From the NCBI GenBank assembly GCA_003215415.1, contig QCKK01000008.1:1-64000 (forward strand): a DNA stretch of 64,000 bases, in the 5' to 3' direction. The notes beneath the pieces are model-generated. The model saw only the letters and a program-made list of their open reading frames with translations, searched no databases and was not told the origin of the DNA. Below, piece after piece: positions 1 through 64,000 of the stretch. The DNA is from Prochlorococcus sp. AG-409-N21 (GTDB lineage Bacteria > Cyanobacteriota > Cyanobacteriia > PCC-6307 > Cyanobiaceae). The position numbers and the translations under genes were made by a program. Position 1 is the first letter of the stretch. Every line of letters starts with the position of its first letter.

Positions 1-1
1 A

Positions 2-151
2 AAAACAGCTTCAGAAAGGAAGAGGGATGAAAAGACAGAGCTATTACAAATTTCCCTTTATCTTGATACGGGTAAAGTTCTTACAATCGCTTTTCTTGGA
101 GTTGCCGCTTCTGCTGTGTTAATGGGTACCTTGATTTTTATCACAGGGTGA
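2..151 (+). CDS. C-terminal fragment of a small membrane protein (5' cut by window edge)
   Basis: An open frame runs from the window edge to TGA at 149-151. The visible 49 residues are a charged stretch (Lys/Arg/Glu rich) followed by a single hydrophobic segment of about 22 residues at the very C terminus, so this is probably a tail-anchored or small single-helix membrane protein. I do not recognise the family. The start lies outside the window. Confidence 0.45.
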   Translation, partial: KTASERKRDEKTELLQISLYLDTGKVLTIAFLGVAASAVLMGTLIFITG

Positions 152-211
152 TTTGAATAAAATTGTTTCAATGCCCTTCTTCCTAAATAGAAGAGACTTG
201 TTGCTAGTTAT

Positions 212-841
212 GTGGAAAGTGCTTTTTCGGTGCTTGAATACTGTCTGAGTATTAAGGACGAATCAGTGTCAGGAGAGAGAATCAAGGAGATTGTTGATTT
301 TGTGACAACTGAATCGCCTTATCGTTCTGCGAACAAAGGCTGGGTCACAGAGAACATTTACTTGCAATGGGGTAGAAATAATGAAAGGTCTGGCAAGAAG
401 TTTGATCAATTAGTAGAGGTAAATGTTTATTGGAAACCAATAATCCAAATAGTCTCGATTATTTTTGTTGTGATCGGCTTCGCAACTATTTTGGGCTTTT
501 TGCCTATCTTTATAACTGAAGGTAGTTTTGGTTCTAATGTTCGAAGTATTGACCCTATGATTCAGAGCAATCCGACTGAGCAAAAGATTGATGTTAAAGA
601 ACCAAAAATGATGAATATAGAGCCTATTCAAAAAGTGATTCCAGCTGAGCAAAAGATTGATGTTAAAGAACCAAAAATAATGAATACAGAGTCTGTCCAG
701 CAATTAAATTCAACTGATCAGAACATTGATGAAACTGCAACCAATTTAACTGGTAACCGTGATAGCAATACGCAAGCAACTAATAATTCCAAGTCTGTAA
801 GAAGAGTCGTAACGGCTGATGATTTATTCCTAAAGAAGTAA
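212..841 (+). CDS. hypothetical one-helix membrane protein with a 23-residue tandem repeat
   Basis: The 209-residue product starts at a GTG and has a soluble N-terminal part (residues 1-74), one hydrophobic segment (about 75-101), and a long polar C-terminal tail. The tail carries two near-identical copies of the motif EQKIDVKEPK (in residues 122-135 and 145-158), 23 residues apart, and ends in a basic patch. Ser, Thr, Asn and Gln dominate the tail, which suggests an extended surface or periplasmic linker. No enzyme motif is visible and I do not recognise the family. An alternative start further downstream cannot be excluded. Confidence 0.6.
   Translation: MESAFSVLEYCLSIKDESVSGERIKEIVDFVTTESPYRSANKGWVTENIYLQWGRNNERSGKKFDQLVEVNVYWKPIIQIVSIIFVVIGFATILGFLPIFITEGSFGSNVRSIDPMIQSNPTEQKIDVKEPKMMNIEPIQKVIPAEQKIDVKEPKIMNTESVQQLNSTDQNIDETATNLTGNRDSNTQATNNSKSVRRVVTADDLFLKK
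577..691 (+). repeat. two direct DNA repeats, 69-base period, inside the 212-841 gene
   Basis: Positions 577-622 and 646-691 are almost identical (only a few substitutions over about 46 bases) and are offset by exactly 69 bases, so the reading frame is kept. Close identity at DNA level suggests a recent duplication or continuing homogenisation, not old divergence. Confidence 0.85.
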
Positions 842-911
842 AGTTTATTACTAAGGGTTATTTGGTATGACTATCAAGTTGAACTAAGGTATTTTTACTT
901 GCATTATTATT

Positions 912-1577
912 GTGGCGACCTATTTAGTAACAGGTTCAAATCGTGGAATTGGTTTGGAATATTGTCGACAGTTAAAAGAAAGAGGTGAGGAGGTGATTGC
1001 GACATGTCGCTCATCTTCTCCTGAGCTAGATGAACTAGGAGTTAGGATTGAAGTTGATGTTGATGTCAGTTCAGGCGGGTCAGTCCTAAATCTTAAGAGA
1101 AGGCTAGAGGGAGCTCATATAGATGTATTGATTCAAAACGCCGGAATAGCCGAGTTTAATTCGTTATTAAGTCTTGATCCGGAAAGCATTATTCGTCAGT
1201 TTGAGGTGAATGCATTAAGTCCTTTATGTTTCACGCAAGCTTTCCTTAGCAATATGGGGAATGGATCAAAAGTAGCTCTTATGACAAGTCGTATGGGGTC
1301 TATTGATGACAACACATCAGGAGGCTCTTATGGATACAGGATGTCTAAAGTTGCACTTTGTATGGTCGGAAAGTCTCTGTCTATTGATTTAAAAACTAAG
1401 GGAATTTCTGTAGCTATTTTGCATCCTGGATTGGTTAGTACACGTATGACAGGATTTACTTCTAGTGGAATTAGTCCTGAGCAATCCGTTAGTGGGCTTC
1501 TAACAAGGATTGATTCTTTAAATCTTGAGAATTCAGGTACTTTTTGGCATTCAAATGGGGAGGTTCTTCCTTGGTGA
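912..1577 (+). CDS. short-chain dehydrogenase/reductase (SDR), C-factor-like
   Basis: A 221-residue classical SDR with the Rossmann glycine motif TGSNRGIG at residues 7-14, the NAG motif at 76-78, and the catalytic pair YxxxK at Tyr142/Lys146, with serines near 126-130 as the third catalytic residue. Such enzymes use NAD(P)H to reduce or oxidise carbonyl or alcohol groups in the cytoplasm; the substrate cannot be read from sequence. It starts at GTG 912. The length and the N-terminal pattern resemble the CsgA/C-factor branch of the family. It stands alone, between a membrane protein and an oxygenase on the same strand. Confidence 0.85.
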   Translation: MATYLVTGSNRGIGLEYCRQLKERGEEVIATCRSSSPELDELGVRIEVDVDVSSGGSVLNLKRRLEGAHIDVLIQNAGIAEFNSLLSLDPESIIRQFEVNALSPLCFTQAFLSNMGNGSKVALMTSRMGSIDDNTSGGSYGYRMSKVALCMVGKSLSIDLKTKGISVAILHPGLVSTRMTGFTSSGISPEQSVSGLLTRIDSLNLENSGTFWHSNGEVLPW

Positions 1578-1674
1578 TTATTAGTGAAATGACCTGTATC
1601 GCTAAATGGGAACTCGAGACATTTTTTTGAAATGTACTTAATTTGATATCAATCCTTCTTGAAAAGGTGCGCCT

Positions 1675-2313
1675 TTGGACCTGATTGCTTGTTATCGCAA
1701 CCCTGGTTTCGAATCTGTTGCGGATGGGGTCATGTCATTCTTTGACCGACGCCTTGATCTTCAACGTAGTGGAATTGCATTTGGTAATGATTCATCTTCA
1801 GCAACCGAGGCTGAACCGGCTAAGATTTCAACTGACATAAGCTTGGTTGCAATTGATCGCTCAGATCCAGAGGCGTTTGCTCTCTCTGAAGTGATTCTTA
1901 GAGGTGTTACTGCTGCTCTAAACAAATATCTTAAAGATCGTCCGTTATTTAGAGAGTGTTCTCCAGAGCAATCTTTATTCGTAATTCCGATTTTTAACAT
2001 TCAACGCTATGGCCCTGGCGAAGGGTTTAAGAGTTGGCATTGCGATTGGACTATCAGTGATGAGGCAACAGAGCCCGTTCATAGAGTTCTGGCTTGGATT
2101 CTTTATTGCAATGACATTGATTCCGCAGGTACAGAGTTCTATTGGCAAAAACATCATGAATGTGCTGAGCGAGGAAAACTTGTTATTTTTCCCGCAGGTC
2201 TATCTCATATTCATCGTGGGAGAGTAAATAATAAGGAGACAAAGACGATTGCCACAGGATGGATTAATGCAGGGAGTAGAGACTCCTATCTCTCTCGTTT
2301 AGCAACCTTTTGA
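1675..2313 (+). CDS. 2-oxoglutarate/Fe(II)-dependent oxygenase-like protein
   Basis: The 212-residue product has the iron-binding facial triad pattern of the prolyl-4-hydroxylase-like oxygenases: HCD at 122-124, then a distal FPAG..HIHRG segment at 173-181 that supplies the third ligand, and Lys190 with a following TGW near 194-196 that fits the 2-oxoglutarate site. The family hydroxylates protein side chains or small molecules using O2 and 2-oxoglutarate; the substrate here is unknown. Translation appears to start at TTG 1675, with a weak purine-rich stretch just before it. The neighbours (SDR upstream, AEC permease downstream) share its strand but not obviously its pathway. Confidence 0.75.
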   Translation: MDLIACYRNPGFESVADGVMSFFDRRLDLQRSGIAFGNDSSSATEAEPAKISTDISLVAIDRSDPEAFALSEVILRGVTAALNKYLKDRPLFRECSPEQSLFVIPIFNIQRYGPGEGFKSWHCDWTISDEATEPVHRVLAWILYCNDIDSAGTEFYWQKHHECAERGKLVIFPAGLSHIHRGRVNNKETKTIATGWINAGSRDSYLSRLATF

Positions 2314-2376
2314 GAATTTGATTGATCTATTAGCCCTTAAAACAATACCGATCAGTTTTTATCTCGAATTAATTAA

Positions 2377-3300
2377 ATGCTGATTTTGAGACTCTTTAGT
2401 GAATTATTGCCCTTGCTTGCCTTTGGCTATTTGATTGGCCGATTCAAGCCAGGGCTTTCATCTCAAATAGCCCCACCACTAATTAACTTCGGCGTCCCAA
2501 TCAGCTTAATGGGTCTTCTTCTTAAAAGTGGTTTTGATTGGCTCCTTTTTCAGGCTCTTGCAATGGCTTTACTTGCCATTGGATTTCTTGTAGTCGTAAT
2601 TAGGACTTCATCGAGGCTTAGAAGACATATTGGTAGTAGATGCTTGCTATTGGGTAGTGTTTTTGGTAATTCAGGTCATTTTGGGATACCTGTTTCATTG
2701 GCTCTTCTGCCAAGCCAATCACTCAGTTTCAGTATTGGTTATGACCTTGGGGCCACATTGCTTGTTTGGAGCTTAGGTCCCATGCTTTTAGCAAACCCCT
2801 CATCAGGATTGAAGAGAAAACCTGCTTGGAGAAATCTTATTACTGCTTTGACTACCAGCCCTGCGAGCAAGGGATTAGTTGGTGCAATGTTTGTTCAGTT
2901 GACTCCGTGGAGGGAACAAATTACTTCAGCTCTTTGGATCCCATCCAGCATTGTGATTGTTTTAGCTCTAATGGTTGTAGGGATAAGGCTTGGATCTTTT
3001 GATCCTTCACAAAACCCAGTTAACAGAAACTTGCGTTTACTGGTTCAGCCGAGCTTGTTTATAAAGTTAATTGTTCTTCCTGCCTTAATGTTGCTACTCG
3101 CTAAAATTTTTAGCTTGTCAACATTGATGAGTAATGCGCTTGTATTACAAGCTGCAACACCTACTGCTATCTCAGTGTTGCTGTTAGCTGAAGCAAGTGG
3201 GCAGCAGCAACAAGTTGCTACTTATTTAGTGGTCTGGAGTACATTGATTGCCCTGATTACAGTTCCTATTTGGTTTTTGGTTCTTCAGCTTTTGAATTGA
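2377..3300 (+). CDS. AEC-family (auxin efflux carrier-like) permease
   Basis: A 307-residue integral membrane protein with about ten hydrophobic segments in the two-repeat arrangement of the AEC/bile-acid transporter superfamily. A helix-breaking NFGVPISL motif sits near residue 37 and a conserved FGNSGHFGIPVSLAL stretch near 96-110, both typical of AEC permeases. These carry organic anions or malate-like solutes across the inner membrane; the substrate cannot be assigned. Length fits the family (300-320). It starts at ATG 2377, about 60 bases after the oxygenase gene. Confidence 0.8.
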   Translation: MLILRLFSELLPLLAFGYLIGRFKPGLSSQIAPPLINFGVPISLMGLLLKSGFDWLLFQALAMALLAIGFLVVVIRTSSRLRRHIGSRCLLLGSVFGNSGHFGIPVSLALLPSQSLSFSIGYDLGATLLVWSLGPMLLANPSSGLKRKPAWRNLITALTTSPASKGLVGAMFVQLTPWREQITSALWIPSSIVIVLALMVVGIRLGSFDPSQNPVNRNLRLLVQPSLFIKLIVLPALMLLLAKIFSLSTLMSNALVLQAATPTAISVLLLAEASGQQQQVATYLVVWSTLIALITVPIWFLVLQLLN

Positions 3301-3325
3301 TTGACTTTTGCTTCCTTATCAATTT

Positions 3326-3880
3326 TTAAGTAAGACTTTTCGTGATGACTGCATCTAGGAAGGCTTTGTTCAATTCTTCTAAAGGATCGTTGGTCCAATC
3401 ATTAAGAGCAGATCTCATCGCACAAGAACCATGTCTATAGGCAATAGTCATCTCTTTACCGGTTAAATCATGTGTTCCTAGTAATATTTGGAAGATTAGT
3501 TCAGGATTGCTATAGGGGTAATTATTTAAAATGCTACCTATTTCTGCTAGGGCAGCATTAGCAGTAAGTCCCTTTGCTTTTTTTTGTGATTCAAATATTG
3601 CTTTCGCAACTTGGCCATATTCTTTAGCACCTTCATCCGTAAAGATAGCGCCTATTGATTTGGCTTCATCATGTGACTGATTATCTATCATCAGAAGCCT
3701 TTCTATTCTTAACAGTCTCTTTTCAAGTTGACTCTCTTCCGAATCCTTCGTTGGTGCGTTCTCGAGTTGTTCGGTGACAAAGTCAGTTAATGTTTTCCCG
3801 TTCTTAATTGCTTCAGTCTTGAGCTTGAGCAATAATTTTGGGTCAATAATTATATTGAGCTGAGTTCTCTCTCTCTTCAT
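3326..3880 (-). CDS. ribbon-helix-helix N-terminal protein, putative DNA-binding regulator
   Basis: From the ATG at 3880 the product is 184 residues. Its N terminus (MKRERTQLNIIIDPKLL, then a helix with GKTLTDFV) has the beta strand plus two helices of a ribbon-helix-helix domain. A heptad-like acidic/basic segment follows, then an unrecognised C-terminal domain of about 110 residues. A TTG six codons upstream is open too, but the ATG places the RHH strand at the N terminus as usual and has an AAAGA purine run before it. RHH proteins bind DNA as dimers; targets are unknown. No toxin-like gene is next to it, so an antitoxin role is not supported. Confidence 0.65.
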   Translation of the reverse strand: MKRERTQLNIIIDPKLLLKLKTEAIKNGKTLTDFVTEQLENAPTKDSEESQLEKRLLRIERLLMIDNQSHDEAKSIGAIFTDEGAKEYGQVAKAIFESQKKAKGLTANAALAEIGSILNNYPYSNPELIFQILLGTHDLTGKEMTIAYRHGSCAMRSALNDWTNDPLEELNKAFLDAVITKSLT

Positions 3881-4032
3881 TCTTTCTATAAGTAACAATA
3901 ATAATTATACCTATTTGTCAATTATTGCTGACGTCGACTGCCGGCTGGCTTGCCTAGTTGCTCTCTTGCGTCGCATTCGCAATAATCTCAGTATTGATTT
4001 TTAGTTGTTTAGATTAAGAGACCTTTTGATGG

Positions 4033-4527
4033 CTAGGGAATAATTGTTGATTGCTTCTTGTAGGGAAGAGTTATCTCTTTGCCCTTGACTCCTGCAGAAG
4101 CAACAAACACTATTGCAGCCTCTTCCCCAATGCTTTCACAGTAATGAACAGTTTCTTGAGGCGATGCGAAGCTTTCGCCAGGTCCGACTTTTAGAGTTTG
4201 ACCGTCAATAGTTCCACAGGAAAGCTTTCCTTTTACTAAATAGACAATTCCAGGTTGTGAGTGGAAATGTAGAGGTGTTTTGAAACCAGGCTGAGCAGTT
4301 ATCCGCTGAAGTGTCATCTCTGGCTTACCTTTTGGGTATTTATAAGAATCTCCGTTCCAAGATTCAGTCGCACTAAAAAGAGTCTCGATAATTACAGGCT
4401 TTCTATCTTGTGAAGTTATTTTTTGGGCATTACAAGCAACTATTGGTAAGACAAGGCCAGAGGTCAGAGCAATTAATAGAAAACGGACCATTCTTGATTG
4501 AGAATCAGACCTAATGTACTTTGTCAT
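4033..4527 (-). CDS. cupin-domain lipoprotein
   Basis: A 164-residue product with a basic N terminus, a hydrophobic segment and a lipobox-like IVAC with Cys32, so it is probably a lipid-anchored periplasmic protein. The mature part is one cupin beta barrel: motif 1 around LHFHSQPGIVYLVKG (two His and a downstream Glu-like position) and motif 2 with VHYC. Single-domain cupins of this kind bind a metal ion; function ranges from isomerases to sensors and is not determined. The divergent znu-like remnant and Zur-like regulator next door make metal handling possible, but that is only context. Confidence 0.7.
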   Translation of the reverse strand: MTKYIRSDSQSRMVRFLLIALTSGLVLPIVACNAQKITSQDRKPVIIETLFSATESWNGDSYKYPKGKPEMTLQRITAQPGFKTPLHFHSQPGIVYLVKGKLSCGTIDGQTLKVGPGESFASPQETVHYCESIGEEAAIVFVASAGVKGKEITLPYKKQSTIIP

Positions 4528-4555
4528 TGAAGTTATATCTACTTCTAGGCAATCA

Positions 4556-5338
4556 TTAATTTCTGGCTAATAACAAAGAAAATAAGCAAAGAACTCCTAT
4601 TAGAGGTCCTGGAGAAAGGTTAAAAGCAATCGCTAGAAAAAAGCCAAAAAAAGATAAAAGCAAACCAAACAGAGCAGAACGCACCATTGCAGAATGCAAA
4701 CTAGGTGCCTGACTTAAGCCAAAAATAGTTGGTGCTGAAAGTAAACCTATAACCAAAATGACACCTACGGCAGCCATCGAACTCACAACCACGAGGGCAG
4801 TGACAAGACCAAGTGCCAACCGCAATGAAGAAACATTTAGCCCACTAGCTGATGCACCTTCAGGGTCCAATCCAATGTAGACTAATTTCTGATATGAGGT
4901 TCTTAATAGTAATAGCAATGCAACTGCAGCTATTAAGGTTCTGATTAGTTCATCTGCTCCTACTGCAAGAAGATCGCCAAATAAAATAGATTCCAGGTCG
5001 ATTCTTATCTCTAAAAGTGGAATTAATAAAACCCCTAATCCAAGTGTGCCTGCAAGAACAGTATTAATGACAGCTTCATTGTGTCCGTTGCTTTTGGATG
5101 CAAGTCTTTCTGCAACAACAGCCCCGACCAAGCCACTAAGAACCCCACCCAATGAAGGATCAACTCCTATTGCAAGAGCTAAGACTATCCCTGGAACTAC
5201 TGAATGTGAAATCAAATTGGCTTACAGTAGACGACGATGCGTGATCAAGAGAGCACCAGTCGCAGGGCAAAGCATTCCGACTAAAAGTGCCATCAAAAAT
5301 GGCAAAGTCCACCAATTGGTAAAAAATGCTTCTAACAA
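4556..5338 (-). pseudogene. znuB: zinc/manganese ABC transporter permease (ZnuB-like), interrupted by an in-frame TAA
   Basis: From TTG 5338 the frame reads the expected N terminus of a ZnuB/MtsB-type permease (FFTNWWTLPFLMALLVG... and LLITHRRLL), hits TAA at 5222-5224 as codon 39, and continues in the same frame with NLISHSVVPGIVLALAIG and seven or so further hydrophobic segments to 4556. The total of about 260 codons is normal for the family, and the residues either side of the stop match the usual RRLL-x-ANLISHS junction, so a single base change (for example CAA to TAA) explains it. A shortened protein from TTG 5215 would lack the first membrane helix. Either a true pseudogene or a sequencing error; the broken ATPase gene nearby favours decay. 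Confidence 0.8.
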
Positions 5339-5366
5339 TGAACTAAAAGACTAATCTTGGAAAGAC

Positions 5367-5792
5367 ATGAGATTCAAACCTCAGAGCATGGTGGAGCAAA
5401 CCAGTGATTTGACGACCCGTCAACAAAATATTTTGGAAGAGTTGAATAATTGTGCTGATGAGATCAGCGGCCAACAACTTCATCGAGCATTGATCGAGGG
5501 TTCTTACCATATTGGTTTGACTACTGTTTATCGACATCTTCGCACTCTTCAGCAAAAAGGATTGGTGCGATGTCGAAACCTCCCAACAGGTGAAGCACTT
5601 TATAGCCCTGTGAACAGAGATGAACATCATTTGACTTGTGTTGACTGTGGCCGAACGCTTGTGTTGAGGTCCTGCCCTATAAAAAATATCGAATTGCCTA
5701 AGGCGCAAACAAAAGATTTTGAGTTGTTGTTTCACACCCTTGAATTTTTTGGTCTCTGTAAAAATTGTCATCAGCGTCAGAAAGGCATTTGA
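5367..5792 (+). CDS. Fur-family metalloregulator, probably Zur-like
   Basis: The 141-residue product has the winged-helix N-terminal domain of the Fur family (LTTRQQNILEEL..., then GLTTVYRHLRTLQQKGLV as the recognition region) and a C-terminal metal-binding domain with HHLTCVDCG near residues 91-99 and a second CKNCH near the C terminus. Those four Cys form the structural zinc site. In picocyanobacteria a Fur paralogue beside a znu locus is usually the zinc regulator Zur, which represses zinc uptake genes. Here the gene is intact and divergent from the interrupted permease; only 28 bases separate the starts, so an operator would lie there. A second ATG at 5388 is an alternative start. Confidence 0.85.
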   Translation: MRFKPQSMVEQTSDLTTRQQNILEELNNCADEISGQQLHRALIEGSYHIGLTTVYRHLRTLQQKGLVRCRNLPTGEALYSPVNRDEHHLTCVDCGRTLVLRSCPIKNIELPKAQTKDFELLFHTLEFFGLCKNCHQRQKGI

Positions 5793-5805
5793 ACCTTCAT
5801 ATTGA

Positions 5806-6009
5806 TTAGCCACAACAGTGGTTACCCATGCTGCTAATGGATTCAAGTTTGGTTCGAACTTCTTCTGGAGTCCCAAAGGCCAAAATAGTTTGGTCAAGAG
5901 TGATGACTTTGTCGTAAGCATTTAATGCTTGCCCCCAGTCGTGACTACTTACGAATACTGTTAAACCAGCCTCAGCAAGCTGTCGAACAATTCGTAATTC
6001 ATTGGCAAC
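5806..6009 (-). pseudogene. znuC: 3' remnant of a zinc/manganese ABC transporter ATPase (ZnuC-like)
   Basis: On the minus strand the frame ending at TAA 5806-5808 encodes about 66 residues: a helix ELRIVRQLAEAGLTVFVSSHD, the switch histidine (SSHDWGQAL), and a tail with LAFGTPEEVR. This is the C-terminal end of an ABC ATPase after the Walker B region. The Walker A, signature motif and Walker B are absent; a stop (TAG, 6010-6012) closes the frame exactly where homology ends. The strand matches the neighbouring permease, as in a znuCB operon. The fragment lacks any ATP-binding site and is non-functional. Confidence 0.75.
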
Positions 6010-6011
6010 CT

Positions 6012-6092
6012 ACTTACAGTGATAAGGATGGTTCTAAATGGGGCCAAGGTTGGCAACACCATATTGGAACAGGAGTGACATACCGCTTCTAG
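6012..6092 (+). pseudogene. C-terminal remnant of an outer-membrane porin
   Basis: A plus-strand frame abutting the ATPase remnant reads YSDKDGSKWGQGWQHHIGTG then VTYRF and a stop at 6090-6092. A final amphipathic strand ending in aromatic-x-Phe is the signature of outer-membrane beta barrels, and the pattern looks like the last strand of cyanobacterial OprB/Som porins. There is no start codon and the rest of the barrel is missing, because the sequence to the left at once becomes the opposite-strand ATPase remnant. I infer a rearrangement breakpoint near 6010-6014. Confidence 0.55.
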
Positions 6093-6209
6093 CAATAAAT
6101 TAAAGATTGGTTGCAAACTGCTTTTGAATTATCTGATTCTTGTAGGCATTCATCTTGACGTCAAAATCGAGATAGAAGTTACTCCTTAGGGATTCCAGCT
6201 TTAAACCAA

Positions 6210-6461
6210 TTGAATTTGATTGACTCTTTCATATGGTTTTTGCTGCAAGTCAAACTTTCACTTAGCCTTGAAAGATTCGATAGGTTGGATACTGCTGTTA
6301 TAACTCTCATGAATCATTTTTTATCTAGCGAAAGGTCGAGGTGGATATTTGTAATTGGATTATTGGCAATTGGTATTGGTTTTACTGTAAGAAATGTAAT
6401 TTCTTACCCAAGTGAATGTGTACCTGATGTATCAACGAAAGTATCTCGTAATTTCAAATGA
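6210..6461 (+). CDS. small hypothetical membrane protein
   Basis: An 83-residue frame from TTG 6210 with one clear hydrophobic segment (about residues 45-60). An internal ATG at 6309 would give a 50-residue protein that still holds that segment. No family is recognised. It lies just right of the znu/porin breakpoint and could itself be a fragment. Confidence 0.35.
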   Translation: MNLIDSFIWFLLQVKLSLSLERFDRLDTAVITLMNHFLSSERSRWIFVIGLLAIGIGFTVRNVISYPSECVPDVSTKVSRNFK

Positions 6462-6643
6462 AACCAAATAGATATATTTGACCCTGTATTGCAAACCATC
6501 GCCGAGGGGATTTGACAGCCGTTATTGCCACATTGGATTTTGCTGCTATTGCATTGTTTTTTAGAAGCTCTTTATACAGCGTTAAGAAGAGAGATAAAGG
6601 AAGGCGGTTGGTTTAAATTCAAAGGATGATCAGGATGAATCAA

Positions 6644-6826
6644 ATGGGAGAAGCCAAACGGAGAAAAGAAGCAGGGTTGCCCCCTAAGAGCTTAAAGAAA
6701 GAATCAAAATCAAATTTTCCCAATCTTCTGGTTAAATATCCTCGCTTACCTTTATACATAGGACTTATTTTTGGCATTTATCTAATTTTTGATTGGATTA
6801 GACTAACTTCAATTACTGGCTCATAA
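6644..6826 (+). CDS. DUF2839 family small membrane protein
   Basis: The 60-residue product starts with MGEAKRRKEAGLPPK, the hallmark of the cyanobacterial DUF2839 family, then a lysine/serine-rich linker and one transmembrane helix near the C terminus (LPLYIGLIFGIYLIFDW). Two upstream in-frame ATGs exist (6626 and 6635), but the family begins at MGEAKRRK. Function is unknown; it is likely a cytoplasmic or thylakoid membrane protein with an N-terminal basic cytoplasmic segment. Confidence 0.8.
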   Translation: MGEAKRRKEAGLPPKSLKKESKSNFPNLLVKYPRLPLYIGLIFGIYLIFDWIRLTSITGS

Positions 6827-7072
6827 AGTGATCCGATAGTTTTAAGAGACCAAGCTTTTATATAGATAGGAGACATTGGCTTTAATTTTGTTGCTGGTTT
6901 AGTTCGCTAACTAATGAATTAATTCTTAGAAGATTTTGCAGTAACATATTCAGTCTTTATGAATTAAGCAATGGACGAACTAACAAAAAAGAGAAGTACT
7001 TAAGAACAAATTCCAGCATTTAGAAGTAATCCTGCTTGTCTTGGAAGAGAAGCCAAATAAGTCAAGTTTCAT

Positions 7073-7258
7073 CTAACCAATCCCACCGATATCAAAGGGA
7101 AGTTTGTCTTTAAAAGCTGTCAAATATTTCTGAACTGCTGGAATACGCAGTAGAGCCAAAGGCAGCGCAATATTTAAAACGATCCACGTGGCACCAAGTA
7201 TTGTTGCCCATTTACCCCCTTTTTTTAGCAGACTTCCCTTTTGATTCTCGTTGGTCAT
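7073..7258 (-). CDS. small conserved-looking membrane protein
   Basis: A 61-residue product from ATG 7258: a lysine-rich N terminus, one transmembrane segment (WATILGATWIVLNIALPLALL) and a short C-terminal region ending IGGIG. It is the last gene of a minus-strand run after two DUF3721 genes (67 bases downstream of the second). A longer open frame upstream overlaps the DUF3721 gene in another frame and is not likely used. Family not recognised. Confidence 0.55.
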   Translation of the reverse strand: MTNENQKGSLLKKGGKWATILGATWIVLNIALPLALLRIPAVQKYLTAFKDKLPFDIGGIG

Positions 7259-7325
7259 CTTGTGAATCCCAAGTAATGGTACTACTGGTCTTATTTTCTC
7301 ATTTTGTATTGGAAGTTTCAGAGAA

Positions 7326-7781
7326 TCATTGGGTAATGCCATGAGTTGCACATGGCATCCAGAAATCTCCCATTTTGTGGACACCTAGACATCCAATTCT
7401 CTTTGCTTCGAGTTCTGCTTGAGATTTGGTGGGGTAAGCGAAGATGTTGTTTTGCGAAGAGGAAGATAAGTTTCTGTCTTCTGTTGTTTGTTCGATATTT
7501 GCTCCCCCTGGGCTCCAAACTTTAATACCCATAGTGGTAAACCCTGCCGAAAAAATTCCCATTCCTACTATCGAAGCGTTTACAACTCCCATTGCCACCA
7601 CCCCAAGGGATACCACCCCCATTGGTACCACGCCAATTGTGACAATACCCATTGGCACAATTCCTATTGAGATGAATCCAAGTGGGGCGATGCCTATAGC
7701 AATTTTTTTGGGTTTGCCTCCGCAATGGGAGGCATCGCCTAATCCTTTCGTATTAGAACTATCTGGAGTCTTCATATTCAA
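7326..7781 (-). CDS. DUF3721 protein with a strict five-residue glycine repeat
   Basis: The 151-residue product has three parts. Residues 1-25 are polar with a Cys-Gly-Gly. Residues 30-85 hold Gly at every fifth position (30, 35, 40, 45, 50, 55, 60, 65, 75, 80, 85) with hydrophobic residues between, in units such as GIVPM, GVVSL and GVVAM; this should fold as a regular beta solenoid or membrane-packing repeat. Residues 114-147 are a DUF3721 module (YPTKSQAELEAKRIGC..HKMGDFWMPCATH) with two Cys and two His that suggest metal or disulfide chemistry. It follows the lipoprotein DUF3721 gene by 5 bases, so the two are very likely co-transcribed. Function is unknown. Confidence 0.75.
   Translation of the reverse strand: MNMKTPDSSNTKGLGDASHCGGKPKKIAIGIAPLGFISIGIVPMGIVTIGVVPMGVVSLGVVAMGVVNASIVGMGIFSAGFTTMGIKVWSPGGANIEQTTEDRNLSSSSQNNIFAYPTKSQAELEAKRIGCLGVHKMGDFWMPCATHGITQ
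7527..7694 (-). repeat. coding pentad repeat (15-base period)
   Basis: Codons 30-85 of the 7326-7781 gene repeat with a 15-base period marked by a Gly codon at every fifth position; eleven of twelve positions are Gly. The DNA copies are only loosely alike, so the constraint is on the protein. Confidence 0.8.
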
Positions 7782-7786
7782 ATCAT

Positions 7787-8002
7787 TTAGTGTTGATGAT
7801 GGTCGCTGTGCTTCTCACAAGGCATCCATTTATTTCCCATTTTGTGAGCACCTTGGCAATTGAAATCTTTGGCTGCTCTCTCTGCTGCTGCTTTAGATTC
7901 AAACAGGGCTGGAATTCTACTGTTTTGTGATTTAGGTGAGCAGCTAATTAAAGGGAAGCTAATGAAGAGCAATAAGCCAAGAGATAATGGGTAGGTTCTC
8001 AT
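7787..8002 (-). CDS. DUF3721 lipoprotein
   Basis: A 71-residue product with a signal peptide ending in the lipobox LISC (Cys21), a short linker, and a DUF3721 module (FESKAAAERAAKDFNCQGAHKMGNKWMPCEKH) followed by a His-rich tail HSDHHQH. Two Cys and five or more His in a short periplasmic protein point to metal binding or redox, but no function is established for the family. It is the first gene of the minus-strand cluster and shares its module with the next gene. Confidence 0.75.
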   Translation of the reverse strand: MRTYPLSLGLLLFISFPLISCSPKSQNSRIPALFESKAAAERAAKDFNCQGAHKMGNKWMPCEKHSDHHQH

Positions 8003-8986
8003 GAACTCGTCAATTAATTAATCACCCTACAACACTATGGTGAAAATGTTGTCTGCGCAACTATTGGCCATCACATTGTGAACTAATGCTGGCATAGTCT
8101 TATCAATCCTTGGCAAATCAAAGTCATTTCTATGTAGATATTTGCTTACTTTCTATTAGGATAAAGTTAAATAAGAGTTCATTTTTCGGAATATGCACAT
8201 ATCAAATTTGCAGGTTGTTTGTGGTTTTAAATACGAAAGAAACACTAAATCTTTTTACAAGCCTTAAGATATTCTTCTTAAGGAATATAAATTTGATTCA
8301 AAAGACAAGGAGATTAAACTCAATCTCATAAAGTGATCAATTCAACTAAGTTTCGATTTTTTTATCACAACACAACAAGCCTTGCGACCATTTCTCCCTC
8401 ATGGCTGGACAAAAGCCAGGCTTGAAAGAGCGAAAAAGATCTCCCTATTGAGATTGATCTGTTCTTACCATATGGGACCAATCGGATTTTTCTTTTTATG
8501 GTCCAACTTGCGCCAATTAGGATATTTCTAAATGCTTAGAAGCTTGCCAACATCGCTTTGTGAAAAGGGCATCATTTCCCTCCTAATTAATTGGTCTAAG
8601 CAACCAAAGCAGAATAGATGCCTTTGAGTCCAATCGGAAAGAAGCCGCAATTGTTTTTTATTGACTTTTGGCTGCTCAGATTGCACCTCTAGAAAAGTTA
8701 CCGATTGAACAGTTCACGCTCTTTTCTTAAAAGTCGCATTTGTCGATATGCAATGCTTTCTGCTCTGCTTCGCCTGCAATTTTGTTAAAAGCGTAAAGCT
8801 GACTATGAATTTTTTTCTAATTTGCAGAAGGTAGTGGGGACTGTTTTTTGGGAAGAAATCGTCCATAGCGATATGATCATTGAGACTTATTTATTTGAAT
8901 AAAGAAATAAGCCATAAATGGGGCAAAGCCATTGCTGTAATTGGGATATTCGAATAATTGCTCTTACTCCCTAGAAAAGTTAACTT
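8003..8986. other. gene-poor interval of about 1 kb
   Basis: No gene with a recognisable product can be supported here. A 73-codon plus-strand frame at 8110-8331 is open, but it has low-complexity AT-rich codons and no family resemblance. The interval holds short hairpins such as the AGCCAGGCTT region near 8400-8430 without a clear run of T. It could hold a small RNA or the remains of a deleted gene, but I see nothing decisive. Confidence 0.5.
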
Positions 8987-9091
8987 ATGCTTTCTATTAA
9001 AGGCTTTTATACGCTTATTTCTGTATATTTTATATTCGCTTTTTATTTTGCTGCCATCAGTATTTTCGTCTTGTGGATCAGATGGCGATAG
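8987..9091 (+). CDS. candidate one-helix microprotein, 34 residues
   Basis: ATG 8987 to TAG 9089-9091 encodes 34 residues of which about 24 form one continuous hydrophobic helix (TLISVYFIFAFYFAAISIF), ending VLWIRWR with a positive-inside basic tail. This layout is like small photosystem or NDH-1 subunits, but I do not match it to any. An overlapping longer frame (8958-9155) has no such organisation. There is no strong Shine-Dalgarno sequence. Confidence 0.35.
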   Translation: MLSIKGFYTLISVYFIFAFYFAAISIFVLWIRWR

Positions 9092-9186
9092 AAGATTGAT
9101 GGCATGGAACTACCCTTGCAAATCAAACCAAACATTGTTTCTTTCTTGTTTATAAGTTAGGCTTAAATGTCTCCTGATTATTTGTC

Positions 9187-9543
9187 ATGCTCACTGGTAA
9201 GGATTTGTTAGCCAAAGTCAAGGACTTAGGTGATGTCTCAAAGTCTGATCTTGTTAAGGCCTGTGGATATGTATCCACAAAGAAGGGAGGCGGAGAACGT
9301 CTTAACTTCACCGCTTTTTATGAAGCTCTGCTTGAAGCTAAAGGCGTAAGTCTTGCCGCCGAAAGTACTGGGGGAGTTGGCAAAGGAGGAAGGAAGCTTA
9401 GCTATGTGGCTACTGTTCAAGGGAACGGCAATCTGTTGATTGGTAAGGCTTACACAGCTCTTCTAGATCTCAAGCCTGGTGACAATTTTGAGATCAAAAT
9501 GGGTAGGAAAGGTTTTCGTTTGATTCCTGAAGGTGAAGGCTAA
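9187..9543 (+). CDS. AbrB-like transcriptional regulator (cyAbrB type)
   Basis: The 118-residue product matches the cyanobacterial cyAbrB family: a conserved N-terminal region (LTGKDLLAKVKDLGDVSKSDL..ACGY) and a C-terminal AbrB-type swapped-hairpin domain (GNLLIGKAYTALLDLKPGDNFEIKMGRKGFRLI). cyAbrB proteins bind DNA broadly, often at AT-rich sites, and in model cyanobacteria they help set carbon/nitrogen gene expression. The AbrB domain is at the C terminus, as is usual in cyanobacteria. A strong terminator follows, so the gene is probably monocistronic. Confidence 0.85.
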   Translation: MLTGKDLLAKVKDLGDVSKSDLVKACGYVSTKKGGGERLNFTAFYEALLEAKGVSLAAESTGGVGKGGRKLSYVATVQGNGNLLIGKAYTALLDLKPGDNFEIKMGRKGFRLIPEGEG

Positions 9544-9606
9544 AGAGAATAAATTTTAGTTTTTCTCTTTAGCGGCATTGGCTGCAATTTTCATCAATGC
9601 TTCTTT

Positions 9607-9641
9607 AGCCAGCAAGTCATAAAGGCTTGCTGGCTTTTTTC
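9607..9641 (+). terminator. rho-independent terminator after cyAbrB
   Basis: Perfect 10-base arms AGCCAGCAAG (9607-9616) and CTTGCTGGCT (9626-9635) around a 9-base loop, followed by a run of T. Confidence 0.85.
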
Positions 9642-9885
9642 TAAGCCTCCTGTTAGAAGCTAATCAGGAAGCTTTTCTGCTTCTTGCCAGGATGCGGAAG
9701 GTTCAACTTAGTGTGATGGTCCCTTGTACCAAGACTTTGATCCCCTTGATTGTTCCTGTAAGGACTTATTCAAGAAATTAGTCTTAAGGACCTTTTGTTC
9801 CTTTGGTGCTATGAGCTTGATTCCTTTTAATATGCTCTTGCTTGCCTTAAGGCCTTTTTGATAGAACAAAAGCAATAGTTTCTAC

Positions 9886-10404
9886 TTAGTACGTAATTTG
9901 AGAACTGACAGGAAAAGAGAGCTTGCTTTTAGCTTCAAATGAGCCAAGTTCAATTACAACACAGAGTCCACAAATATCCTTTTTAGACTCTGACAAGATT
10001 TCACTAATGCATTTAACTGTTCCTCCTGTGGCTAATAAGTCATCCACCATTAGGAATGATTGATATTTTTTCAAGCAACTTTTTTGAATAGAAAGAGAAC
10101 TTTCTCCATATTCAAGTGAATAAGGCTTTTCAATTAATTCCCCAGGCAATTTCCCCGCCTTTCTTGCCAAAATCATTGGTTTAGACAGTTTCATTGCAAT
10201 TGCTGTTCCAAAAATAAACCCTCTTGCATCGATTGATAAGACTGCATCTGCTTCTTTACAAAAGCTAGGAGAACACATGTTATCTATAAGCTCTGAAAAT
10301 ATATTTGGATCGCTTAAGATGGGGAGTAAATCTCGGAAAATAATCCCTTTTCTTGGGAAATCTGGATGTGCTGTTATTAGCTGCTCTAGCCTATTTGCAA
10401 ACAT
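9886..10404 (-). CDS. apt: adenine phosphoribosyltransferase
   Basis: A 172-residue type I phosphoribosyltransferase that salvages adenine to AMP with PRPP. The PRPP-binding loop MVDDLLATGGTV is at residues 119-130, and the N-terminal FPRKGIIFRDL and the central DARGFIFG are characteristic of Apt. Length is normal for the family. It begins at ATG 10404 and is cytoplasmic. The preceding gene on this strand (10613-10906) is separated by a strong inverted-repeat terminator. Confidence 0.95.
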   Translation of the reverse strand: MFANRLEQLITAHPDFPRKGIIFRDLLPILSDPNIFSELIDNMCSPSFCKEADAVLSIDARGFIFGTAIAMKLSKPMILARKAGKLPGELIEKPYSLEYGESSLSIQKSCLKKYQSFLMVDDLLATGGTVKCISEILSESKKDICGLCVVIELGSFEAKSKLSFPVSSQITY

Positions 10405-10549
10405 GTTAGATAACTTTCAATAGACACCCTAGTATATTTGAATTTATACTGATAAATCTGAATATATTCTTTTATGCCATTGTGTAATTGATGAGTCAAA
10501 ATCCTATTTATTAAGGCTTTTTACTTTTATCTTTGGCTTTTATTTAGGC

Positions 10550-10590
10550 GGTTTTTAATAAAAATTCTTCTTGAATTTTTATTAAAAACC
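10550..10590 (-). terminator. perfect 18-base inverted repeat, terminator-like
   Basis: Arms at 10550-10567 and 10573-10590 are perfectly complementary over 18 bases with a 5-base loop. The stem is mostly A:T with G:C pairs at the base. It lies just downstream of the minus-strand gene ending at 10613 and is the probable terminator of that transcript; on either strand a T-rich stretch lies nearby, so it may work in both directions. Confidence 0.75.
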
Positions 10591-10612
10591 ATTTTTAGTT
10601 AACTTCAGAGCT

Positions 10613-10906
10613 TTATTCAGCTGTTGATCTTCTTCGGACAGTCCTTCTGCTATCTGGCTCATCCTTTACTTGGGACTTGCTACCAGTTGCATTTTCTCCT
10701 TTCTTTGGATCGTCCTCCTCTTCCATCTCTAGGCAAATGCCTACTACCATGGCTGCCTCAATGGGGTTAGCAAGATCACCAATAGTGATAAGAGCTTTCA
10801 GTACTAATTGCATCCGGGCATCCTTCGGAAGGCCTGGGCGCAGCTTTTTAACTGTTTGCCACAGCTCTTTCGTAACTTCTTTCAGTAGGTCTTTGTCAGT
10901 AACCAA
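10613..10906 (-). CDS. hypothetical protein with acidic/basic C-terminal tail
   Basis: A 97-residue product. Residues 1-60 are predicted alpha helical (KDLLKEVTKELWQTVKKLRPGLPKDARMQLVLKALITIGDLANPIEAAMVVGICLEME), and the remainder is a charged disordered tail rich in Lys, Asp and Arg. Starts at GTG/ATG near 10906. It has the look of a conserved picocyanobacterial family but I cannot name it. No catalytic motif is seen. Confidence 0.6.
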   Translation of the reverse strand: MVTDKDLLKEVTKELWQTVKKLRPGLPKDARMQLVLKALITIGDLANPIEAAMVVGICLEMEEEDDPKKGENATGSKSQVKDEPDSRRTVRRRSTAE

Positions 10907-11171
10907 AGCAATTCACATTTCGAATATTGTCTGATTGTATTAATGAGGGGCGAGGAATAGCAACTGATTGAGCTCTTTTTAGGATTTTTGCTGATTGATC
11001 CGTAGAAATTTACTTGCCTTTTGTAGGCTTAGTTACCCTATCCCTCATAGCCAGATCATTGAAGCCACCTTCATGTGAGGTTCAAATCATATGGCTTTAG
11101 AACTTTTTCTACTGGATTTGTTTTCCAAGATTGATTTTGATCGAAAATTTTAGTTAGGCTCTCTTTCGGAT

Positions 11172-11597
11172 TTGAATGATTTCCCTGTTGTGGTCAAAAC
11201 AAGACTTACATTGCTTTTTGATGGTGGTTGCCCTTTTTGTGAGAGGGAGGTCGCATTCCTACGTTCTAGGGACGATAAGAAGAGAATATTATTTGTAGAT
11301 ATTGACTCTTTAAATTATAAGAAACAATTATATGCAGACATAAGTTATAGAGAAGCAATGGGGCAAATTCATGGAATAAATTCAAATGGTGAAATTCTTA
11401 AAGGTATTGAAGTATTTAGGGAGGCTTACAGTTTGGTTGGTCTTGGTTGGATGTATGCACCAACTAAGATAGCTTTTGTTGAGCCTTGTGCAAACTTGAT
11501 TTATCAAGCTTGGGCACATTTTCGCTTTGCTCTAACCTTGCGACCTTCTCTGGATAAGCTTTGTAAGCAAAAAGAACTTGCAGAGAAGAATCATTAA
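11172..11597 (+). CDS. DCC family thiol-disulfide oxidoreductase-like protein (DUF393)
   Basis: The 141-residue product has the defining motif LLFDGGCPFCEREV (CxxC) near residues 14-27, followed by a thioredoxin-like beta-alpha pattern and the EVFREAYSLVGLGWM segment typical of DUF393/DCC proteins. These are thought to be thiol-disulfide oxidoreductases, with no substrate established. Start is TTG 11172. A secreted Cys-rich protein gene follows 22 bases later, so a shared redox role is possible but only by context. Confidence 0.8.
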   Translation: MNDFPVVVKTRLTLLFDGGCPFCEREVAFLRSRDDKKRILFVDIDSLNYKKQLYADISYREAMGQIHGINSNGEILKGIEVFREAYSLVGLGWMYAPTKIAFVEPCANLIYQAWAHFRFALTLRPSLDKLCKQKELAEKNH

Positions 11598-11619
11598 TTC
11601 TTTTTATATGAATTATGCG

Positions 11620-11856
11620 ATGAAAATTTTAGTTTTTGTAATCTGTACATTTTTGATTTTTACTTCTATAGCGAATGCTTATCCAAAGGAACACTTGCAG
11701 GAATGCATCTTAGGAGCCAAACGTTCTCCAATTGTTTTGGGAGTACCTCACCAAGAAATAGTTGACTGGTGTAATTGTACTTTGGAATTAATAATGGATG
11801 AAGGCATGAAAGACAGCAATGCAGGGGGCTATTGTGGCCAGAAATATCTTAAATAA
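11620..11856 (+). CDS. small secreted cysteine-containing protein
   Basis: From ATG 11620 the product is 78 residues: a signal peptide (KILVFVICTFLIFTSIANA) cleaved after ANA, then a mature part of about 59 residues with four cysteines (in LQECILG, WCNCTLE and GGYCGQ) that could form two disulfides. The pattern of a CxxC-free, widely spaced four-Cys exported protein is common in marine picocyanobacteria, without known function. It follows the DCC oxidoreductase gene closely and is probably in the same transcript. ATG 11608 (four codons upstream) is an alternative start. Confidence 0.6.
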   Translation: MKILVFVICTFLIFTSIANAYPKEHLQECILGAKRSPIVLGVPHQEIVDWCNCTLELIMDEGMKDSNAGGYCGQKYLK

Positions 11857-11894
11857 CCTATTAATTAAATACAATTAGTTATCCTCCAATTATC

Positions 11895-12296
11895 ATGATT
11901 CATTCAAAGAGACCATTGACTCCTTTACAAGACTTTAATAATGCATTAATTAAAGCAGATTTATCTAAAAAAGATGAGGAATTAATTGAATATATTAGAT
12001 TTATAGGGACATTTAACCAGGTTAGTTTAGCCCAAGCACTAAGGTTGAACCCTAAGCCTCCCGCCTTATCAGTTATTTGCCAAATTTGTAGCAAAATAGG
12101 GCATCAAATGCCGGAACATTTTTTGGCTGTGCGTGAATGGTCTAAGGAGATCAGTGAATATGGAGTATCTTGGGATGGAGACCTGATTTGCAGCATCGCA
12201 TTTAATATCGATGGAATAAGGCTTACCCCAGAGTCTGGAACTACTCAATACCACACCTTTGCAGTTCACAAAGAGCTTTTTCAAGGCCTTGACTGA
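11895..12296 (+). CDS. hypothetical cytoplasmic protein
   Basis: A 133-residue soluble product without signal peptide or membrane segment. The central part (LAQALRLNPKPPALSVICQICSKIGHQMP) looks like a helix-turn-helix-like region with a CxxC, and the C-terminal half reads as beta-rich (GVSWDGDLICSIAFNIDGIRLTPE). It looks like a real gene from the amino-acid composition, but I do not recognise the family. It starts at ATG 11895, 39 bases after the secreted protein. Confidence 0.55.
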   Translation: MIHSKRPLTPLQDFNNALIKADLSKKDEELIEYIRFIGTFNQVSLAQALRLNPKPPALSVICQICSKIGHQMPEHFLAVREWSKEISEYGVSWDGDLICSIAFNIDGIRLTPESGTTQYHTFAVHKELFQGLD

Positions 12297-12564
12297 TCAA
12301 TTCTCATAATAAGTACGAAAATTTGATACAAATTTGAATTACATTTATGAGTTATCCTTGTGAAGGATAAGATTTTAGGTGTAAAACTTTACAGTCTCCT
12401 TTAGATCAATTAATTCTTAATTAAACTACAGAGATATTTAAAATGACTCTGTCTTAAGAGTAAAAAATGAGCAGATAGCTGCATCTTTATGAACCTCTAG
12501 GTGTATCACCTACGATTTCATTTTTTGCCCAATCCAATATAATGATATTAAATTAATTGTTTTT

Positions 12565-12726
12565 ATGCAAACATCTAAAACAAGTATTTCCAAGTTAATT
12601 CTAACTGCAGATGAGGCCAGTAAAGAGGATGATATCTTATTGAATGAACCAAGCAAGGTGGGTTTTGATTCTGGTTCCGCAGACGATATTTATAATTTGA
12701 TTATGGATGCTTCATATTCTTCATAG
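12565..12726 (+). CDS. small acidic hypothetical protein, in frame with the next ORF
   Basis: ATG 12565 to TAG 12724-12726 encodes 53 residues, soluble and acidic (ADEASKEDDILLNEP, DSGSADDIYNLIMDAS). The same frame continues without another stop into the membrane protein at 12790-13038, so the two could be parts of one gene split by a TAG. Family not recognised. Confidence 0.45.
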   Translation: MQTSKTSISKLILTADEASKEDDILLNEPSKVGFDSGSADDIYNLIMDASYSS

Positions 12727-12789
12727 GATTGGAGATTTATAAATGTATTTAACTCTCGAATATTTCCGATTTGGGTAATATCATTAGTC

Positions 12790-13038
12790 TTGATAAGTAA
12801 AATTATTCGTAATTTGAGCTTGCAGCTAGCTGAAAGCTCATTGTATGTGGAAAATTATTCAGTCAATACGCCTGAGACTATATATACGGCCGCAAGGTAT
12901 GCGTTTGAGGGGGGGGAGTCTTTGAAGTTCTTTGGAGCTCGTTTTTTGGCAATCTGGATTTTCCCACTGGTGATTACTGGTACTTTAATGGAATTCTTGT
13001 TTGTCAGTTCTTTAAGAGGTTTCAGTCCATTTGGTTGA
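12790..13038 (+). CDS. small hypothetical membrane protein
   Basis: An 82-residue frame from TTG 12790 with one main hydrophobic segment (FLAIWIFPLVITGTLMEFLF) near the C terminus. Upstream codons are open back to the TAG at 12724 in the same frame, and those codons (WRFINVFNSRIFPIWVISLVLIS) form another hydrophobic stretch, so the true protein may start earlier or be part of an interrupted larger gene. Confidence 0.45.
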   Translation: MISKIIRNLSLQLAESSLYVENYSVNTPETIYTAARYAFEGGESLKFFGARFLAIWIFPLVITGTLMEFLFVSSLRGFSPFG

Positions 13039-13124
13039 AGGAGAAAAAGCTATTAAGTCAATCTCTGCTTTATTGGTCATATTGACATGATTAACTTATG
13101 TTTTGCAAAATTTATAAAAAATAG

Positions 13125-13352
13125 TTGTTCAAGCTTTATATCCCATTAGAATTAGAAAAGAAATTTTATCACTTGATTATCCAGATGGGCGATGTCACTT
13201 TGTCTGATGAAGAGCTCACAGAAATTTGTGAGGATGCTTTTGTGAATGTAAAAGAAGCTTGCATGCGGCTACAGGAGAGAACCAATTGCTCAAATGAAGT
13301 TGTTATACAAATGCTTAATAATGTTTCCGACTTTTATGCATCTCAAAAATAG
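13125..13352 (+). CDS. small helical hypothetical protein
   Basis: A 75-residue frame (TTG 13125; an internal ATG at 13185 would give 55 residues). The sequence after that ATG is soluble and alpha helical with an acidic segment (LSDEELTEICEDAFVNVKEACMRLQERT). No family recognised. Confidence 0.4.
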   Translation: MFKLYIPLELEKKFYHLIIQMGDVTLSDEELTEICEDAFVNVKEACMRLQERTNCSNEVVIQMLNNVSDFYASQK

Positions 13353-13414
13353 ACTAGTTAGAATTTATATTCATAGGACAACTTTCCCTTTGCATCAAGA
13401 ACTAAGGAATGCGA

Positions 13415-13780
13415 TTAAATGCTATTAATTAGTTCTGAGAGTTTAAGTATTTGAAGAAAGAAAATCGCACTCATTGATGTCATTACCACTATTACAACTC
13501 CTCCGGTTTTTAAAAGCTTTTGATTCGTATTGATTTGGCATGCTTGTATTGATGCAGTTGTGGCACCAAAAGGCAAAAAAGTAATGCTTACCATGGCTAA
13601 AGCAATGATGCAAATGATCCCCTGAACAATTGCTAGGTCATTAGACCCACCTGCGAGCTGAAGTGTTGTTCTATCAATAGTTTCAAGGATTTCCACTAAA
13701 GGTTTTTTTGCTTCCTCTACTAGCTGATATAAAGTTCCATCTTGAAAAAGTTGATCTAGTGTCTTAAATCCGGTGTCCAT
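13415..13780 (-). CDS. hypothetical membrane protein with GGVV motif
   Basis: A 121-residue product: about 45 soluble helical residues, then a hydrophobic segment (AIVQGIICIIALAMVSITFLPFGA) and a second (GGVVIVVMTSMSAIFFLQI) joined by a polar loop ending NQKLLKTGG. The loop-helix pair resembles the small protein at 17030-17215 (PQKLIKWGGVVVAVV), so both may belong to one unnamed family. It starts at ATG 13780 and stands alone on the minus strand. Confidence 0.55.
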   Translation of the reverse strand: MDTGFKTLDQLFQDGTLYQLVEEAKKPLVEILETIDRTTLQLAGGSNDLAIVQGIICIIALAMVSITFLPFGATTASIQACQINTNQKLLKTGGVVIVVMTSMSAIFFLQILKLSELINSI

Positions 13781-13942
13781 TTCAAATACTTGCTGCTTAT
13801 TGGAGGATAAATTGATATAAACCTAATGCGAAAAAGATTAATCACTAGTTGTATCTTCTAAAAAGCATCGCTACACCCGTTGCGGCCACTCAATCCCATT
13901 GGATGACCTGCCTAATAAATGTTGGCCAGAGGAGAATTCTCT

Positions 13943-14041
13943 ATGTTGAATTTACTAGATGTGATTATTAAAAATGAGCAATACGACCTATTAGTTAAAG
14001 CCCAGTCTGGTCAACTCAAGATTGATATATTAATAAATTAA
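13943..14041 (+). CDS. candidate microprotein, 32 residues
   Basis: ATG 13943 to TAA 14039-14041 with a good Shine-Dalgarno sequence (AGAGGAG, eight bases upstream). The product, MLNLLDVIIKNEQYDLLVKA and 12 more residues, is amphipathic and would be cytoplasmic. No similarity is known to me; the ribosome-binding site is the main support. Confidence 0.3.
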   Translation: MLNLLDVIIKNEQYDLLVKAQSGQLKIDILIN

Positions 14042-14127
14042 ATATAAGCTTGAATTCAGATTAACTGAAACTCTGTCAACTTTGATTTTTTATTGGTTGT
14101 TTTGCGTCAGGCAACTTAGGCAACCGA

Positions 14128-14304
14128 CTATTTTCTACGACTTCTTCTGCGCTGTTGGAGTTTGCGCTTGTATTTCTCCACAGGTGTCTCGTGGTGCCGT
14201 ATTCGCTTTAGGTCCGCAAAAATTCCGGCCTTTGAAGCCTGACGCTTGAATCTACGAAGAGCTGATTCAATCCCCTCGTTTTCCCCAACAGTAACTTGAG
14301 TCAA
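14128..14304 (-). CDS. rpsU: 30S ribosomal protein S21
   Basis: A 58-residue basic protein, too short for many gene callers but unmistakable: [20 protein letters not shown], then [20 protein letters not shown] and a basic tail [16 protein letters not shown]21 sits on the platform of the small ribosomal subunit and aids initiation. Start is TTG 14304, which gives the family's normal N terminus. Another possible small gene on the same strand ends 38 bases upstream. Confidence 0.93.
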
Positions 14305-14342
14305 AAGAAATAAAAAATTTCCAACCTATAGAATTTACAGGG

Positions 14343-14465
14343 TCACGTGGCCATTTTACGAGTAAATGCCTGATGTAACTGCAAAAGCATCACAAAACGT
14401 CCTAAAACATAGAGGAGGGAAAGGCCCGCTAAACCTAGGCATAAAGGGCAATGTGGGAATTCCAT
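14343..14465 (-). CDS. candidate CxxC microprotein upstream of rpsU
   Basis: ATG 14465 to TGA 14343-14345 encodes 40 residues: HCPLC near the N terminus, a hydrophobic segment (LGLAGLSLLYVLGRFVMLL), and a basic tail AFTRKMAT. A GAGAAG purine run sits five bases before the ATG. It lies on the rpsU strand, 38 bases upstream. The plus strand of the same DNA also has a 33-codon frame (14366-14467), but its composition is less protein-like. A structured RNA is an alternative: GCCCGC and GCGGGC blocks in this region could pair. Confidence 0.4.
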   Translation of the reverse strand: MEFPHCPLCLGLAGLSLLYVLGRFVMLLQLHQAFTRKMAT

Positions 14466-14624
14466 AAAGCTTCTCAGGCGGGCTAGTACTTTGTGCTGTC
14501 TTTTTGATCCGTTAATCAATTTATATCAAACCAGGATAATTCAAAACCAACGTTTCAGCTTTTGTTTATTGGTGGTTGCTTGAGTAAGCAACCCTTAGCG
14601 TTTATGAACTAACTTCATGAGTCA

Positions 14625-15059
14625 ATGCTCAAGATAAAACATTTGCTTAGGAAGGCCCTTTGTTTATTCTTCCCTCTTGCCTTACTTTGTGTTTTATTCC
14701 TTTCCCCAGCAAAAAGCTTTGCTAATTCTTCGGAGTTTTCTCCGGAAGTTACAAGTGTAGTAGAAACCTTTTCTGAAAGATTTTGTTTATCAATTAATCA
14801 GGGAGAAAGTCCAGAAAATGCAGCCAGAAAATCTGTTAGATCAATTATCGGAGGTTTGATCTCGTCTTCTACTTTCAAGGAAGTCATTGATACCCCTAAA
14901 GAAGATATGGCATTATTTGTTGCAAATAACATATTTAATCAATGTGGCGATGAAATCAAAATTTCTCAGGAGGAAATGAATAGTTATTTACTTAGCCTCT
15001 CTAATAATAACCCTTCTGGAAGTACTCCAAAGCCTTTTAAGCCATTTGGGATAGGTTGA
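14625..15059 (+). CDS. exported hypothetical protein
   Basis: A 144-residue product with a strong signal peptide (LCLFFPLALLCVLFLSPAKSFA) and a mature domain of about 110 residues holding two cysteines (SERFCLSINQG and FNQCGDE) that could pair. The pattern of a small helical periplasmic domain with two Cys is common in marine picocyanobacteria. It begins at ATG 14625. No function assigned. Confidence 0.65.
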   Translation: MLKIKHLLRKALCLFFPLALLCVLFLSPAKSFANSSEFSPEVTSVVETFSERFCLSINQGESPENAARKSVRSIIGGLISSSTFKEVIDTPKEDMALFVANNIFNQCGDEIKISQEEMNSYLLSLSNNNPSGSTPKPFKPFGIG

Positions 15060-15143
15060 TTGGCGAATTTAGAAATAATTAATGATTTATATATAGAAGT
15101 TGGGAAAGCTCAACTCAATTATTCATCTTTCATAGATTAAAAG

Positions 15144-15536
15144 CTAATCCTCATTATATGCATTTTGCATCATGATTTCGATTCCTATAATACTTAAAGC
15201 ACTTATTTCTGTTTGCCTTAGTCGGATTCGGGGGGCCATGCCATCTTCATAAGCTTGTTTCCATCTAGGTGCGCATAAGCACCAGTGATCTCCTGGCTTA
15301 AGTCCCAGAAAACCAAATTCTGGAACAGGTGTTATCAGATCATTCCCTTGGGCCTTGCTATAGGTTAGAAATGCTTTGGTCATTACGCAGCAGACAGTGT
15401 GTTGGCCAATATCCGACTGATCGGTCTTACAAAAACCGTCTCTATACCAGCCTGTCATTGGATCACAGCTGCAGGTCTCCAGAGGCTCGCCTAACACATT
15501 AAGAGGTTTGCTTTGGACGTCTCCTGATGGGCTCAT
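15144..15536 (-). CDS. DUF2237 family protein
   Basis: A 130-residue product of the DUF2237 family. The conserved core is visible: NVLGEPLETCSCDPMTGWYRDGFCKT, then DIGQHTVCCVMT near residues 42-53, and a C-terminal GDHWCLCAPRWKQA. Six or more conserved cysteines, with one CxC and two CC-like pairs, suggest metal or redox roles, though none is established. Soluble and cytoplasmic, ATG start at 15536. Confidence 0.85.
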   Translation of the reverse strand: MSPSGDVQSKPLNVLGEPLETCSCDPMTGWYRDGFCKTDQSDIGQHTVCCVMTKAFLTYSKAQGNDLITPVPEFGFLGLKPGDHWCLCAPRWKQAYEDGMAPRIRLRQTEISALSIIGIEIMMQNAYNED

Positions 15537-15680
15537 AACTGCTTTGATTGCTTTAATCTATTTTCACTTAGTAATATCCATCCTAAGCAGGTTTGCAAAT
15601 CTCTCTTAATTTAAATATCAGTTAAATAGACTTCGAGACTTCATCTTTTATATAAAAATTATATTTAATCTTCTTTCCTT

Positions 15681-16100
15681 TTATCTTGCTTGAGAGCCTT
15701 GATTAGATGTGACTGAACAGCTGAAATCTTTGATCTTTCCGCTCCCTTTTCTTAGTCTTAGTTGAGGATGTTCGGTGTCTTCATAGCTCCACCACCATCT
15801 GCCATCAGTAAAACTTGTTTCATCTTTATTAAAAGTTCTTGGAAGCATCAAATTTAATTCCCCCCATTTCAAGGTAATAAATCCTCCTGCATCAATTTCC
15901 TCAAGAGGTTTAACAATGGTGAATGCCCCATTCTCATTGTTGTAGATTGTCGCTACTAGCTGTTCGCCATCACAATTGAATATTGATTGAGCTGGAGCGA
16001 AAGTCTGAGGTGGGTAGATGCTAACCAAAAAGCCAATTATAATACTGATTATTGGCATTAAATTAGCCAAAGAAAGGATTTTAAAAATGACATTGAACAA
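15681..16100 (-). CDS. exported hypothetical protein, MliC-like fold possible
   Basis: A 139-residue product: signal peptide or membrane anchor at residues 8-30, then about 100 mature residues of beta-strand character with two cysteines (FNCDGE and DFSCSV). The spacing Cys-Asp-Gly, a WWWSYE motif and a final Cys is reminiscent of MliC lysozyme inhibitors, but the match is weak and I offer it only as a lead. ATG 16100 start. Confidence 0.5.
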   Translation of the reverse strand: MFNVIFKILSLANLMPIISIIIGFLVSIYPPQTFAPAQSIFNCDGEQLVATIYNNENGAFTIVKPLEEIDAGGFITLKWGELNLMLPRTFNKDETSFTDGRWWWSYEDTEHPQLRLRKGSGKIKDFSCSVTSNQGSQAR

Positions 16101-16197
16101 AACTACTCTATACCCATAGTTATCATATCCCTTTCGAGCTAAGGAATGAATGTCAGCATAATTGTGAATATACTTTCAGGAATTCTTTTTTGACCAT

Positions 16198-16710
16198 ATG
16201 GATAATCAAAGAGACATAGAACTGCCAAGCTTTAATGAACTTAAATCTTTAGAAAATTTGTCACGCAGAGAAGGGACAGGAATCACGGTTGACTCTTTGG
16301 AGGGGAGTTGGAACTTTGAATCCGTATATAAGCAGGATAAGAATAAAGAAGATAAGCTAACTGGTGCAATATTGAGGCTTATTTCAGCAAAATTATATTT
16401 GAGAAAGCATTCTGCGAATGAAGACAAAGTAGATTTTATAATTAGAAATTCAATTCAGTTTAGTAAATTTCATTTGGAATTTACAGGATTTGGCTGGCTT
16501 AAAGGTAAGCAACCTATGCTTACTTTCTTTTTTGAATCGATAAGAATTAGCTTAGGACGAGTTAAATTATTTCAGACATCAATTAAGAAACCAAGTGAAA
16601 CAAATATGCCCTTCTTTTCATTCATTGCAATAGGATCTTCCTGCCAATGGATTGCTGCTAGAGGGCGAGGAGGTGGAGTGGCTCTTTGGCTAAAAGATTT
16701 TTCTATTTAA
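16198..16710 (+). CDS. conserved-looking soluble protein, fibrillin-like at best
   Basis: A 170-residue soluble protein with no signal peptide. LEGSWNFESVY near residue 35, a beta-rich middle (LHLEFTGFGWLKGKQPMLTFFFESIRISL) and a Gly-rich C terminus (GRGGGVALWLKDF) are compatible with a lipocalin-like barrel of the PAP/fibrillin type. I cannot confirm this. ATG 16198 start; standing alone on the plus strand. Confidence 0.5.
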   Translation: MDNQRDIELPSFNELKSLENLSRREGTGITVDSLEGSWNFESVYKQDKNKEDKLTGAILRLISAKLYLRKHSANEDKVDFIIRNSIQFSKFHLEFTGFGWLKGKQPMLTFFFESIRISLGRVKLFQTSIKKPSETNMPFFSFIAIGSSCQWIAARGRGGGVALWLKDFSI

Positions 16711-17029
16711 GAAAAAAATATCAGGTTAGGTCTTGATTGAATATACCCTTGAAGCTTCTCTCTCATCAAGTGATTTCCTCAATCTAAAGCACTTGATTTC
16801 AATAAGTAATAATCAGCCTTGGTATGTTACGTAGCATTCTGCTAATTATCTCTGAATCTGCTAGTGATATTGCAACCATTAATGATTTTTAATACAAGCT
16901 ATATTGAAGATGAGTGATATTTATCTGAATTTTTTAGCATATATAATTTACAGTTCTTATAGCTATTAGTAGTGATTAAGCCTGGCATGCGAATGATCAT
17001 TTAATCTTGCTATGCCTTAACTATTTGTT
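16711..17029. other. intergenic stretch of about 320 bases
   Basis: AT-rich; no ORF longer than about 33 codons with protein-like content, no tRNA-like structure. I see nothing specific beyond possible promoter sequence for 17030-17215. Confidence 0.5.
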
Positions 17030-17215
17030 ATGACCTTACTTGCTACTGGAACAGGTTTGTTTGGCATTGCTCCTTCTACCGATCAGCTCATAGTCATAAA
17101 CCTTGCTGCAATTCTTGTGGGAACCACATTTAATGCACCTCAAAAACTCATTAAATGGGGTGGCGTTGTTGTAGCAGTCGTTTCAACCACTTGTGCGATT
17201 TGGTGTGGCCATTAA
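17030..17215 (+). CDS. small two-helix membrane protein
   Basis: A 61-residue product from ATG 17030 with two hydrophobic stretches (STDQLIVINLAAILVGTTF and WGGVVVAVVSTTCAIW) and a short loop PQKLIK. The loop and second helix resemble the C-terminal part of the 13415-13780 protein. A very strong terminator follows, which supports real transcription. Confidence 0.55.
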   Translation: MTLLATGTGLFGIAPSTDQLIVINLAAILVGTTFNAPQKLIKWGGVVVAVVSTTCAIWCGH

Positions 17216-17229
17216 TGAATTAGTTCATT

Positions 17230-17265
17230 GCCAAGAAAGGAGCATTTATATGCTCCTTTCTTGGC
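17230..17265 (+). terminator. strong hairpin after 17030-17215
   Basis: Perfect 16-base arms at 17230-17245 and 17250-17265 (GCCAAGAAAGGAGCAT and its complement) with a 4-base loop TTAT. Only a few T follow (CTTTAAA), but stem stability is high. Confidence 0.8.
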
Positions 17266-17366
17266 CTTTAAAGCATCTCAATTAGCATTGGTTTCAAGTC
17301 AATTTTTCTTCTTGATCCACAGGTGGTGCCTTATTTATCCATTTATGTTCAGCAATACTGATATTT

Positions 17367-18425
17367 ATGTTGAGATCACTTTTTAAAGCTCCGTTCATTA
17401 AAGATTTAGTCAGGCCTTGGCTAGGTCCAATAATCTCTTTAGTCGTATTGCTTTTTTTAGGAGCATTTGGGTATCGCTTAACTGAGGGGTGGGACTGGGG
17501 TGATTGCTTGTGGATGGTACTTATCACAATTAGCACTATTGGGTTTGGAGAAGTAGAACCTCTTAGTGCTGCTGGAAGAATCGTTACTGTATTGATAGTT
17601 GCCGGTGGTTTACTACTTGTTCAACTGACACTTCAACGATTGCTTCGTTTATTTGAATCTGGATATTTTCGAAGGATGAGTGAGTTAAGGTTTCGACGGA
17701 TGGTTAGAAGTATGCAAGACCATGTAATTCTTTGCGGCTTTGGACGGATAGGTAAGGAAATTGCTGAGCAATTGCAAGCTGAGGAGGTTGAGATTCTTGT
17801 GGTTGAATTGGATCCTTTAAGAAAAGATGCTGCTGAGAAAAGTGGTTTTAATGTTCTTCTTTCAGATGCAACTTTGGATGAAACATTATTATTAGCAGGA
17901 ATTAAAAAGTGTCGAAGTTTGGTTGTTACTCTTCCAAGTGACGCTGCTAATTTGTATGTAGTACTTAGCGCAAGAGGACTTAACCCTAAGTGTAGATTAA
18001 TCGCGAGATCAGAAACTGAAGAGGCAGCTAATAAACTTAAATTAGCAGGCGCAAGTGTTGTTGTTAGCCCTTATGTGGCTGCTGGTAGAACAATGGCTGC
18101 AACTGCTTTAAGGCCTATTGCAGTAGATTTCCTTGACCTTTTAGCTGGATCGCAATGTGAGATCGAGGAATTCCTTTTAAGCAGTGATTTAGAAGATTTC
18201 CAAAACTTAAAGAATCGGAGCTTGTCGGGATTGGAATTAGGCCGCCAAAGCGGAGCAATGATATTAGCCATTCGGGATGGAAAAAATTTGATAGCAAACC
18301 CTGGAAGAGATGTCGAGATAGCACCTGGACAGCTTTTGATTGCATTAGGTAGTACGATTGAACTTGCAAGGTTAAGGAAGCTACTTGGTCAGGCTTTGGT
18401 CAAAGTAGAGAAGATAAATTGTTAA
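17367..18425 (+). CDS. potassium channel with RCK (TrkA-N/TrkA-C) domain
   Basis: A 352-residue protein: a short two-helix pore with the K+ filter motif TIGFGE (residues 57-62), a connecting helix, a Rossmann-fold RCK domain starting at GFGRIG (124-129) with the acidic ELD position that binds NAD, and a TrkA-C-like regulatory domain (residues 270-345, EIAPGQLLIALGS). Such channels let K+ pass through the plasma membrane and are gated by nucleotide or Ca2+ binding to the RCK ring. The pore has only two transmembrane helices, as in MthK. TTG or ATG start choices are close; ATG 17367 is used. Confidence 0.88.
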   Translation: MLRSLFKAPFIKDLVRPWLGPIISLVVLLFLGAFGYRLTEGWDWGDCLWMVLITISTIGFGEVEPLSAAGRIVTVLIVAGGLLLVQLTLQRLLRLFESGYFRRMSELRFRRMVRSMQDHVILCGFGRIGKEIAEQLQAEEVEILVVELDPLRKDAAEKSGFNVLLSDATLDETLLLAGIKKCRSLVVTLPSDAANLYVVLSARGLNPKCRLIARSETEEAANKLKLAGASVVVSPYVAAGRTMAATALRPIAVDFLDLLAGSQCEIEEFLLSSDLEDFQNLKNRSLSGLELGRQSGAMILAIRDGKNLIANPGRDVEIAPGQLLIALGSTIELARLRKLLGQALVKVEKINC

Positions 18426-18471
18426 TTACTTTAGATAGTATGATTATAAATAAAAACTCTTTTTTTAACAG

Positions 18472-18612
18472 CTAATCCTTTCTTCCTTTAAGTATTAGGA
18501 GTATAGGCATACCAATTGTAAAGACTAACCCTAAAAATATGATAAAAAGACCCAATGGAGAGCTGGGATCTATTCCTCCATTATTAATGGTAGAAAATTC
18601 AAAGAAATCCAT
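18472..18612 (-). CDS. small membrane protein B of a coupled pair (46 residues)
   Basis: ATG 18612 to TAG 18472-18474, 46 residues: a polar N-terminal stretch (MDFFEFSTINNGGIDPSS), one transmembrane helix (PLGLFIIFLGLVFTIGMPILLIL) and a basic end KGRKD. Its start codon overlaps the stop of the preceding gene by one base (TGATG), the classic sign of translational coupling. No family recognised; size and layout resemble photosystem or NDH small subunits. Confidence 0.55.
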   Translation of the reverse strand: MDFFEFSTINNGGIDPSSPLGLFIIFLGLVFTIGMPILLILKGRKD

Positions 18613-18761
18613 CACTTCTTCCTCTCCCATATCAGTGGATTATTCCCTTTAGTTATTATTGTGATGGCTCTTCCTAAAAACCAGGATCCGATTAAAAAGC
18701 CAATTACCCCTACCGCATAAAGGGAGTTGGTGATTTGAGGTGTTACTAGAATTGTTCTCAT
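18612..18761 (-). CDS. small membrane protein A of a coupled pair (49 residues)
   Basis: ATG 18761 to TGA 18612-18614, 49 residues: one hydrophobic helix (LYAVGVIGFLIGSWFLG), then a basic and tryptophan-containing tail RAITIITKGNNPLIWERKK. The stop and the next gene's ATG share a base, so the two proteins are likely made together in near-equal amounts. I do not recognise either. Confidence 0.55.
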   Translation of the reverse strand: MRTILVTPQITNSLYAVGVIGFLIGSWFLGRAITIITKGNNPLIWERKK

Positions 18762-19273
18762 TAGAGTATTTTCGTGTTGATAGAGTTGATGAAAGCAAAT
18801 TTGTGATAAGTAAATTAGTCTAATTAATAATGCTAGACACTTAACTCTTGAGATTATTCATTATTTACTATTTTTAAATTAATTTTTCACCAAGAGACTT
18901 TTTTGGCACCTTTCTGCTCTCTTTTTTCTTTATATTTATTTTTACTCTAAGTTTTATGACCTAATAAATAGCTGTCGGTAAGAGAAGACGTGGCAATAGA
19001 AATTTCAGCTTACTAGATCAAAGTAAAAATAGTTACCAAGTGGAAAACATCTTGGCATGAAAAGGATTGCCTTGATCGGCAACATTTGGAGCGAATAATG
19101 CAATTCGCTTTGCTACTGCTTTTACTGTGCTGAAAGATAGAAAGCAATGATAGGGAGGATAAGAAAGGCGATCATGCTTTGCATTTTCCAGTTTTTCCGA
19201 TTGATCAGGCTTAAATCAAGCTGAATTTGACCTTTTGAGTCTGCATCTGCTGCTTTTTTGAAACTTTAAAAAT
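18762..19273. other. intergenic stretch of about 510 bases
   Basis: The interval between a minus-strand gene pair and a plus-strand gene must hold divergent promoters. A minus-strand open stretch (about 19120-19260) reads like a membrane tail (NWKMQSMIAFLILPIIAFYLS) but lacks an upstream start codon before a stop, so it may be a gene remnant. Nothing else is supported. Confidence 0.4.
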
Positions 19274-19660
19274 TTGTTCCGTTTAATATTGGAGAGTAAT
19301 GATTCAGCGAAGTTAATGGGCAAGCAGGTTTGGCAAGCTCAAGATGGAGCATTGTTCGACTCTGAAGAAGAATGTCTTCGGCATGAAAGAGCAAGTTTAT
19401 TTTTGGTTGATATGAATAACAGTGACCAATACCGCAAACATGAGGAACGATGGGGCCTGCAAGAAAATTTCAGCAGATATTTTCTTGCAGGCTTTAATCG
19501 AATTGAAGATTTCTGGAATTATGCTGACAGCTTCAAGACATTAGGAGATATCCTGGCTGGCAAACGCCCTGACCTTCCCAAAGATATGATTAAAAAGATT
19601 CCTGCAGCAAGCCAAGCCAAGAGAAAGCTTTTGCCTTCTGCGAAAAGGAGAAGGCGTTAA
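19274..19660 (+). CDS. hypothetical soluble protein with basic C terminus
   Basis: A 128-residue product from TTG 19274. It has an N-terminal region with QAQDGALFDSEEECLRHERA, a middle rich in aromatic residues (RYFLAGFNRIEDFWNYADSF) and a very basic C terminus (AKRKLLPSAKRRRR) like a nucleic-acid-contacting tail. No family recognised; the amino-acid composition is protein-like. No nearby partner. Confidence 0.5.
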   Translation: MFRLILESNDSAKLMGKQVWQAQDGALFDSEEECLRHERASLFLVDMNNSDQYRKHEERWGLQENFSRYFLAGFNRIEDFWNYADSFKTLGDILAGKRPDLPKDMIKKIPAASQAKRKLLPSAKRRRR

Positions 19661-19949
19661 ACAATTGCTTGACCCATATATTTTTTTATTTTCTTGTAAC
19701 TCATTTAATAAATCCTATTGAAATTCATATTTCAGAACAGTATTTTTTTTTGGAAAGGCAATTCATTTTTTAAGTGTGGGAGATGACTTTCTTAAAGATA
19801 TAGAAAGATGTAAGTCGAACTCAACTTCGCTTTTGAGCACAAACCATAGTTTTTCTTTTATGTGATGAAGAACAGAAACTTTAGATTTGATTTTGTTGGC
19901 TTCTTTTAAATTTTTGGTCATTATTAAGGCAAGACTCTGAGGTAGAGCT

Positions 19950-20111
19950 TTGAGCACACTTTTTTTCCTTCTATTGATCTCTGTTCTTTGGATCATCCAG
20001 AGCATTTTACTTGGTTCACTACAAGCAGAAAAAGAAGAATCAATGAGAATTCAAAAACAAGATAAGGCAATCGCAAGGCTTTACCCTAAAGGTAATCCTT
20101 TGCCTTATTAA
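19950..20111 (+). CDS. small membrane protein, 53 residues, missed by length filters
   Basis: TTG 19950 to TAA 20109-20111 encodes a hydrophobic N-terminal helix (LFFLLLISVLWIIQSILLGSL) and a positively charged soluble tail with QKQDKAIARLYPKGNPLPY. GAGG lies six bases upstream and an in-frame stop (19938-19940) fixes TTG as the start. It overlaps a minus-strand open frame (19763-20005) that has a lysine-rich low-quality composition and is probably a shadow. Family not recognised. Confidence 0.5.
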   Translation: MSTLFFLLLISVLWIIQSILLGSLQAEKEESMRIQKQDKAIARLYPKGNPLPY

Positions 20112-20325
20112 TCAACGGCTGCTTTTTCATGGTTCTTGAGCCTAAAGTAATGCCATCTTTCAGTAGCTAGATACCTGATCCATCTCCATATGGACCTAAA
20201 ATAATTATTTAATATGTGAAGGCTTTTCGCTCCCAGGTATAAATATATATTTTGATTTCCTTGTATTAATTAGTTCCTATATCTTTTGCTCCATTACTTT
20301 ATCATTTGATTTATATATTTGATTA

Positions 20326-21708
20326 CTACTCTGTTATGAATGGCTTGATAAGACTCTTGAAATGATTTCCCCTTTCTTCAAAATCCTTATATTGATCAAA
20401 GCTTGCACATGCAGGAGAAAATAGTAAACTTTTTGGATTCTGACTTTTACATTCTTCTACAGCTATTTTTACTGCTTGTTTGAGCGTGTGACATAAATGA
20501 ACCTTGCCTATAAACTTTGATTTATCTATAAGATTCTTTAAGGCATAAGCTCCTTCTCCGAAGAGAATGATGCTGCAAGCATGTTTGTTGATTCGTTTAA
20601 GCCAATCTCCAGAACATCCAGATTTTAGACGTCCACCTGCAATAACTATTAAGGGTTTCTCTATTGCATCTAGGCCTACACTTGCTGCTTCAAAATTTGT
20701 TGCTTTGCTATCATTGAATACATTTATTTCTTTGATCTGACCTACTCTTTCCAATCTATGAGGCACCCCTTTGAAATTATTTAAACTCCTTTTAATCCCT
20801 TCAGGGGCAAGTCCTAGTTGACGAGCTGCACATGTTGCCAGAAGAAGGTTTTGAAGATTATGTTGACCCAGCAATTGAAAGGTTGAGATTGAGAACAGAG
20901 GTTGATCTCTTTCCATAACCATTTCATTTTTATCAATCCATAACTCTGATTTTTCTTTATCATCTTTACCTCCTTTTGAGCTTATCCAAAGCCCTTTATC
21001 CCAATTTTTTTGGTTGTTACTTAGGTCCGGATCATCTCCATTGAGAATTTTAATTTTCGATCTTTCTATTAGGCCTCTTTTTATTTGCCGATATTGTTCT
21101 ATTGATCCGTGTCTTTCCAAATGATCTGGTGTCAAGTTTGTCCAAATTCCTATTTCAGGAGCAATGCCTTGAGCAGCTTCTATTTGATAGCTGCTTAGTT
21201 CTATTACAAGGCAGTCGGGCTTTTTGCTTGGATGTTTGAGTAATTCCAGAGCAAGTTCAGAAGCTGCATAACCTACATTCCCAGCTAAAGGAGCTTTTAA
21301 TCCATTTTCTGTCAAAATATGATTTAGAAGGTAGGTAACTGTTGTTTTCCCATTTGTACCTGTTATCCCAATCCATGGATATTGACGGGTTGCCTCCCAT
21401 GCAATAGCAACTTCTCCTTTGACAATTATTCCTAGTTCACGAAGTTCATTAAGAGTTGGATGATTCCAGGGGATTGCCGGGCTAATTACTACTGTTTCTA
21501 GTTGACTAATCCAAGGCTTGAAAGTTTCTATTTCTAAAGTTTGTCCTAGAAAGACTTCAATACCCGTTTTGGATAATTCAATTGAAAGCCTTTTTTGATC
21601 GGGACCTTTGCATTGATCAAAAACTATAACTCTATGACCTTGCTTTTTTAACAAGCGAGCTGCTCCTGCGCCGGAGCGCCCCAGGCCCAGGACAGCAGTG
21701 CTAAACAT
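20326..21708 (-). CDS. murD: UDP-N-acetylmuramoyl-L-alanine--D-glutamate ligase
   Basis: A 460-residue cytoplasmic enzyme that adds D-glutamate to UDP-MurNAc-L-Ala in peptidoglycan synthesis. The N-terminal Rossmann domain has VLGLGRSGAG, the ATP-binding loop is GITGTNGKTTV near residues 114-124, and the C-terminal ligase domain has NVFNDSKATN and FSPACASFDQY, both Mur ligase signatures. Length matches the family. tRNA-Val lies just upstream on the same strand. Confidence 0.95.
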   Translation of the reverse strand: MFSTAVLGLGRSGAGAARLLKKQGHRVIVFDQCKGPDQKRLSIELSKTGIEVFLGQTLEIETFKPWISQLETVVISPAIPWNHPTLNELRELGIIVKGEVAIAWEATRQYPWIGITGTNGKTTVTYLLNHILTENGLKAPLAGNVGYAASELALELLKHPSKKPDCLVIELSSYQIEAAQGIAPEIGIWTNLTPDHLERHGSIEQYRQIKRGLIERSKIKILNGDDPDLSNNQKNWDKGLWISSKGGKDDKEKSELWIDKNEMVMERDQPLFSISTFQLLGQHNLQNLLLATCAARQLGLAPEGIKRSLNNFKGVPHRLERVGQIKEINVFNDSKATNFEAASVGLDAIEKPLIVIAGGRLKSGCSGDWLKRINKHACSIILFGEGAYALKNLIDKSKFIGKVHLCHTLKQAVKIAVEECKSQNPKSLLFSPACASFDQYKDFEERGNHFKSLIKPFITE

Positions 21709-21732
21709 TGAATCCTTTCTAAGTAAGACTGA

Positions 21733-21804
21733 TGGGCGATACTGGAATCGAACCAGTGACTCCTACCGTGTCAAGGTAGTGCTCTACCTCTGAGCTAATC
21801 GCCC
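21733..21804 (-). tRNA. tRNA-Val (anticodon GAC)
   Basis: A full cloverleaf of 72 bases: acceptor GGGCGAT/ATCGCCC, D arm GCTC..GAGC, anticodon stem CTACC/GGTAG with loop TTGACAC (anticodon GAC), T arm with GTTCGATTC and discriminator A. CCA is not encoded. It decodes GUC/GUU valine codons. Confidence 0.95.
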
Positions 21805-21864
21805 GCTAATTGAACTTAGATCATTGCAGCTAGAAGGGTTTAGAAAATTGAAATTAGCAGTTTT

Positions 21865-22653
21865 TTATTGGCGTAGTAATTCAATTTTCCAGCGTTGCCG
21901 TTTGGTGAGAACAATTGAGAGGACTTCGACTGTACCCCGATTCTGTAACTGAAGTCGGTCTCCAACTAGTAATTCCTTGCTTGGTTGATTAATTCTCTTC
22001 CAATTAAGCCGAAGTTTTCCTGCTTTAATTTGACTAACAATTTTTGCCCTGGAAATGCCAAACCCCGCTGAAGCAATTGCATCAATCCTGGTTGATGCTT
22101 CGACACAACATACTTTTTTTGCAATACGTTGAATGGGCAAACGTAATTCCTCTAGATCTAAAGTTTCAATATTTATTTGTACATTTCTAACCTTTCCTTC
22201 TTTTCCATTTAATTGTGAAGCTGCTTTTGTAGAACAAATTGCTTGAGCACCACGATCACCTTGCATCCAGATATCTCCTAAATCTCCTTTTGAAACACCC
22301 ATTTGTTCCAGGGCAGCTCTTACATCTGCTGGGCTCCCAGGATCAAATAAAAAGTTTCCTTGAATTTCTATACCTTGAATTGGAATGACTATTTCTTCTT
22401 GACTAGTTAAGTCATCTTTACGACGACAATATAGTCTTTGCCGTTCGGCAGATTGGTAACCCCCATTACATATCCATGCAAGTTCACTTAATTCAGAGAG
22501 TCTATCTATTGCTTCTTCCCTAATAGGAGCAGAAATAAATTCACTCCAAGAAGATTGCCATGTTCTTAAAACTAATTCTGCTTGATCTAGCAGTACCTGC
22601 ATTGTTTTTGTATCTTGAAAACCTTTAAGGATCTCTTCTCTAGGTAACTTCAC
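21865..22653 (-). CDS. photosystem II S4-domain protein
   Basis: A 262-residue protein of the cyanobacterial/plastid family annotated as photosystem II S4 domain protein, related to YlmH. The N-terminal 170 residues hold the family core (GYQSAERQRLYCRR and the later GDIWMQGDRGAQAIC), and the C terminus is a typical RNA-binding S4 domain (RIDAIASAGFGISRAKIVSQIKAGKLRLNW...LVGDRLQL). Its precise role is not established; a link to photosystem II assembly or to ribosome rescue has been suggested for relatives. The gene starts within the last four bases of the upstream gene (22650-22653), so the pair is coupled. Confidence 0.85.
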   Translation of the reverse strand: MKLPREEILKGFQDTKTMQVLLDQAELVLRTWQSSWSEFISAPIREEAIDRLSELSELAWICNGGYQSAERQRLYCRRKDDLTSQEEIVIPIQGIEIQGNFLFDPGSPADVRAALEQMGVSKGDLGDIWMQGDRGAQAICSTKAASQLNGKEGKVRNVQINIETLDLEELRLPIQRIAKKVCCVEASTRIDAIASAGFGISRAKIVSQIKAGKLRLNWKRINQPSKELLVGDRLQLQNRGTVEVLSIVLTKRQRWKIELLRQ

Positions 22654-23291
22654 TGATCACTTAAACCAATAACTTCTATTGGTTTGGCTTGCTCAAATAA
22701 GTGCCAGGGCAATTCTATTTCTAGAGGTGTTTCTATTAATAAAAGCCATTTGCCTTCTTGATTATGTTTACGAAGAACCTTTAAATCGTCGTTTTTATCT
22801 GTATTAATACTTCCCGCTGCGAAGTAACTGCCAAGTAATCCTGATCCCATTCCAAGAAGACTCCCGAAAAATAATTCTCCCCATTTACCAAATCCAAGAT
22901 TAGAGAAGGTTCTTAAATCAGTCATTTGACTAAAAGTGAGACCAGCAACTAAGCCAAATGGCATTAGCCATAAAGACATCCACTTTTGCCTAGCCTTTTT
23001 TGCAAGTTTTGGGTTTAGTAGCTTCACACTATCCATTTTTATTGGCTGTATGGATGGAGATTCCTTATCCTCAATTGAATCAGCATTGTTTTCTTTGACA
23101 ATTTTCGGTTCCTGTTGGTTTAAAGCTGGCTCTACGAGTTGAAGATTGCTAATGGGTGTTTCTGCCGCAATTAGTTGACCGACTAATTGATTTGCGGAAT
23201 TTTTTTCTGATAGAACAATCAAGCAAACTGGCACGATCAATTTTGCAATTGAATGAATTCTGACCCCTTTCCTAAGTTCGAGTAGTAACAC
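22650..23291 (-). CDS. hypothetical membrane protein upstream of the PSII S4 gene
   Basis: A 213-residue protein with an N-terminal hydrophobic segment that could be a signal anchor, a long polar stretch, and two transmembrane helices (SLWLMPFGLVAGLTFSQM and GELFFGSLLGMGSGLLGSYFAAG), then a soluble C-terminal part with LLLIETPLEIELPW. The pattern is seen in cyanobacterial proteins of unknown function next to the S4 gene. It overlaps that gene by four bases (ATGA). Divergent from serA. Confidence 0.65.
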   Translation of the reverse strand: MLLLELRKGVRIHSIAKLIVPVCLIVLSEKNSANQLVGQLIAAETPISNLQLVEPALNQQEPKIVKENNADSIEDKESPSIQPIKMDSVKLLNPKLAKKARQKWMSLWLMPFGLVAGLTFSQMTDLRTFSNLGFGKWGELFFGSLLGMGSGLLGSYFAAGSINTDKNDDLKVLRKHNQEGKWLLLIETPLEIELPWHLFEQAKPIEVIGLSDQ

Positions 23292-23346
23292 AAAGGTTGT
23301 TTTTGAGCTTTCTAAAGTTCATAGTCCCGGTCTGCCCCCCCTAATC

Positions 23347-24936
23347 ATGACAAAAGTACTTGTTTCAGATCCTATAGATCAGTCTGGGATTGAAATCCTC
23401 AGCCAGGTTGCACAAGTAGATCAGCGAAAAGGATTGTCCATAGCCGACCTGAAATCGATAATTGGCAACTATGACGCCTTGATGATTAGATCAGGTACCA
23501 AGGTGACTGCTGAGGTGATTGAAGCTGCTGAGAAGCTTCGAATTATCGGTAGAGCAGGTGTTGGAGTAGACAATGTGGATATTCCTGCTGCCACAAAGCG
23601 CGGGGTTTTAGTTGTTAATTCGCCTGAAGGAAACACAATAGCTGCTGCCGAACAAGCGCTTGCATTGCTTTTGTCTCTCTCCCGTCATGTTCCTCATGCT
23701 CATGCAAGCACTATGAATGGCGGGTGGGATCGTAAAAAATATGTTGGTAATGAGCTTTATAAGAAAATTTTAGGAGTAGTTGGACTTGGCAAAATTGGTT
23801 CTCATGTTGCTCGAGTCGCAAAGGCAATGGGCATGGAAGTTTTTGCATATGACCCTTTTATATCTGCAGAGCGGGCACAGCAAATGCAAGTTCGCATTGT
23901 TGAATTGGCTTCCTTATTTTCGCAAGCCGACTATGTGACATTGCATTTGCCACGTACTCCTGATACTGAAAATCTTGTCAATGCCTCTTTGCTAGCCACT
24001 ATGAAGCCCACAGCAAGAATTGTTAATTGTGCAAGAGGGGGAATTGTTGATGAGGCAGCTTTGGCTGATGCTGTTAAGAATAATATTATTGCTGGAGCAG
24101 CATTGGATGTATATGCAAATGAGCCTCTTGACTCTCAATCACCTCTTTTAAGTGTTAATGAGAGACTAATTCTTACTCCTCATTTGGGTGCTTCGACAGA
24201 AGAGGCACAAGAAAATGTCGCTATTGATGTGGCTGAGCAAATTAGGGATGTTTTGCTTGGATTGCCTGCTCGGAGTGCAGTAAATATTCCAGGTTTGAGT
24301 GCTGAGATAATGGAGAGACTTAAGCCTCATTTACAACTGGCTGAAACTCTTGGCCTCTTAGTTAGCCAACTATCTGCGGGCCAACTTCAAGGATTGGAAA
24401 TTCGTTTACAAGGCGAATTTGCGAAACACCCTTCTCAGCCATTGGTAGTTGCAACTCTGAAAGGATTACTGACCACTGCTTTAGGAGATCGTATTAATTA
24501 TGTAAATGCTTCTTTGGAAGCAAAGGGGCGGGGAATTAATGTTGTCGAAATCAAGGATGATGCAAGCCAGGATTTTGCAGGTGGCTCTATTCAATTAACT
24601 GCTCGGGGAGAGCAAGGTGGAGGACATAGTGTGACAGGAGCTGTTTTTGCGGATGGGGATTTACGTATTACAAATATTGACGAATTTCCTGTAAATGTTT
24701 CACCTAGTAGGCACATGCTTTTTACAAGACATAGAGATATGCCAGGTATTATTGGGCAGCTTGGTTCACTATTGGGCGAGCACAATGTAAATATCGCTTC
24801 TATGCAAGTAGGCCGGCGAATAGTTCGTGGAGATGCTGTCATGGTACTAAGCATTGATGATCCGATCCCTTCAGATCTTCTTGTTCTTGTACATTCAATT
24901 AATGGAATTCAGGAAGCCCATCCAGTTACTCTTTAA
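23347..24936 (+). CDS. serA: D-3-phosphoglycerate dehydrogenase
   Basis: A 529-residue enzyme that oxidises 3-phosphoglycerate to phosphohydroxypyruvate, the first step of serine synthesis. The NAD-binding motif is GVVGLGKIGSHVARVAKAMG, with a catalytic Arg-Glu-His arrangement (NCARGGIVDE, LTPHLGAST), an intervening ASB domain, and a C-terminal ACT domain (RDMPGIIGQLGSLLGEHNVN) where serine can regulate. Length fits the long-type SerA. prmA follows 17 bases downstream on the same strand. Confidence 0.95.
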   Translation: MTKVLVSDPIDQSGIEILSQVAQVDQRKGLSIADLKSIIGNYDALMIRSGTKVTAEVIEAAEKLRIIGRAGVGVDNVDIPAATKRGVLVVNSPEGNTIAAAEQALALLLSLSRHVPHAHASTMNGGWDRKKYVGNELYKKILGVVGLGKIGSHVARVAKAMGMEVFAYDPFISAERAQQMQVRIVELASLFSQADYVTLHLPRTPDTENLVNASLLATMKPTARIVNCARGGIVDEAALADAVKNNIIAGAALDVYANEPLDSQSPLLSVNERLILTPHLGASTEEAQENVAIDVAEQIRDVLLGLPARSAVNIPGLSAEIMERLKPHLQLAETLGLLVSQLSAGQLQGLEIRLQGEFAKHPSQPLVVATLKGLLTTALGDRINYVNASLEAKGRGINVVEIKDDASQDFAGGSIQLTARGEQGGGHSVTGAVFADGDLRITNIDEFPVNVSPSRHMLFTRHRDMPGIIGQLGSLLGEHNVNIASMQVGRRIVRGDAVMVLSIDDPIPSDLLVLVHSINGIQEAHPVTL

Positions 24937-24953
24937 TTAAAAGTCTTTACTTT

Positions 24954-25862
24954 ATGAATCTTTCTAATGAAATTTTTTGGTGGCGTCTTGAATTAGAATT
25001 ACTATCAGAACTTGAGGAGTCTTTTGTTTGGAAATTGGGTGATTTAGGAATTTATCGTTTTGCGATTGAATATCATCCGGAATCTCCTTCTAAAAGAACT
25101 CTTTTCGTTTGGTTGGTCGGCAATGAGTGGTCAGAATTACAAAGAGAAAATCTAATTAATTGCTTTGTTCCTTTAGTGAATGTCTTCAAATTGAATTTGC
25201 CCAACCCTATTTGGCAAAAAATATCAGATGAAGATTGGACCCAAAGCTGGAAAATCCATTGGAAACCTGATCCCGTGGGAGATTCATTACTAATCTTGCC
25301 TTCTTGGTTGGAAGCCCCAGAAGAATATCTTCAAAGAAAAGTTATCCATTTAGATCCAGGAAGTGCATTCGGAACAGGTAGTCATCCCTCAACTCGACTT
25401 TGCTTAAAAGCTTTAGAAGCTATGCCTCTTAAAGGTTTGAGAGTGGCAGACTTGGGTTGTGGCAGTGGAATATTGAGCATTGCTTCTCTATGCTTAGGTG
25501 CGAAACATGTAACTGCTGTTGATATAGATAGCCTGGCAGTAAATGCAACTCGAGAAAATGCTCAAATAAATCAGTTTAATTCAGAAAAAATAGAAGTTTT
25601 CCTTGGATCAGTTGATACCCTCATTAATAACCTTGAAGCTAAAACTGTTGATGTTTTGGTTTGCAATATTCTCGCTCCAATAATTAAAGAGCTTGCTCCT
25701 AGCTTTGATCAATTAATAGCTCCTATGGGAAGAGCTTTGTTAAGTGGTCTTTTGATTTCTCAGTCAATGGAATTGCAAAATTATTTGATATCTCTCGGGT
25801 GGACGGTTTACGTTCTGGAAGACCAAGGACCTTGGAGATTGCTAGAAATTTCAATGGATTGA
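24954..25862 (+). CDS. prmA: ribosomal protein L11 methyltransferase
   Basis: A 302-residue SAM-dependent methyltransferase. The SAM-binding motif DLGCGSGILSIASLCLGAKHVTAVDID is at about residues 164-190 and the catalytic loop region VCNILAPII follows near 242. PrmA methylates L11 amino groups. The N-terminal substrate-binding domain is present; full length is normal. It follows serA by 17 bases and is likely on the same transcript. Confidence 0.92.
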   Translation: MNLSNEIFWWRLELELLSELEESFVWKLGDLGIYRFAIEYHPESPSKRTLFVWLVGNEWSELQRENLINCFVPLVNVFKLNLPNPIWQKISDEDWTQSWKIHWKPDPVGDSLLILPSWLEAPEEYLQRKVIHLDPGSAFGTGSHPSTRLCLKALEAMPLKGLRVADLGCGSGILSIASLCLGAKHVTAVDIDSLAVNATRENAQINQFNSEKIEVFLGSVDTLINNLEAKTVDVLVCNILAPIIKELAPSFDQLIAPMGRALLSGLLISQSMELQNYLISLGWTVYVLEDQGPWRLLEISMD

Positions 25863-25957
25863 TCAATGCCTTTATAAGTAAACCTTATGTTTTTTTAAAT
25901 TTACATTGGGCTTGTATGTCCGATGACCCAGATTTCTATGTAATTAACCTCGCAAAA

Positions 25958-25971
25958 TGTACTACGGTACT
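25958..25971. promoter_or_regulatory. LexA-box-like element upstream of petF
   Basis: TGTACTACGGTACT matches the cyanobacterial LexA consensus (RGTACNNNDGTWCB) at 13 of 14 positions; only the first base (T in place of A/G) differs. It lies 54 bases before the petF start codon. The sequence is imperfect and unsupported by any binding data; regulation by LexA of a ferredoxin gene would be unusual. Confidence 0.25.
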
Positions 25972-26024
25972 TACTTGGGTGATTTATGTTACCCATCGAT
26001 TCATAGAGCGCTTGCTTCCTTCAC

Positions 26025-26324
26025 ATGGCTTCCTACAAGGTTACTCTCCAAAACCAGGGCGAGGGGTTAAACAAAACCATCGATGTGCCTGATGATCAGT
26101 ACATCCTCGATGCCGCTGAAGAGCAGGGCATCGATCTCCCCTATTCCTGTAGAGCAGGAGCTTGCTCTACTTGTGCCGGCAAAATCACAGCTGGTTCAGT
26201 AGATCAGTCTGATCAGAGCTTCCTAGACGATGATCAGCTTGAAGCTGGTTTTGTTTTGACATGTGTGGCTTACCCCACCTCTGATTGCACAATCACTACT
26301 CACGCAGAGGAAGAGCTTTATTGA
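26025..26324 (+). CDS. petF: plant-type [2Fe-2S] ferredoxin
   Basis: A 99-residue soluble ferredoxin with the four cluster cysteines Cys42, Cys47, Cys50 and Cys80 in the CRAGACSTC...LTC arrangement. It accepts electrons from photosystem I and passes them to FNR, nitrite reductase and other enzymes. The N-terminal MASYKVTL is normal. The gene is followed by two hairpins and is probably monocistronic. Confidence 0.95.
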
Positions 26325-26326
26325 TG

Positions 26327-26352
26327 GTTGAAACGACTTTTTACGTTTCAAC
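26327..26352 (+). terminator. hairpin directly after petF
   Basis: Nine-base arms GTTGAAACG (26327-26330 plus 26331-26335) and CGTTTCAAC (26344-26352) around an 8-base T-rich loop begin three bases past the stop codon. It lacks a trailing T run, so it may be an mRNA-stabilising stem or an attenuator ahead of the stronger hairpin below. Confidence 0.5.
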
Positions 26353-26380
26353 TTCATACTTGCTAATCACTCTTTGATCA

Positions 26381-26405
26381 GCCACCCTCTGAGGGTGGTT
26401 TTTTC
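26381..26405 (+). terminator. rho-independent terminator of petF
   Basis: CCACCC (26382-26387) pairs with GGGTGG (26393-26398) around the loop TCTGA, and is followed directly by six T (26399-26404). Confidence 0.85.
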
Positions 26406-26416
26406 TTCTTGGACTT

Positions 26417-26818
26417 TTGCAGTCCATTTCGAATGTGAGTTCTGTTGCTGCTGTTAACCATGTTGCCGATGCTTTGTTGGAGCATGGCAGTATTCATGCC
26501 AGCTCGGGTGGGCAATACAGCTTTAGGGTCATAGGACCTTGTTGCAGGCTTTTCGATCGTGAAGAATTGCCATGGCCCTGTTCAAGAATCGCTTGGAAAA
26601 GTAAGGAGCCTAGTTGGCGTAGAGTGGGTAGTCGCTTTGTCGCTGATATAGCGGCTCGTCGATGTCCGTCTTATTCGGTTGAGCTTCTACAGCCTGGATC
26701 TCAGCCGACAGCAACAGTACTAACTTTGTTTTCTAATAGATTTACTCCAAGTCTTCAGGAATGGTGGTATAGCAGGCATCCGCGTTCAAGACAAGAATTA
26801 AATTTGTCACCTGAATAA
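26417..26818 (+). CDS. hypothetical soluble protein downstream of petF
   Basis: A 133-residue product starting at TTG 26417, thirteen bases past the petF terminator. A CC pair and one further Cys (GPCCRLF, ARRCPS), many Arg and Ser, and no membrane segment or known motif. The composition (Trp-rich, Arg-rich) is protein-like and the location beside petF is often conserved in picocyanobacteria, but I cannot name the family. Confidence 0.55.
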   Translation: MQSISNVSSVAAVNHVADALLEHGSIHASSGGQYSFRVIGPCCRLFDREELPWPCSRIAWKSKEPSWRRVGSRFVADIAARRCPSYSVELLQPGSQPTATVLTLFSNRFTPSLQEWWYSRHPRSRQELNLSPE

Positions 26819-26892
26819 AAAATTTTAGGTAATCACAAATATATATCTTTTAATAGTTTTTTGAATAATAAATATTCCCTCTATTTTATTAT

Positions 26893-27840
26893 TTATTGGT
26901 TGTGACTTAATTCAATTTGTAGAAAATCTTTCGCCAATATTGTATTTGGAAAGATAGATATTGCCTCATTGAGAAGGTCATTTGCAGTTATGGCATTTGT
27001 TGGGGTATAGCGAGGACTGAGATGAGTTAAGACTAATTGATTGACTCCTGCTTCAGCGGCAGTCTGTGCTGCCATAGTGCTTGTTGAGTGCTTTCTTTGA
27101 AATGCCAGGTCAGCATCTTTATGTGCATAAGTTGCTTCATGGATTAGTAGGTCTGCATCTTTAGCTAGCTCTATAGCAGCCTCACAGAAAAGGGTGTCTG
27201 TGCAATAAACAATACTTGCTCCTGGGCGAGTAGGCCCGCAAAAGTCTTTGCCATCAAACCTTCTACCGTCAGCAAGACATACCTTCTCTCCACGCTTAAG
27301 AGCAGCATATTCTGGCCCCGGTGGTATTTGAAGTTCTTTCGCACGATCTATATTGAATCTCCCTGGCCTTGGCTTTTGATCTATTCGATAGGCATATGCT
27401 GGAACTCTATGAGTAAGTGATGTGCATCGAACAATTAAATCTTTATCTTCAAATAAGATACTTTTTTGGGTTGCAGAATCTCTTACTCGATGTACACCTA
27501 GTGGATAACTTATTCTGCTAGAAGTGTTATTTAGTACTCCTTTGAGATAATTTTCTAAAGGATCTGGACCATAGAGGTCAACTCCGTCACTGTTGCCTGC
27601 AAGTCCCAAGCTTGCCAATAAGCCAGGTAGACCAAAAACATGGTCTCCATGCATGTGGGTTACAAATACTCTTCGAAGTTGGGACAAGCGCAATTCACTT
27701 CTTAAGAATTGATGTTGAGTCCCTTCTCCACAATCGAACAACCATATTTCTGAACGTTGTGGAAGTCTCAATGCCACAGAAGATACATTGCGTGCCCTCG
27801 TGGGGACGCCTGAGCTTGTGCCAAGAAAGGTTATTTGCAA
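26893..27840 (-). CDS. rnz: ribonuclease Z
   Basis: A 315-residue metallo-beta-lactamase-fold endonuclease that trims tRNA 3' ends. The metal motif HMHGDH is in [18 protein letters not shown] near residues 60-73, further histidine ligands follow in ATYAH and LTHLSPRY, and the N terminus [14 protein letters not shown] is typical of the family. Length fits the short form of RNase Z. ATG 27840 start; the SpoIID-like gene is divergent, with 76 bases between the starts. Confidence 0.93.
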
Positions 27841-27916
27841 GACCTTTAGCTCTCAATGATCATGCTGCTATCTATGAGTCTGCACCCTTGATGACCTTTT
27901 TTATAGAACGGATGCT

Positions 27917-29317
27917 GTGAAATTTTCTTTTAGCCATTCATTGTTTAAGTCATTTTCACTATCAGCCTTGAGTTTCGCGATTTTTATGGTTTTTGCATTT
28001 GTTATGCCTGTAGCAAATGTCAAAGCTGCGTCGCCACTTTTGATGAGGGTTTTAGTTCTGGAAGCATCGAAATTAAGAATTCGTTCTGATAGCAAAGGTT
28101 TTTTTGTAAGAGGTGCTGGCTTGGGAAGGCAAAAATTACGAGCAATAAATTTGCAGGAGAAGGATGGCCTTATGCATCTCCAGATTGATGGGCGGTTGGG
28201 TTCCAGCATCCCTCTTGAATCCAAGTCTTTATTAAGTATTCGCAGTAACGATTCTCGAGGAATTTGGTTAGGGAAACGTCGCTATAGGGGTGAGTTAAAG
28301 GTGCGCTTAAGTTCAAACGGACTACAAGTGATCAATTACTTGGGGCTTGAGGATTACTTGGCTAGTGTTGTTGGAAGTGAAATGCCTAAGTCCTGGCCAC
28401 TAGAAGCTTTGAAGGCTCAGGCTGTAGCCGCAAGAACATATGCCCTCCAACGAGTACGTAAGTCCAGCTTTTATGACATTAAATCTACTCAAAAAAGTCA
28501 GGTTTATTTAGGTCTAGAAGCCGAGACTAAAAGCACGAGAAAGGCTGTACAGAGAACTCGTTCTCTTGTCATGTTTCATAGAGGTAAATTGATCAATGCC
28601 GTTTTTCACAGTAGTGCCGGCGGTGCCACTGAAGCCAGTGGAGATGTATGGAAAAATCAATTTCCATATTTAGTTAGTGTTCCTGCTTATGATCATCAGA
28701 GTCCTTCAAATAGTTGGGAATTAAGGTTTGACCCACAAAAACTTCGCTTAGCTTTTAAGGAAATTAATGGGTTAAAAGATATCAAGATCCTTAAGGTTAG
28801 CCCTACAGGAAGGGTTCGCTTAGCAAGGGTTTATGGTTTTGATGGAACGTTAGATCTTTCAGGAAAGGAATTAAGGAGAAGGCTTGGACTTAAAAGTACT
28901 TTAGTAAGTTTTAAAACTAATACTCTTGACCAAGAAGTTACAAGTACTTATAAGTCGAATTTGTTTTCAGATTTATCTTCAAAATCAATGACTAAAGATG
29001 GAGAATCTGTACCTTCACTTATTCAAAGAATGAATAATCTTTGGATCGTTGATTCAGAAGGTAAACCAATAAATGATGTAGATATTCCACCGTTAACTAT
29101 TCCTCCCCCTGCGATGAAATTAGTTGCACCACCTAAACCTTATATAGGACCAAAGTCAAAACAAGGACACGTCGTTTTGATTGCCAATGGTTCTGGGGCT
29201 GGACATGGTGTTGGAATGAGTCAATGGGGTGCTTATGGTATGGCTCAAAAAGGTGCAAGCTTTAGACAGATTTTATTCCACTACTACAGAGGTGTACAAA
29301 TTCTTCCATATCAATAA
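27917..29317 (+). CDS. SpoIID/LytB-domain protein, exported
   Basis: A 466-residue protein with an N-terminal signal peptide and a SpoIID/LytB domain: LKAQAVAARTYALQRVR near residues 161-177, and the SSAGGATEASGDVW motif near 231-244, then C-terminal HGVGMSQWGAYGMAQKG, all hallmarks of the family. SpoIID is a lytic transglycosylase acting on denuded glycan; relatives in cyanobacteria are thought to remodel peptidoglycan outside the cytoplasm. GTG 27917 is the likely start. It stands between rnz and nagB. Confidence 0.85.
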   Translation: MKFSFSHSLFKSFSLSALSFAIFMVFAFVMPVANVKAASPLLMRVLVLEASKLRIRSDSKGFFVRGAGLGRQKLRAINLQEKDGLMHLQIDGRLGSSIPLESKSLLSIRSNDSRGIWLGKRRYRGELKVRLSSNGLQVINYLGLEDYLASVVGSEMPKSWPLEALKAQAVAARTYALQRVRKSSFYDIKSTQKSQVYLGLEAETKSTRKAVQRTRSLVMFHRGKLINAVFHSSAGGATEASGDVWKNQFPYLVSVPAYDHQSPSNSWELRFDPQKLRLAFKEINGLKDIKILKVSPTGRVRLARVYGFDGTLDLSGKELRRRLGLKSTLVSFKTNTLDQEVTSTYKSNLFSDLSSKSMTKDGESVPSLIQRMNNLWIVDSEGKPINDVDIPPLTIPPPAMKLVAPPKPYIGPKSKQGHVVLIANGSGAGHGVGMSQWGAYGMAQKGASFRQILFHYYRGVQILPYQ

Positions 29318-29405
29318 ATTGATAATTTCAAATATTATGTAAAAGGTATGGGATAGGGAGCTAAAGATTTAGTTTTTATAGGTCGAAGTTTAATTTCTTT
29401 TCAAA

Positions 29406-30197
29406 ATGATTGAGGCGTCAAGCACAATGATCATTAGAAAGAATCAGTCTGAATTAGTTGCTTCTGTTGTGGATGTCCTCGAAAGGCATCTTCTCCAGTA
29501 TTTGAGAGATAAACATGTTAAGCCCCTTGGCTTGGCTACAGGAAGGACCATGAAGCCAATTTATTCATGTCTTGTTAATCGTCTTAGTCATTGGTCAAAT
29601 GCAGATCTCCAAAAGTTGAGAACATGCTGGTTAAGTTTCAATCTCGATGAATACGTAGGATTAGGGGAAGGTGATGCTGAAAGTTTCAGGTCATATATGA
29701 CTCGACATTTAGGAGATCCGTTGTATTTGTCTCCTTTGCAACTAAGGATTCCGGATGGACGAGCTAATGATCTTTGTGGTGAGGCAAGTTCTTATGGCAA
29801 GGAATTAGAACGATTGGGGGGCATTGGATTACAGCTGCTTGGCTTAGGAAATAATGGTCATATTGGATTTAATGAGCCTCCGTGTGGACCGGAATCTTCT
29901 TGTCGAATAATTTCTTTATCTGACTCTACAAGGGCTCAGAATGCATTTTCATTTCAAGAAGATCTAGACAATGTACCTAAACAGGCAATTACCCTTGGGA
30001 TTCAAGAGATTTTAAATGCTGATGAAGTTCATTTGATAGTTACAGGTTCTGAGAAAAAAGATATTCTTCAGAAGTTAATGGGTTGTTCTCCTTCTGAACA
30101 TCTACCAGCCAGCTGGCTTTTAAAACATCCGAACTTTTATATCTGGGCTGATTCTGATGCAATACCTCCGAAACACCCAATTAATGAGTTGATATGA
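29406..30197 (+). CDS. nagB: glucosamine-6-phosphate deaminase / isomerase
   Basis: A 263-residue enzyme that converts glucosamine-6-phosphate to fructose-6-phosphate and ammonia. The active-site loop LGLGNNGHIGFNEP (residues 147-160) and FNLDEYVGLG near residue 78-87 identify NagB rather than 6-phosphogluconolactonase. The Asp/Asn variation in the NGH segment occurs in many functional NagB proteins. The first ATG at 29406 gives an extended N terminus; ATG 29427 is a second option. It may recycle amino sugars from cell wall or feed the UDP-GlcNAc pool. Confidence 0.85.
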   Translation: MIEASSTMIIRKNQSELVASVVDVLERHLLQYLRDKHVKPLGLATGRTMKPIYSCLVNRLSHWSNADLQKLRTCWLSFNLDEYVGLGEGDAESFRSYMTRHLGDPLYLSPLQLRIPDGRANDLCGEASSYGKELERLGGIGLQLLGLGNNGHIGFNEPPCGPESSCRIISLSDSTRAQNAFSFQEDLDNVPKQAITLGIQEILNADEVHLIVTGSEKKDILQKLMGCSPSEHLPASWLLKHPNFYIWADSDAIPPKHPINELI

Positions 30198-30308
30198 ATA
30201 CTTTGGCTATGAAGGAGAGACAAGCAAACTTATATTGACTAAAAAATAGCGATAGCTTTTCCTATTAATAAATAATTTGATTGCCGGAATGCTCCGTGAT
30301 GGCTCCGA

Positions 30309-31226
30309 TTATCCATTTGCATTAAATACAACCTTTGGTTTAAGTGTTTTGTGGCTATCTCTTGAGGCAATACCTGCTATGTCACCGCTGGAATCAATAA
30401 CTACAACTGATGAGTTTTGTTTTTGATTGTTTAGTGGAGATATATATCGATTTGGACTGATTTCAAGAATGCGTCCATAGCGCCATAGAAAGAGTTCCTC
30501 TTTAGTCAATTCTAAATGAGATAGATGTCGTAGAGCTTGGAGTGGATCTATTACTTTTGGAAGATCTTTAATTAAATAATCTTTTGCATTTGGTAAATTT
30601 ACTGCTTGTTTTTCGTTGAAGCCAAGTGCTTGCAATCTTCTTAGCTTTGCGAGACAACCGCCACAACCAAGGATCTCCCCAATATCTCTAGCGAGGGATC
30701 GAATATATGTGCCAGCAGAACAATGAACGTAGATTTTTATTTGTCCAAGGAGTTGATCCCAGTTCATTATTTGTAATTCAAAAATAGTTATTTCTTTTGC
30801 GGCAAGATTCATTACTTTGCCCTCCCTTGCAAGCTTGTATGCCCTGACTCCTTGAAAATGAACACTAGAGAATTGAGGTGGTCGTTGCTCAATCTTCCCT
30901 TTGAAACTCTTGAGATGTTCCTCTAAGAAAGAAAGGGTAATTTTGGGTATGGATTTGATGTCAATTATTTCGCCTTGGAGGTCATCAGTATTCGTAATGG
31001 TTCCAAGTTGGACTACCCCTTCATATACTTTATCTCCTGGTAGGTAAGGTAAAAGACGTGTTGCACTACCTATCGCGATTGGTAGAACACCTGTTACTTC
31101 TGGATCAAGGGTCCCACCGTGACCAACTCGTTTTAAGCCATATATTCGTCGAAGTCTTTTGACGCAATCATGAGATGTGAGCCCTTTTGGTTTGTCGATA
31201 ATTACAAAGCCAAAGGGACTTTTCAC
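30309..31226 (-). CDS. truB: tRNA pseudouridine(55) synthase
   Basis: A 305-residue enzyme that isomerises U55 in the T loop of tRNAs. The catalytic motif GHGGTLDPEVTGVLPIAIG (catalytic Asp in TLDP) is near residues 36-54; the family motifs GVRAYKLAREG and CSAGTYIRSLARDIGEILG are also present. A PUA-like C-terminal region with short length fits the bacterial form. The methyltransferase gene starts 57 bases away on the other strand. Confidence 0.95.
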   Translation of the reverse strand: MKSPFGFVIIDKPKGLTSHDCVKRLRRIYGLKRVGHGGTLDPEVTGVLPIAIGSATRLLPYLPGDKVYEGVVQLGTITNTDDLQGEIIDIKSIPKITLSFLEEHLKSFKGKIEQRPPQFSSVHFQGVRAYKLAREGKVMNLAAKEITIFELQIMNWDQLLGQIKIYVHCSAGTYIRSLARDIGEILGCGGCLAKLRRLQALGFNEKQAVNLPNAKDYLIKDLPKVIDPLQALRHLSHLELTKEELFLWRYGRILEISPNRYISPLNNQKQNSSVVVIDSSGDIAGIASRDSHKTLKPKVVFNANG

Positions 31227-31282
31227 TAGTGATTGCTCCTACATTTAGTTTGATTTTGACAGGGCTTTGGATTTTTTAACTC

Positions 31283-32029
31283 ATGATTGACCTTGAGATC
31301 GAAATTAATCAGTTTTTGCAAACAGGTTTCGATCTGAGACTTCATCTCTCAAACTATTTAAAGCTAACGGAGAGTGAACTGGAAACTCTGTTGCCTAAAG
31401 GTGCAGAGACATTGGCTTCAATTCATCCTGGCTCCTTAAAAGCTGAGGATGCCCATTCTTTTTATGAAGATGAGGTTGGGACAGCTCACTTGGTAGAGCT
31501 TGCTGCTTGGCACTTGAATAGTGCTGATTACATTGCTGATACTATTCGGCTGCTAAACCAGTTCGGATCTGGGACAGTTCTTGATTTTGGTGGAGGTATA
31601 GGTACCCATTCAATAGCTGCCGCACTTTCTCCTGATGTTGACCATGTTTGGTTTGTAGACATTAATCCTCATAATCGAGAATTTGTGAAACAAAGAGCAG
31701 ACTCTCTTGGATTAAGCAAGAAGATTTCGGTTTCAAGAGACCTTTCATGCATAGGAAGCATTGTTTTTGAAACTATCATTTGTCTAGATGTACTTGAGCA
31801 TTTACCTAACCCATCTGAACAACTTCTTTCTTTCCTTGAAAGAATGCCTCCAAATGGGAAGGCTCTTTTGAATTGGTATTTCTTTAAAGGGTTCTCTGGA
31901 GAATACCCTTTTCATTTTGATGACAAAGCTCTGATTGACGACTTTTTTATGACTTTACAGAGTAATTTTCTAGAGGTGTTTCACCCCTTCTTGATCACTA
32001 CAAGAGTTTATAAGCCTATGAGAAAATAA
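31283..32029 (+). CDS. SAM-dependent methyltransferase
   Basis: A 248-residue class I methyltransferase. Motif I is VLDFGGGIGTHSIAAAL near residues 94-110, a following acidic DIN in motif II, and LDVLEHLPNP in motif IV near 172-181. No substrate-specific motif is seen. Upstream residues 1-85 form a helical region. Standalone on the plus strand, divergent from truB. Confidence 0.8.
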   Translation: MIDLEIEINQFLQTGFDLRLHLSNYLKLTESELETLLPKGAETLASIHPGSLKAEDAHSFYEDEVGTAHLVELAAWHLNSADYIADTIRLLNQFGSGTVLDFGGGIGTHSIAAALSPDVDHVWFVDINPHNREFVKQRADSLGLSKKISVSRDLSCIGSIVFETIICLDVLEHLPNPSEQLLSFLERMPPNGKALLNWYFFKGFSGEYPFHFDDKALIDDFFMTLQSNFLEVFHPFLITTRVYKPMRK

Positions 32030-32117
32030 ACATATAAATAAAAATCTCTTGTATCACTTCTGAAATCTATTATTTATATTTAAATTACTTTAAATATATT
32101 TATGTTGTGTAGGATTA

Positions 32118-32384
32118 TTAGCTAGCTGTTGCAATGTTGATACGTTTCCGATTCCGAAGGCCTCTTCTAATACTTTCAAAATTAACCACACCATCAGTTA
32201 GAGCATAAAGTGTGTCATCTCTCCCTTTCCCAACATTCACACCTGGGAGAACTGAAGTACCTCTTTGCCTTATCAAAATTGAACCAGCGGTGACTTGTTC
32301 ACCTCCATAAGCTTTTACGCCCAGTCGTTTTGAATTGGAATCACGACCGTTGCGAGTAGAACCAGTACCTTTTTTATGTGCCAT
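32118..32384 (-). CDS. rpmA: 50S ribosomal protein L27
   Basis: An 88-residue basic protein with the conserved N-terminal [15 protein letters not shown] and a [17 protein letters not shown] core. Its N terminus reaches the peptidyl-transferase centre. Adjacent to rplU on the same strand, the common bacterial pair. Confidence 0.97.
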
Positions 32385-32431
32385 GGAGAGTTAAGTGGTG
32401 TTTGTGGAAGATTGATTTAGTTGCCGACTTT

Positions 32432-32977
32432 TTATTTGCTCTCTGCTATTGGAGCTTTTACGGCTTTGGGCTTGGCTGTTTTAGATGCTTTTTCTATTTT
32501 AGGAGTATCTGAAACCCCTGTAATTTTACTTGCCTTGGTTGCGCTTGTTGAGCTTTTTTCAGATTTTGGTGCTTTTTCTGATTGGACAGCTTTAGTTGGC
32601 TTCCCTCCTATTGAAATGGATTCCACCATAACTCTAGTGAGTTCTTGGCGATGTCCATTTTTGCGCCGAGTTTTCTTCTTTGGACGCATTTTGTAAATAA
32701 TGATTTTTGGACCTCTTCTGTGTTCAATGACTTTTAGCTTGACGGTTGCATCTTTGACATATGGCTTACCTAAAGATGCTTGCTTGCCGTCATGAAATAA
32801 AAGGACTTTATCAATGGTTATTGTTTGATCTATTTCGGCTGATATATGGTCAAAGTCGTAATAGCGATTGGCTTGCAGCCAAAATTGCTGGCCCGAGGCT
32901 TCAACAATTGCATAGCCACTGGCTATTGCGTCTTGTTTGGATGGGATTTGGTTCTTAGGCATGGATCTGGGACGCAA
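32432..32977 (-). CDS. rplU: 50S ribosomal protein L21 with long low-complexity tail
   Basis: The L21 core is at about residues 20-126 (GYAIVEASGQQFWLQANRYY, then the basic MRPKKKTRRKNGHRQELTRVMVESI). It is followed by some 55 residues rich in Lys, Ala, Ser and Thr with no fold (AVQSEKAPKSEKSSTSATKAS...), making it 181 residues against the usual 100-130. An extended disordered tail is seen in several picocyanobacterial L21 proteins. rpmA starts 47 bases downstream. ATG 32977 is the first in-frame start, ATG 32962 a second. Confidence 0.93.
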   Translation of the reverse strand: MRPRSMPKNQIPSKQDAIASGYAIVEASGQQFWLQANRYYDFDHISAEIDQTITIDKVLLFHDGKQASLGKPYVKDATVKLKVIEHRRGPKIIIYKMRPKKKTRRKNGHRQELTRVMVESISIGGKPTKAVQSEKAPKSEKSSTSATKASKITGVSDTPKIEKASKTAKPKAVKAPIAESK

Positions 32978-33152
32978 ACAGGCTCGCTTTTACAGGAGAT
33001 AGGCGGAGGAATTGACCCCTTTATCTATTGCAAATCTCGATTAGGCCTAGTTCGCAATCGAAAGACAAACAAACATCCTCATGCTTAGAGGCCCATTTAG
33101 TCAAGATTCAATCCATAATTAATTTGTTATCAGGTCTTTGTGAAAAGTTCCT

Positions 33153-33512
33153 ATGAGCCCTAGAAAGACCTACATACTAAAGCTTTATGTTGCGGGAAAC
33201 ACGCCAAACTCAATGCGAGCACTGAAGACTTTACGTGAGATTTTAAATAATGACTTTCGTGGGTTTTATGCTTTGAAAGTGATTGATGTCTTGAAAAACC
33301 CTCAGCTAGCAGAAGAAGATAAGATTCTGGCCACGCCCACTCTCTCAAAAATTCTTCCTCCACCTGTGCGAAGAATTATTGGCGATCTTTCAGATCGTGA
33401 AAGGGTTTTGATTGGTTTAGACCTGCTTTATGAAGAGTTAACAGACAATGAGATTGCTTCAACTTTCCAGAATCCGTTTGGAGATGAGGACATAGGAGAC
33501 TCAGATTCTTAA
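33153..33512 (+). CDS. kaiB: circadian clock protein KaiB
   Basis: A 119-residue thioredoxin-like protein; [25 protein letters not shown] and the fold-switching region [21 protein letters not shown] are typical. KaiB binds the CI ring of phosphorylated KaiC after switching fold. A 17-residue extension with an acidic end ([10 protein letters not shown]) makes it longer than the about 102 residues of Synechococcus elongatus. Divergent from rplU with 175 bases between the starts; kaiC follows 65 bases downstream. Confidence 0.95.
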
Positions 33513-33577
33513 GCTCACAGTGCACATTTGCTCCAAGCGGTTCTTTCTCTCTACGTTTTATGCAGATCACATAAGTC

Positions 33578-35110
33578 ATGCAGTCTCCTATTAGCAACAA
33601 CAACCCCTCAAAGATGAAGGTGCAGAAGCTGCCAACAGGAATTGAGGGCTTTGATGATGTATGTCATGGAGGGTTGCCAAGTGGTAGAAGCACCCTTGTA
33701 AGTGGTACTTCCGGAACAGGAAAGACGGTCTTCTCACTTCATTTCTTACATAACGGGGTATCTCAATTTGATGAGCCTGGAATATTTGTAACTTTTGAAG
33801 AGTCTCCGTTAGACATTATTCGAAATGCAGCAAGCTTTGGGTGGGATCTTCAGGAGATGGTTGATCAAGACAAATTGTTTATTCTTGATGCTTCTCCGGA
33901 CCCAGATGGCCAAGAAGTGGCGGGAACTTTTGATTTGTCTGGATTGATAGAAAGGATTAGCTACGCAATCCGTAAATACAAGGCAAAAAGGGTCGCAATT
34001 GATTCGATAACAGCTGTTTTTCAGCAATATGATGCAATTTATGTTGTTAGAAGAGAGATTTTCAGGCTAATTGCACGTCTAAAAGATGTTGGAGTAACAA
34101 CAGTTATGACTACTGAGCGCATTGATGAGTATGGACCAATTGCGCGTTATGGAGTTGAAGAATTCGTATCTGACAATGTGGTTATTTTGCGCAATGTTTT
34201 AGAAGCAGAAAAACGTCGAAGAACTGTAGAGATTCTCAAGCTACGAGGTACGACTCATATGAAAGGTGAATTTCCTTTCACAATGGGTGCACACGGTATA
34301 AGTGTTTTCCCTTTGGGTGCAATGAGATTGACACAGCGCTCATCGAACATTCGAATTAGTTCTGGTGTTTTAGACCTAGATGAGATGTGCGGTGGTGGCT
34401 TTTTTCAGGACTCAATCATTCTTGCTACAGGTGCAACTGGTACTGGTAAAACAATGCTTGTTTCTAAATTTATTGAAGATGCTTATCGCAATAAAGAACG
34501 CGCCATCCTTTTTGCTTATGAAGAATCCCGTGCTCAGCTTTTACGTAATGCAACGAGTTGGGGAATTGATTTCGAGAAGATGGAGAGTGATGGACTTTTG
34601 AAAATTATTTGTGCATATCCAGAGTCAACTGGATTGGAGGATCATCTTCAAATTATAAAAACAGAGATTGCACAATTTAAACCTTCAAGATTGGCTATTG
34701 ATTCCCTATCAGCCTTGGCAAGAGGTGTTACTTTGAATGCATTTCGACAATTCGTAATTGGCGTTACTGGATATGCAAAACAGGAAGAAATTGCCGGATT
34801 CTTTACAAATACTGCTGAGGAATTTATGGGAAGTCATTCGATAACAGATTCTCATATCTCTACAATTACAGACACGATTTTACTCCTTCAGTATGTTGAG
34901 ATAAGAGGTGAAATGGCTAGAGCTGTAAATGTATTTAAGATGCGAGGCTCATGGCATGATAAGAGAATTAGAGAATTTGTTATTACAAGCAATGGGCCTC
35001 AGATCAAGGATTCGTTTACTAATTTTGAACAAATCTTTAGTGGTGTCCCCCATCGAGTAAGTCTTGACGATCGAATTGACAGATCCAAAAATATCAACCC
35101 CTCCGAATAA
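33578..35110 (+). CDS. kaiC: circadian clock ATPase/kinase KaiC
   Basis: A 510-residue double-RecA protein. CI: Walker A GTSGTGKT (43-50) and the catalytic Glu pair in TFEES (74-75). CII: Walker A GATGTGKT (285-292) and AYEES (315-316). The autophosphorylation pair SDSHIST is intact, Ser428-Thr429 (Ser431/Thr432 in S. elongatus). The C-terminal tail after FSGVPHRVSLDD is about nine residues shorter than in S. elongatus and lacks the SELSRIV-type segment to which KaiA binds. This fits the known absence of kaiA in Prochlorococcus and an hourglass-like timer. Cytoplasmic hexamer. Confidence 0.95.
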   Translation: MQSPISNNNPSKMKVQKLPTGIEGFDDVCHGGLPSGRSTLVSGTSGTGKTVFSLHFLHNGVSQFDEPGIFVTFEESPLDIIRNAASFGWDLQEMVDQDKLFILDASPDPDGQEVAGTFDLSGLIERISYAIRKYKAKRVAIDSITAVFQQYDAIYVVRREIFRLIARLKDVGVTTVMTTERIDEYGPIARYGVEEFVSDNVVILRNVLEAEKRRRTVEILKLRGTTHMKGEFPFTMGAHGISVFPLGAMRLTQRSSNIRISSGVLDLDEMCGGGFFQDSIILATGATGTGKTMLVSKFIEDAYRNKERAILFAYEESRAQLLRNATSWGIDFEKMESDGLLKIICAYPESTGLEDHLQIIKTEIAQFKPSRLAIDSLSALARGVTLNAFRQFVIGVTGYAKQEEIAGFFTNTAEEFMGSHSITDSHISTITDTILLLQYVEIRGEMARAVNVFKMRGSWHDKRIREFVITSNGPQIKDSFTNFEQIFSGVPHRVSLDDRIDRSKNINPSE

Positions 35111-35129
35111 ATTGGAATCAATCAAATAC

Positions 35130-37196
35130 TTAAGAGCTTAATTCGCTTGTTGTTTCTTGTTGATAACTCTTACGAGCAGACTCCAAAACCAATGCATCAG
35201 CATCTGCCTGCTCTAAAGGCAATTCGAACCAGAAAGTTGTTCCTATTCCAAATTCGCTAGCCATGCGAATTGTTCCACCATGCTTTTCAATAATTCCTCT
35301 AACAATAGATAGACCTAAACCAGTTCCAACTTCAGTATGAACTGCGTTTTCAACTCTATAGAAGCGATCGAAAATTCGTTGTTGGTCATTTTCATTAATT
35401 CCATAACCTGTATCAGCAATTTCTACTCTTAGCTTTGGTAAGGGTGAGACAAGTTCACAATGTGGTCCCAAATGACTGTTGTCAATTGGTAAGGCCGTAC
35501 AACTGTCAGGCCATGTATAAGCTCTAATGACCAACTCTCCCCCACTTTTGTTGAACTTCAGACCATTACCTACTAAATTGTCTAAAACCTGAAGGATTAA
35601 ATCCCAATTCCCAAGAATTATGGGTACTGATTCTTCTATATCGAGTCTTAATTGGATTTCTTTTTCGTCTGCATTTAGTTTGTAATTTCTCAGTACTTGT
35701 TCGATCCCTGGCTGAAGATCGATAGGTTCAAATTGCAAGGTCCTACCAGATTCTAATCTTGATAGATCAAGTACATCATTAACAAGGCGTGTGAGTCTAT
35801 CTGTCTCTGAGTTTGCAACTCCCAGAAACTCTTGCTTTTGTTCTTCAGTAAGTTCGTCGCCTAAATCATGGAGAGTTTCAACATAGCTTTTGATGTTGAA
35901 TAAAGGAGTCCGTAATTCATGAGAGACATTACTTATAAAACGACTCTGGGCCGCATTGAGTTCAACTTCTCTTGTTAAATCCTGCACAGTGACAGCAATT
36001 CCTTTTAGTGTTTCTCCAGTAGAATCTCGAACAGACTGGAGGACGATACGCAAGGTTCTTGGAGGTTCATCAAGACTGCAACGTAAGTCGTCAGTTTCTC
36101 CCACATTATTTAAAAGAGAGCTTAGAGGAGCGTGGAGTTCGTTTTCAAGTACTTCAGGTAATTCATTGAGTAGTTCTTGACCTTCGAGCTTGCGGCCCTC
36201 CCATCGAAAAAGTCTCTTTGCAGTTGGGTTGGCTAGCACAATCCTTCCATTCTCGTCGAGCAGCAGAGCTCCATCTGCCATGGTCGCAATTAGGGATTGC
36301 TGCTTTACCTGAGCAGCAGTAAGTTCTTCAATGTTTGCTGCATCATATTCTTCTAGCTGCGAAGCCATTGCGTTAAACCCATTTAATAGCTCTCCTAGTT
36401 CTCCGCTCATCGGTAAGGTGATCCTTGATTCGAAGTTGCCAGCTGCAATGTCTCTTACACCTCGTAGTAGTTCGTTGACAGGTCTAGTAATTGTCAAAGC
36501 ATTGAAAACTGCTCCGAGTATTACTAGAACCCAAATAGAAATAAATACTGCAACAGTTACCTCCCTAGTAAGTGCCGCACTGGCTAAAGCTGTTTCACCT
36601 GGGTTTACTCCAATGGCAAGTGTGCCTAAAAAAGCCCCTTCCGAAATAAGAGGGACAAATACATCAGTTATTTGTCCTTGAGGTGTAAGGTGTTGACGAA
36701 CTAAAGGGTTTTGAGGTCGTTTTCTGAACTCTGAGGGTAGTTCTAGTCGACGGCTAAGTTGCAATTCATTTTTATTACCATTAGGGGTAGCACTTATCGG
36801 GATCCCTAAATAGATTTCTCCTTTTGGATTGGCAAAGAATATGTAGCGAATACTTCTGCTTGATTTCCAGAATTGCTCTGCGACACTAGCAAGCTCTTTA
36901 TCTTTTTCTTTGGCAACTAATTCAGTTACGTTCCCTGAAAGTAAAAGTCCAAGATCACGTGCATATCTGGTGTCATTCATTCCTGCATCTCTTTGGATTC
37001 CATTGAGCACGAAGAAAGTGATTCCACTCATCATCAAGCTCACGACCAATGTTGCAATTGCAAGAAGCTTTGTTTGAAGACTGAATTCTTGCCACCAAAA
37101 GATAATTCGATTCAACCAATTCTTTGGTTTGTCTGAAGGCTCGTTGCCTTTAGGCTTGGCCCATTCTGCGATGGCCGGAGAATTTGTACTAGCCAT
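35130..37196 (-). CDS. nblS: sensor histidine kinase NblS (DspA/Hik33 type)
   Basis: A 688-residue membrane kinase: TM1 at about 43-65, a periplasmic sensor domain, TM2 near 213-236, a HAMP linker, a PAS domain (about 295-410), a HisKA domain with phosphoacceptor His426 in FISNVSHELRTPL, and HATPase with DNLVGNGLKF and DTGYGI boxes. NblS senses high light, redox and nutrient stress and acts on RpaB. It lies 24 bases after purD on the same strand and is convergent with kaiC. Full length and all boxes are present. Confidence 0.93.
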   Translation of the reverse strand: MASTNSPAIAEWAKPKGNEPSDKPKNWLNRIIFWWQEFSLQTKLLAIATLVVSLMMSGITFFVLNGIQRDAGMNDTRYARDLGLLLSGNVTELVAKEKDKELASVAEQFWKSSRSIRYIFFANPKGEIYLGIPISATPNGNKNELQLSRRLELPSEFRKRPQNPLVRQHLTPQGQITDVFVPLISEGAFLGTLAIGVNPGETALASAALTREVTVAVFISIWVLVILGAVFNALTITRPVNELLRGVRDIAAGNFESRITLPMSGELGELLNGFNAMASQLEEYDAANIEELTAAQVKQQSLIATMADGALLLDENGRIVLANPTAKRLFRWEGRKLEGQELLNELPEVLENELHAPLSSLLNNVGETDDLRCSLDEPPRTLRIVLQSVRDSTGETLKGIAVTVQDLTREVELNAAQSRFISNVSHELRTPLFNIKSYVETLHDLGDELTEEQKQEFLGVANSETDRLTRLVNDVLDLSRLESGRTLQFEPIDLQPGIEQVLRNYKLNADEKEIQLRLDIEESVPIILGNWDLILQVLDNLVGNGLKFNKSGGELVIRAYTWPDSCTALPIDNSHLGPHCELVSPLPKLRVEIADTGYGINENDQQRIFDRFYRVENAVHTEVGTGLGLSIVRGIIEKHGGTIRMASEFGIGTTFWFELPLEQADADALVLESARKSYQQETTSELSS

Positions 37197-37220
37197 CAGG
37201 CCATGCTCGTTGTTCCTAAT

Positions 37221-38543
37221 CTAGAGCTTTCGTATTTGATGGCCGATATCTCGACGATAAGAAATTCCTTGAAAATGAACATTTTTTAACTCCTCATAAA
37301 CCTTGAAAAATGCTTGATCAAAGTCTGCTGCTTGAGCAACTACCGATAAAACCCTCCCTCCAGAGGTAACTAGTTTCCCTTCTGCATCCAAACTAGTTCC
37401 TGCATGAAAAAGTTGTATAGAGGAATTTGATTGAATATTTATTTCTAGGCGATCTCCATATCGAGGATGTATTGGATAGCCAGGCACAGTGGCAACCACA
37501 CAAGCACTACATGCTTTTGAAATGGAGAGTTTCGGTGCGTATTGAAGACAACCAAGAGCACATGCATATAGCACTTCTGCAAACTCTTTGCCCATTAGTG
37601 GCATTAGAGCTTGGCACTCTGGGTCACCAAAACGACAGTTAAATTCGATAATTTTTGGACCTGATTTTGTCAGCATTAATCCTGCATAAATCACTCCTCG
37701 ATAATTGATGCCCTTTTTCAACATGGCATTTATGATTGGCTCAAAAATCAATGCGTTTAACTTAAAGAGCTCTTCTTCGCTCATTAGAGGAGCAGGTGAG
37801 TAAGCTCCCATTCCTCCTGTGTTTGGACCAAGGTCACCTTCATTGAGACGTTTGTGATCTTGGGCAGAAGGCAATAAAACAAATCTTTCACCATCACATA
37901 GAGCAAAGACAGACAACTCAGGTCCTTCTAAGCATTCTTCTAACAAAACTTTTTTAGCTGAGGCACCAAATTTTCCTGAGAATGCCTCCTTAATAGCTTT
38001 GCTTGTTTCCTCAATTGAAGTTGTTACATATACACCTTTGCCTGCGGCTAGCCCATCAGCCTTAACGACTAAAGGTTTTTGTAGTTCTTTTAGCAAATTT
38101 ACTGCTTCTGTTTCAGTCTCTACTGTCCAATGCCTGGCTGTAGGAACCCCTGCTTCAGCCATAAGCTCTTTGGCCCAAGTTTTGCTTGCTTCGAGTTGGG
38201 CACCTTTGGCGCAAGGTCCAAAGACCACTATTCCTTCATCTCTTAGGTCATCTGCCAAGCCTGAAGCCAAAGGTCCTTCCGGGCCAATAACTACTAGATC
38301 GATGTGTTTTTGTTTGCATGTCTTGGTTAATGACGAGACATTTGTGACGTCAATGTCTATTTTTTTGCAATCTCCATTTAACTCAGTGCCAGCATTCCCA
38401 GGTGCAACCCATACTTGTTCTACAAATGATGATTTTCTTATCGCCCAAGCAAGTGAATTTTCACGACCTCCGTTACCGATCACAAGAATCTTTTTAGGGG
38501 CAGTAAGAACTTTTGGTTCAGGGGTCAAAACTTTCATGAACAT
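37221..38543 (-). CDS. purD: phosphoribosylamine--glycine ligase
   Basis: A 440-residue ATP-grasp enzyme that joins glycine to phosphoribosylamine in purine synthesis. The N-terminal motif KILVIGNGGRENSLAWAI and the ATP-grasp signature KADGLAAGKGVYV near residues 160-175 identify it. FNCRFGDPECQALMPL is also typical. ATG 38543 and ATG 38537 are both possible. purC runs divergently, with about 115 bases between likely starts. Confidence 0.95.
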   Translation of the reverse strand: MFMKVLTPEPKVLTAPKKILVIGNGGRENSLAWAIRKSSFVEQVWVAPGNAGTELNGDCKKIDIDVTNVSSLTKTCKQKHIDLVVIGPEGPLASGLADDLRDEGIVVFGPCAKGAQLEASKTWAKELMAEAGVPTARHWTVETETEAVNLLKELQKPLVVKADGLAAGKGVYVTTSIEETSKAIKEAFSGKFGASAKKVLLEECLEGPELSVFALCDGERFVLLPSAQDHKRLNEGDLGPNTGGMGAYSPAPLMSEEELFKLNALIFEPIINAMLKKGINYRGVIYAGLMLTKSGPKIIEFNCRFGDPECQALMPLMGKEFAEVLYACALGCLQYAPKLSISKACSACVVATVPGYPIHPRYGDRLEINIQSNSSIQLFHAGTSLDAEGKLVTSGGRVLSVVAQAADFDQAFFKVYEELKNVHFQGISYRRDIGHQIRKL

Positions 38544-38657
38544 TAAGGTGAATCTAATTAAATAGATTTGGTTTGGCTAGATAGATGGCTTTTGAGGGCT
38601 GGTTCAGGGAGAATAAGTTTTTATGGGATTTCCTTCTTTCATACCTACAGAGTTTCT

Positions 38658-39410
38658 ATGACACCAGATCACGGACCACTTTTATATGAGGGCAAGGCTA
38701 AAAGAGTCTTTTGCACTAATGAAGAAGAGAGGTTATTGGTTGAGTTTAAAAATGATGCCACTGCTTTCAATGCTTTGAAACGAGCTGAATTGAAAGATAA
38801 GGGCAGATTGAATTGTCAAATTTCTGCACGTCTTTTTGAAAGGTTAGAGGAAGCAAATATCCCTAATCATTATTTGGGACTTTCTGGTGAGAATTGGATG
38901 ATGGTCAAAAGAGTAGAAATTATTCCTTTGGAAGTTGTGATTAGGAATGTTGCAGCTGGATCCCTTTGCAGAGAATCTCCTATCGCTTTAGGTACAAAGC
39001 TAATCCCAGAATTGTTAGATATTTACTATAAAGACGACACTCTCGCAGATCCTCTGCTTACCGAGGCGCGGTTGGAAATTTTGGATCTATTAAGCTCCCA
39101 GCAAAGAATTGATTTAGGCAATCTTGCCTTAAAGGTAAATCAATGTTTGAAGCCTTTTTTTGAAGAACTGGGCCTGTTGTTGGTTGATTTTAAGTTGGAA
39201 TTAGGAGTTGATTATTCTGGTCAACTAGTTGTTGCTGATGAGATTAGTCCAGATACCTGCAGGCTTTGGGATCTTGATATCAGTGATGCAAATGATCGCA
39301 TCTTGGATAAAGATCGTTTTCGCAAAGATCTCGGTGGAGTAATTGAGGCCTACGGGGAGATCTTCAAACGGGTCCAAGGGGTATGCACTAAACCTCGCAA
39401 TTACAAGTAA
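38658..39410 (+). CDS. purC: SAICAR synthetase
   Basis: From ATG 38658 the product is 250 residues, the normal PurC length, starting [17 protein letters not shown], the family N terminus. An upstream open TTG at 38568 adds 30 residues of no homology. Later motifs SAGS-like [11 protein letters not shown] (substrate binding) and [15 protein letters not shown] are clear. It joins aspartate to CAIR in purine synthesis. Together with purD it forms a divergent purine pair sharing the intergenic control region. Confidence 0.94.
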
Positions 39411-39456
39411 TCTCTTCGCAGGTTGTTACCCCTTTTAAACGGGATCCATCATCTTC

Positions 39457-41730
39457 ATGGCCATCTTTAACCCAAGAAGACACTCAGACCTTTTTCGTCG
39501 AGGTTTTTATAGCTTGGCTTTGATGGTGCCAATTCTTGCAGTTTCTGCTTTTGCTAAAGCAACTGAGTCCAATTTCAAATCTCGCTTTGGCCTGCTTCAG
39601 ATTAAGACTTCTGAAATTGCTGATCTACCTCAACCTAACGACTCATTTTTCAGGGAGAAAAATTCGACCAGATCATCTAAAGCAAACAAAGGTAATTCGA
39701 AAAAGCTTGAGAAAAAATCAAAAGATGAAGCTCGAGTCTTGATCACAGAGGTAATTATTAGAGGTATTAAGGGCCATCCTGAACAAGAGAGATTGGAATT
39801 TCATGCTTATGACGCAATGCGAGTCCGGCCTGGAGCAAGGGTTACCAGAGAAGAGCTTAAGCAAGATTTAGATTCCATATATGCAACAGGTTGGTTCTCT
39901 CGAGTACGAATTGAACCTAAAGATGGTCCATTGGGCGTGAAGCTGTTTGTGGAGGTTGAACCTAATCCTTTGTTAACGAATGTTGAACTTCAGCCAGCAA
40001 ATTCTAATCTCCCACAAGCCGTAATAGAAGAAACTTTTAGAACTGATTTTGGTAGGACATTGAATTTGAATGTTCTACGTTTGCGTATGAATGAGTTGAA
40101 AAAATGGTATGTAGATAATGGTTATTCATTGGCTAGAATTACAGGCCCTAATCGTGTTACCTCTAGAGGCGTTGCACAATTAAAAGTTACTGAAGGAAAT
40201 GTTTCTGCTATTAAAGTAGAATTTCTCAATAAAGAAGGTGAGAGGAATAACGAGAAAGGAGAAATTATTAAGGGTAAAACAAAGGAATGGATTATAAAAC
40301 GGGAGATATCTATAAAGCCCGGAGGTACTTTTAATAGGAAGCAACTTGAAGATGACCTTAAGCGTCTTTATGGAACATCCTTATTTAGTGATGTGAAAGT
40401 CACTTTAAAACCCGTCCCAGATAAGCCTGGTAATGTAATTATTGTTTTAGGTATAACCGAGCAATCAACTGGTTCTCTTTCTGGTGGAATAGGTTATAGC
40501 CAAAGTCAAGGAATGTTTGGTCAAGTTGGCATTCAAGACACTAATCTATTAGGCAGAGCATGGAACTCTAGTTTGAATTTTACTTATGGTGAATATGGTG
40601 GACTTGCAAATCTTTCTTTCTCAGATCCCTGGATAAAGGGAGATATTCACAGAACATCATTTAGGAGTTCTATTTTTCTAAGTAGAGAGGTTCCTCAAAT
40701 CTTTAGAAGTAAAGATGAAGGAACAATTAGAAGTGTTTCTGATTACTATGACACTAATTCATCATATGCATATGATATTAATTCTTCTGCACATACCAAA
40801 GGTAAATTCTCATCTGTTACTGAAGCAAAGACTTCTAGCCCTACCAATAGTTGGTTTGATTATCAAGGAGATTCTGTAGTTCTTCAGAGAACAGGAGCAA
40901 GTTTTGTGGTTTCAAGACCACTTAATCAAGGTGATCCATATAAAAAGGTTCCCTGGAGCGTTTTGCTAGGCATGAATATTCAAAAAATTAAGCCAATTGA
41001 TTATGCAGGAAATAGTCGTCCCTATGGTGTTTCAACTAAGAACTTTAAAGATGGGAAGGCACCTGATTCAGAAGTAATTTGTATAGCTTTTAATTGTGCT
41101 GACTCAAATGAATTATTTGGCTTAAGAGCAGGCGCTACTTATAATAATCTCAATAATTCAAGGAATCCGACTTCAGGTGATTTTCTTAGTCTAAGTACTG
41201 AACAGTTCTTTTCTCTTGGTGAAAATTCGCCAACTTTTAACCGTGCAAGAGCGAGTTATACATATTTCATTCCTGTTGATTGGTTGAAAATTGCTAAAGG
41301 CTGTAGGCCTAAACCAGGAGAAAAAGAAAATTGTCCTCAAGCACTTGGATTTCAGTTCAAAGCTGGAACTGCTTTTGGACAATTACCTCCTTATGAGGCT
41401 TTTTGTCTAGGAGGATCAAATTCGGTTAGAGGATGGAGTTCCTGTGATTTGGCTGTAGGCAGGAGTTATGGCGAAGCTTCTGTTGAGTATCGCTTTCCAA
41501 TTTGGAACATAGTTTCAGGAGAATTGTTTATAGATGGAGGAACAGATTTAGGTTCTCAATCCAATGTCAGTGGTAAACCTGGCAAGCTTTTAGCAAAGCC
41601 AGGCTCTGGATTTTCCTTGGGTACTGGTGTAATAGTAAACACACCGGTTGGACCACTACGTGTAGAGGCTGCAAGTAAAGGGTTAGAAGGAGATTGGCGC
41701 TTCAACTTAGGAGTGGGCTGGAAGTTCTAG
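39457..41730 (+). CDS. bamA: outer-membrane protein assembly factor BamA / Omp85
   Basis: A 757-residue Omp85 protein with a signal peptide, a basic linker, POTRA domains (from LITEVIIRGIKGHPEQERLEF at about residue 94, through about 330) and a C-terminal barrel with a family motif GSFYLRAEA-like region and the terminal strand FNLGVGWKF ending in aromatic-x-Phe. It inserts barrels into the outer membrane and is homologous to plastid Toc75. It is the first gene of a string: lpxC begins one base before its stop codon ends. Confidence 0.92.
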   Translation: MAIFNPRRHSDLFRRGFYSLALMVPILAVSAFAKATESNFKSRFGLLQIKTSEIADLPQPNDSFFREKNSTRSSKANKGNSKKLEKKSKDEARVLITEVIIRGIKGHPEQERLEFHAYDAMRVRPGARVTREELKQDLDSIYATGWFSRVRIEPKDGPLGVKLFVEVEPNPLLTNVELQPANSNLPQAVIEETFRTDFGRTLNLNVLRLRMNELKKWYVDNGYSLARITGPNRVTSRGVAQLKVTEGNVSAIKVEFLNKEGERNNEKGEIIKGKTKEWIIKREISIKPGGTFNRKQLEDDLKRLYGTSLFSDVKVTLKPVPDKPGNVIIVLGITEQSTGSLSGGIGYSQSQGMFGQVGIQDTNLLGRAWNSSLNFTYGEYGGLANLSFSDPWIKGDIHRTSFRSSIFLSREVPQIFRSKDEGTIRSVSDYYDTNSSYAYDINSSAHTKGKFSSVTEAKTSSPTNSWFDYQGDSVVLQRTGASFVVSRPLNQGDPYKKVPWSVLLGMNIQKIKPIDYAGNSRPYGVSTKNFKDGKAPDSEVICIAFNCADSNELFGLRAGATYNNLNNSRNPTSGDFLSLSTEQFFSLGENSPTFNRARASYTYFIPVDWLKIAKGCRPKPGEKENCPQALGFQFKAGTAFGQLPPYEAFCLGGSNSVRGWSSCDLAVGRSYGEASVEYRFPIWNIVSGELFIDGGTDLGSQSNVSGKPGKLLAKPGSGFSLGTGVIVNTPVGPLRVEAASKGLEGDWRFNLGVGWKF

Positions 41731-42584
41731 TGTTTGTTTGGCCTGACAATTATGAGAATTCTTGGACTCTTTCTAAAACGGTAGGAAGAGTTGGGATTGG
41801 TTTACATAGTGGCAAGGAATCAGAAGTCCTTTTAGGACCTTCTGAGGAATGTGGTTTCTACGTTTCTTGGCTTGATAGTGATTGCAATCTTCCTCTCAAA
41901 ATTGGTTCTCATCAGGTTAGACATAGTCAGCTGTGCACTTCTCTTCATCTTGGTGGGCGTAATTTGTCAACGGTCGAACATTTGCTTGCTGCGCTTGCAG
42001 GGTGCGGACTTACTCATGTCGAAATAAAAGTCAAAGGAGATGAAATCCCGCTCCTTGATGGTTCGGCATTGTGTTGGATAGAAGCGATTAATGAAGCGGG
42101 ATTGAGAGCAGTTAGTTCGTCTAGGTCTCCTCAGTTAAAGCTAGAGAAACCATTAACATGTTATAGAAAAAATAGTGTAATAAGTGCCACCCCTGCTGAT
42201 GAGTTTAATCTTGTTGGGGTTATTGATTTTCCGCAAAAAGCCATAGGTCATCAGATATATTCAATTCAACTTACGCCGGAACGATTTATTAATGAGATAG
42301 CACCTGCGCGAACTTTTGGATTTCTTGAGCAATTGGATTATTTAAAACAAAAGGGTCTCATTAAAGGAGGAGGACTTGATAATGCGTTGGTTTGTGATGA
42401 TGATCATTGGATTAACCCTCCATTGAGGTTCCCAGATGAACCTGTTCGCCATAAGCTCTTAGATTTGATAGGGGATTTAGCCCTTGTTGGATTCCCCAAA
42501 GCCCAAGTCCTTGTATATAGGGGTTCTCATGCACTGCATACAGACTTGGCTAATGCACTTGCCGCAAACACATCACTTACCTGA
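41730..42584 (+). CDS. lpxC: UDP-3-O-acyl-N-acetylglucosamine deacetylase
   Basis: The committed step of lipid A synthesis. Zinc ligands are the His in TVEHLLAAL and the pair in [15 protein letters not shown] longer open frame begins at 41694 inside bamA, but GTG 41730, sharing one base with the bamA stop, gives a 284-residue protein beginning [28 protein letters not shown], in agreement with the family. Overlap implies coupled translation with bamA. Confidence 0.92.
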
Positions 42585-42592
42585 ATTTCACC

Positions 42593-43048
42593 TTGACTGA
42601 TTCTTCTCCTGCTTCTGTAGTCCTAAATAGTGAACAAATAATGGGGTTATTACCTCATCGATATCCGTTCGCATTGGTAGACCGTGTTATTGAACATGAC
42701 CCAGGTAAACGAGCTGTAGCAATTAAGAATGTGACTCTTAATGAACCTCAGTTCCAAGGGCATTTCCCTGGGAGACCTTTAATGCCAGGAGTTCTGATTG
42801 TTGAGGCGATGGCTCAAGTTGGTGGATTGATTGTGACTCAGATGCCTGACCTCCCAGATGGGTTGTTTGTCTTTGCAGGAATAGATGGTGTTCGTTTTAG
42901 ACGACCAGTCGTGCCAGGCGATCAATTGATTATTACTTGTGAATTACTCAGTTTAAAAAGACAACGTTTTGGCAAGGTTGCTGGAAAGGCTACTGCGGCA
43001 GGACAGCTTGTTTGTTCGGGTGAATTGATGTTCTCATTGGTTGAATAA
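42593..43048 (+). CDS. fabZ: 3-hydroxyacyl-ACP dehydratase
   Basis: A 151-residue hot-dog-fold enzyme that removes water from 3-hydroxyacyl-ACP in fatty acid synthesis. The catalytic His is in [11 protein letters not shown] and the active-site Glu in [22 protein letters not shown] 42593 is the start. Its presence between lpxC and lpxA is a widely conserved arrangement, as both pathways use 3-hydroxyacyl-ACP. Confidence 0.94.
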
Positions 43049-43053
43049 TAGTT

Positions 43054-43905
43054 ATGAGTAAGTTCTATAATCCTTCAATAATTACTTCAGGTCGATCAGC
43101 TCAAGTACATCCTTTGGCTGTTGTTGATCCATCTGCTGAATTAGCAGATGGAGTAATTGTTAGCCCTGGCGTTGTCATAGGACCTAACATAAAGATTGGA
43201 AGTAATACATGGATAGGTCCCAATGTGGTTCTTGATGGCAGATTAACTATAGGTGCTAATAATAAGATTTTTCCTGGGGCATGTTTAGGATTAGAGCCGC
43301 AAGATTTGAAATATAGAGGTGCTTCAACAGAGGTCTTTATAGGAGATAATAATACAATCAGAGAATGTGTGACTATAAATAGAGCTACTAATGAAGGTGA
43401 AGAAACAAGAATTGGCAATAGCAATCTTTTAATGGCTTATTGTCATTTAGGCCATAACTGTCACCTAGGTGATGGCATTGTTATGTCTAATGGAGTCCAA
43501 GTCGCTGGTCATGTAGTTATAGAAGATAGAGCTGTAATAGGAGGTTGTTTGGGAATTCATCAATTTGTTCAAATCGGTAGTTTGGCCATGGTTGGTGGAA
43601 TGACAAGAGTTGATAGAGATGTACCACCATATTGTTTGGTTGAAGGACACCCTGGACGCTTACGCGGTTTGAATCGGGTGGGATTGAGAAGAAGTGGTCT
43701 TTATGAAAATCAAGGAGCCGAGCTAAGACAATTACAGGAAGTATGGAGCTTGTTGTTTAGATCAAATCATGTAATTGCGGATAGTTTGGAGTTGGCTCAA
43801 CAAATGGAATTGATGCCAGCAGCCAAGCATCTTTGTGTGTTTTTACAGTCTTCTATTCAGAAAGGCAGACGAGGACCCATGCCTTCTTTTGCGGTAGAAG
43901 ATTAA
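43054..43905 (+). CDS. lpxA: UDP-N-acetylglucosamine acyltransferase
   Basis: A 283-residue left-handed beta-helix trimer subunit that adds the first acyl chain to UDP-GlcNAc. Hexapeptide repeats run through residues 15-190 and the catalytic His region AYCHLGHNC is present. The 3' end overlaps lpxB by one base. Length is slightly above the usual 260-270, with the extra residues at the C terminus. Confidence 0.93.
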
Positions 43906-45083
43906 TGATTCGTTTGCTAATTAGCACTGGGGAGGTATCGGGCGACTTGCAAGGCGGATTGTTGATTGAAGCTCTGCATCAAGAGGCCTATAAACGGTCT
44001 TTGCAATTAGAAGTGATTGCTTTGGGAGGACCAAGAATGCAATCAGCTGGTGCCGAATTGATAGCGAATACTGCCCCTATGGGTGCTATAGGACTTTGGG
44101 AAGCCTTACCTTTAGTTATTCCTACATTGAAATTGCAGGCACGAGTTGACAAATTTCTGCAAGATCAACAACTTGATCTGGTTGTCCTAATTGATTACAT
44201 GGGCCCAAACATTCGATTGGGTAATAGGATTAAAAATAGAATGCCAGATCTTCCTATTGTGTATTACATCGCACCTCAGGAATGGGCTTGGAGAGTGGGA
44301 GAAGGGGGGACAACAGATTTGATAAGTTTTTCAGATACTATTCTTGCAATTTTCGAAAAGGAAGCAGAGTTTTACTCTGGAAGAGGTGGAAATGTAACTT
44401 GGGTTGGTCATCCAATGCTGGATACATTTAAAGATTTAGTTGATCAGAATCAAGCAAGAGAAGTTTTAGGACTTAAACCAAATGAAAAGGTCTTATTGCT
44501 TTTTCCTGCATCTAGGAAACAGGAATTACGTTACATAATGCCTACTCTTGCGGCTACAGCCTCTCGTCTTCAGAAAAAGGATCCTTCCTTAAAAGTCTTT
44601 GTTCCTGCAGGCTTATCTTCTTTTGAAGAACCTCTTAATGATGCTTTAAAAGCTTCAGGAGTTGTTGGTAAAGTAATACCTGCTAAAAAAGTTGATGAAT
44701 TTAAACCATATTTATTTTCTGTAGCTGATTTAGCCTTAGGTAAGTCAGGTACAGTCAATATGGAATTAGCACTTAATAATGTTCCCCAATTGGTTGGCTA
44801 TAGAGTTAGCAGAGTTACAGCTTTTTTGGCCCGCAAAGTATTGAATTTTGAAGTTGACCACATCTCCCCTGTAAATCTTTTATTAAAAGAACGATTGATT
44901 CCTGAATTGGTTCAGGATGATTTTAATGTTGATACACTCTTCAAATTGGCAATGCCTCTACTAAGTAATCCTGAAGTTCGATTACCAATGCTTGAAGGTT
45001 ATAAAAGGTTGAAGAAAAAGTTAGGAGAACCAGGTGTTACTAATAGAGCAGCAAATGCTATACTTGATTTAGTCGTCTCATGA
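43905..45083 (+). CDS. lpxB: lipid-A-disaccharide synthase
   Basis: A 392-residue glycosyltransferase joining two acylated sugars. ATG 43905 overlaps the lpxA stop (TAATG); earlier open codons belong to another frame of lpx[34 protein letters not shown] and [13 protein letters not shown] are family motifs. msrA begins in the last four bases. Confidence 0.93.
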
Positions 45084-45739
45084 AAAAGATAAAAAATAAA
45101 CCTTATAGATTTTGCCTGCTCTTTTGCTTGGTATTTGTTCTCTTATATTTACCTAATACTGCTCTTGCTTCAAATGAAGAGGCCTTCTTTGCTGGTGGTT
45201 GTTTCTGGTGCTTAGAGCATGATTTAGAAAATATACCTGGAGTTTTACTTGCTGAAAGTGGTTATTCGGGTGGAAATGTCAATTATCCTACTTACCGGGA
45301 GGTGAGCTCAGAAACAACAGGTCATCAAGAAACTGTCAAAGTACTTTTTGAAGCAAGCAAACTTGACTATAGAAAGTTGCTTAGAAATTATTGGAGGAAT
45401 ATCGATCCCTTTGATGAGGATGGCCAATTTTGTGATCAAGGCGATTCCTATAGGCCGATAATTTTTATAAATGGTGATCGACAGGAGTCCCAAGCGAGAG
45501 AAAGTCTTAAGTATGTAGCGAATGAGTTAGGCGTAGACGTTGAGGAATTGGGAGTGGAAATTAAGACCTTTACTAAATTTTGGCCTGCTGAGGAATACCA
45601 TCAGAATTATGCTGAGAAAAATAGCTTGAAATATCAGTTTTATAGATACAGTTGCGGGAGAGATTCGAGGTTAGAAAAAATTTGGGGCGACAATGCAAGA
45701 AAAGATACAAATTGGCCACTTTTACCCGGACAATTATAA
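45080..45739 (+). CDS. msrA: peptide methionine sulfoxide reductase MsrA, exported
   Basis: A 219-residue enzyme that repairs methionine-S-sulfoxide. The catalytic site is GCFWC near residue 41-45, and the recycling cysteines lie further on. A hydrophobic N-terminal segment ([20 protein letters not shown]) precedes the catalytic core, so this MsrA is probably exported or membrane anchored rather than cytoplasmic. The ATGA overlap with lpxB suggests co-translation. A periplasmic role would fit envelope protein repair. Confidence 0.9.
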
Positions 45740-45856
45740 GGAAATAATTAAACTGGTATCAAGATGTACTATTTACTTGGCTTAAATGCGGGTTTTCACC
45801 CATCCCTAAGTAAAGAAAATTCGTTACCATCTTAAGCATGTTTGTGGGGGAAATGT

Positions 45857-46075
45857 ATGTATGTCCTGACCGTTAAAGATGGTCTTGTTACTCGCTTCGT
45901 AGGTCCCTATCCAAGTCCAAAGCAAGCTTCTGACGATCTTGAAAGGGTTTTGGCTTCTTGCTCGGATAGAGCTCGTTGGCAAATTCATGCACTTGAAAGT
46001 CCTCAGAATCGTGTTTTCGCTGAACGAATAAATAAAAGAGAAAGAGATTTGGCTAATCATATAGTTGCATCTTAA
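45857..46075 (+). CDS. small soluble hypothetical protein
   Basis: A 72-residue protein from ATG 45857: MYVLTVKDGLVTRFVGPYPS and a helical remainder with LERVLASCSDRARWQIHALES. The GGGGGA stretch 6-11 bases before this ATG decides the start over an upstream GTG. Compact, one Cys, probably an alpha/beta fold. It looks like a picocyanobacterial core family but I cannot name it. Confidence 0.6.
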   Translation: MYVLTVKDGLVTRFVGPYPSPKQASDDLERVLASCSDRARWQIHALESPQNRVFAERINKRERDLANHIVAS

Positions 46076-46183
46076 TTAGTTTTTAGACGCTTAAAAAGTG
46101 TGTATTTAGGAATTAAATAAATCAATTAAAATTTAGTAAATGTTTAATCTAAGAATTTTTAAACTAATTTTTCTACTTCTAAT

Positions 46184-47674
46184 TTAATTGGTCTGTGAAT
46201 CACTATCTGAGCGGCAGACCAAGTTAACAAGTGTTCTAACCCCATAGCCTGTAGCTCCAGCTGGGTTGATATCCCTATCTTTTTCAGCCCAAACAGGTCC
46301 AGCAATATCTATATGAGCCCAGGCTATATCTGGTTCGACAAATTCTTTTAGGAATAGTGCAGCAGTAATTGATCCACCTGCTCTGGGGCCAGTGTTTTTA
46401 AGGTCAGCTAGTAAAGATTTGAGCCCATCTTTATAGGAATTGTAAAGCGGCATTCTCCAGATTCCTTCTCCGGCTGCATTTGCTGCATTTTTTATGCTTT
46501 CAGCCAATGCATCGCTCTCTGTCCATAGGCCAGCAATTTCATCACCAAGAGCAATAACACAAGCACCCGTAAGTGTTGCTAAGTCGATAATTTCATCAGG
46601 ATTTAGTTTGCATGCATATACAAGTGCATCTGCAAGGGTTAGCCTTCCCTCCGCATCTGTATTGTTGATTTCTATTGTTTTTCCATTTGAGGCTTTGACA
46701 ATATCTCCAGGATGAACAGCCGAACCATTTACCATATTCTCGCATGAAGCAATTATGAAATGAATTTCTACATTTGGAGGACAAATCTTTGATATTGCAT
46801 TTGCTGTGCCGAGAACTGCTGCGCTCCCACCCATATCAAATTTCATTAATTCAATTTGTGCAGCACCTACCTTTAGGTTGTACCCTCCAGAGTCAAATGT
46901 TAGTCCCTTGCCAACTAACGCAATTCGACGTTTAATTGTGCCTTTTGGTTTATACTTTAAGTGTATAAATTTTGGCTCTAGGTCTGAGCCTTGACTTACA
47001 GCCAGATAGGCTCCCATTCCCTTTTCTAAGCATTTCTTCTTATCTAGAATAGTTAAAGTCATGCTAGATGATTCTGCAATGATTTCTGCTTTTTTTGCGA
47101 GAATTGATGGGGTTAGTTCGTTAGGTGGCGCGTCCACAAGCTCTCTAGCAAATTCAACCCCATCACATATTGAATTAACATTTTTGGATAATTGTTGAAT
47201 GTTTTCAGTAACACCAATCAATTCAACTTTTGAAGGTATGTCTTTTGGCTTAGGTTCGCTTAAAAAACGGATATCTTTATAAAGTGAAAGGCGAATAGCT
47301 TCTGATACAGCTTGTGCAGCAGCAGTAGAATTAAATGGATTCCATGGAAGAGCTATGCCTAAGGTTCCTTTAATCCCTTGGCTCTCTTTCGCGGCAATCG
47401 CTCCTGCTCTTCTTAAGTCATTTAATTCCAATTCTTCAGGGATTCCCAACCCTATGAGCACAATTTTGTAAGGGTTCCCATCTAAGAGTTGAAAAATTGC
47501 GAGGTCTCCTTCTTTGCCGGTAAAAGTTTTTTGTTGAAGACTTTTTTCAAGGGAGTTTCCACATAGTTTTTCTAGTGCTGGAATGTTTTCTTTAAGGTCC
47601 GATTCAAGTAAACCTAGGGCCAGTACATCCCCTGACCAGCTTTCAAGACTTGCTGGAGTGAGGGAAATTTGCAT
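46184..47674 (-). CDS. pepA: leucyl aminopeptidase (M17)
   Basis: A 496-residue metallo-exopeptidase with the M17 signature NTDAEGRLTLADALVYA and the metal-binding DSGGYNLK region near residue 265. It removes N-terminal leucine and other residues in the cytoplasm. Normal length; ATG 47674 start, co-directional with the GIY-YIG gene upstream (39-base gap). Confidence 0.94.
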   Translation of the reverse strand: MQISLTPASLESWSGDVLALGLLESDLKENIPALEKLCGNSLEKSLQQKTFTGKEGDLAIFQLLDGNPYKIVLIGLGIPEELELNDLRRAGAIAAKESQGIKGTLGIALPWNPFNSTAAAQAVSEAIRLSLYKDIRFLSEPKPKDIPSKVELIGVTENIQQLSKNVNSICDGVEFARELVDAPPNELTPSILAKKAEIIAESSSMTLTILDKKKCLEKGMGAYLAVSQGSDLEPKFIHLKYKPKGTIKRRIALVGKGLTFDSGGYNLKVGAAQIELMKFDMGGSAAVLGTANAISKICPPNVEIHFIIASCENMVNGSAVHPGDIVKASNGKTIEINNTDAEGRLTLADALVYACKLNPDEIIDLATLTGACVIALGDEIAGLWTESDALAESIKNAANAAGEGIWRMPLYNSYKDGLKSLLADLKNTGPRAGGSITAALFLKEFVEPDIAWAHIDIAGPVWAEKDRDINPAGATGYGVRTLVNLVCRSDSDSQTN

Positions 47675-47713
47675 TGATTGAGGAGGATTGAGGTTTGTAT
47701 TTTAGCTATGTTT

Positions 47714-48304
47714 TTACTTGATATCAGATGTGAAAGGCGTGGACCAGCGGTTTCTGGTTTCTTTGTTGAAAGGAGGTAGCCAGAGTTGGATTAGTTTTTG
47801 TTCCAGTTTCCTTCTTGCCTTTGTGGTCTTAGGAACATCTGTCCAGAAGCGAATATTTAAATTGCTATTAAGCCCTACTTTTGAAAGCGCCTGTGAATAA
47901 GAGGCGATATATTCTTTGCAATCGTGATCTCCCTTCCATCTAAGATCGGCGGAAACTGTTTCACCTATATATAGAAGAATTGGTGTTTTAAATCCTTCTG
48001 GCAAGTCCATTACCAAATAAATTGCAGGTCCACTGTGAGGTTTGTTTGGCAATTGCCAAAAATTCATAGGGAGTGGTGCTATCTCTAGTGGGTTAAATCC
48101 ATCCAGATCTTTTGACTCTTTTGTTTCGAAAAAACAAAATTGCTTGGTTGAGTCTATATCGCCATTGAAAAGTCTTGCTTGAGAGTTCTGAATATTTTTT
48201 TGCCAGGATGTTAAAAGATCTTTGCTTATTAATAAATCATTTTCATTTGAGTCTATTTCTACTAATGCATCTTCTGTGAATAGTTGACCTTGAACTCTCT
48301 TCAT
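47714..48304 (-). CDS. GIY-YIG domain protein
   Basis: A 196-residue protein whose central region reads GPAIYLVMD..ILLYIGETVSADLRWKGDHDC, the two-stranded GIY-YIG nuclease motif with the Arg at ADLRWK, and a C-terminal LEQKLIQLWLPPFNKETRNRW with Glu and Asn of the active site. The N-terminal 80 residues are unfamiliar. A structure-specific endonuclease or a repair-linked nuclease is likely. It overlaps no gene; an HhH protein gene lies 9 bases upstream, so they are probably co-transcribed. Confidence 0.7.
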   Translation of the reverse strand: MKRVQGQLFTEDALVEIDSNENDLLISKDLLTSWQKNIQNSQARLFNGDIDSTKQFCFFETKESKDLDGFNPLEIAPLPMNFWQLPNKPHSGPAIYLVMDLPEGFKTPILLYIGETVSADLRWKGDHDCKEYIASYSQALSKVGLNSNLNIRFWTDVPKTTKARRKLEQKLIQLWLPPFNKETRNRWSTPFTSDIK

Positions 48305-48313
48305 TTTTTGTTA

Positions 48314-48940
48314 TTAGCGCCCAGGTGGAAGTATTGGACCAGTAGGCTTTGAACCGAATCTTACATTGCCTATTAATGCTTCAATTGCTGGAGCAGGTAA
48401 AATTAATCTCTCTTGAAGATCTGCAAGATCATCAAAAGGTTGAATTTGACGCTCTTTGATTAAGCGAATTAGCCTTTCTTCTGGCCAATTGAGAACTGCT
48501 TTAAGGTTTGAATGTGTGGCTTGGTTGATATCTAAGCGTCTATATTGTGTAATATTTGGTGGTGAACCATACCATCTAAAAATCAGATAAGGTTTCCAAT
48601 CCTCTGCAATATGGTAGGGAAGCTCTAATAATTTTACAAGATCTTCATTCCCACTGAGTTGGACCCCTCCCCTTTGCAACCTTAATAGAAGTTCGACCAT
48701 TTCATCTGTACAACCTGGTAATTGCCTCCAATCGGAAGAGGTGGCTCGATTTACATCAATTGTGAAGGATGGCTTTCGATGAATATCTGAATATTTTCTC
48801 TTAAGCTTTACGAATTCATTCTCTATTGAATTAATTACTCCAGGCTCTTTGGCAGTATTTTTTATTGTTTTATTTGGTAAATGCCCTGTAGCCCTAAGGA
48901 TTTTTCGGGCCAAAGGATCTAACCAGTGGCCTTTGGCCAT
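48314..48940 (-). CDS. helix-hairpin-helix DNA-binding protein (ComEA-like)
   Basis: A 208-residue protein with two HhH-type repeats: DVNRATSSDWRQLPGCTDEMVELLLRLQR and DINQATHSNLKAVLNWPEERLIRLI. HhH units bind DNA without sequence preference. ComEA proteins have a membrane anchor; here no signal peptide is seen, so it may act in the cytoplasm, for example with the GIY-YIG protein encoded 9 bases downstream. Confidence 0.75.
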   Translation of the reverse strand: MAKGHWLDPLARKILRATGHLPNKTIKNTAKEPGVINSIENEFVKLKRKYSDIHRKPSFTIDVNRATSSDWRQLPGCTDEMVELLLRLQRGGVQLSGNEDLVKLLELPYHIAEDWKPYLIFRWYGSPPNITQYRRLDINQATHSNLKAVLNWPEERLIRLIKERQIQPFDDLADLQERLILPAPAIEALIGNVRFGSKPTGPILPPGR

Positions 48941-48998
48941 ACCTTTAAGACTCTCTTTATGTGACTTTGCAAGTCATAAAAGCTATGAAAAGGTCAAG

Positions 48999-49094
48999 AT
49001 GCAAGGCCTTCAAGCACTCCTTTTTTTTTTTTTAGGTAGTTCATATTCAATATTGACTGAGTTAAGGTCGGTATGGTTCTTACCACTTCCTTAG
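48999..49094 (+). CDS. candidate microprotein containing a 13-T tract
   Basis: ATG 48999 to TAG 49092-49094, 31 residues, MQGLQALLFFFLGSSYSILT plus 11 more. AAGG lies five bases upstream. The T tract at 49021-49033 encodes the hydrophobic run LLFFFL. A slippage of one T would shift the frame. Protein-like but unproven. Confidence 0.25.
   Translation: MQGLQALLFFFLGSSYSILTELRSVWFLPLP
49021..49033. repeat. 13-base homopolymer T tract
   Basis: Thirteen T in a row, between the divergent genes ending at 48940 and starting at 49252. Such tracts are hotspots for replication slippage and for sequencing error. Confidence 0.9.
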
Positions 49095-49251
49095 AAATGA
49101 GGTTTCAGAGAGAATTGTCCAAGTTGGTTGCAGCTTCCCTGAATGCCTCTCCTCTTATAGAGAGCATCTCAAGTCGCAAATTAGTAACTGGATGAAGCTC
49201 TGACTTTCTTTAGAAGTCCTTGGGGAAGTAATTCTTTTAAAAAGACATGTT

Positions 49252-49566
49252 ATGGCATTTTTTGAATCGGAGATAGTTCAGGAGGAAGCTAAGCGCTTAT
49301 TTAATGATTATCAGCAGCTAATGCAGTTAGGAGGTGATTATGGAAAGTTTGATCGTGAGGGCAAGAAAAAGTTTATAGATACTATGGAAGAGCTAATGCA
49401 AAGATATAGAGTTTTCATGAAGCGATTTGAGCTTTCTGAAGATTTTCAAGCCAAAATGACTGTTGAACAGCTTCGCACACAATTGAGTCAATTTGGGATG
49501 ACTCCTGAGCAGATGTTTGAACAAATGAACAAAACGCTTGAGAGGATGAAGAGTCAAATTGATTGA
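49252..49566 (+). CDS. DUF1825 family protein
   Basis: A 104-residue, fully soluble and helical protein. MAFFESEIVQEEAKRLFNDYQ and the later ELMQRYRVFMKRFELSEDFQAKMTVEQL match the DUF1825 family, which is near-universal in cyanobacteria and has no established function. It starts at ATG 49252, 63 bases before tyrS, with which it may be co-transcribed. Confidence 0.85.
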   Translation: MAFFESEIVQEEAKRLFNDYQQLMQLGGDYGKFDREGKKKFIDTMEELMQRYRVFMKRFELSEDFQAKMTVEQLRTQLSQFGMTPEQMFEQMNKTLERMKSQID

Positions 49567-49629
49567 GTTTCTTCTTCTCCTAAATAAATTCTTTTCATTT
49601 TCCCCATTTGAAATATTAGAGAATCTCAC

Positions 49630-50877
49630 ATGCCAGAAATTCCCAATTATTTTCCAGCTTGGTTGAATAGAGGCATGGTTGATATTTTCCCTTCAGGGGA
49701 AGATAATGATCCTGATCAAAATATATTATCTAGGCTGAAACAATCGTCTATCAATCAAGAACCTCTTCGAATCAAGTTAGGTATAGATCCAACAGGTACT
49801 GAAATTCATTTAGGCCATAGCATTCTTTTTAGAAAGTTAAGAGCTTTTCAGGATGCAGGTCACACAGCAGTTTTGATAATTGGTGATTTCACAGCTTGTA
49901 TTGGTGACCCAACTGGAAAGAGTAGTACAAGAGTTCAATTATCTAGCCAAGAAGTAGAGGAAAATGCCAAGACATATTTAAAACAGCTTGGGCAAGGAAT
50001 GGACCCTGAGAGGTCTCTTCTTGATTTTAAAACTCCAGGAAGATTAGAAATTAGGAGGAATAGTGAGTGGCTGTCTAAGTTAAATCTCAATCAAATAATT
50101 GATCTTTTAGGGACAGCGACGGTAGGCCAAATGTTGGCTAAAGAAGATTTCGGGAAAAGATATTCATCAGGAACCCAGATTTCTCTTCATGAGTTTCTTT
50201 ATCCTTTGCTCCAAGGGTTTGATTCAGTAGTTGTTAAATCTGATATTGAGTTGGGAGGTACTGACCAGAAATTCAATGTCGCTATTGGAAGAGATCTTCA
50301 ACGGCACTTTAATCAAAGGCCTCAATTTGGGCTATTGCTTCCCCTGCTAGTTGGACTTGATGGAACAAAGAAGATGAGTAAAAGTCTGAACAATACTGTT
50401 GGAATATCAGAAGACCCTTTATCTATGTATTCCAAGTTGGAAAAGATACCAGATGATTTGGTTGGTAGTTATATAACTCTCCTTACGGACTTAGACCCTC
50501 ATTTAATGCCTTTAGATCCACGTGAGGCACAGAAGGAAATGGCTTTAGCAATTACTTCTAATCGGCATGGTGAGGAAGCAGCAAAAGCTGCACAAAATGA
50601 TGCTTGTAAATTAATCTCCGGTGCTAAAAATTCATTTGCTGAAGTCCCAGAAGTTTCTTTGGCAAAAGTTAATTTTCCTGCTAAAGCATTTTATTTGTTA
50701 AGTGCGCTGGGAGTTTCTGTTAGTAGTAGTGAGGCTCGGAGACAAATTAAAGGGGGTAGCGTCCGATTGGATGGTGAGAAAATTGTTGATCCAAATCTTG
50801 TTTTTGAAAATCCAAGTGGCCTAAGAGGAAAGGTTTTGCAAATTGGTAAGAAGACCTTTAGGCGCCTTGCTAATTAA
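49630..50877 (+). CDS. tyrS: tyrosyl-tRNA synthetase
   Basis: A 415-residue class I synthetase. The HIGH-like motif is HLGHS (in [15 protein letters not shown]) and KMSKS is [11 protein letters not shown]-terminal S4 domain ([21 protein letters not shown]) binds tRNA. Length is normal for the cyanobacterial form. pyrF follows 23 bases later. Confidence 0.96.
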
Positions 50878-50900
50878 TATAATGAGGTAACAATCTTTTT

Positions 50901-51623
50901 ATGAATATATGTTCTAGTCCTGCTGACAAAATAATTGTAGCTTTGGATGGTATGGAAAGGGATGAAGCCATTTCTTTCGCCTCAAAATTGCCTGGTTTGC
51001 GTTGGGTAAAGGTTGGTCTCGAACTTTTTTTAAAGGGTGGTCCACAAATAGTTTTTGACTTAAGGGAACAGGGACTTTGTGTTTTTTTAGACCTTAAGTT
51101 TCACGATATTCCAATCACCATGGCGAGGGCATGTAGAAGTGCAGCAACATTAGGTGCTGAGCTAATTACAGTTCATGCATGTGCTGGGAAAGAAGCTCTT
51201 TGTGCAGCACAGATTGCTGCAGCTGATGGAGCGTTAGAGAGTGGTTTTTCTCCGCCAACTTTGTTAGCGGTCACTGTTTTAACTAGTTGGGATGTTCAGC
51301 GAATGTCTAAAGAACTTTTTATTAATCAAACCATGATAGAGAGAGTAGAGGGGCTTGCAAAGTTGGCTTATGAAGCTGGTATTGGTGGTTTGGTTTGTTC
51401 CCCAGAGGAAACAAGTCATTTGAGAAAAATTTATCCAATGTCATGTGAAATAGTTACGCCTGGTATTCGTTTTAAAGGGGATTCCAATGATGACCAGTCA
51501 AGGGTGATGAGCCCTAAAGAAGCTATTCAAGCAGGGGCTACTCGTTTGGTTGTAGGTCGTTCAATAACAAGAGCTGTAGACCAGGCCGATGCATTTTCTC
51601 AATGTTGTTTGCAGCTTGCTTGA
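50901..51623 (+). CDS. pyrF: orotidine-5'-phosphate decarboxylase
   Basis: A 240-residue TIM-barrel enzyme, the last step of UMP synthesis. The signature [17 protein letters not shown] is at about residues 59-75. Length normal. It follows tyrS and is convergent with plsY, whose stop lies directly next to its own. Confidence 0.95.
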
Positions 51624-52253
51624 TTAGATTTTATTTGATTTTCCGACCCTAGGCTCTGTACCATTTAATAATCGCTTAAAATTACTTCGATGCCTCCAAA
51701 CAACCAAGAGCATTGATGCAATAGACAAATATAAATAAGCAGGTCGAAAAGTATTGGAATGAAAGCTAATTAACATTGTTATTGGCAGACTCAAAGCCGC
51801 AAATATGCTTGATAAAGATACAATTCTAGTAATGCTAAATACACCAATAAATATCACTAAACTGCTTAGTCCAACTTGCCAAGATATTCCCACTAGAATT
51901 CCTAAGCCTGTAGCAACAGCTTTGCCACCTTTCCCTTCCAACCAAATTGGCCAAATATGTCCAGCTAATGCTGTAAGACCTACGGCTATATGCCAGTAAT
52001 CATTTGTTAAGAGTGTTCTTGCTATCGCTATAGCAATCGTTCCTTTCCCAACATCTAAGAAAAAAACAATTAGTGCAGGGAATTTCCCGATTTGACGAAG
52101 AACATTTGTTGCACCTGTTGAGCCTGAACCAAGTTCACGCAAATCTACTCCTGCGATCCATTTGGCTGCTAAATATCCTGATGGGATTGAGCCAAGAAGG
52201 TAACCAACTAGAACTAAAGCTAGACCTATTAGTTGAGAATTAATAGTCATCAA
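51624..52253 (-). CDS. plsY: glycerol-3-phosphate acyltransferase
   Basis: A 209-residue membrane enzyme that uses acyl-phosphate to acylate glycerol-3-phosphate, the first step in phospholipid synthesis. Signature loops GSGSTGATNVLR and GKGGKAVATGLG are present. It overlaps DUF3086 gene by four bases (ATGA) and is last in a five-gene minus-strand string. Confidence 0.94.
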   Translation of the reverse strand: MMTINSQLIGLALVLVGYLLGSIPSGYLAAKWIAGVDLRELGSGSTGATNVLRQIGKFPALIVFFLDVGKGTIAIAIARTLLTNDYWHIAVGLTALAGHIWPIWLEGKGGKAVATGLGILVGISWQVGLSSLVIFIGVFSITRIVSLSSIFAALSLPITMLISFHSNTFRPAYLYLSIASMLLVVWRHRSNFKRLLNGTEPRVGKSNKI

Positions 52254-53227
52254 TAAAATTCCTCCTCTTCATACAATTCTTCTGGCTCAGCTGCAAATGC
52301 GAGCCATAAAGGGAATTGAAGTACAGGAATCTCAATAATTCTTTCTGCTGCGTCAATAATGATAAGAGGTACTTCTCCTCTTTCCTCTAATCGATCTGCT
52401 CTTTCTATTAGGCCATCAGCACGTTCAAAAAGGACGATCCCACTGTTTGGTCCAAAATCTTCTCTTGTAAGTCCTAAAGAATCTTGAAGACCTCTTCTCC
52501 ATTCGCCTAGTCTTTCTGGCTGCCCAGCTAAAACGAGAGTTTGAAAACGGTCTCCATAAAGCTCTCCAAGAATTGAAATCAATGCAGATGCGGCAAGAAT
52601 ATTTTTGGGTCTACTGCCAAGGCTGGGCTGAGCACCTCTTCCTCCTTGACTGAAAAACCAGTCCTCTAGAAGTTGCTGTTCTTTTTTCTCAATGCTTCTC
52701 CTTAGTTTCCATGGCTCTGCATAAAAGTCTGGTTGGCCTGAAAATTTAAGAAGAAAATCGCGGATTAAAGTTTCATCAGGTTTAAAAGTATCTGAAACGG
52801 CTGGAATAAGCTCACTTTCTTCTGTTTGAGTAGTTGTACTTATTGAATCTAATGGCGAAGGCTGGACTAAAACTTGTTGAACTCCTAATTCTAATTTCTC
52901 GGCTGAATGAGCGAGGTTTTGAAGAGCAGAATTTAAGTAGTCTTGGAATCCTTTGACACGTCTCGCTATTGCATCGGATTGCCCTGCAAAGGAAGTTTGA
53001 ATTTCTTGCTCTAATTGAGATTTTCGTTTCTCCAGAACTTCAATTTCTTTTATGATTTTTTCTCTATTGCCATGTAGTTCTTTTAGGGCTAGTTCAAGAA
53101 TAGGGCTAAGTACTTTTGGATCAATTGTGGATGGAGTTGATTCGTCATTGACTTTTATAGCCAATGATTTCTTGGAAGATTCTTGCTCTTTCCTTTCCTC
53201 TTCAAATGGTAGCTCTGCTTCAGGCAT
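52250..53227 (-). CDS. DUF3086 family protein
   Basis: A 325-residue soluble protein with a charged N-terminal coiled-coil (LKELHGNREKIIKEIEVLEKRKSQLEQEIQ) near residues 48-78 and a C-terminal globular part (NILAASALISILGELYGDRFQTLVLAG then PLIIIDAAERIIEIPVLQFPLW). This layout is typical of cyanobacterial DUF3086 proteins. No catalytic motif seen. It may act with its operon partners at the membrane; that is inference. Confidence 0.7.
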   Translation of the reverse strand: MPEAELPFEEERKEQESSKKSLAIKVNDESTPSTIDPKVLSPILELALKELHGNREKIIKEIEVLEKRKSQLEQEIQTSFAGQSDAIARRVKGFQDYLNSALQNLAHSAEKLELGVQQVLVQPSPLDSISTTTQTEESELIPAVSDTFKPDETLIRDFLLKFSGQPDFYAEPWKLRRSIEKKEQQLLEDWFFSQGGRGAQPSLGSRPKNILAASALISILGELYGDRFQTLVLAGQPERLGEWRRGLQDSLGLTREDFGPNSGIVLFERADGLIERADRLEERGEVPLIIIDAAERIIEIPVLQFPLWLAFAAEPEELYEEEEFY

Positions 53228-53257
53228 TAATTCTAAGGTGAGGGGACTATTGAGTAT

Positions 53258-53680
53258 TTAGGAGGAGCTAGAAGCTTCTACTTTAGGTTTTTCTAATTCA
53301 CCTACTTTTAATTGAAGTTGTTTCTCCAGCGTGATTGGATCAAAGAGAATTGGCAACAGGTGAGGGCTTGCCTTTTCACGGAAGTAAAAAATTCCTGGAA
53401 GCCAAGGTAGAAAAATTCGCCATGCCAACCAGTTTTCAAATGGAAAATTTCGTAGTTCTCTCTCAAGTTGCCAAACAATCATTGCTTTTTCTGTAAATTC
53501 CAGGCGTAGTATGAATGTTTGAATTAATAAAAATAGACCAAAGGTAATAATCAAGATTGATGGCCATGGATGAAGTGGTAAAGGGAGTAATCCAATACCT
53601 AATAGAGTTATAAGAATTGGCAGCCTAGGAGAAGGTTTTAAGATCATTTGGTTATTGGTTTCGAGTTGGTTTAGAGGCAT
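53258..53680 (-). CDS. DUF3119 family membrane protein
   Basis: A 140-residue protein with two close hydrophobic helices (LPILITLLGIGLLPLPLHPWPSILIITFGLFLL), an amphipathic region, and FENWLAWRIFLPWLPGIFYFRE, which is family-typical. The start is adjacent to the mlaE stop, so translation is likely coupled. No function known. Confidence 0.75.
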   Translation of the reverse strand: MPLNQLETNNQMILKPSPRLPILITLLGIGLLPLPLHPWPSILIITFGLFLLIQTFILRLEFTEKAMIVWQLERELRNFPFENWLAWRIFLPWLPGIFYFREKASPHLLPILFDPITLEKQLQLKVGELEKPKVEASSSS

Positions 53681-54427
53681 TTAACCAAAAAGAATTTGGG
53701 TTAATAAAACATCCATTAAAGAAACTGTTACCAGTGTCATTACAACTGCACCAGTTGTACTGGTTCCAACTTCTTTTGGCCCGCCACGAGTGGTCAGTCC
53801 CCATCCACAGGCTAGAACAGCAATTTGAATGCCAAAAACGAGTGCTTTAATAAGCATGAAGGGTAAATCATCCGTGCTTAGCCAAGTTCGGACTGAGTTC
53901 CAAAAAACATCAGGTGGAATCTGATAGAGATGAGTGCTACTTATTTGCCCACTCCAGAGGGCGACACAAAAGAAAAGAAGACATTGAACTGGTGCCATTA
54001 CTACCATTGCAAAAAGTCTTGGCACTACTAAATATTCCACTGGATCAGTTCGGAGCATGGTTATTGCATCTATCTGTTCGGTCACTTTCATTGTCCCTAA
54101 TTGAGCGGCATAAGCTGTAGCTACTTTTCCTGTTAAAAGGGTTGCAGTAAGAAGCGGTGCAATTTCCCTGGCCATTCCTATTGCAAGAATTCCACCGACA
54201 GTTGAACCCGCTCCTTGACGACTAAGTTCAGCAGCTACTTGGATATTGAAAACTGTTCCTGCAGCTACTGCCGTAATAAGAACAATTAGGAAGCTCCCAG
54301 GACCGGCCTCCATGAGTTGTTCAAACAGATCAATTCTCTTTACTCGGCCTTTGAAAGTTGCTGCTATGGCTTGACCGCCAATAATCAGGCTGCTTCCAAG
54401 TCTTCTAAACCATATTGGTGTTTTCAT
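53681..54427 (-). CDS. MlaE-family ABC lipid transporter permease
   Basis: A 248-residue permease with five or six helices. GSFLIVLITAVAAGTVFNIQ and TMKVTEQIDAITMLRTDPVEYLVVPRLFAMVVMAPV are MlaE/TGD1 hallmarks. The family moves phospholipids between membranes in Gram-negative bacteria and plastids. The ATPase and MCE substrate-binding partners are not encoded here. It overlaps the upstream transporter gene by four bases. Confidence 0.88.
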   Translation of the reverse strand: MKTPIWFRRLGSSLIIGGQAIAATFKGRVKRIDLFEQLMEAGPGSFLIVLITAVAAGTVFNIQVAAELSRQGAGSTVGGILAIGMAREIAPLLTATLLTGKVATAYAAQLGTMKVTEQIDAITMLRTDPVEYLVVPRLFAMVVMAPVQCLLFFCVALWSGQISSTHLYQIPPDVFWNSVRTWLSTDDLPFMLIKALVFGIQIAVLACGWGLTTRGGPKEVGTSTTGAVVMTLVTVSLMDVLLTQILFG

Positions 54428-55857
54428 GAAGTCGCTGAATTGATGCCACCTGTTTGATTAGGCCAGCGTTTCATTAAAAGCATTCCAATTGTCACAAGCA
54501 ATGCTGGAATTAGCCCCATGCAGATGCGAATAGTGATTTGTGCAGTTGAAGGTTGTGAAAGACAACTGACTGAATCAGTGCATTCAGTAATAGAACGATA
54601 TCCCGCTACAGATAAAAGCACACCCAGGATTTGAACACTTAGACCTATACCTATTTTTTGTATCAAAACCATCCATGCCGTATATATTCCAGCAGGTTTT
54701 TCAGGATCAGCATCAATAGCATCTGGAAGAAGAGACCATGGGATTAGATAAGCAGTTGATGCACCAAATCCTACGAAAATAATTATTCCGATTAAAAGCA
54801 TCATTTTGATTCCTTCGTAATGGTTAAATGTGAAGAGCATGCTTGTAGGAGTTAATGGAGAAAGTGGAGGTATAAAAATTGCTAATATGCATCCAATAAT
54901 CCATATACTTCCTCCCCAGAAAAGGGCATTAATTCTGCCAAAACGATTTGAATAAAAGCTCCAAGCTTGAAGTCCAATAAGCGCACTTATTTGAAATGGG
55001 ATTGGCCCTATCCATTTTGATAACTCTTTAGGAACATTCATTACTTGCTCTAAGTAGATTAGTGAAACTGTTTGCATTAATTGAAGTCCACACCAAAGAA
55101 GTAAATAGAGAGCAATTACATAAATGAACTTTTTGTTTTTTGAAATACGATTTAGTTGCTGAAGAAATGGTTCTGACTTTCCAATAGGTCTTCTGGCAGC
55201 TTTGGCAAAAGGAGCAAGGCCCCAACAGGAAATTAGGGTCGCTAATGCTGCTATTGAACCTGTAGTTTGACCCATTCTTATAAAACCATCAGCACCATTC
55301 GATAGAAGATGGGCAGCCACTACAAGTCCTGTGAAGCCAGCGACTATTGAGCCAGTAAATCTTGCTGCATTTAGACGAGTTCTTAGTTCAGTACTTTCAG
55401 TAAGTTCTGTTGAAAGAGCTGCATAAGGTAAATTAACGCTTGTATAAGAAGTCATTAAAAGTATTGCCATCAATATGTAGTAAGTAGTCTTTTGAAAAAT
55501 GCTTCCAGGAGGCACCCACCACATAGCAGCAAGAGAAATGCCCAGGGGCATAGCTGCTCCAAGCATCCATGGCAATCTTGGCCCCCATCTTGTGTTTGTA
55601 TGATCACTCAACCAACCAATTAGTGGATCATTAATTGCATCCCAAACTTTTATAACCATTAACAATGAGCCTGCTATGAATGCAGGGAGCCCCGCTGTTC
55701 CAGTGAAAAATGGAAATAGATAAAAACCTAGCTGAGTAGCAGCCAAGCCAGTACCTGCATCTCCTAGGCCGAAGGAAACCATTAATCTTCTGCGAGATGC
55801 GCCTTGGGAAAGCTTTGAATCTTTCAAGCTGAGATCATGTGGTTGTCCATTAGCCAT
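54424..55857 (-). CDS. GPH-family (MFS) transporter
   Basis: A 477-residue membrane protein with 12 predicted helices. Motif WDAINDPLIGWLSDHTNTRWGPRLPWMLG is the signature of glycoside-pentoside-hexuronide:cation symporters. The substrate in cyanobacteria is not known (pterins or sugars in relatives). The gene is first in the mlaE-plsY string and lies near tRNA-Gly. Confidence 0.82.
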   Translation of the reverse strand: MANGQPHDLSLKDSKLSQGASRRRLMVSFGLGDAGTGLAATQLGFYLFPFFTGTAGLPAFIAGSLLMVIKVWDAINDPLIGWLSDHTNTRWGPRLPWMLGAAMPLGISLAAMWWVPPGSIFQKTTYYILMAILLMTSYTSVNLPYAALSTELTESTELRTRLNAARFTGSIVAGFTGLVVAAHLLSNGADGFIRMGQTTGSIAALATLISCWGLAPFAKAARRPIGKSEPFLQQLNRISKNKKFIYVIALYLLLWCGLQLMQTVSLIYLEQVMNVPKELSKWIGPIPFQISALIGLQAWSFYSNRFGRINALFWGGSIWIIGCILAIFIPPLSPLTPTSMLFTFNHYEGIKMMLLIGIIIFVGFGASTAYLIPWSLLPDAIDADPEKPAGIYTAWMVLIQKIGIGLSVQILGVLLSVAGYRSITECTDSVSCLSQPSTAQITIRICMGLIPALLVTIGMLLMKRWPNQTGGINSATS

Positions 55858-55918
55858 AATGCACTGGCACTTAAGATGGGGAGACCAAGAGGACAGGCCA
55901 TAGTCCTTTTGTACTAGT

Positions 55919-55989
<71 letters not shown>

Positions 55990-56005
55990 TCCTTTTGTGC
56001 TCTAT

Positions 56006-58069
56006 TTATAGTTTTAGCTTCGAAGAAAATTCTTCACTAAGCATTACAACTATGCTTTGGTTTAGTAATTCAATATTTTCTTTTTTCCATTTTATTGGTT
56101 TTTGAGGAATATCATTTGGGGACTTTGAAGCCGTGTTTAATATCAGGTTCCAACCAAACTTTGATTTAGGCAGTTCAAAAAATATTGACTTGGTATATGC
56201 ATTGAAGCCTACCCAAAGTAAAGCTTCATCATTATTTCTGTTGAGGCTGTAGCTGATCGTATGAGACCATTCACCCCAATCTGGCTTTAAAAGCTTTACT
56301 CCATGCCATTGGATTGAGATGTTTATGTTAGAAGGAGAATCCTCAGAATGTGGAGTTATTGGGCTAAAGAAACTTGGAAAAGAATTGCGAATTTTTAGTA
56401 GTTTCTTGACATATTTATGCAGATTAGTGTCGCAATAAGATGAACCCCAAATCATCCAACCCAATGGACTATCTTGGCACCAGGAGTTGTTATTACCGCC
56501 TTGGCTTCGGCCGACCTCATCCCCCATTAGAATCATTGGAACTCCTGGGGAAAGTAATAAAGTAGTTAATAAGTTTCGTTGTTGACGCCTGCGTAGATTT
56601 AACAACGAAATATCTGTAGTAGGTCCTTCAATGCCGTTGTTCCAACTAATATTGTGATTTTCTCCATCTCGATTATTTTCACCATTGGCAAAGTTGTGCT
56701 TTTGATTGAAACTTACTAAATCAATTAGAGTAAAACCATCATGAGAAGTGATAAATTGAATTGATTTCTCTAATGCTATTTTCGATTCTTTATATATATC
56801 TAAGCTTCCCATTAAGCGTTCCTTTAGTGGCCAAGTACTTCCTTTTTCACCTTTCCAAAATTTACGTACGTCATCTCGAAAGTGGCCATTCCAAGTACTT
56901 ATTCGCTTTGCTGGAAATTCAGAAATTTTATATAGACCACCACAATCCCATGGTTCACTAATGAGCTTTAAGCCAGATAGCTCGGGATCAGATTCTATGG
57001 CTTCAAATAGCGGTGGATTTTCCAAAGGATTTAGATTCTCTCCGCGACTAAGTGCAATTCCTAAATCGAATCGAAAACCATCTATTCCTAATTCACTAGC
57101 CCAGCAACGCATTGATTCAAGTATCAATTTTCTTACTAAAGGACGATTGGCTGCAATGGTGTTGCCGCAACCACTTACGTCAAGATAATTACCTTTTTTG
57201 TCTAGATGATAGTAAAGAGATCCTCCAAAACCTTTCCAACTAAGAATGGGACCTTCTTGATTCCCTTCTGCGGTGTGATTATAGACAACGTCAAGGATGA
57301 CTTCTAAGCCTTCATCATGGCATTTCGCAACAAGTTCTCTAAACTGATTTCTTGCATTAAGTGGATTATTACCTATCACATATCCTTGGTGTGGAGTAAA
57401 CCAGTTAATAGGACTATATCCCCAGTAATTCAATTTCCCAGAAGGTGCATCATTAGGATCAAATGAATAGATAGGAAGCAATTCAATTGCAGTAATACCT
57501 AGATCTTTTAAATATGGGATTTTTTGTATAAGTCCAATAAAACTTGATCTTTTCTCAGGTTCTACGTTTGATTCTGGGTGATTAGTAAATCCTCCTACGT
57601 GGAGTTCATAAATTATGCTCTGATTCCAGGGATGATTAGGCCTAGGGTGAGACTTGAAATCAAATAAATTTCTTTCACATACAACTCCTTTAAGACATGA
57701 GTGAAGATTTTGTTCGGGTCCTTTTGAGTCATTACGTTTATAGGTAGTCCAACCACCTATTGCTCGAGCACAAGGATCTATTAAGGCTTTTGAAGAGACA
57801 TAATCTTTGTGTTCCTCTTCTAAAGTGTTGCAGATTCGATAGCAATAACAGCAACCTTCTTTCAGTCCCTCAATCTCAACATGCCAATAATCACCAGACT
57901 TATGAGAATGATCCAGATTTACTATCCTTTGAGGATAGTCTTTAGTTTCATTAGCAAATAAAAGAAGCTCAACTTTCTCAGCTAATGGAGCAGCAATTGA
58001 AAAATTAACTCCCCTGGGAGTAATACTGCTCCCAAGAGGCCAAGGCATACCGGGATGAACAATGCTCAA
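56006..58069 (-). CDS. glgX: glycogen debranching enzyme (isoamylase type, GH13)
   Basis: A 687-residue GH13 enzyme with an N-terminal carbohydrate-binding beta domain (residues 1-110), a catalytic TIM barrel carrying nucleophile Asp in GFRFDLGIALSR, acid Glu in LISEPWDCGG and stabiliser Asp in TSHDGFTLIDLVS, and a C-terminal beta domain. It hydrolyses alpha-1,6 branches of glycogen. Length fits GlgX/TreX. It lies alone on the minus strand. Confidence 0.9.
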   Translation of the reverse strand: MSIVHPGMPWPLGSSITPRGVNFSIAAPLAEKVELLLFANETKDYPQRIVNLDHSHKSGDYWHVEIEGLKEGCCYCYRICNTLEEEHKDYVSSKALIDPCARAIGGWTTYKRNDSKGPEQNLHSCLKGVVCERNLFDFKSHPRPNHPWNQSIIYELHVGGFTNHPESNVEPEKRSSFIGLIQKIPYLKDLGITAIELLPIYSFDPNDAPSGKLNYWGYSPINWFTPHQGYVIGNNPLNARNQFRELVAKCHDEGLEVILDVVYNHTAEGNQEGPILSWKGFGGSLYYHLDKKGNYLDVSGCGNTIAANRPLVRKLILESMRCWASELGIDGFRFDLGIALSRGENLNPLENPPLFEAIESDPELSGLKLISEPWDCGGLYKISEFPAKRISTWNGHFRDDVRKFWKGEKGSTWPLKERLMGSLDIYKESKIALEKSIQFITSHDGFTLIDLVSFNQKHNFANGENNRDGENHNISWNNGIEGPTTDISLLNLRRRQQRNLLTTLLLSPGVPMILMGDEVGRSQGGNNNSWCQDSPLGWMIWGSSYCDTNLHKYVKKLLKIRNSFPSFFSPITPHSEDSPSNINISIQWHGVKLLKPDWGEWSHTISYSLNRNNDEALLWVGFNAYTKSIFFELPKSKFGWNLILNTASKSPNDIPQKPIKWKKENIELLNQSIVVMLSEEFSSKLKL

Positions 58070-58138
58070 AGGACCCTAGTGTTGTTATGGAGTAATCACT
58101 AAGCACAAAGTAGATCTTCCCGGTGTTTTAACAATGCT

Positions 58139-58795
58139 ATGACCTCATTCCCTGAATCTGAATCGAGCTATTCGCCTAAAGAGATTATTAGCAAATTATG
58201 GTTTTTTCCAACTAATGGTGTTTGTGAGGGGTGGCGAGCATGGTGGCTTGATGTTGATCCAGAACCTTGGTTGATCGATTGCCCGCCAATAACCAAGCAG
58301 AATATTGAATCTTTAAAGCAACTAGCCCAAGGCCGCAAAGCTCGTATTTTTCTTACTTGTCGAGATGGACATGGAAAGGTCCAAGAATTACAGAAAGTCT
58401 TTAACTGGCATGTGGTAATGCAAGAACAAGAGGCTTATCTATTGCCAGGCCTTTCTTCTGTAGAAACTTTTGAGGAAGAATTCGTTACCACCTCCGGTCT
58501 TAGGGCGTTATGGACCCCAGGTCCAACTCCAGGAAGTTCCGCGGCATACATTTCTAAGCCTTGTAATGTTCTGTTCTGCGGACGATTGCTGATTCCTGTA
58601 GCAGAAAATCGATTGGCCTCTTTACGCACTTCAAGTACTTTTCATTGGCCTCGTCAGCAAAAAAGTCTTGAGAAATTAATTGAATGGATTCCTTCAAATG
58701 CCTTCCCATCACTAGCTTCTGCTAAGGCACCCCCAGGCGAGCAGGGGGGGGGATTGATGCCATGGACCGCTTGGCGAAGTATGGACTTTAATTAA
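58139..58795 (+). CDS. metallo-beta-lactamase-fold protein lacking the metal motif
   Basis: A 218-residue protein following the metallo-beta-lactamase fold order: strand pair, a helix, the place of HxHxDH occupied by TCRDGHG (73-79), and TPGPTPGS (126-133) in place of TPGHTPGS. The fold is likely preserved but the zinc ligands are mostly gone, so it is probably not a hydrolase. The start at ATG 58139 and length fit the fold. HU follows downstream. Confidence 0.7.
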   Translation: MTSFPESESSYSPKEIISKLWFFPTNGVCEGWRAWWLDVDPEPWLIDCPPITKQNIESLKQLAQGRKARIFLTCRDGHGKVQELQKVFNWHVVMQEQEAYLLPGLSSVETFEEEFVTTSGLRALWTPGPTPGSSAAYISKPCNVLFCGRLLIPVAENRLASLRTSSTFHWPRQQKSLEKLIEWIPSNAFPSLASAKAPPGEQGGGLMPWTAWRSMDFN

Positions 58796-58952
58796 ATTTG
58801 GCCAATTAATTTTCGTATAAAGCGTTGCGCCACGGACCCTTTCGGTTGCATTGAGTGGGTTTGCTCCATAGATTTAGCCAGCTTCGAGATGTTTGTGATT
58901 TCTCCCTTTAGGGATTTGTCATTAACAAACTCCGCTCCAATACCCCTTTCCA

Positions 58953-59228
58953 ATGAACAAAGCTGATCTAGTCAATCTGGTGGCTGCCCGCACAGAGCTC
59001 ACTAAGACTGATGTTTCTCTGGTTGTTGATGCAGCCATAGACACCATCATCGATTCAGTCGTAGAGGGCAAGAAGGTTTCTATTCTTGGCTTCGGTTCTT
59101 TTGAGCCTCGTGATCGATCTGCACGTCAGGGCCTGAATCCCAAAACTGGTGAAAAGATCAAGATTCCTGCTAAGAGAGTTCCTGCATTCACTGCAGGCAA
59201 AATGTTTAAAGATCGTGTGCAAGGCTGA
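58953..59228 (+). CDS. hup: DNA-binding protein HU
   Basis: A 91-residue nucleoid protein with the family core GFGSFEPRDRSARQGLNPKTGEKIKIPAKRVPAF, the beta arm that contacts DNA. A dimer bends DNA. Strong terminator follows. Confidence 0.96.
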   Translation: MNKADLVNLVAARTELTKTDVSLVVDAAIDTIIDSVVEGKKVSILGFGSFEPRDRSARQGLNPKTGEKIKIPAKRVPAFTAGKMFKDRVQG

Positions 59229-59276
59229 TCGTTAGCTCTTTTGGTTAAATAGTCGGTCTTTCATTCCTGCAGGTGC

Positions 59277-59309
59277 ATTGACCTCTGAACTCCAGAGGTC
59301 AATCTTTTT
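59277..59309 (+). terminator. rho-independent terminator of hup
   Basis: ATTGACCTCTG (59277-59287) pairs with CAGAGGTCAAT (59293-59303) around a 5-base loop; CTTTTTT follows. Confidence 0.88.
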
Positions 59310-59312
59310 TGT

Positions 59313-60233
59313 ATGTGCTTTTCGTTAGAGCTCCCAGACCATTTGCTAAGGCATTTGGTTGATGGGGATGATCTTAGGAGCCACGGCTACAGAGGACGCT
59401 TTGCTCCGTCTCCTTCCGGATCACTTCATATTGGAAATATTCGTACAGCATTGATTTCCTGGTTGCAGGCCAGATTGATGCAAGGTGACTGGTTGTTGAG
59501 AGTTGATGATTTGGATACTTATCGCAACAGAAATGGAGCCATTGAAGGACTCATAAAAGACCTGCAATGGCTAGGTTTTGATTGGGATGGTCCAATTATT
59601 TTCCAGAGTGCTAGAAAAGGTTTGTATAGCTCTTTTTTATCTTTCCTTAGAAGAAAAGGTAAGTTATATGCATGTCGTTGTAATAGAAAAATATTACGAA
59701 AGAGTTTTAACCCAGTAAATCAAAAGAGAATTTACTCGGGTAAATGTAGAAATCTTGATTTGTCATGGGGATTTAAAGATAGAAAACTTCCTGGTTGGCG
59801 CTTGAGAGTTAATGAAAATTTTTCAGAAATAACCGGAGATATTTTGGTTAGAAGATCAGATGGAATTATTGCTTATCACATGGCATCAGTTATTGATGAG
59901 CTAACACTTGGCATTACGGAAGTAATACGTGGGAAGGATCTCCTTGAAATCATGCCAACTCATCTTGCAGTAGCAGATTCACTTCATAGTAGTAATCTAA
60001 TTTATAAGCATGTGCCAATTATGCTAGATAAAAACGGCCAAAAACTTTCTAAACGTGATGGAAGTATTGGACTTTCAAAATTTAAGGAAGATGGCATGAG
60101 TTCTTCCCAGTTAATTGGTTGGTTAGCTTCAACACTTGGATTGGTTCCTTATAAGTCTGAACTAAGCTTGCAGGAATTATTGGTTGATTTGAAAAAAAAA
60201 CAGAATGTTCTCAAATCTGTATTTTCATGTTGA
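59313..60233 (+). CDS. gluQ: glutamyl-Q tRNA(Asp) synthetase
   Basis: A 306-residue protein with the catalytic core of glutamyl-tRNA synthetase but no anticodon-binding domain: HIGN (39-42), the CxC and Cys zinc cluster (121, 123, 145), and KLSKRDG (244-250). GluQ-RS glutamylates queuosine at the wobble position of tRNA(Asp). ATG 59313 starts 10 bases after the hup terminator stem; a later start before RGRFAPSPSG is possible. Confidence 0.85.
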   Translation: MCFSLELPDHLLRHLVDGDDLRSHGYRGRFAPSPSGSLHIGNIRTALISWLQARLMQGDWLLRVDDLDTYRNRNGAIEGLIKDLQWLGFDWDGPIIFQSARKGLYSSFLSFLRRKGKLYACRCNRKILRKSFNPVNQKRIYSGKCRNLDLSWGFKDRKLPGWRLRVNENFSEITGDILVRRSDGIIAYHMASVIDELTLGITEVIRGKDLLEIMPTHLAVADSLHSSNLIYKHVPIMLDKNGQKLSKRDGSIGLSKFKEDGMSSSQLIGWLASTLGLVPYKSELSLQELLVDLKKKQNVLKSVFSC

Positions 60234-60284
60234 ACCCATTAGAAAAATTAAATTTTAATACTTTGTATATATACCATCAAAGTA

Positions 60285-60689
60285 GTGAAGTTTGCAATAC
60301 TTATAGTGCAGATGATGAATAGTTTCACTCTCGATTTATTTAAGAGAATGATATTCGATAGAAAATCTAAGTTCTTAATCACTTTTATATTTTTAATTAT
60401 GATTACAAGCTCTAAAGATCAAGCTATATATTCAATGGAAACAGAAACATTTAGATTGAATGATAAATCAAATAATTGTTTACGTACCCCTAGTAAAGAT
60501 ACATGTGATCGCGCACTGGTTTATACTGAAGTACTTCAAAGAAGAGCCGCAAAGGATGGGAACTACCCATGTCAAACTATTTTACTAGGATTAGAAGCAA
60601 ATCTAATTATGAGTAACCTCTATAATCTAAGGAAGCCCTATGTCCCTGTGCCTATTAATAATGTGCAAGAGATTTGTGGATATGAATGA
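60285..60689 (+). CDS. exported hypothetical protein
   Basis: A 134-residue product with an N-terminal hydrophobic segment (KFLITFIFLIMITSSK) and a mature helical region with cysteines (NNCLRTPSKDTCDRALVY, GNYPCQTILLG, EICGYE). It is probably exported or membrane anchored. The first start is GTG 60285; internal ATGs would shorten the cytoplasmic part. Not recognised. Confidence 0.55.
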   Translation: MKFAILIVQMMNSFTLDLFKRMIFDRKSKFLITFIFLIMITSSKDQAIYSMETETFRLNDKSNNCLRTPSKDTCDRALVYTEVLQRRAAKDGNYPCQTILLGLEANLIMSNLYNLRKPYVPVPINNVQEICGYE

Positions 60690-60707
60690 ATATAATATTT
60701 TAAAACC

Positions 60708-61478
60708 ATGAGCTTTTATGAGTTTTTTTTGCAATTAGGACTTTTCCTGGTTTCATTAATATCAAATTTCTTGTCAGCACTTGCGGGTGGGGGCGCTGGC
60801 TTGGTTCAATTGCCTGCGTTGATATTACTTGGGCTTCCTTTTCCAATCGCATTGGCAACACATAAAATAGCAAGTGTTGCACTTGGATTTGGGGCAACAT
60901 TTCGTCATTTTAAAGAAAGCTCATTGAATCTTTGGTTTGCTTGTTATTTCCTTCTTTGTGGCTTGCCGGGTGTTTGGATTGGGGCAAATATTGTTTTAGG
61001 AATTGAAGAAAAGATTGCTTCTTTATTGCTTGGTATCCTGACTATATCAATTGGAATTTATTCTATTTTAAATTATTCTTTGGGTACATCTGAGAAAATA
61101 TATCCTTTAAACATATTTCGTTTAAGCGTTGGTGCTTTCGTCTTGTTCTTTATAGGTCTGCTTAACGGATCGCTTACTTCAGGAACAGGCCTTTTCGTGA
61201 CAATATGGCTTGTTCATTGGTTTGGCTTTGATTACAAGAAAGCAATTGCGTATACGTTGATTCTTGTGGGTATTTTTTGGAATGGAACAGGCGCTTTAGT
61301 TTTAGGTGGAAAAGGTCAGATTGCCTGGCAATGGTTACCTATCCTTTTAATAGGGTCACTTGCGGGGGGGTATATAGGTGCTCATCTGTCAATCGCAAAG
61401 GGTAGTCCGTTAGTGAAAAGAGCTTTTGAGATATTGACATTGGTAATGGGAACATCAATGCTAATTAAAAGCCTGTAA
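60708..61478 (+). CDS. TSUP family (TauE/SafE) anion permease
   Basis: A 256-residue membrane protein with eight or so helices. LSALAGGGAGLVQLPALILLGLPFPIALATHKIASVALG near residues 22-61 and the second repeat GLLNGSLTSGTGLFVTIWLVHWFGFDYKKAIAYTLILVG are typical. The family moves sulfite, sulfonates or other organic anions. No neighbour suggests a substrate. Confidence 0.85.
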   Translation: MSFYEFFLQLGLFLVSLISNFLSALAGGGAGLVQLPALILLGLPFPIALATHKIASVALGFGATFRHFKESSLNLWFACYFLLCGLPGVWIGANIVLGIEEKIASLLLGILTISIGIYSILNYSLGTSEKIYPLNIFRLSVGAFVLFFIGLLNGSLTSGTGLFVTIWLVHWFGFDYKKAIAYTLILVGIFWNGTGALVLGGKGQIAWQWLPILLIGSLAGGYIGAHLSIAKGSPLVKRAFEILTLVMGTSMLIKSL

Positions 61479-61561
61479 AGAATTCCTTTAAGTGGCTTTA
61501 TTTCAATTATGGTTATAGATATATCCGTTCATCGACTTAGGCAAATCTCTCTGCTTTTTCT

Positions 61562-61873
61562 ATGGAAGAATCTAACAATGCTGAAGAACAGGTTGATGGG
61601 ACTACCCTTGAGGGTGGGAATATAAAGAAATCAAAACCTGTCAGTTTCAAGCCAAGTAAATTCAAAAAACAGGTTAATGAGAAACAGGAAGATGAAAATG
61701 TATTATTGAATGTTTGGAAATTCAAATACAAGTTACCAGGAAAAAGGCAAAGATTAATTGTTGGATCAATTGTTTTAGGATTGAATCTCTTGCTGGTAAT
61801 ATTAGTTGCTATTTATTTCTATAACCCTGCATTTCAGGACTTTATTTATAATGTAGGAAGAGATATTGGCTGA
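61562..61873 (+). CDS. hypothetical one-helix membrane protein
   Basis: A 103-residue protein with a polar, charged N-terminal 60 residues (Lys, Glu, Ser), a basic segment KYKLPGKRQR, and one transmembrane helix (LIVGSIVLGLNLLLVILVAIYFY). ATG 61562. No family named; plausible picocyanobacterial conserved protein. Confidence 0.55.
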   Translation: MEESNNAEEQVDGTTLEGGNIKKSKPVSFKPSKFKKQVNEKQEDENVLLNVWKFKYKLPGKRQRLIVGSIVLGLNLLLVILVAIYFYNPAFQDFIYNVGRDIG

Positions 61874-61899
61874 AAAATAATTGATCACTGAATTTTTTT

Positions 61900-62556
61900 C
61901 TAGCTACTATAGTATTCTTTATTTGTATGTATCAACGTATTTTTATTTAGCTCTTCGGCTTCTTGCTGGTTTGTTTGGGAAACCAATAGAAATCCTCCTA
62001 GAATAAGTAATAGGATTGAAGATATCTGCCATTTATTTAAAGAAGGATTATTCTCTCTATCACTTCGGTTAGAGGGGCTATCTTTGTGAATTGTTTTTGG
62101 TTGATTGCCCTTAGCTCTTGGTGGGGATAAGGTTTTCTGAAGCGCAGCCTCGGCCTCAATCTTTTCAACTTTTATCCTTAGAAGTTCTTCGTTCTCTTTG
62201 CTTTGACTCTTATTTGTATCCTCCTCAAGGACATTTTTTGATTCTTTTAGGGTTAAATCTTGCTTCGTATTAGAGGCTTCTTGCTCTTTAATGTTGCTTG
62301 TAACTATTTTATTGGCATTGATGGAGGCTTCATTTGCTGCTTTGAACGGGGATATGCTTTGGGCCGTGGATCTAGATTGAGTTTGGTAATTATTTTCTTT
62401 TTCTATTGCTTTGCTTGAATGACTCTTATCTATCCCTGTGACTGTTTCAAGTTTTTCTTCGCGGATTCTTAGTCTATATAAGAGTATGAGTCCTCCTCCC
62501 AGCAAAGGAATCATTGTCAATCCGTTTGCAAGAACCTCAGAGTCTGAATAATGCAT
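61900..62556 (-). CDS. hypothetical protein with two terminal membrane helices and a disordered middle
   Basis: A 218-residue protein: an N-terminal hydrophobic segment (GLTMIPLLGGGLILLY), about 140 residues of charged, Ser- and Lys-rich disordered chain with a coiled-coil-like part (ENEELLRIKVEKIEAEAAL), and a C-terminal helix (WQISSILLLILGGFLLVSQT). Function unknown. Confidence 0.55.
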   Translation of the reverse strand: MHYSDSEVLANGLTMIPLLGGGLILLYRLRIREEKLETVTGIDKSHSSKAIEKENNYQTQSRSTAQSISPFKAANEASINANKIVTSNIKEQEASNTKQDLTLKESKNVLEEDTNKSQSKENEELLRIKVEKIEAEAALQKTLSPPRAKGNQPKTIHKDSPSNRSDRENNPSLNKWQISSILLLILGGFLLVSQTNQQEAEELNKNTLIHTNKEYYSS

Positions 62557-62686
62557 GTTGCCAAATCATTATTTAGAAGTAGTTAAACGTACTCATATCC
62601 TCAAAACCAGCCTGGTCTTAACCAAATAAAATTTCCTAGAAAAAGCCAAGTCCTATTGAAACTAGATTGGTTTTAAAAAGGTTTAA

Positions 62687-62760
62687 CGCCCCCTGTTGGA
62701 TTCGAACCAACGACCTGCTGCTTAGAAGGCAGATGCTCTATCCAGCTGAGCTAAGGGAGC
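62687..62760 (-). tRNA. tRNA-Arg (anticodon TCT)
   Basis: A complete 74-base cloverleaf on the minus strand: acceptor GCTCCCT/AGGGGGC (with one G:T), anticodon loop CTTCTAA (anticodon TCT), T arm GTTGGTTCGAATCCAAC, discriminator G, no encoded CCA. It decodes AGA/AGG. Confidence 0.95.
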
Positions 62761-62828
62761 CTGTAAACATTTTGCCAGCCAGCAGGAGCAAACAGGATTA
62801 TCGTTGGGACTTGCTCATTTGAATTGTG

Positions 62829-63659
62829 ATGGCGCCCAGCAGGCTGAGTGATAGCCAAAAGAGGGCAATGGTAGAGGAATTTCGCTTGGGAACAACAGCC
62901 GTAAAGCTTGCTGAGTTCTATGGATGCAGTCCAAACACTGTAATCCGCACAGTTAAAGCATTCCTTTCGGATGACGAGTATTTGTCCCTGAAGGCCTCTA
63001 GAGGGAGGAAGGGACCTGCTTCGACAACCAAGAAGGAGTCTTCGTCAATAGATCAAGTAGGTAGCCTTAAAAAAGGCGACGATTCATCTGTTGCCGAGGT
63101 GGCAGCTCCTGCATTATCTGGCTCCGAAAATCAGGATGAAGGGCTAATCCAGGATTTTGGATATTTAGCTAAGGATGCAGGACCCTTGGCATTAGATGAT
63201 GCTGATGATTTTGAAGATTATCAAGAGGGAGAACCTTCTGATGAAAATGAAGTTGATTTGAGTAGTGAGATTCACTTTGAACATCAAATCTTTCATGAAG
63301 TTGTTCCACTTACTTCGGAGCTTTTAATTGACGAAATTCAGGAAGTAGCTTGTAAGCCACTTTGTCCTGGCGATTTACCTAATTGTGTGTATATGTTGGT
63401 AGATAAATCAGTAGAATTGGATGAACGTCCTTTGAAAGATTTTCCTGAATTAGGTGAATTAAATTCAACAGATCAGGATCAAAAAGGAATTTATCTTTTC
63501 TCAAATCCACGCTCTGCTAAGAGACAATGTGGGAGAAGTCAAAGAGTGATTAAGATCCCAGACTCATCTATATTTGAAATAACCGCACCACATCTTTTGT
63601 CAAGGGGAATTACTCGCTTGGTATTGGAAGGGGCTTTATTCGCATTAGATTCTAAATGA
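62829..63659 (+). CDS. putative DNA-binding protein with N-terminal helix-turn-helix
   Basis: A 276-residue protein from ATG 62829 (a GTG just before is also in frame). Residues 5-50 form a transposase/resolvase-like helix-turn-helix (LSDSQKRAMVEEFRLGTTAVKLAEFYGCSPNTVIRTVKAFL). A long acidic disordered linker follows, then a C-terminal domain (IYLFSNPRSAKRQCGRSQRVIKIPDSSIFEIT). It is not a transposase, since no catalytic domain is present. A conserved cyanobacterial family of unknown role is likely. Confidence 0.65.
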   Translation: MAPSRLSDSQKRAMVEEFRLGTTAVKLAEFYGCSPNTVIRTVKAFLSDDEYLSLKASRGRKGPASTTKKESSSIDQVGSLKKGDDSSVAEVAAPALSGSENQDEGLIQDFGYLAKDAGPLALDDADDFEDYQEGEPSDENEVDLSSEIHFEHQIFHEVVPLTSELLIDEIQEVACKPLCPGDLPNCVYMLVDKSVELDERPLKDFPELGELNSTDQDQKGIYLFSNPRSAKRQCGRSQRVIKIPDSSIFEITAPHLLSRGITRLVLEGALFALDSK

Positions 63660-63682
63660 TTTAAGGTCTTTAACTTTTTAAT

Positions 63683-63901
63683 TTATTTAGGTTTAGGGAT
63701 TAAAAGAGCAGCTGAACTTCCTCCACTTATTACCCCTACAATTAATGAAACTCCTACGATAAAGCCTGTTGGGAGGGCGACAGTCTCCCCTGTCCCAATG
63801 TTTAATCGCTTGCGATCACTAAGGTTTTGAGCGCCCAAGCATAGAATGAGAGTTAATATGGTGCCTATAGAGAGACTTCCTACTAGCATTCTAGTTTGCA
63901 T
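63683..63901 (-). CDS. small two-helix membrane protein
   Basis: A 72-residue product with two hydrophobic segments (SLSIGTILTLILCLGAQ and FIVGVSLIVGVISGGSSAALLI), a loop rich in Thr/Gly (NIGTGETVALPTG), and a C-terminal PKPK. ATG 63901 start. Typical cyanobacterial membrane microprotein of unknown function. Confidence 0.6.
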   Translation of the reverse strand: MQTRMLVGSLSIGTILTLILCLGAQNLSDRKRLNIGTGETVALPTGFIVGVSLIVGVISGGSSAALLIPKPK

Positions 63902-63980
63902 GAAATTAGTTGATTTAGTTGTTTCTTTTTAGCTTGCTTAGGCTAAATGGTCTAATTTTTAACTACTTTTTAATAGAGCG

Positions 63981-64000
63981 GTGAAAAAGATTGTAAAGGG
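63981..64000 (+). CDS. possible 5' end of a gene cut by the window edge
   Basis: GTG at 63981 opens a frame (VKKIVK) that runs off the window; AGAG lies 5-8 bases upstream. Too short to identify. Confidence 0.2.

Follow-up and report, generated by a model that had tools for sequence, protein, structure and literature searches.

The DUF3721 pair of the window

The stretch of DNA analyzed here, the window, comprises 64,000 nucleotides of a Prochlorococcus genome assembly of 1.28 Mb that is 65% complete. Two adjacent genes on its minus strand are the subject of this report; both lie where a first-pass annotation, made from the sequence alone, had placed them, and each has a match to the DUF3721 family (PF12518). 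The layout of the locus is as follows.

7787-8002, minus strand: DUF3721 lipoprotein, 71 amino acid residues, lipobox LISC, His-rich C-terminus (open reading frame, Pfam and orthologues)
7805-7903, minus strand: DUF3721 module of the lipoprotein, C-x3-H-x8-C-x2-H (Pfam and alignment)
7326-7775, minus strand: protein with a GLTT array and a DUF3721 module, 149 residues from the ATG (open reading frame, Pfam and relatives)
7527-7694, minus strand: GLTT array, residues 30-85 in TTG numbering, with Gly every five residues and Met at 44, 54, 64, 74 and 84
7341-7436, minus strand: DUF3721 module of the array protein, a helix plus a β-hairpin, pLDDT 91-94 (Pfam and AlphaFold)
7073-7258, minus strand: small membrane protein, 61 residues, beginning MTNENQKG (open reading frame), outside the two-gene unit
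5367-5792, plus strand: Zur-type regulator of the Fur family, 1.5 kb from the pair, context (family search)
4556-5215, minus strand: ZnuB-like ABC-3 permease, context (family search); the start as listed is probably too late

The array gene has two candidate starts. The 5-base gap to the lipoprotein gene that had first been reported follows from a TTG at position 7781, which gives a protein of 151 residues; an ATG two codons later, giving 149 residues and a gap of 11 bases, is the start that agrees with the relatives. The small membrane protein had been counted as a third component. The open reading frame exists, but only 7 of 80 loci have a member of its family close to the pair, at varying positions, and the gene was rejected as part of the unit.

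Several other features of this genome may be recorded here. In the segment 4033-5215 (minus strand), the ZnuB-like permease gene beside zur is followed by a cupin lipoprotein gene, and neither ZnuA nor ZnuC adjoins. A second Zur-like gene, 80% identical to that of the window, is found on another contig (G000:C30:790-1188). The short open reading frame at 5925-6092 (plus strand) ends in HIGTGVTYRF, which resembles the last strand of a β-barrel porin; it may be a porin remnant, since a SomB-type porin adjoins the pair in related loci. The window's own genome also has, on contig C11 (L002:1504-1734), a standalone GLTT gene lacking DUF3721, and in other genomes a standalone GLTT gene directly follows the pair (L048, L049, L093 and L106).

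The glycine array has a ten-residue unit

Of the 12 sites spaced five apart between residues 30 and 85 (TTG numbering), 11 are glycine and one, residue 70, is Ser. The longest run of glycines at steps of five is eight, a length never reached in 100,000 shuffles, in which no run exceeded seven. The array belongs to the Pfam GLTT family (PF01744; 62.6 bits, E 2.3e-17, cut-off 21 bits), and its match to Pentapeptide_2 (PF01469; 11.7 bits, E 0.24) is below the cut-off of 26.4. The strict period-five spacing of the first-pass annotation is real at 11 of 12 sites, but the true period is ten, with Met before every second glycine; to call such an array unusual was an overstatement, as it is already catalogued as the GLTT repeat.

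The Gly, Val and Ile codons of the array are mixed, and comparison of six relatives with the window array finds differences at 35 to 48 of 75 third positions, with 60 to 69 of 75 residues identical. Mixed codons, together with third positions far more diverged than residues, indicate an old coding sequence under strongly purifying selection and no recent DNA repeat.

Alignment of the arrays gives the unit G-h-h-x-M-G-h-h-x-h. Among 99 distinct DUF3721-bearing arrays, rungs 2 to 6 are Met in 98, 98, 98, 98 and 97, that is, Met stands before glycines 3, 5, 7, 9 and 11 in 97-98 of the 99; at the off-rung sites, before the even-numbered glycines, I, L, V, F and A interchange in the same arrays. 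Picocyanobacterial standalone arrays, those without DUF3721, have the rungs R/L, M, M, M, C or M, M, with Cys or Met at rung 5, and arrays from other cyanobacterial families have H, H, H, M, M, M or H, H, M, M, M or T, M, M, M, M. Past the first rung, these paralogues and the arrays of other families have almost exclusively Met, His or Cys, all of them soft or borderline ligands for metals. Of the new evidence, we regard this near-exclusive choice as the strongest sign that the array may handle metal.

The average hydropathy over residues 27-88 (62 residues) is 1.81, and from this value the array should lie in a membrane. Structure prediction gives a confident DUF3721 module and contradictory arrays: in the full-length AlphaFold model, the array forms strands of period ten at low confidence (pLDDT mostly 39-51), whereas with the array alone the best of five disagreeing models is a helix. 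The PDB contains no relative of, or structural match to, the array protein. It is conceivable that the array is a structural scaffold, a hydrophobic β-solenoid or a helical anchor in which Met packs and the DUF3721 module alone is active. The strict glycine spacing, the high hydropathy and the low-confidence period-ten strands would all fit such a scaffold, and the rung Met may indeed be kept for packing, a point against reading the array as a ligand ladder. However, the rungs swap to His or Cys and not to the Leu, Ile or Val that are free at other sites, and arrays without DUF3721 exist that have His tails and lie in copper operons. We regard the scaffold as unlikely.

The DUF3721 module and the lipoprotein

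Both proteins are plain members of DUF3721, with scores of 62 and 60.2 bits against a cut-off of 27 (E 4.4e-17 and 1.5e-16), and show no difference from the family. The consensus is C-x-G-x-H-x-M-G-x-x-W-M-P-C-x-x-H; all of 221 domains of standard spacing keep the C, H and C, and about 96% also have the last H.

The upstream protein is, as first described, a lipoprotein with a His-rich tail: its signal contains the lipobox LISC and its C-terminus is HSDHHQH. Of 74 orthologues, with gene starts as called, 60 have a lipobox pattern; some relatives have a non-lipidated signal. The tails of the lipoproteins average five His residues, and 90% have at least three. The loci L077, L078, L080 and L087 encode another type of short, exported DUF3721 protein that has no array (e.g., AHMRGTF...GCEGIHKNQDKWMPCKN).

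Cys 129 and Cys 142 of the array protein (ATG numbering) flank the predicted DUF3721 hairpin. They could form a disulfide, in which case the pair would be a redox module that senses or repairs membrane oxidation; Met and Cys are targets of oxidation, and redox sensors exist in the Fur and MerR families. Such a module would leave the invariant DUF3721 His and the His-rich tails unexplained, and what neighbors the pair is genes for the transport of metals and for metal-responsive regulation, not for thiol oxidoreductases. We find a redox role improbable, the least favored of the roles considered here.

Distribution and neighbors in picocyanobacteria

Of 400 genomes from the window's GTDB family, Cyanobiaceae, 353 encode DUF3721. 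In a phylum-wide draw of 292 genomes, 36 have a match, all of them from this same family. Relatives of the array protein are encoded by 411 stretches among the genome contigs, and none were found in viral contigs, phages or plasmids. In 96 of 111 distinct loci, the gene immediately upstream of the array gene encodes DUF3721 alone, and the pair thus recurs far beyond this strain; several Synechococcus loci (L173-L179) are without the upstream partner. The pair is real and old.

The gene maps show several arrangements around the pair. The order porin, pair, RHH, ZnuB, Zur, ZnuC, ZnuA and COG0523 recurs in roughly 27 of the 80 Prochlorococcus loci. In another arrangement, the pair is followed by an SO_0444-like permease (PF03773, 2e-57), TIGR03943 and a znu block. 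A third has a gene for an ArsS radical SAM protein (ArsS match 1.2e-131), the pair and a convergent Fur paralogue. In Synechococcus L171-L181, an ArsS-type radical SAM gene is directly upstream of the pair, which may point to a connection with the handling of arsenic or metals. Finally, the pair may lie between HupE and a divergent MerR gene of the CueR/CadR/ZntR class, a class for which the best family-search models of the L203 protein all score below their own cut-offs. MerR proteins with a CNCS motif are divergent from the pair at L182, L187, L203 and L208, and four divergent intergenic regions show no clear common MerR operator dyad.

Of 45 genomes, 23 have a Fur-family gene within 5 kb of the pair, where uniform placement would predict 0.5. 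By genus, the figure is 9 of 23 against 0.28 expected, the other 14 of the 23 genera surveyed having no Fur-family gene within that distance. Since the genomes are related, the gene tree weighs more than these genome counts: on it, linkage to Fur is confined to one clade, linkage to Zur requires at least three changes and linkage to MerR at least two. Copper is less strongly suggested by the picocyanobacterial neighbors than zinc, iron or nickel. Together with the copper operons described in the next section, the Zur/znu, Fur-paralogue and MerR contexts fit the original suggestion of an envelope system that is perhaps metal related.

The commonest of these contexts raises the proposal that the pair is an accessory of zinc uptake, acting within the Zur/ZnuABC system to deliver zinc to ZnuA. 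Zur is encoded about 1-4.5 kb from the pair in 6 of the 23 genera surveyed, the znuB, zur, znuC and znuA block accompanies the pair in the roughly 27 of 80 Prochlorococcus loci noted above, and His-rich tails are common among zinc carriers. On the other hand, Met is a poor zinc ligand, and in other lineages the two genes stand beside Fur and ArsS or beside MerR and HupE, or znu genes are missing from their surroundings. Nor is a znu-type Zur box found upstream of the pair, where the mean score is 5.35 against 5.31 for shuffled sequence (5.2 against 5.5 in the window). The box is clear in most znuA-znuC intergenic regions, with scores mostly above 20, and because it is clear there and missing upstream of the pair, direct control of the pair by Zur is unsupported. 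A search for shared 8-mers upstream of the pair yielded none that were convincing. We judge the accessory role rather unlikely.

Arrays and their contexts outside the family

A homologue search starting from another family finds arrays without DUF3721 in many cyanobacterial families. These proteins are about 100 residues long, with no evident signal peptide and with a His-rich C-terminal tail. At L253, four consecutive genes on the same strand encode a c6-like cytochrome c, GLTT, DUF1775 and CopC-CopD. At L268, GLTT is followed by a P-type ATPase that, from its His/Cys-rich N-terminus, would be a metal pump. Inspection by eye places two such genes within 5 kb at L256, one for a copper-type ATPase and one resembling a multicopper oxidase, and a CzcA-like gene near GLTT at L260. 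Metal genes are near GLTT in about 6 of 16 loci outside the window's family, a raw count that carries no background rate. Weak GLTT matches at L211, L217 and L218, in other cyanobacteria, were rejected as reading-frame shadows or low-complexity sequence of another kind.

At L255 and L257, in two other families, GLTT directly precedes BlaI-type and M56-type genes, which resemble the PetRP switch in type. In Synechocystis, the BlaI-like PetR and the BlaR1-like protease PetP switch between plastocyanin and cytochrome c6 according to copper (PMC7896320). PetR and PetP are regulators, with the uncharacterized proteins Slr0601 and Slr0602 in their regulon, and no BlaI or M56 neighbor was seen beside the picocyanobacterial pair.

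Relation to known systems

The window array shares with the Pfam GLTT family the pentapeptide spacing of glycine, with a score over the cut-off; it differs in its ten-residue unit, its Met/His/Cys rungs and its hydrophobic character. We know of no function recorded for GLTT, and our literature search found no publication on DUF3721 or the GLTT repeat. Pentapeptide repeat proteins have the same five-residue periodicity, and possibly a β-helix in common with the array, but the array has Gly in place of A(D/N)LXX and a hydrophobic surface. The CopC/CopD and DUF1775 (YcnI) copper proteins are envelope proteins with metal ligands, as proposed for the array, and share one operon with GLTT; they have no sequence relation to the array and are globular or multi-helix proteins, not a repeat ladder. 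What appears to be new is the ladder, the gene pairing and the metal contexts, DUF3721 and GLTT being known as catalogued families.

A proposed role in envelope metal handling

We propose, at what we take to be about an even chance, that the two genes form a unit for handling metal in the cell envelope, in which capture by the lipoprotein would be followed by passage through DUF3721 to a ladder of ligands in a membrane. The steps would be as follows. The lipoprotein, from its lipobox, would be anchored to a membrane on the periplasmic side, and would catch a soft metal ion through its His-rich tail and the DUF3721 site, C-x3-H-x8-C-x2-H plus two Met. The array protein would then receive the ion at its DUF3721 module; its hydrophobic array of 62 residues would sit in a membrane with a ligand at each tenth residue. 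This ladder would hold or relay the ion, the ligands being Met in picocyanobacteria, His or Met in other cyanobacteria and sometimes Cys. We infer the metal binding, the identity of the metal, the membrane insertion and the direction of transfer from sequence and context.

The metal is most likely copper, with zinc or nickel possible. We put copper first on account of the Met and His ligands and of the gene contexts found outside the family. Within the family, where zur and znu genes are the commonest neighbors, the chief alternative is zinc. Ancestrally, the ladder array may have carried a His-rich tail and worked with copper, and DUF3721 and the lipoprotein partner would have been added in picocyanobacteria. 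More tentatively, and with the chances against it, the array could be a new membrane metal conduit or store, a one-dimensional thioether/imidazole ladder built on a fixed ten-residue repeat and spread across cyanobacteria, with DUF3721 as the picocyanobacterial capture module.

Much of the photosynthesis in the ocean is due to Prochlorococcus and Synechococcus, which perform it where trace metals are very scarce, and the movement of copper and zinc through their envelopes is poorly known. DUF3721 is nearly universal in picocyanobacteria and has no match in the other cyanobacteria sampled, which makes the pair a candidate lineage-specific system for metals. If the proposal is true, a ladder within the membrane would be an unusual placement of metal ligands, and it offers two Pfam families without a described function a directly testable role.
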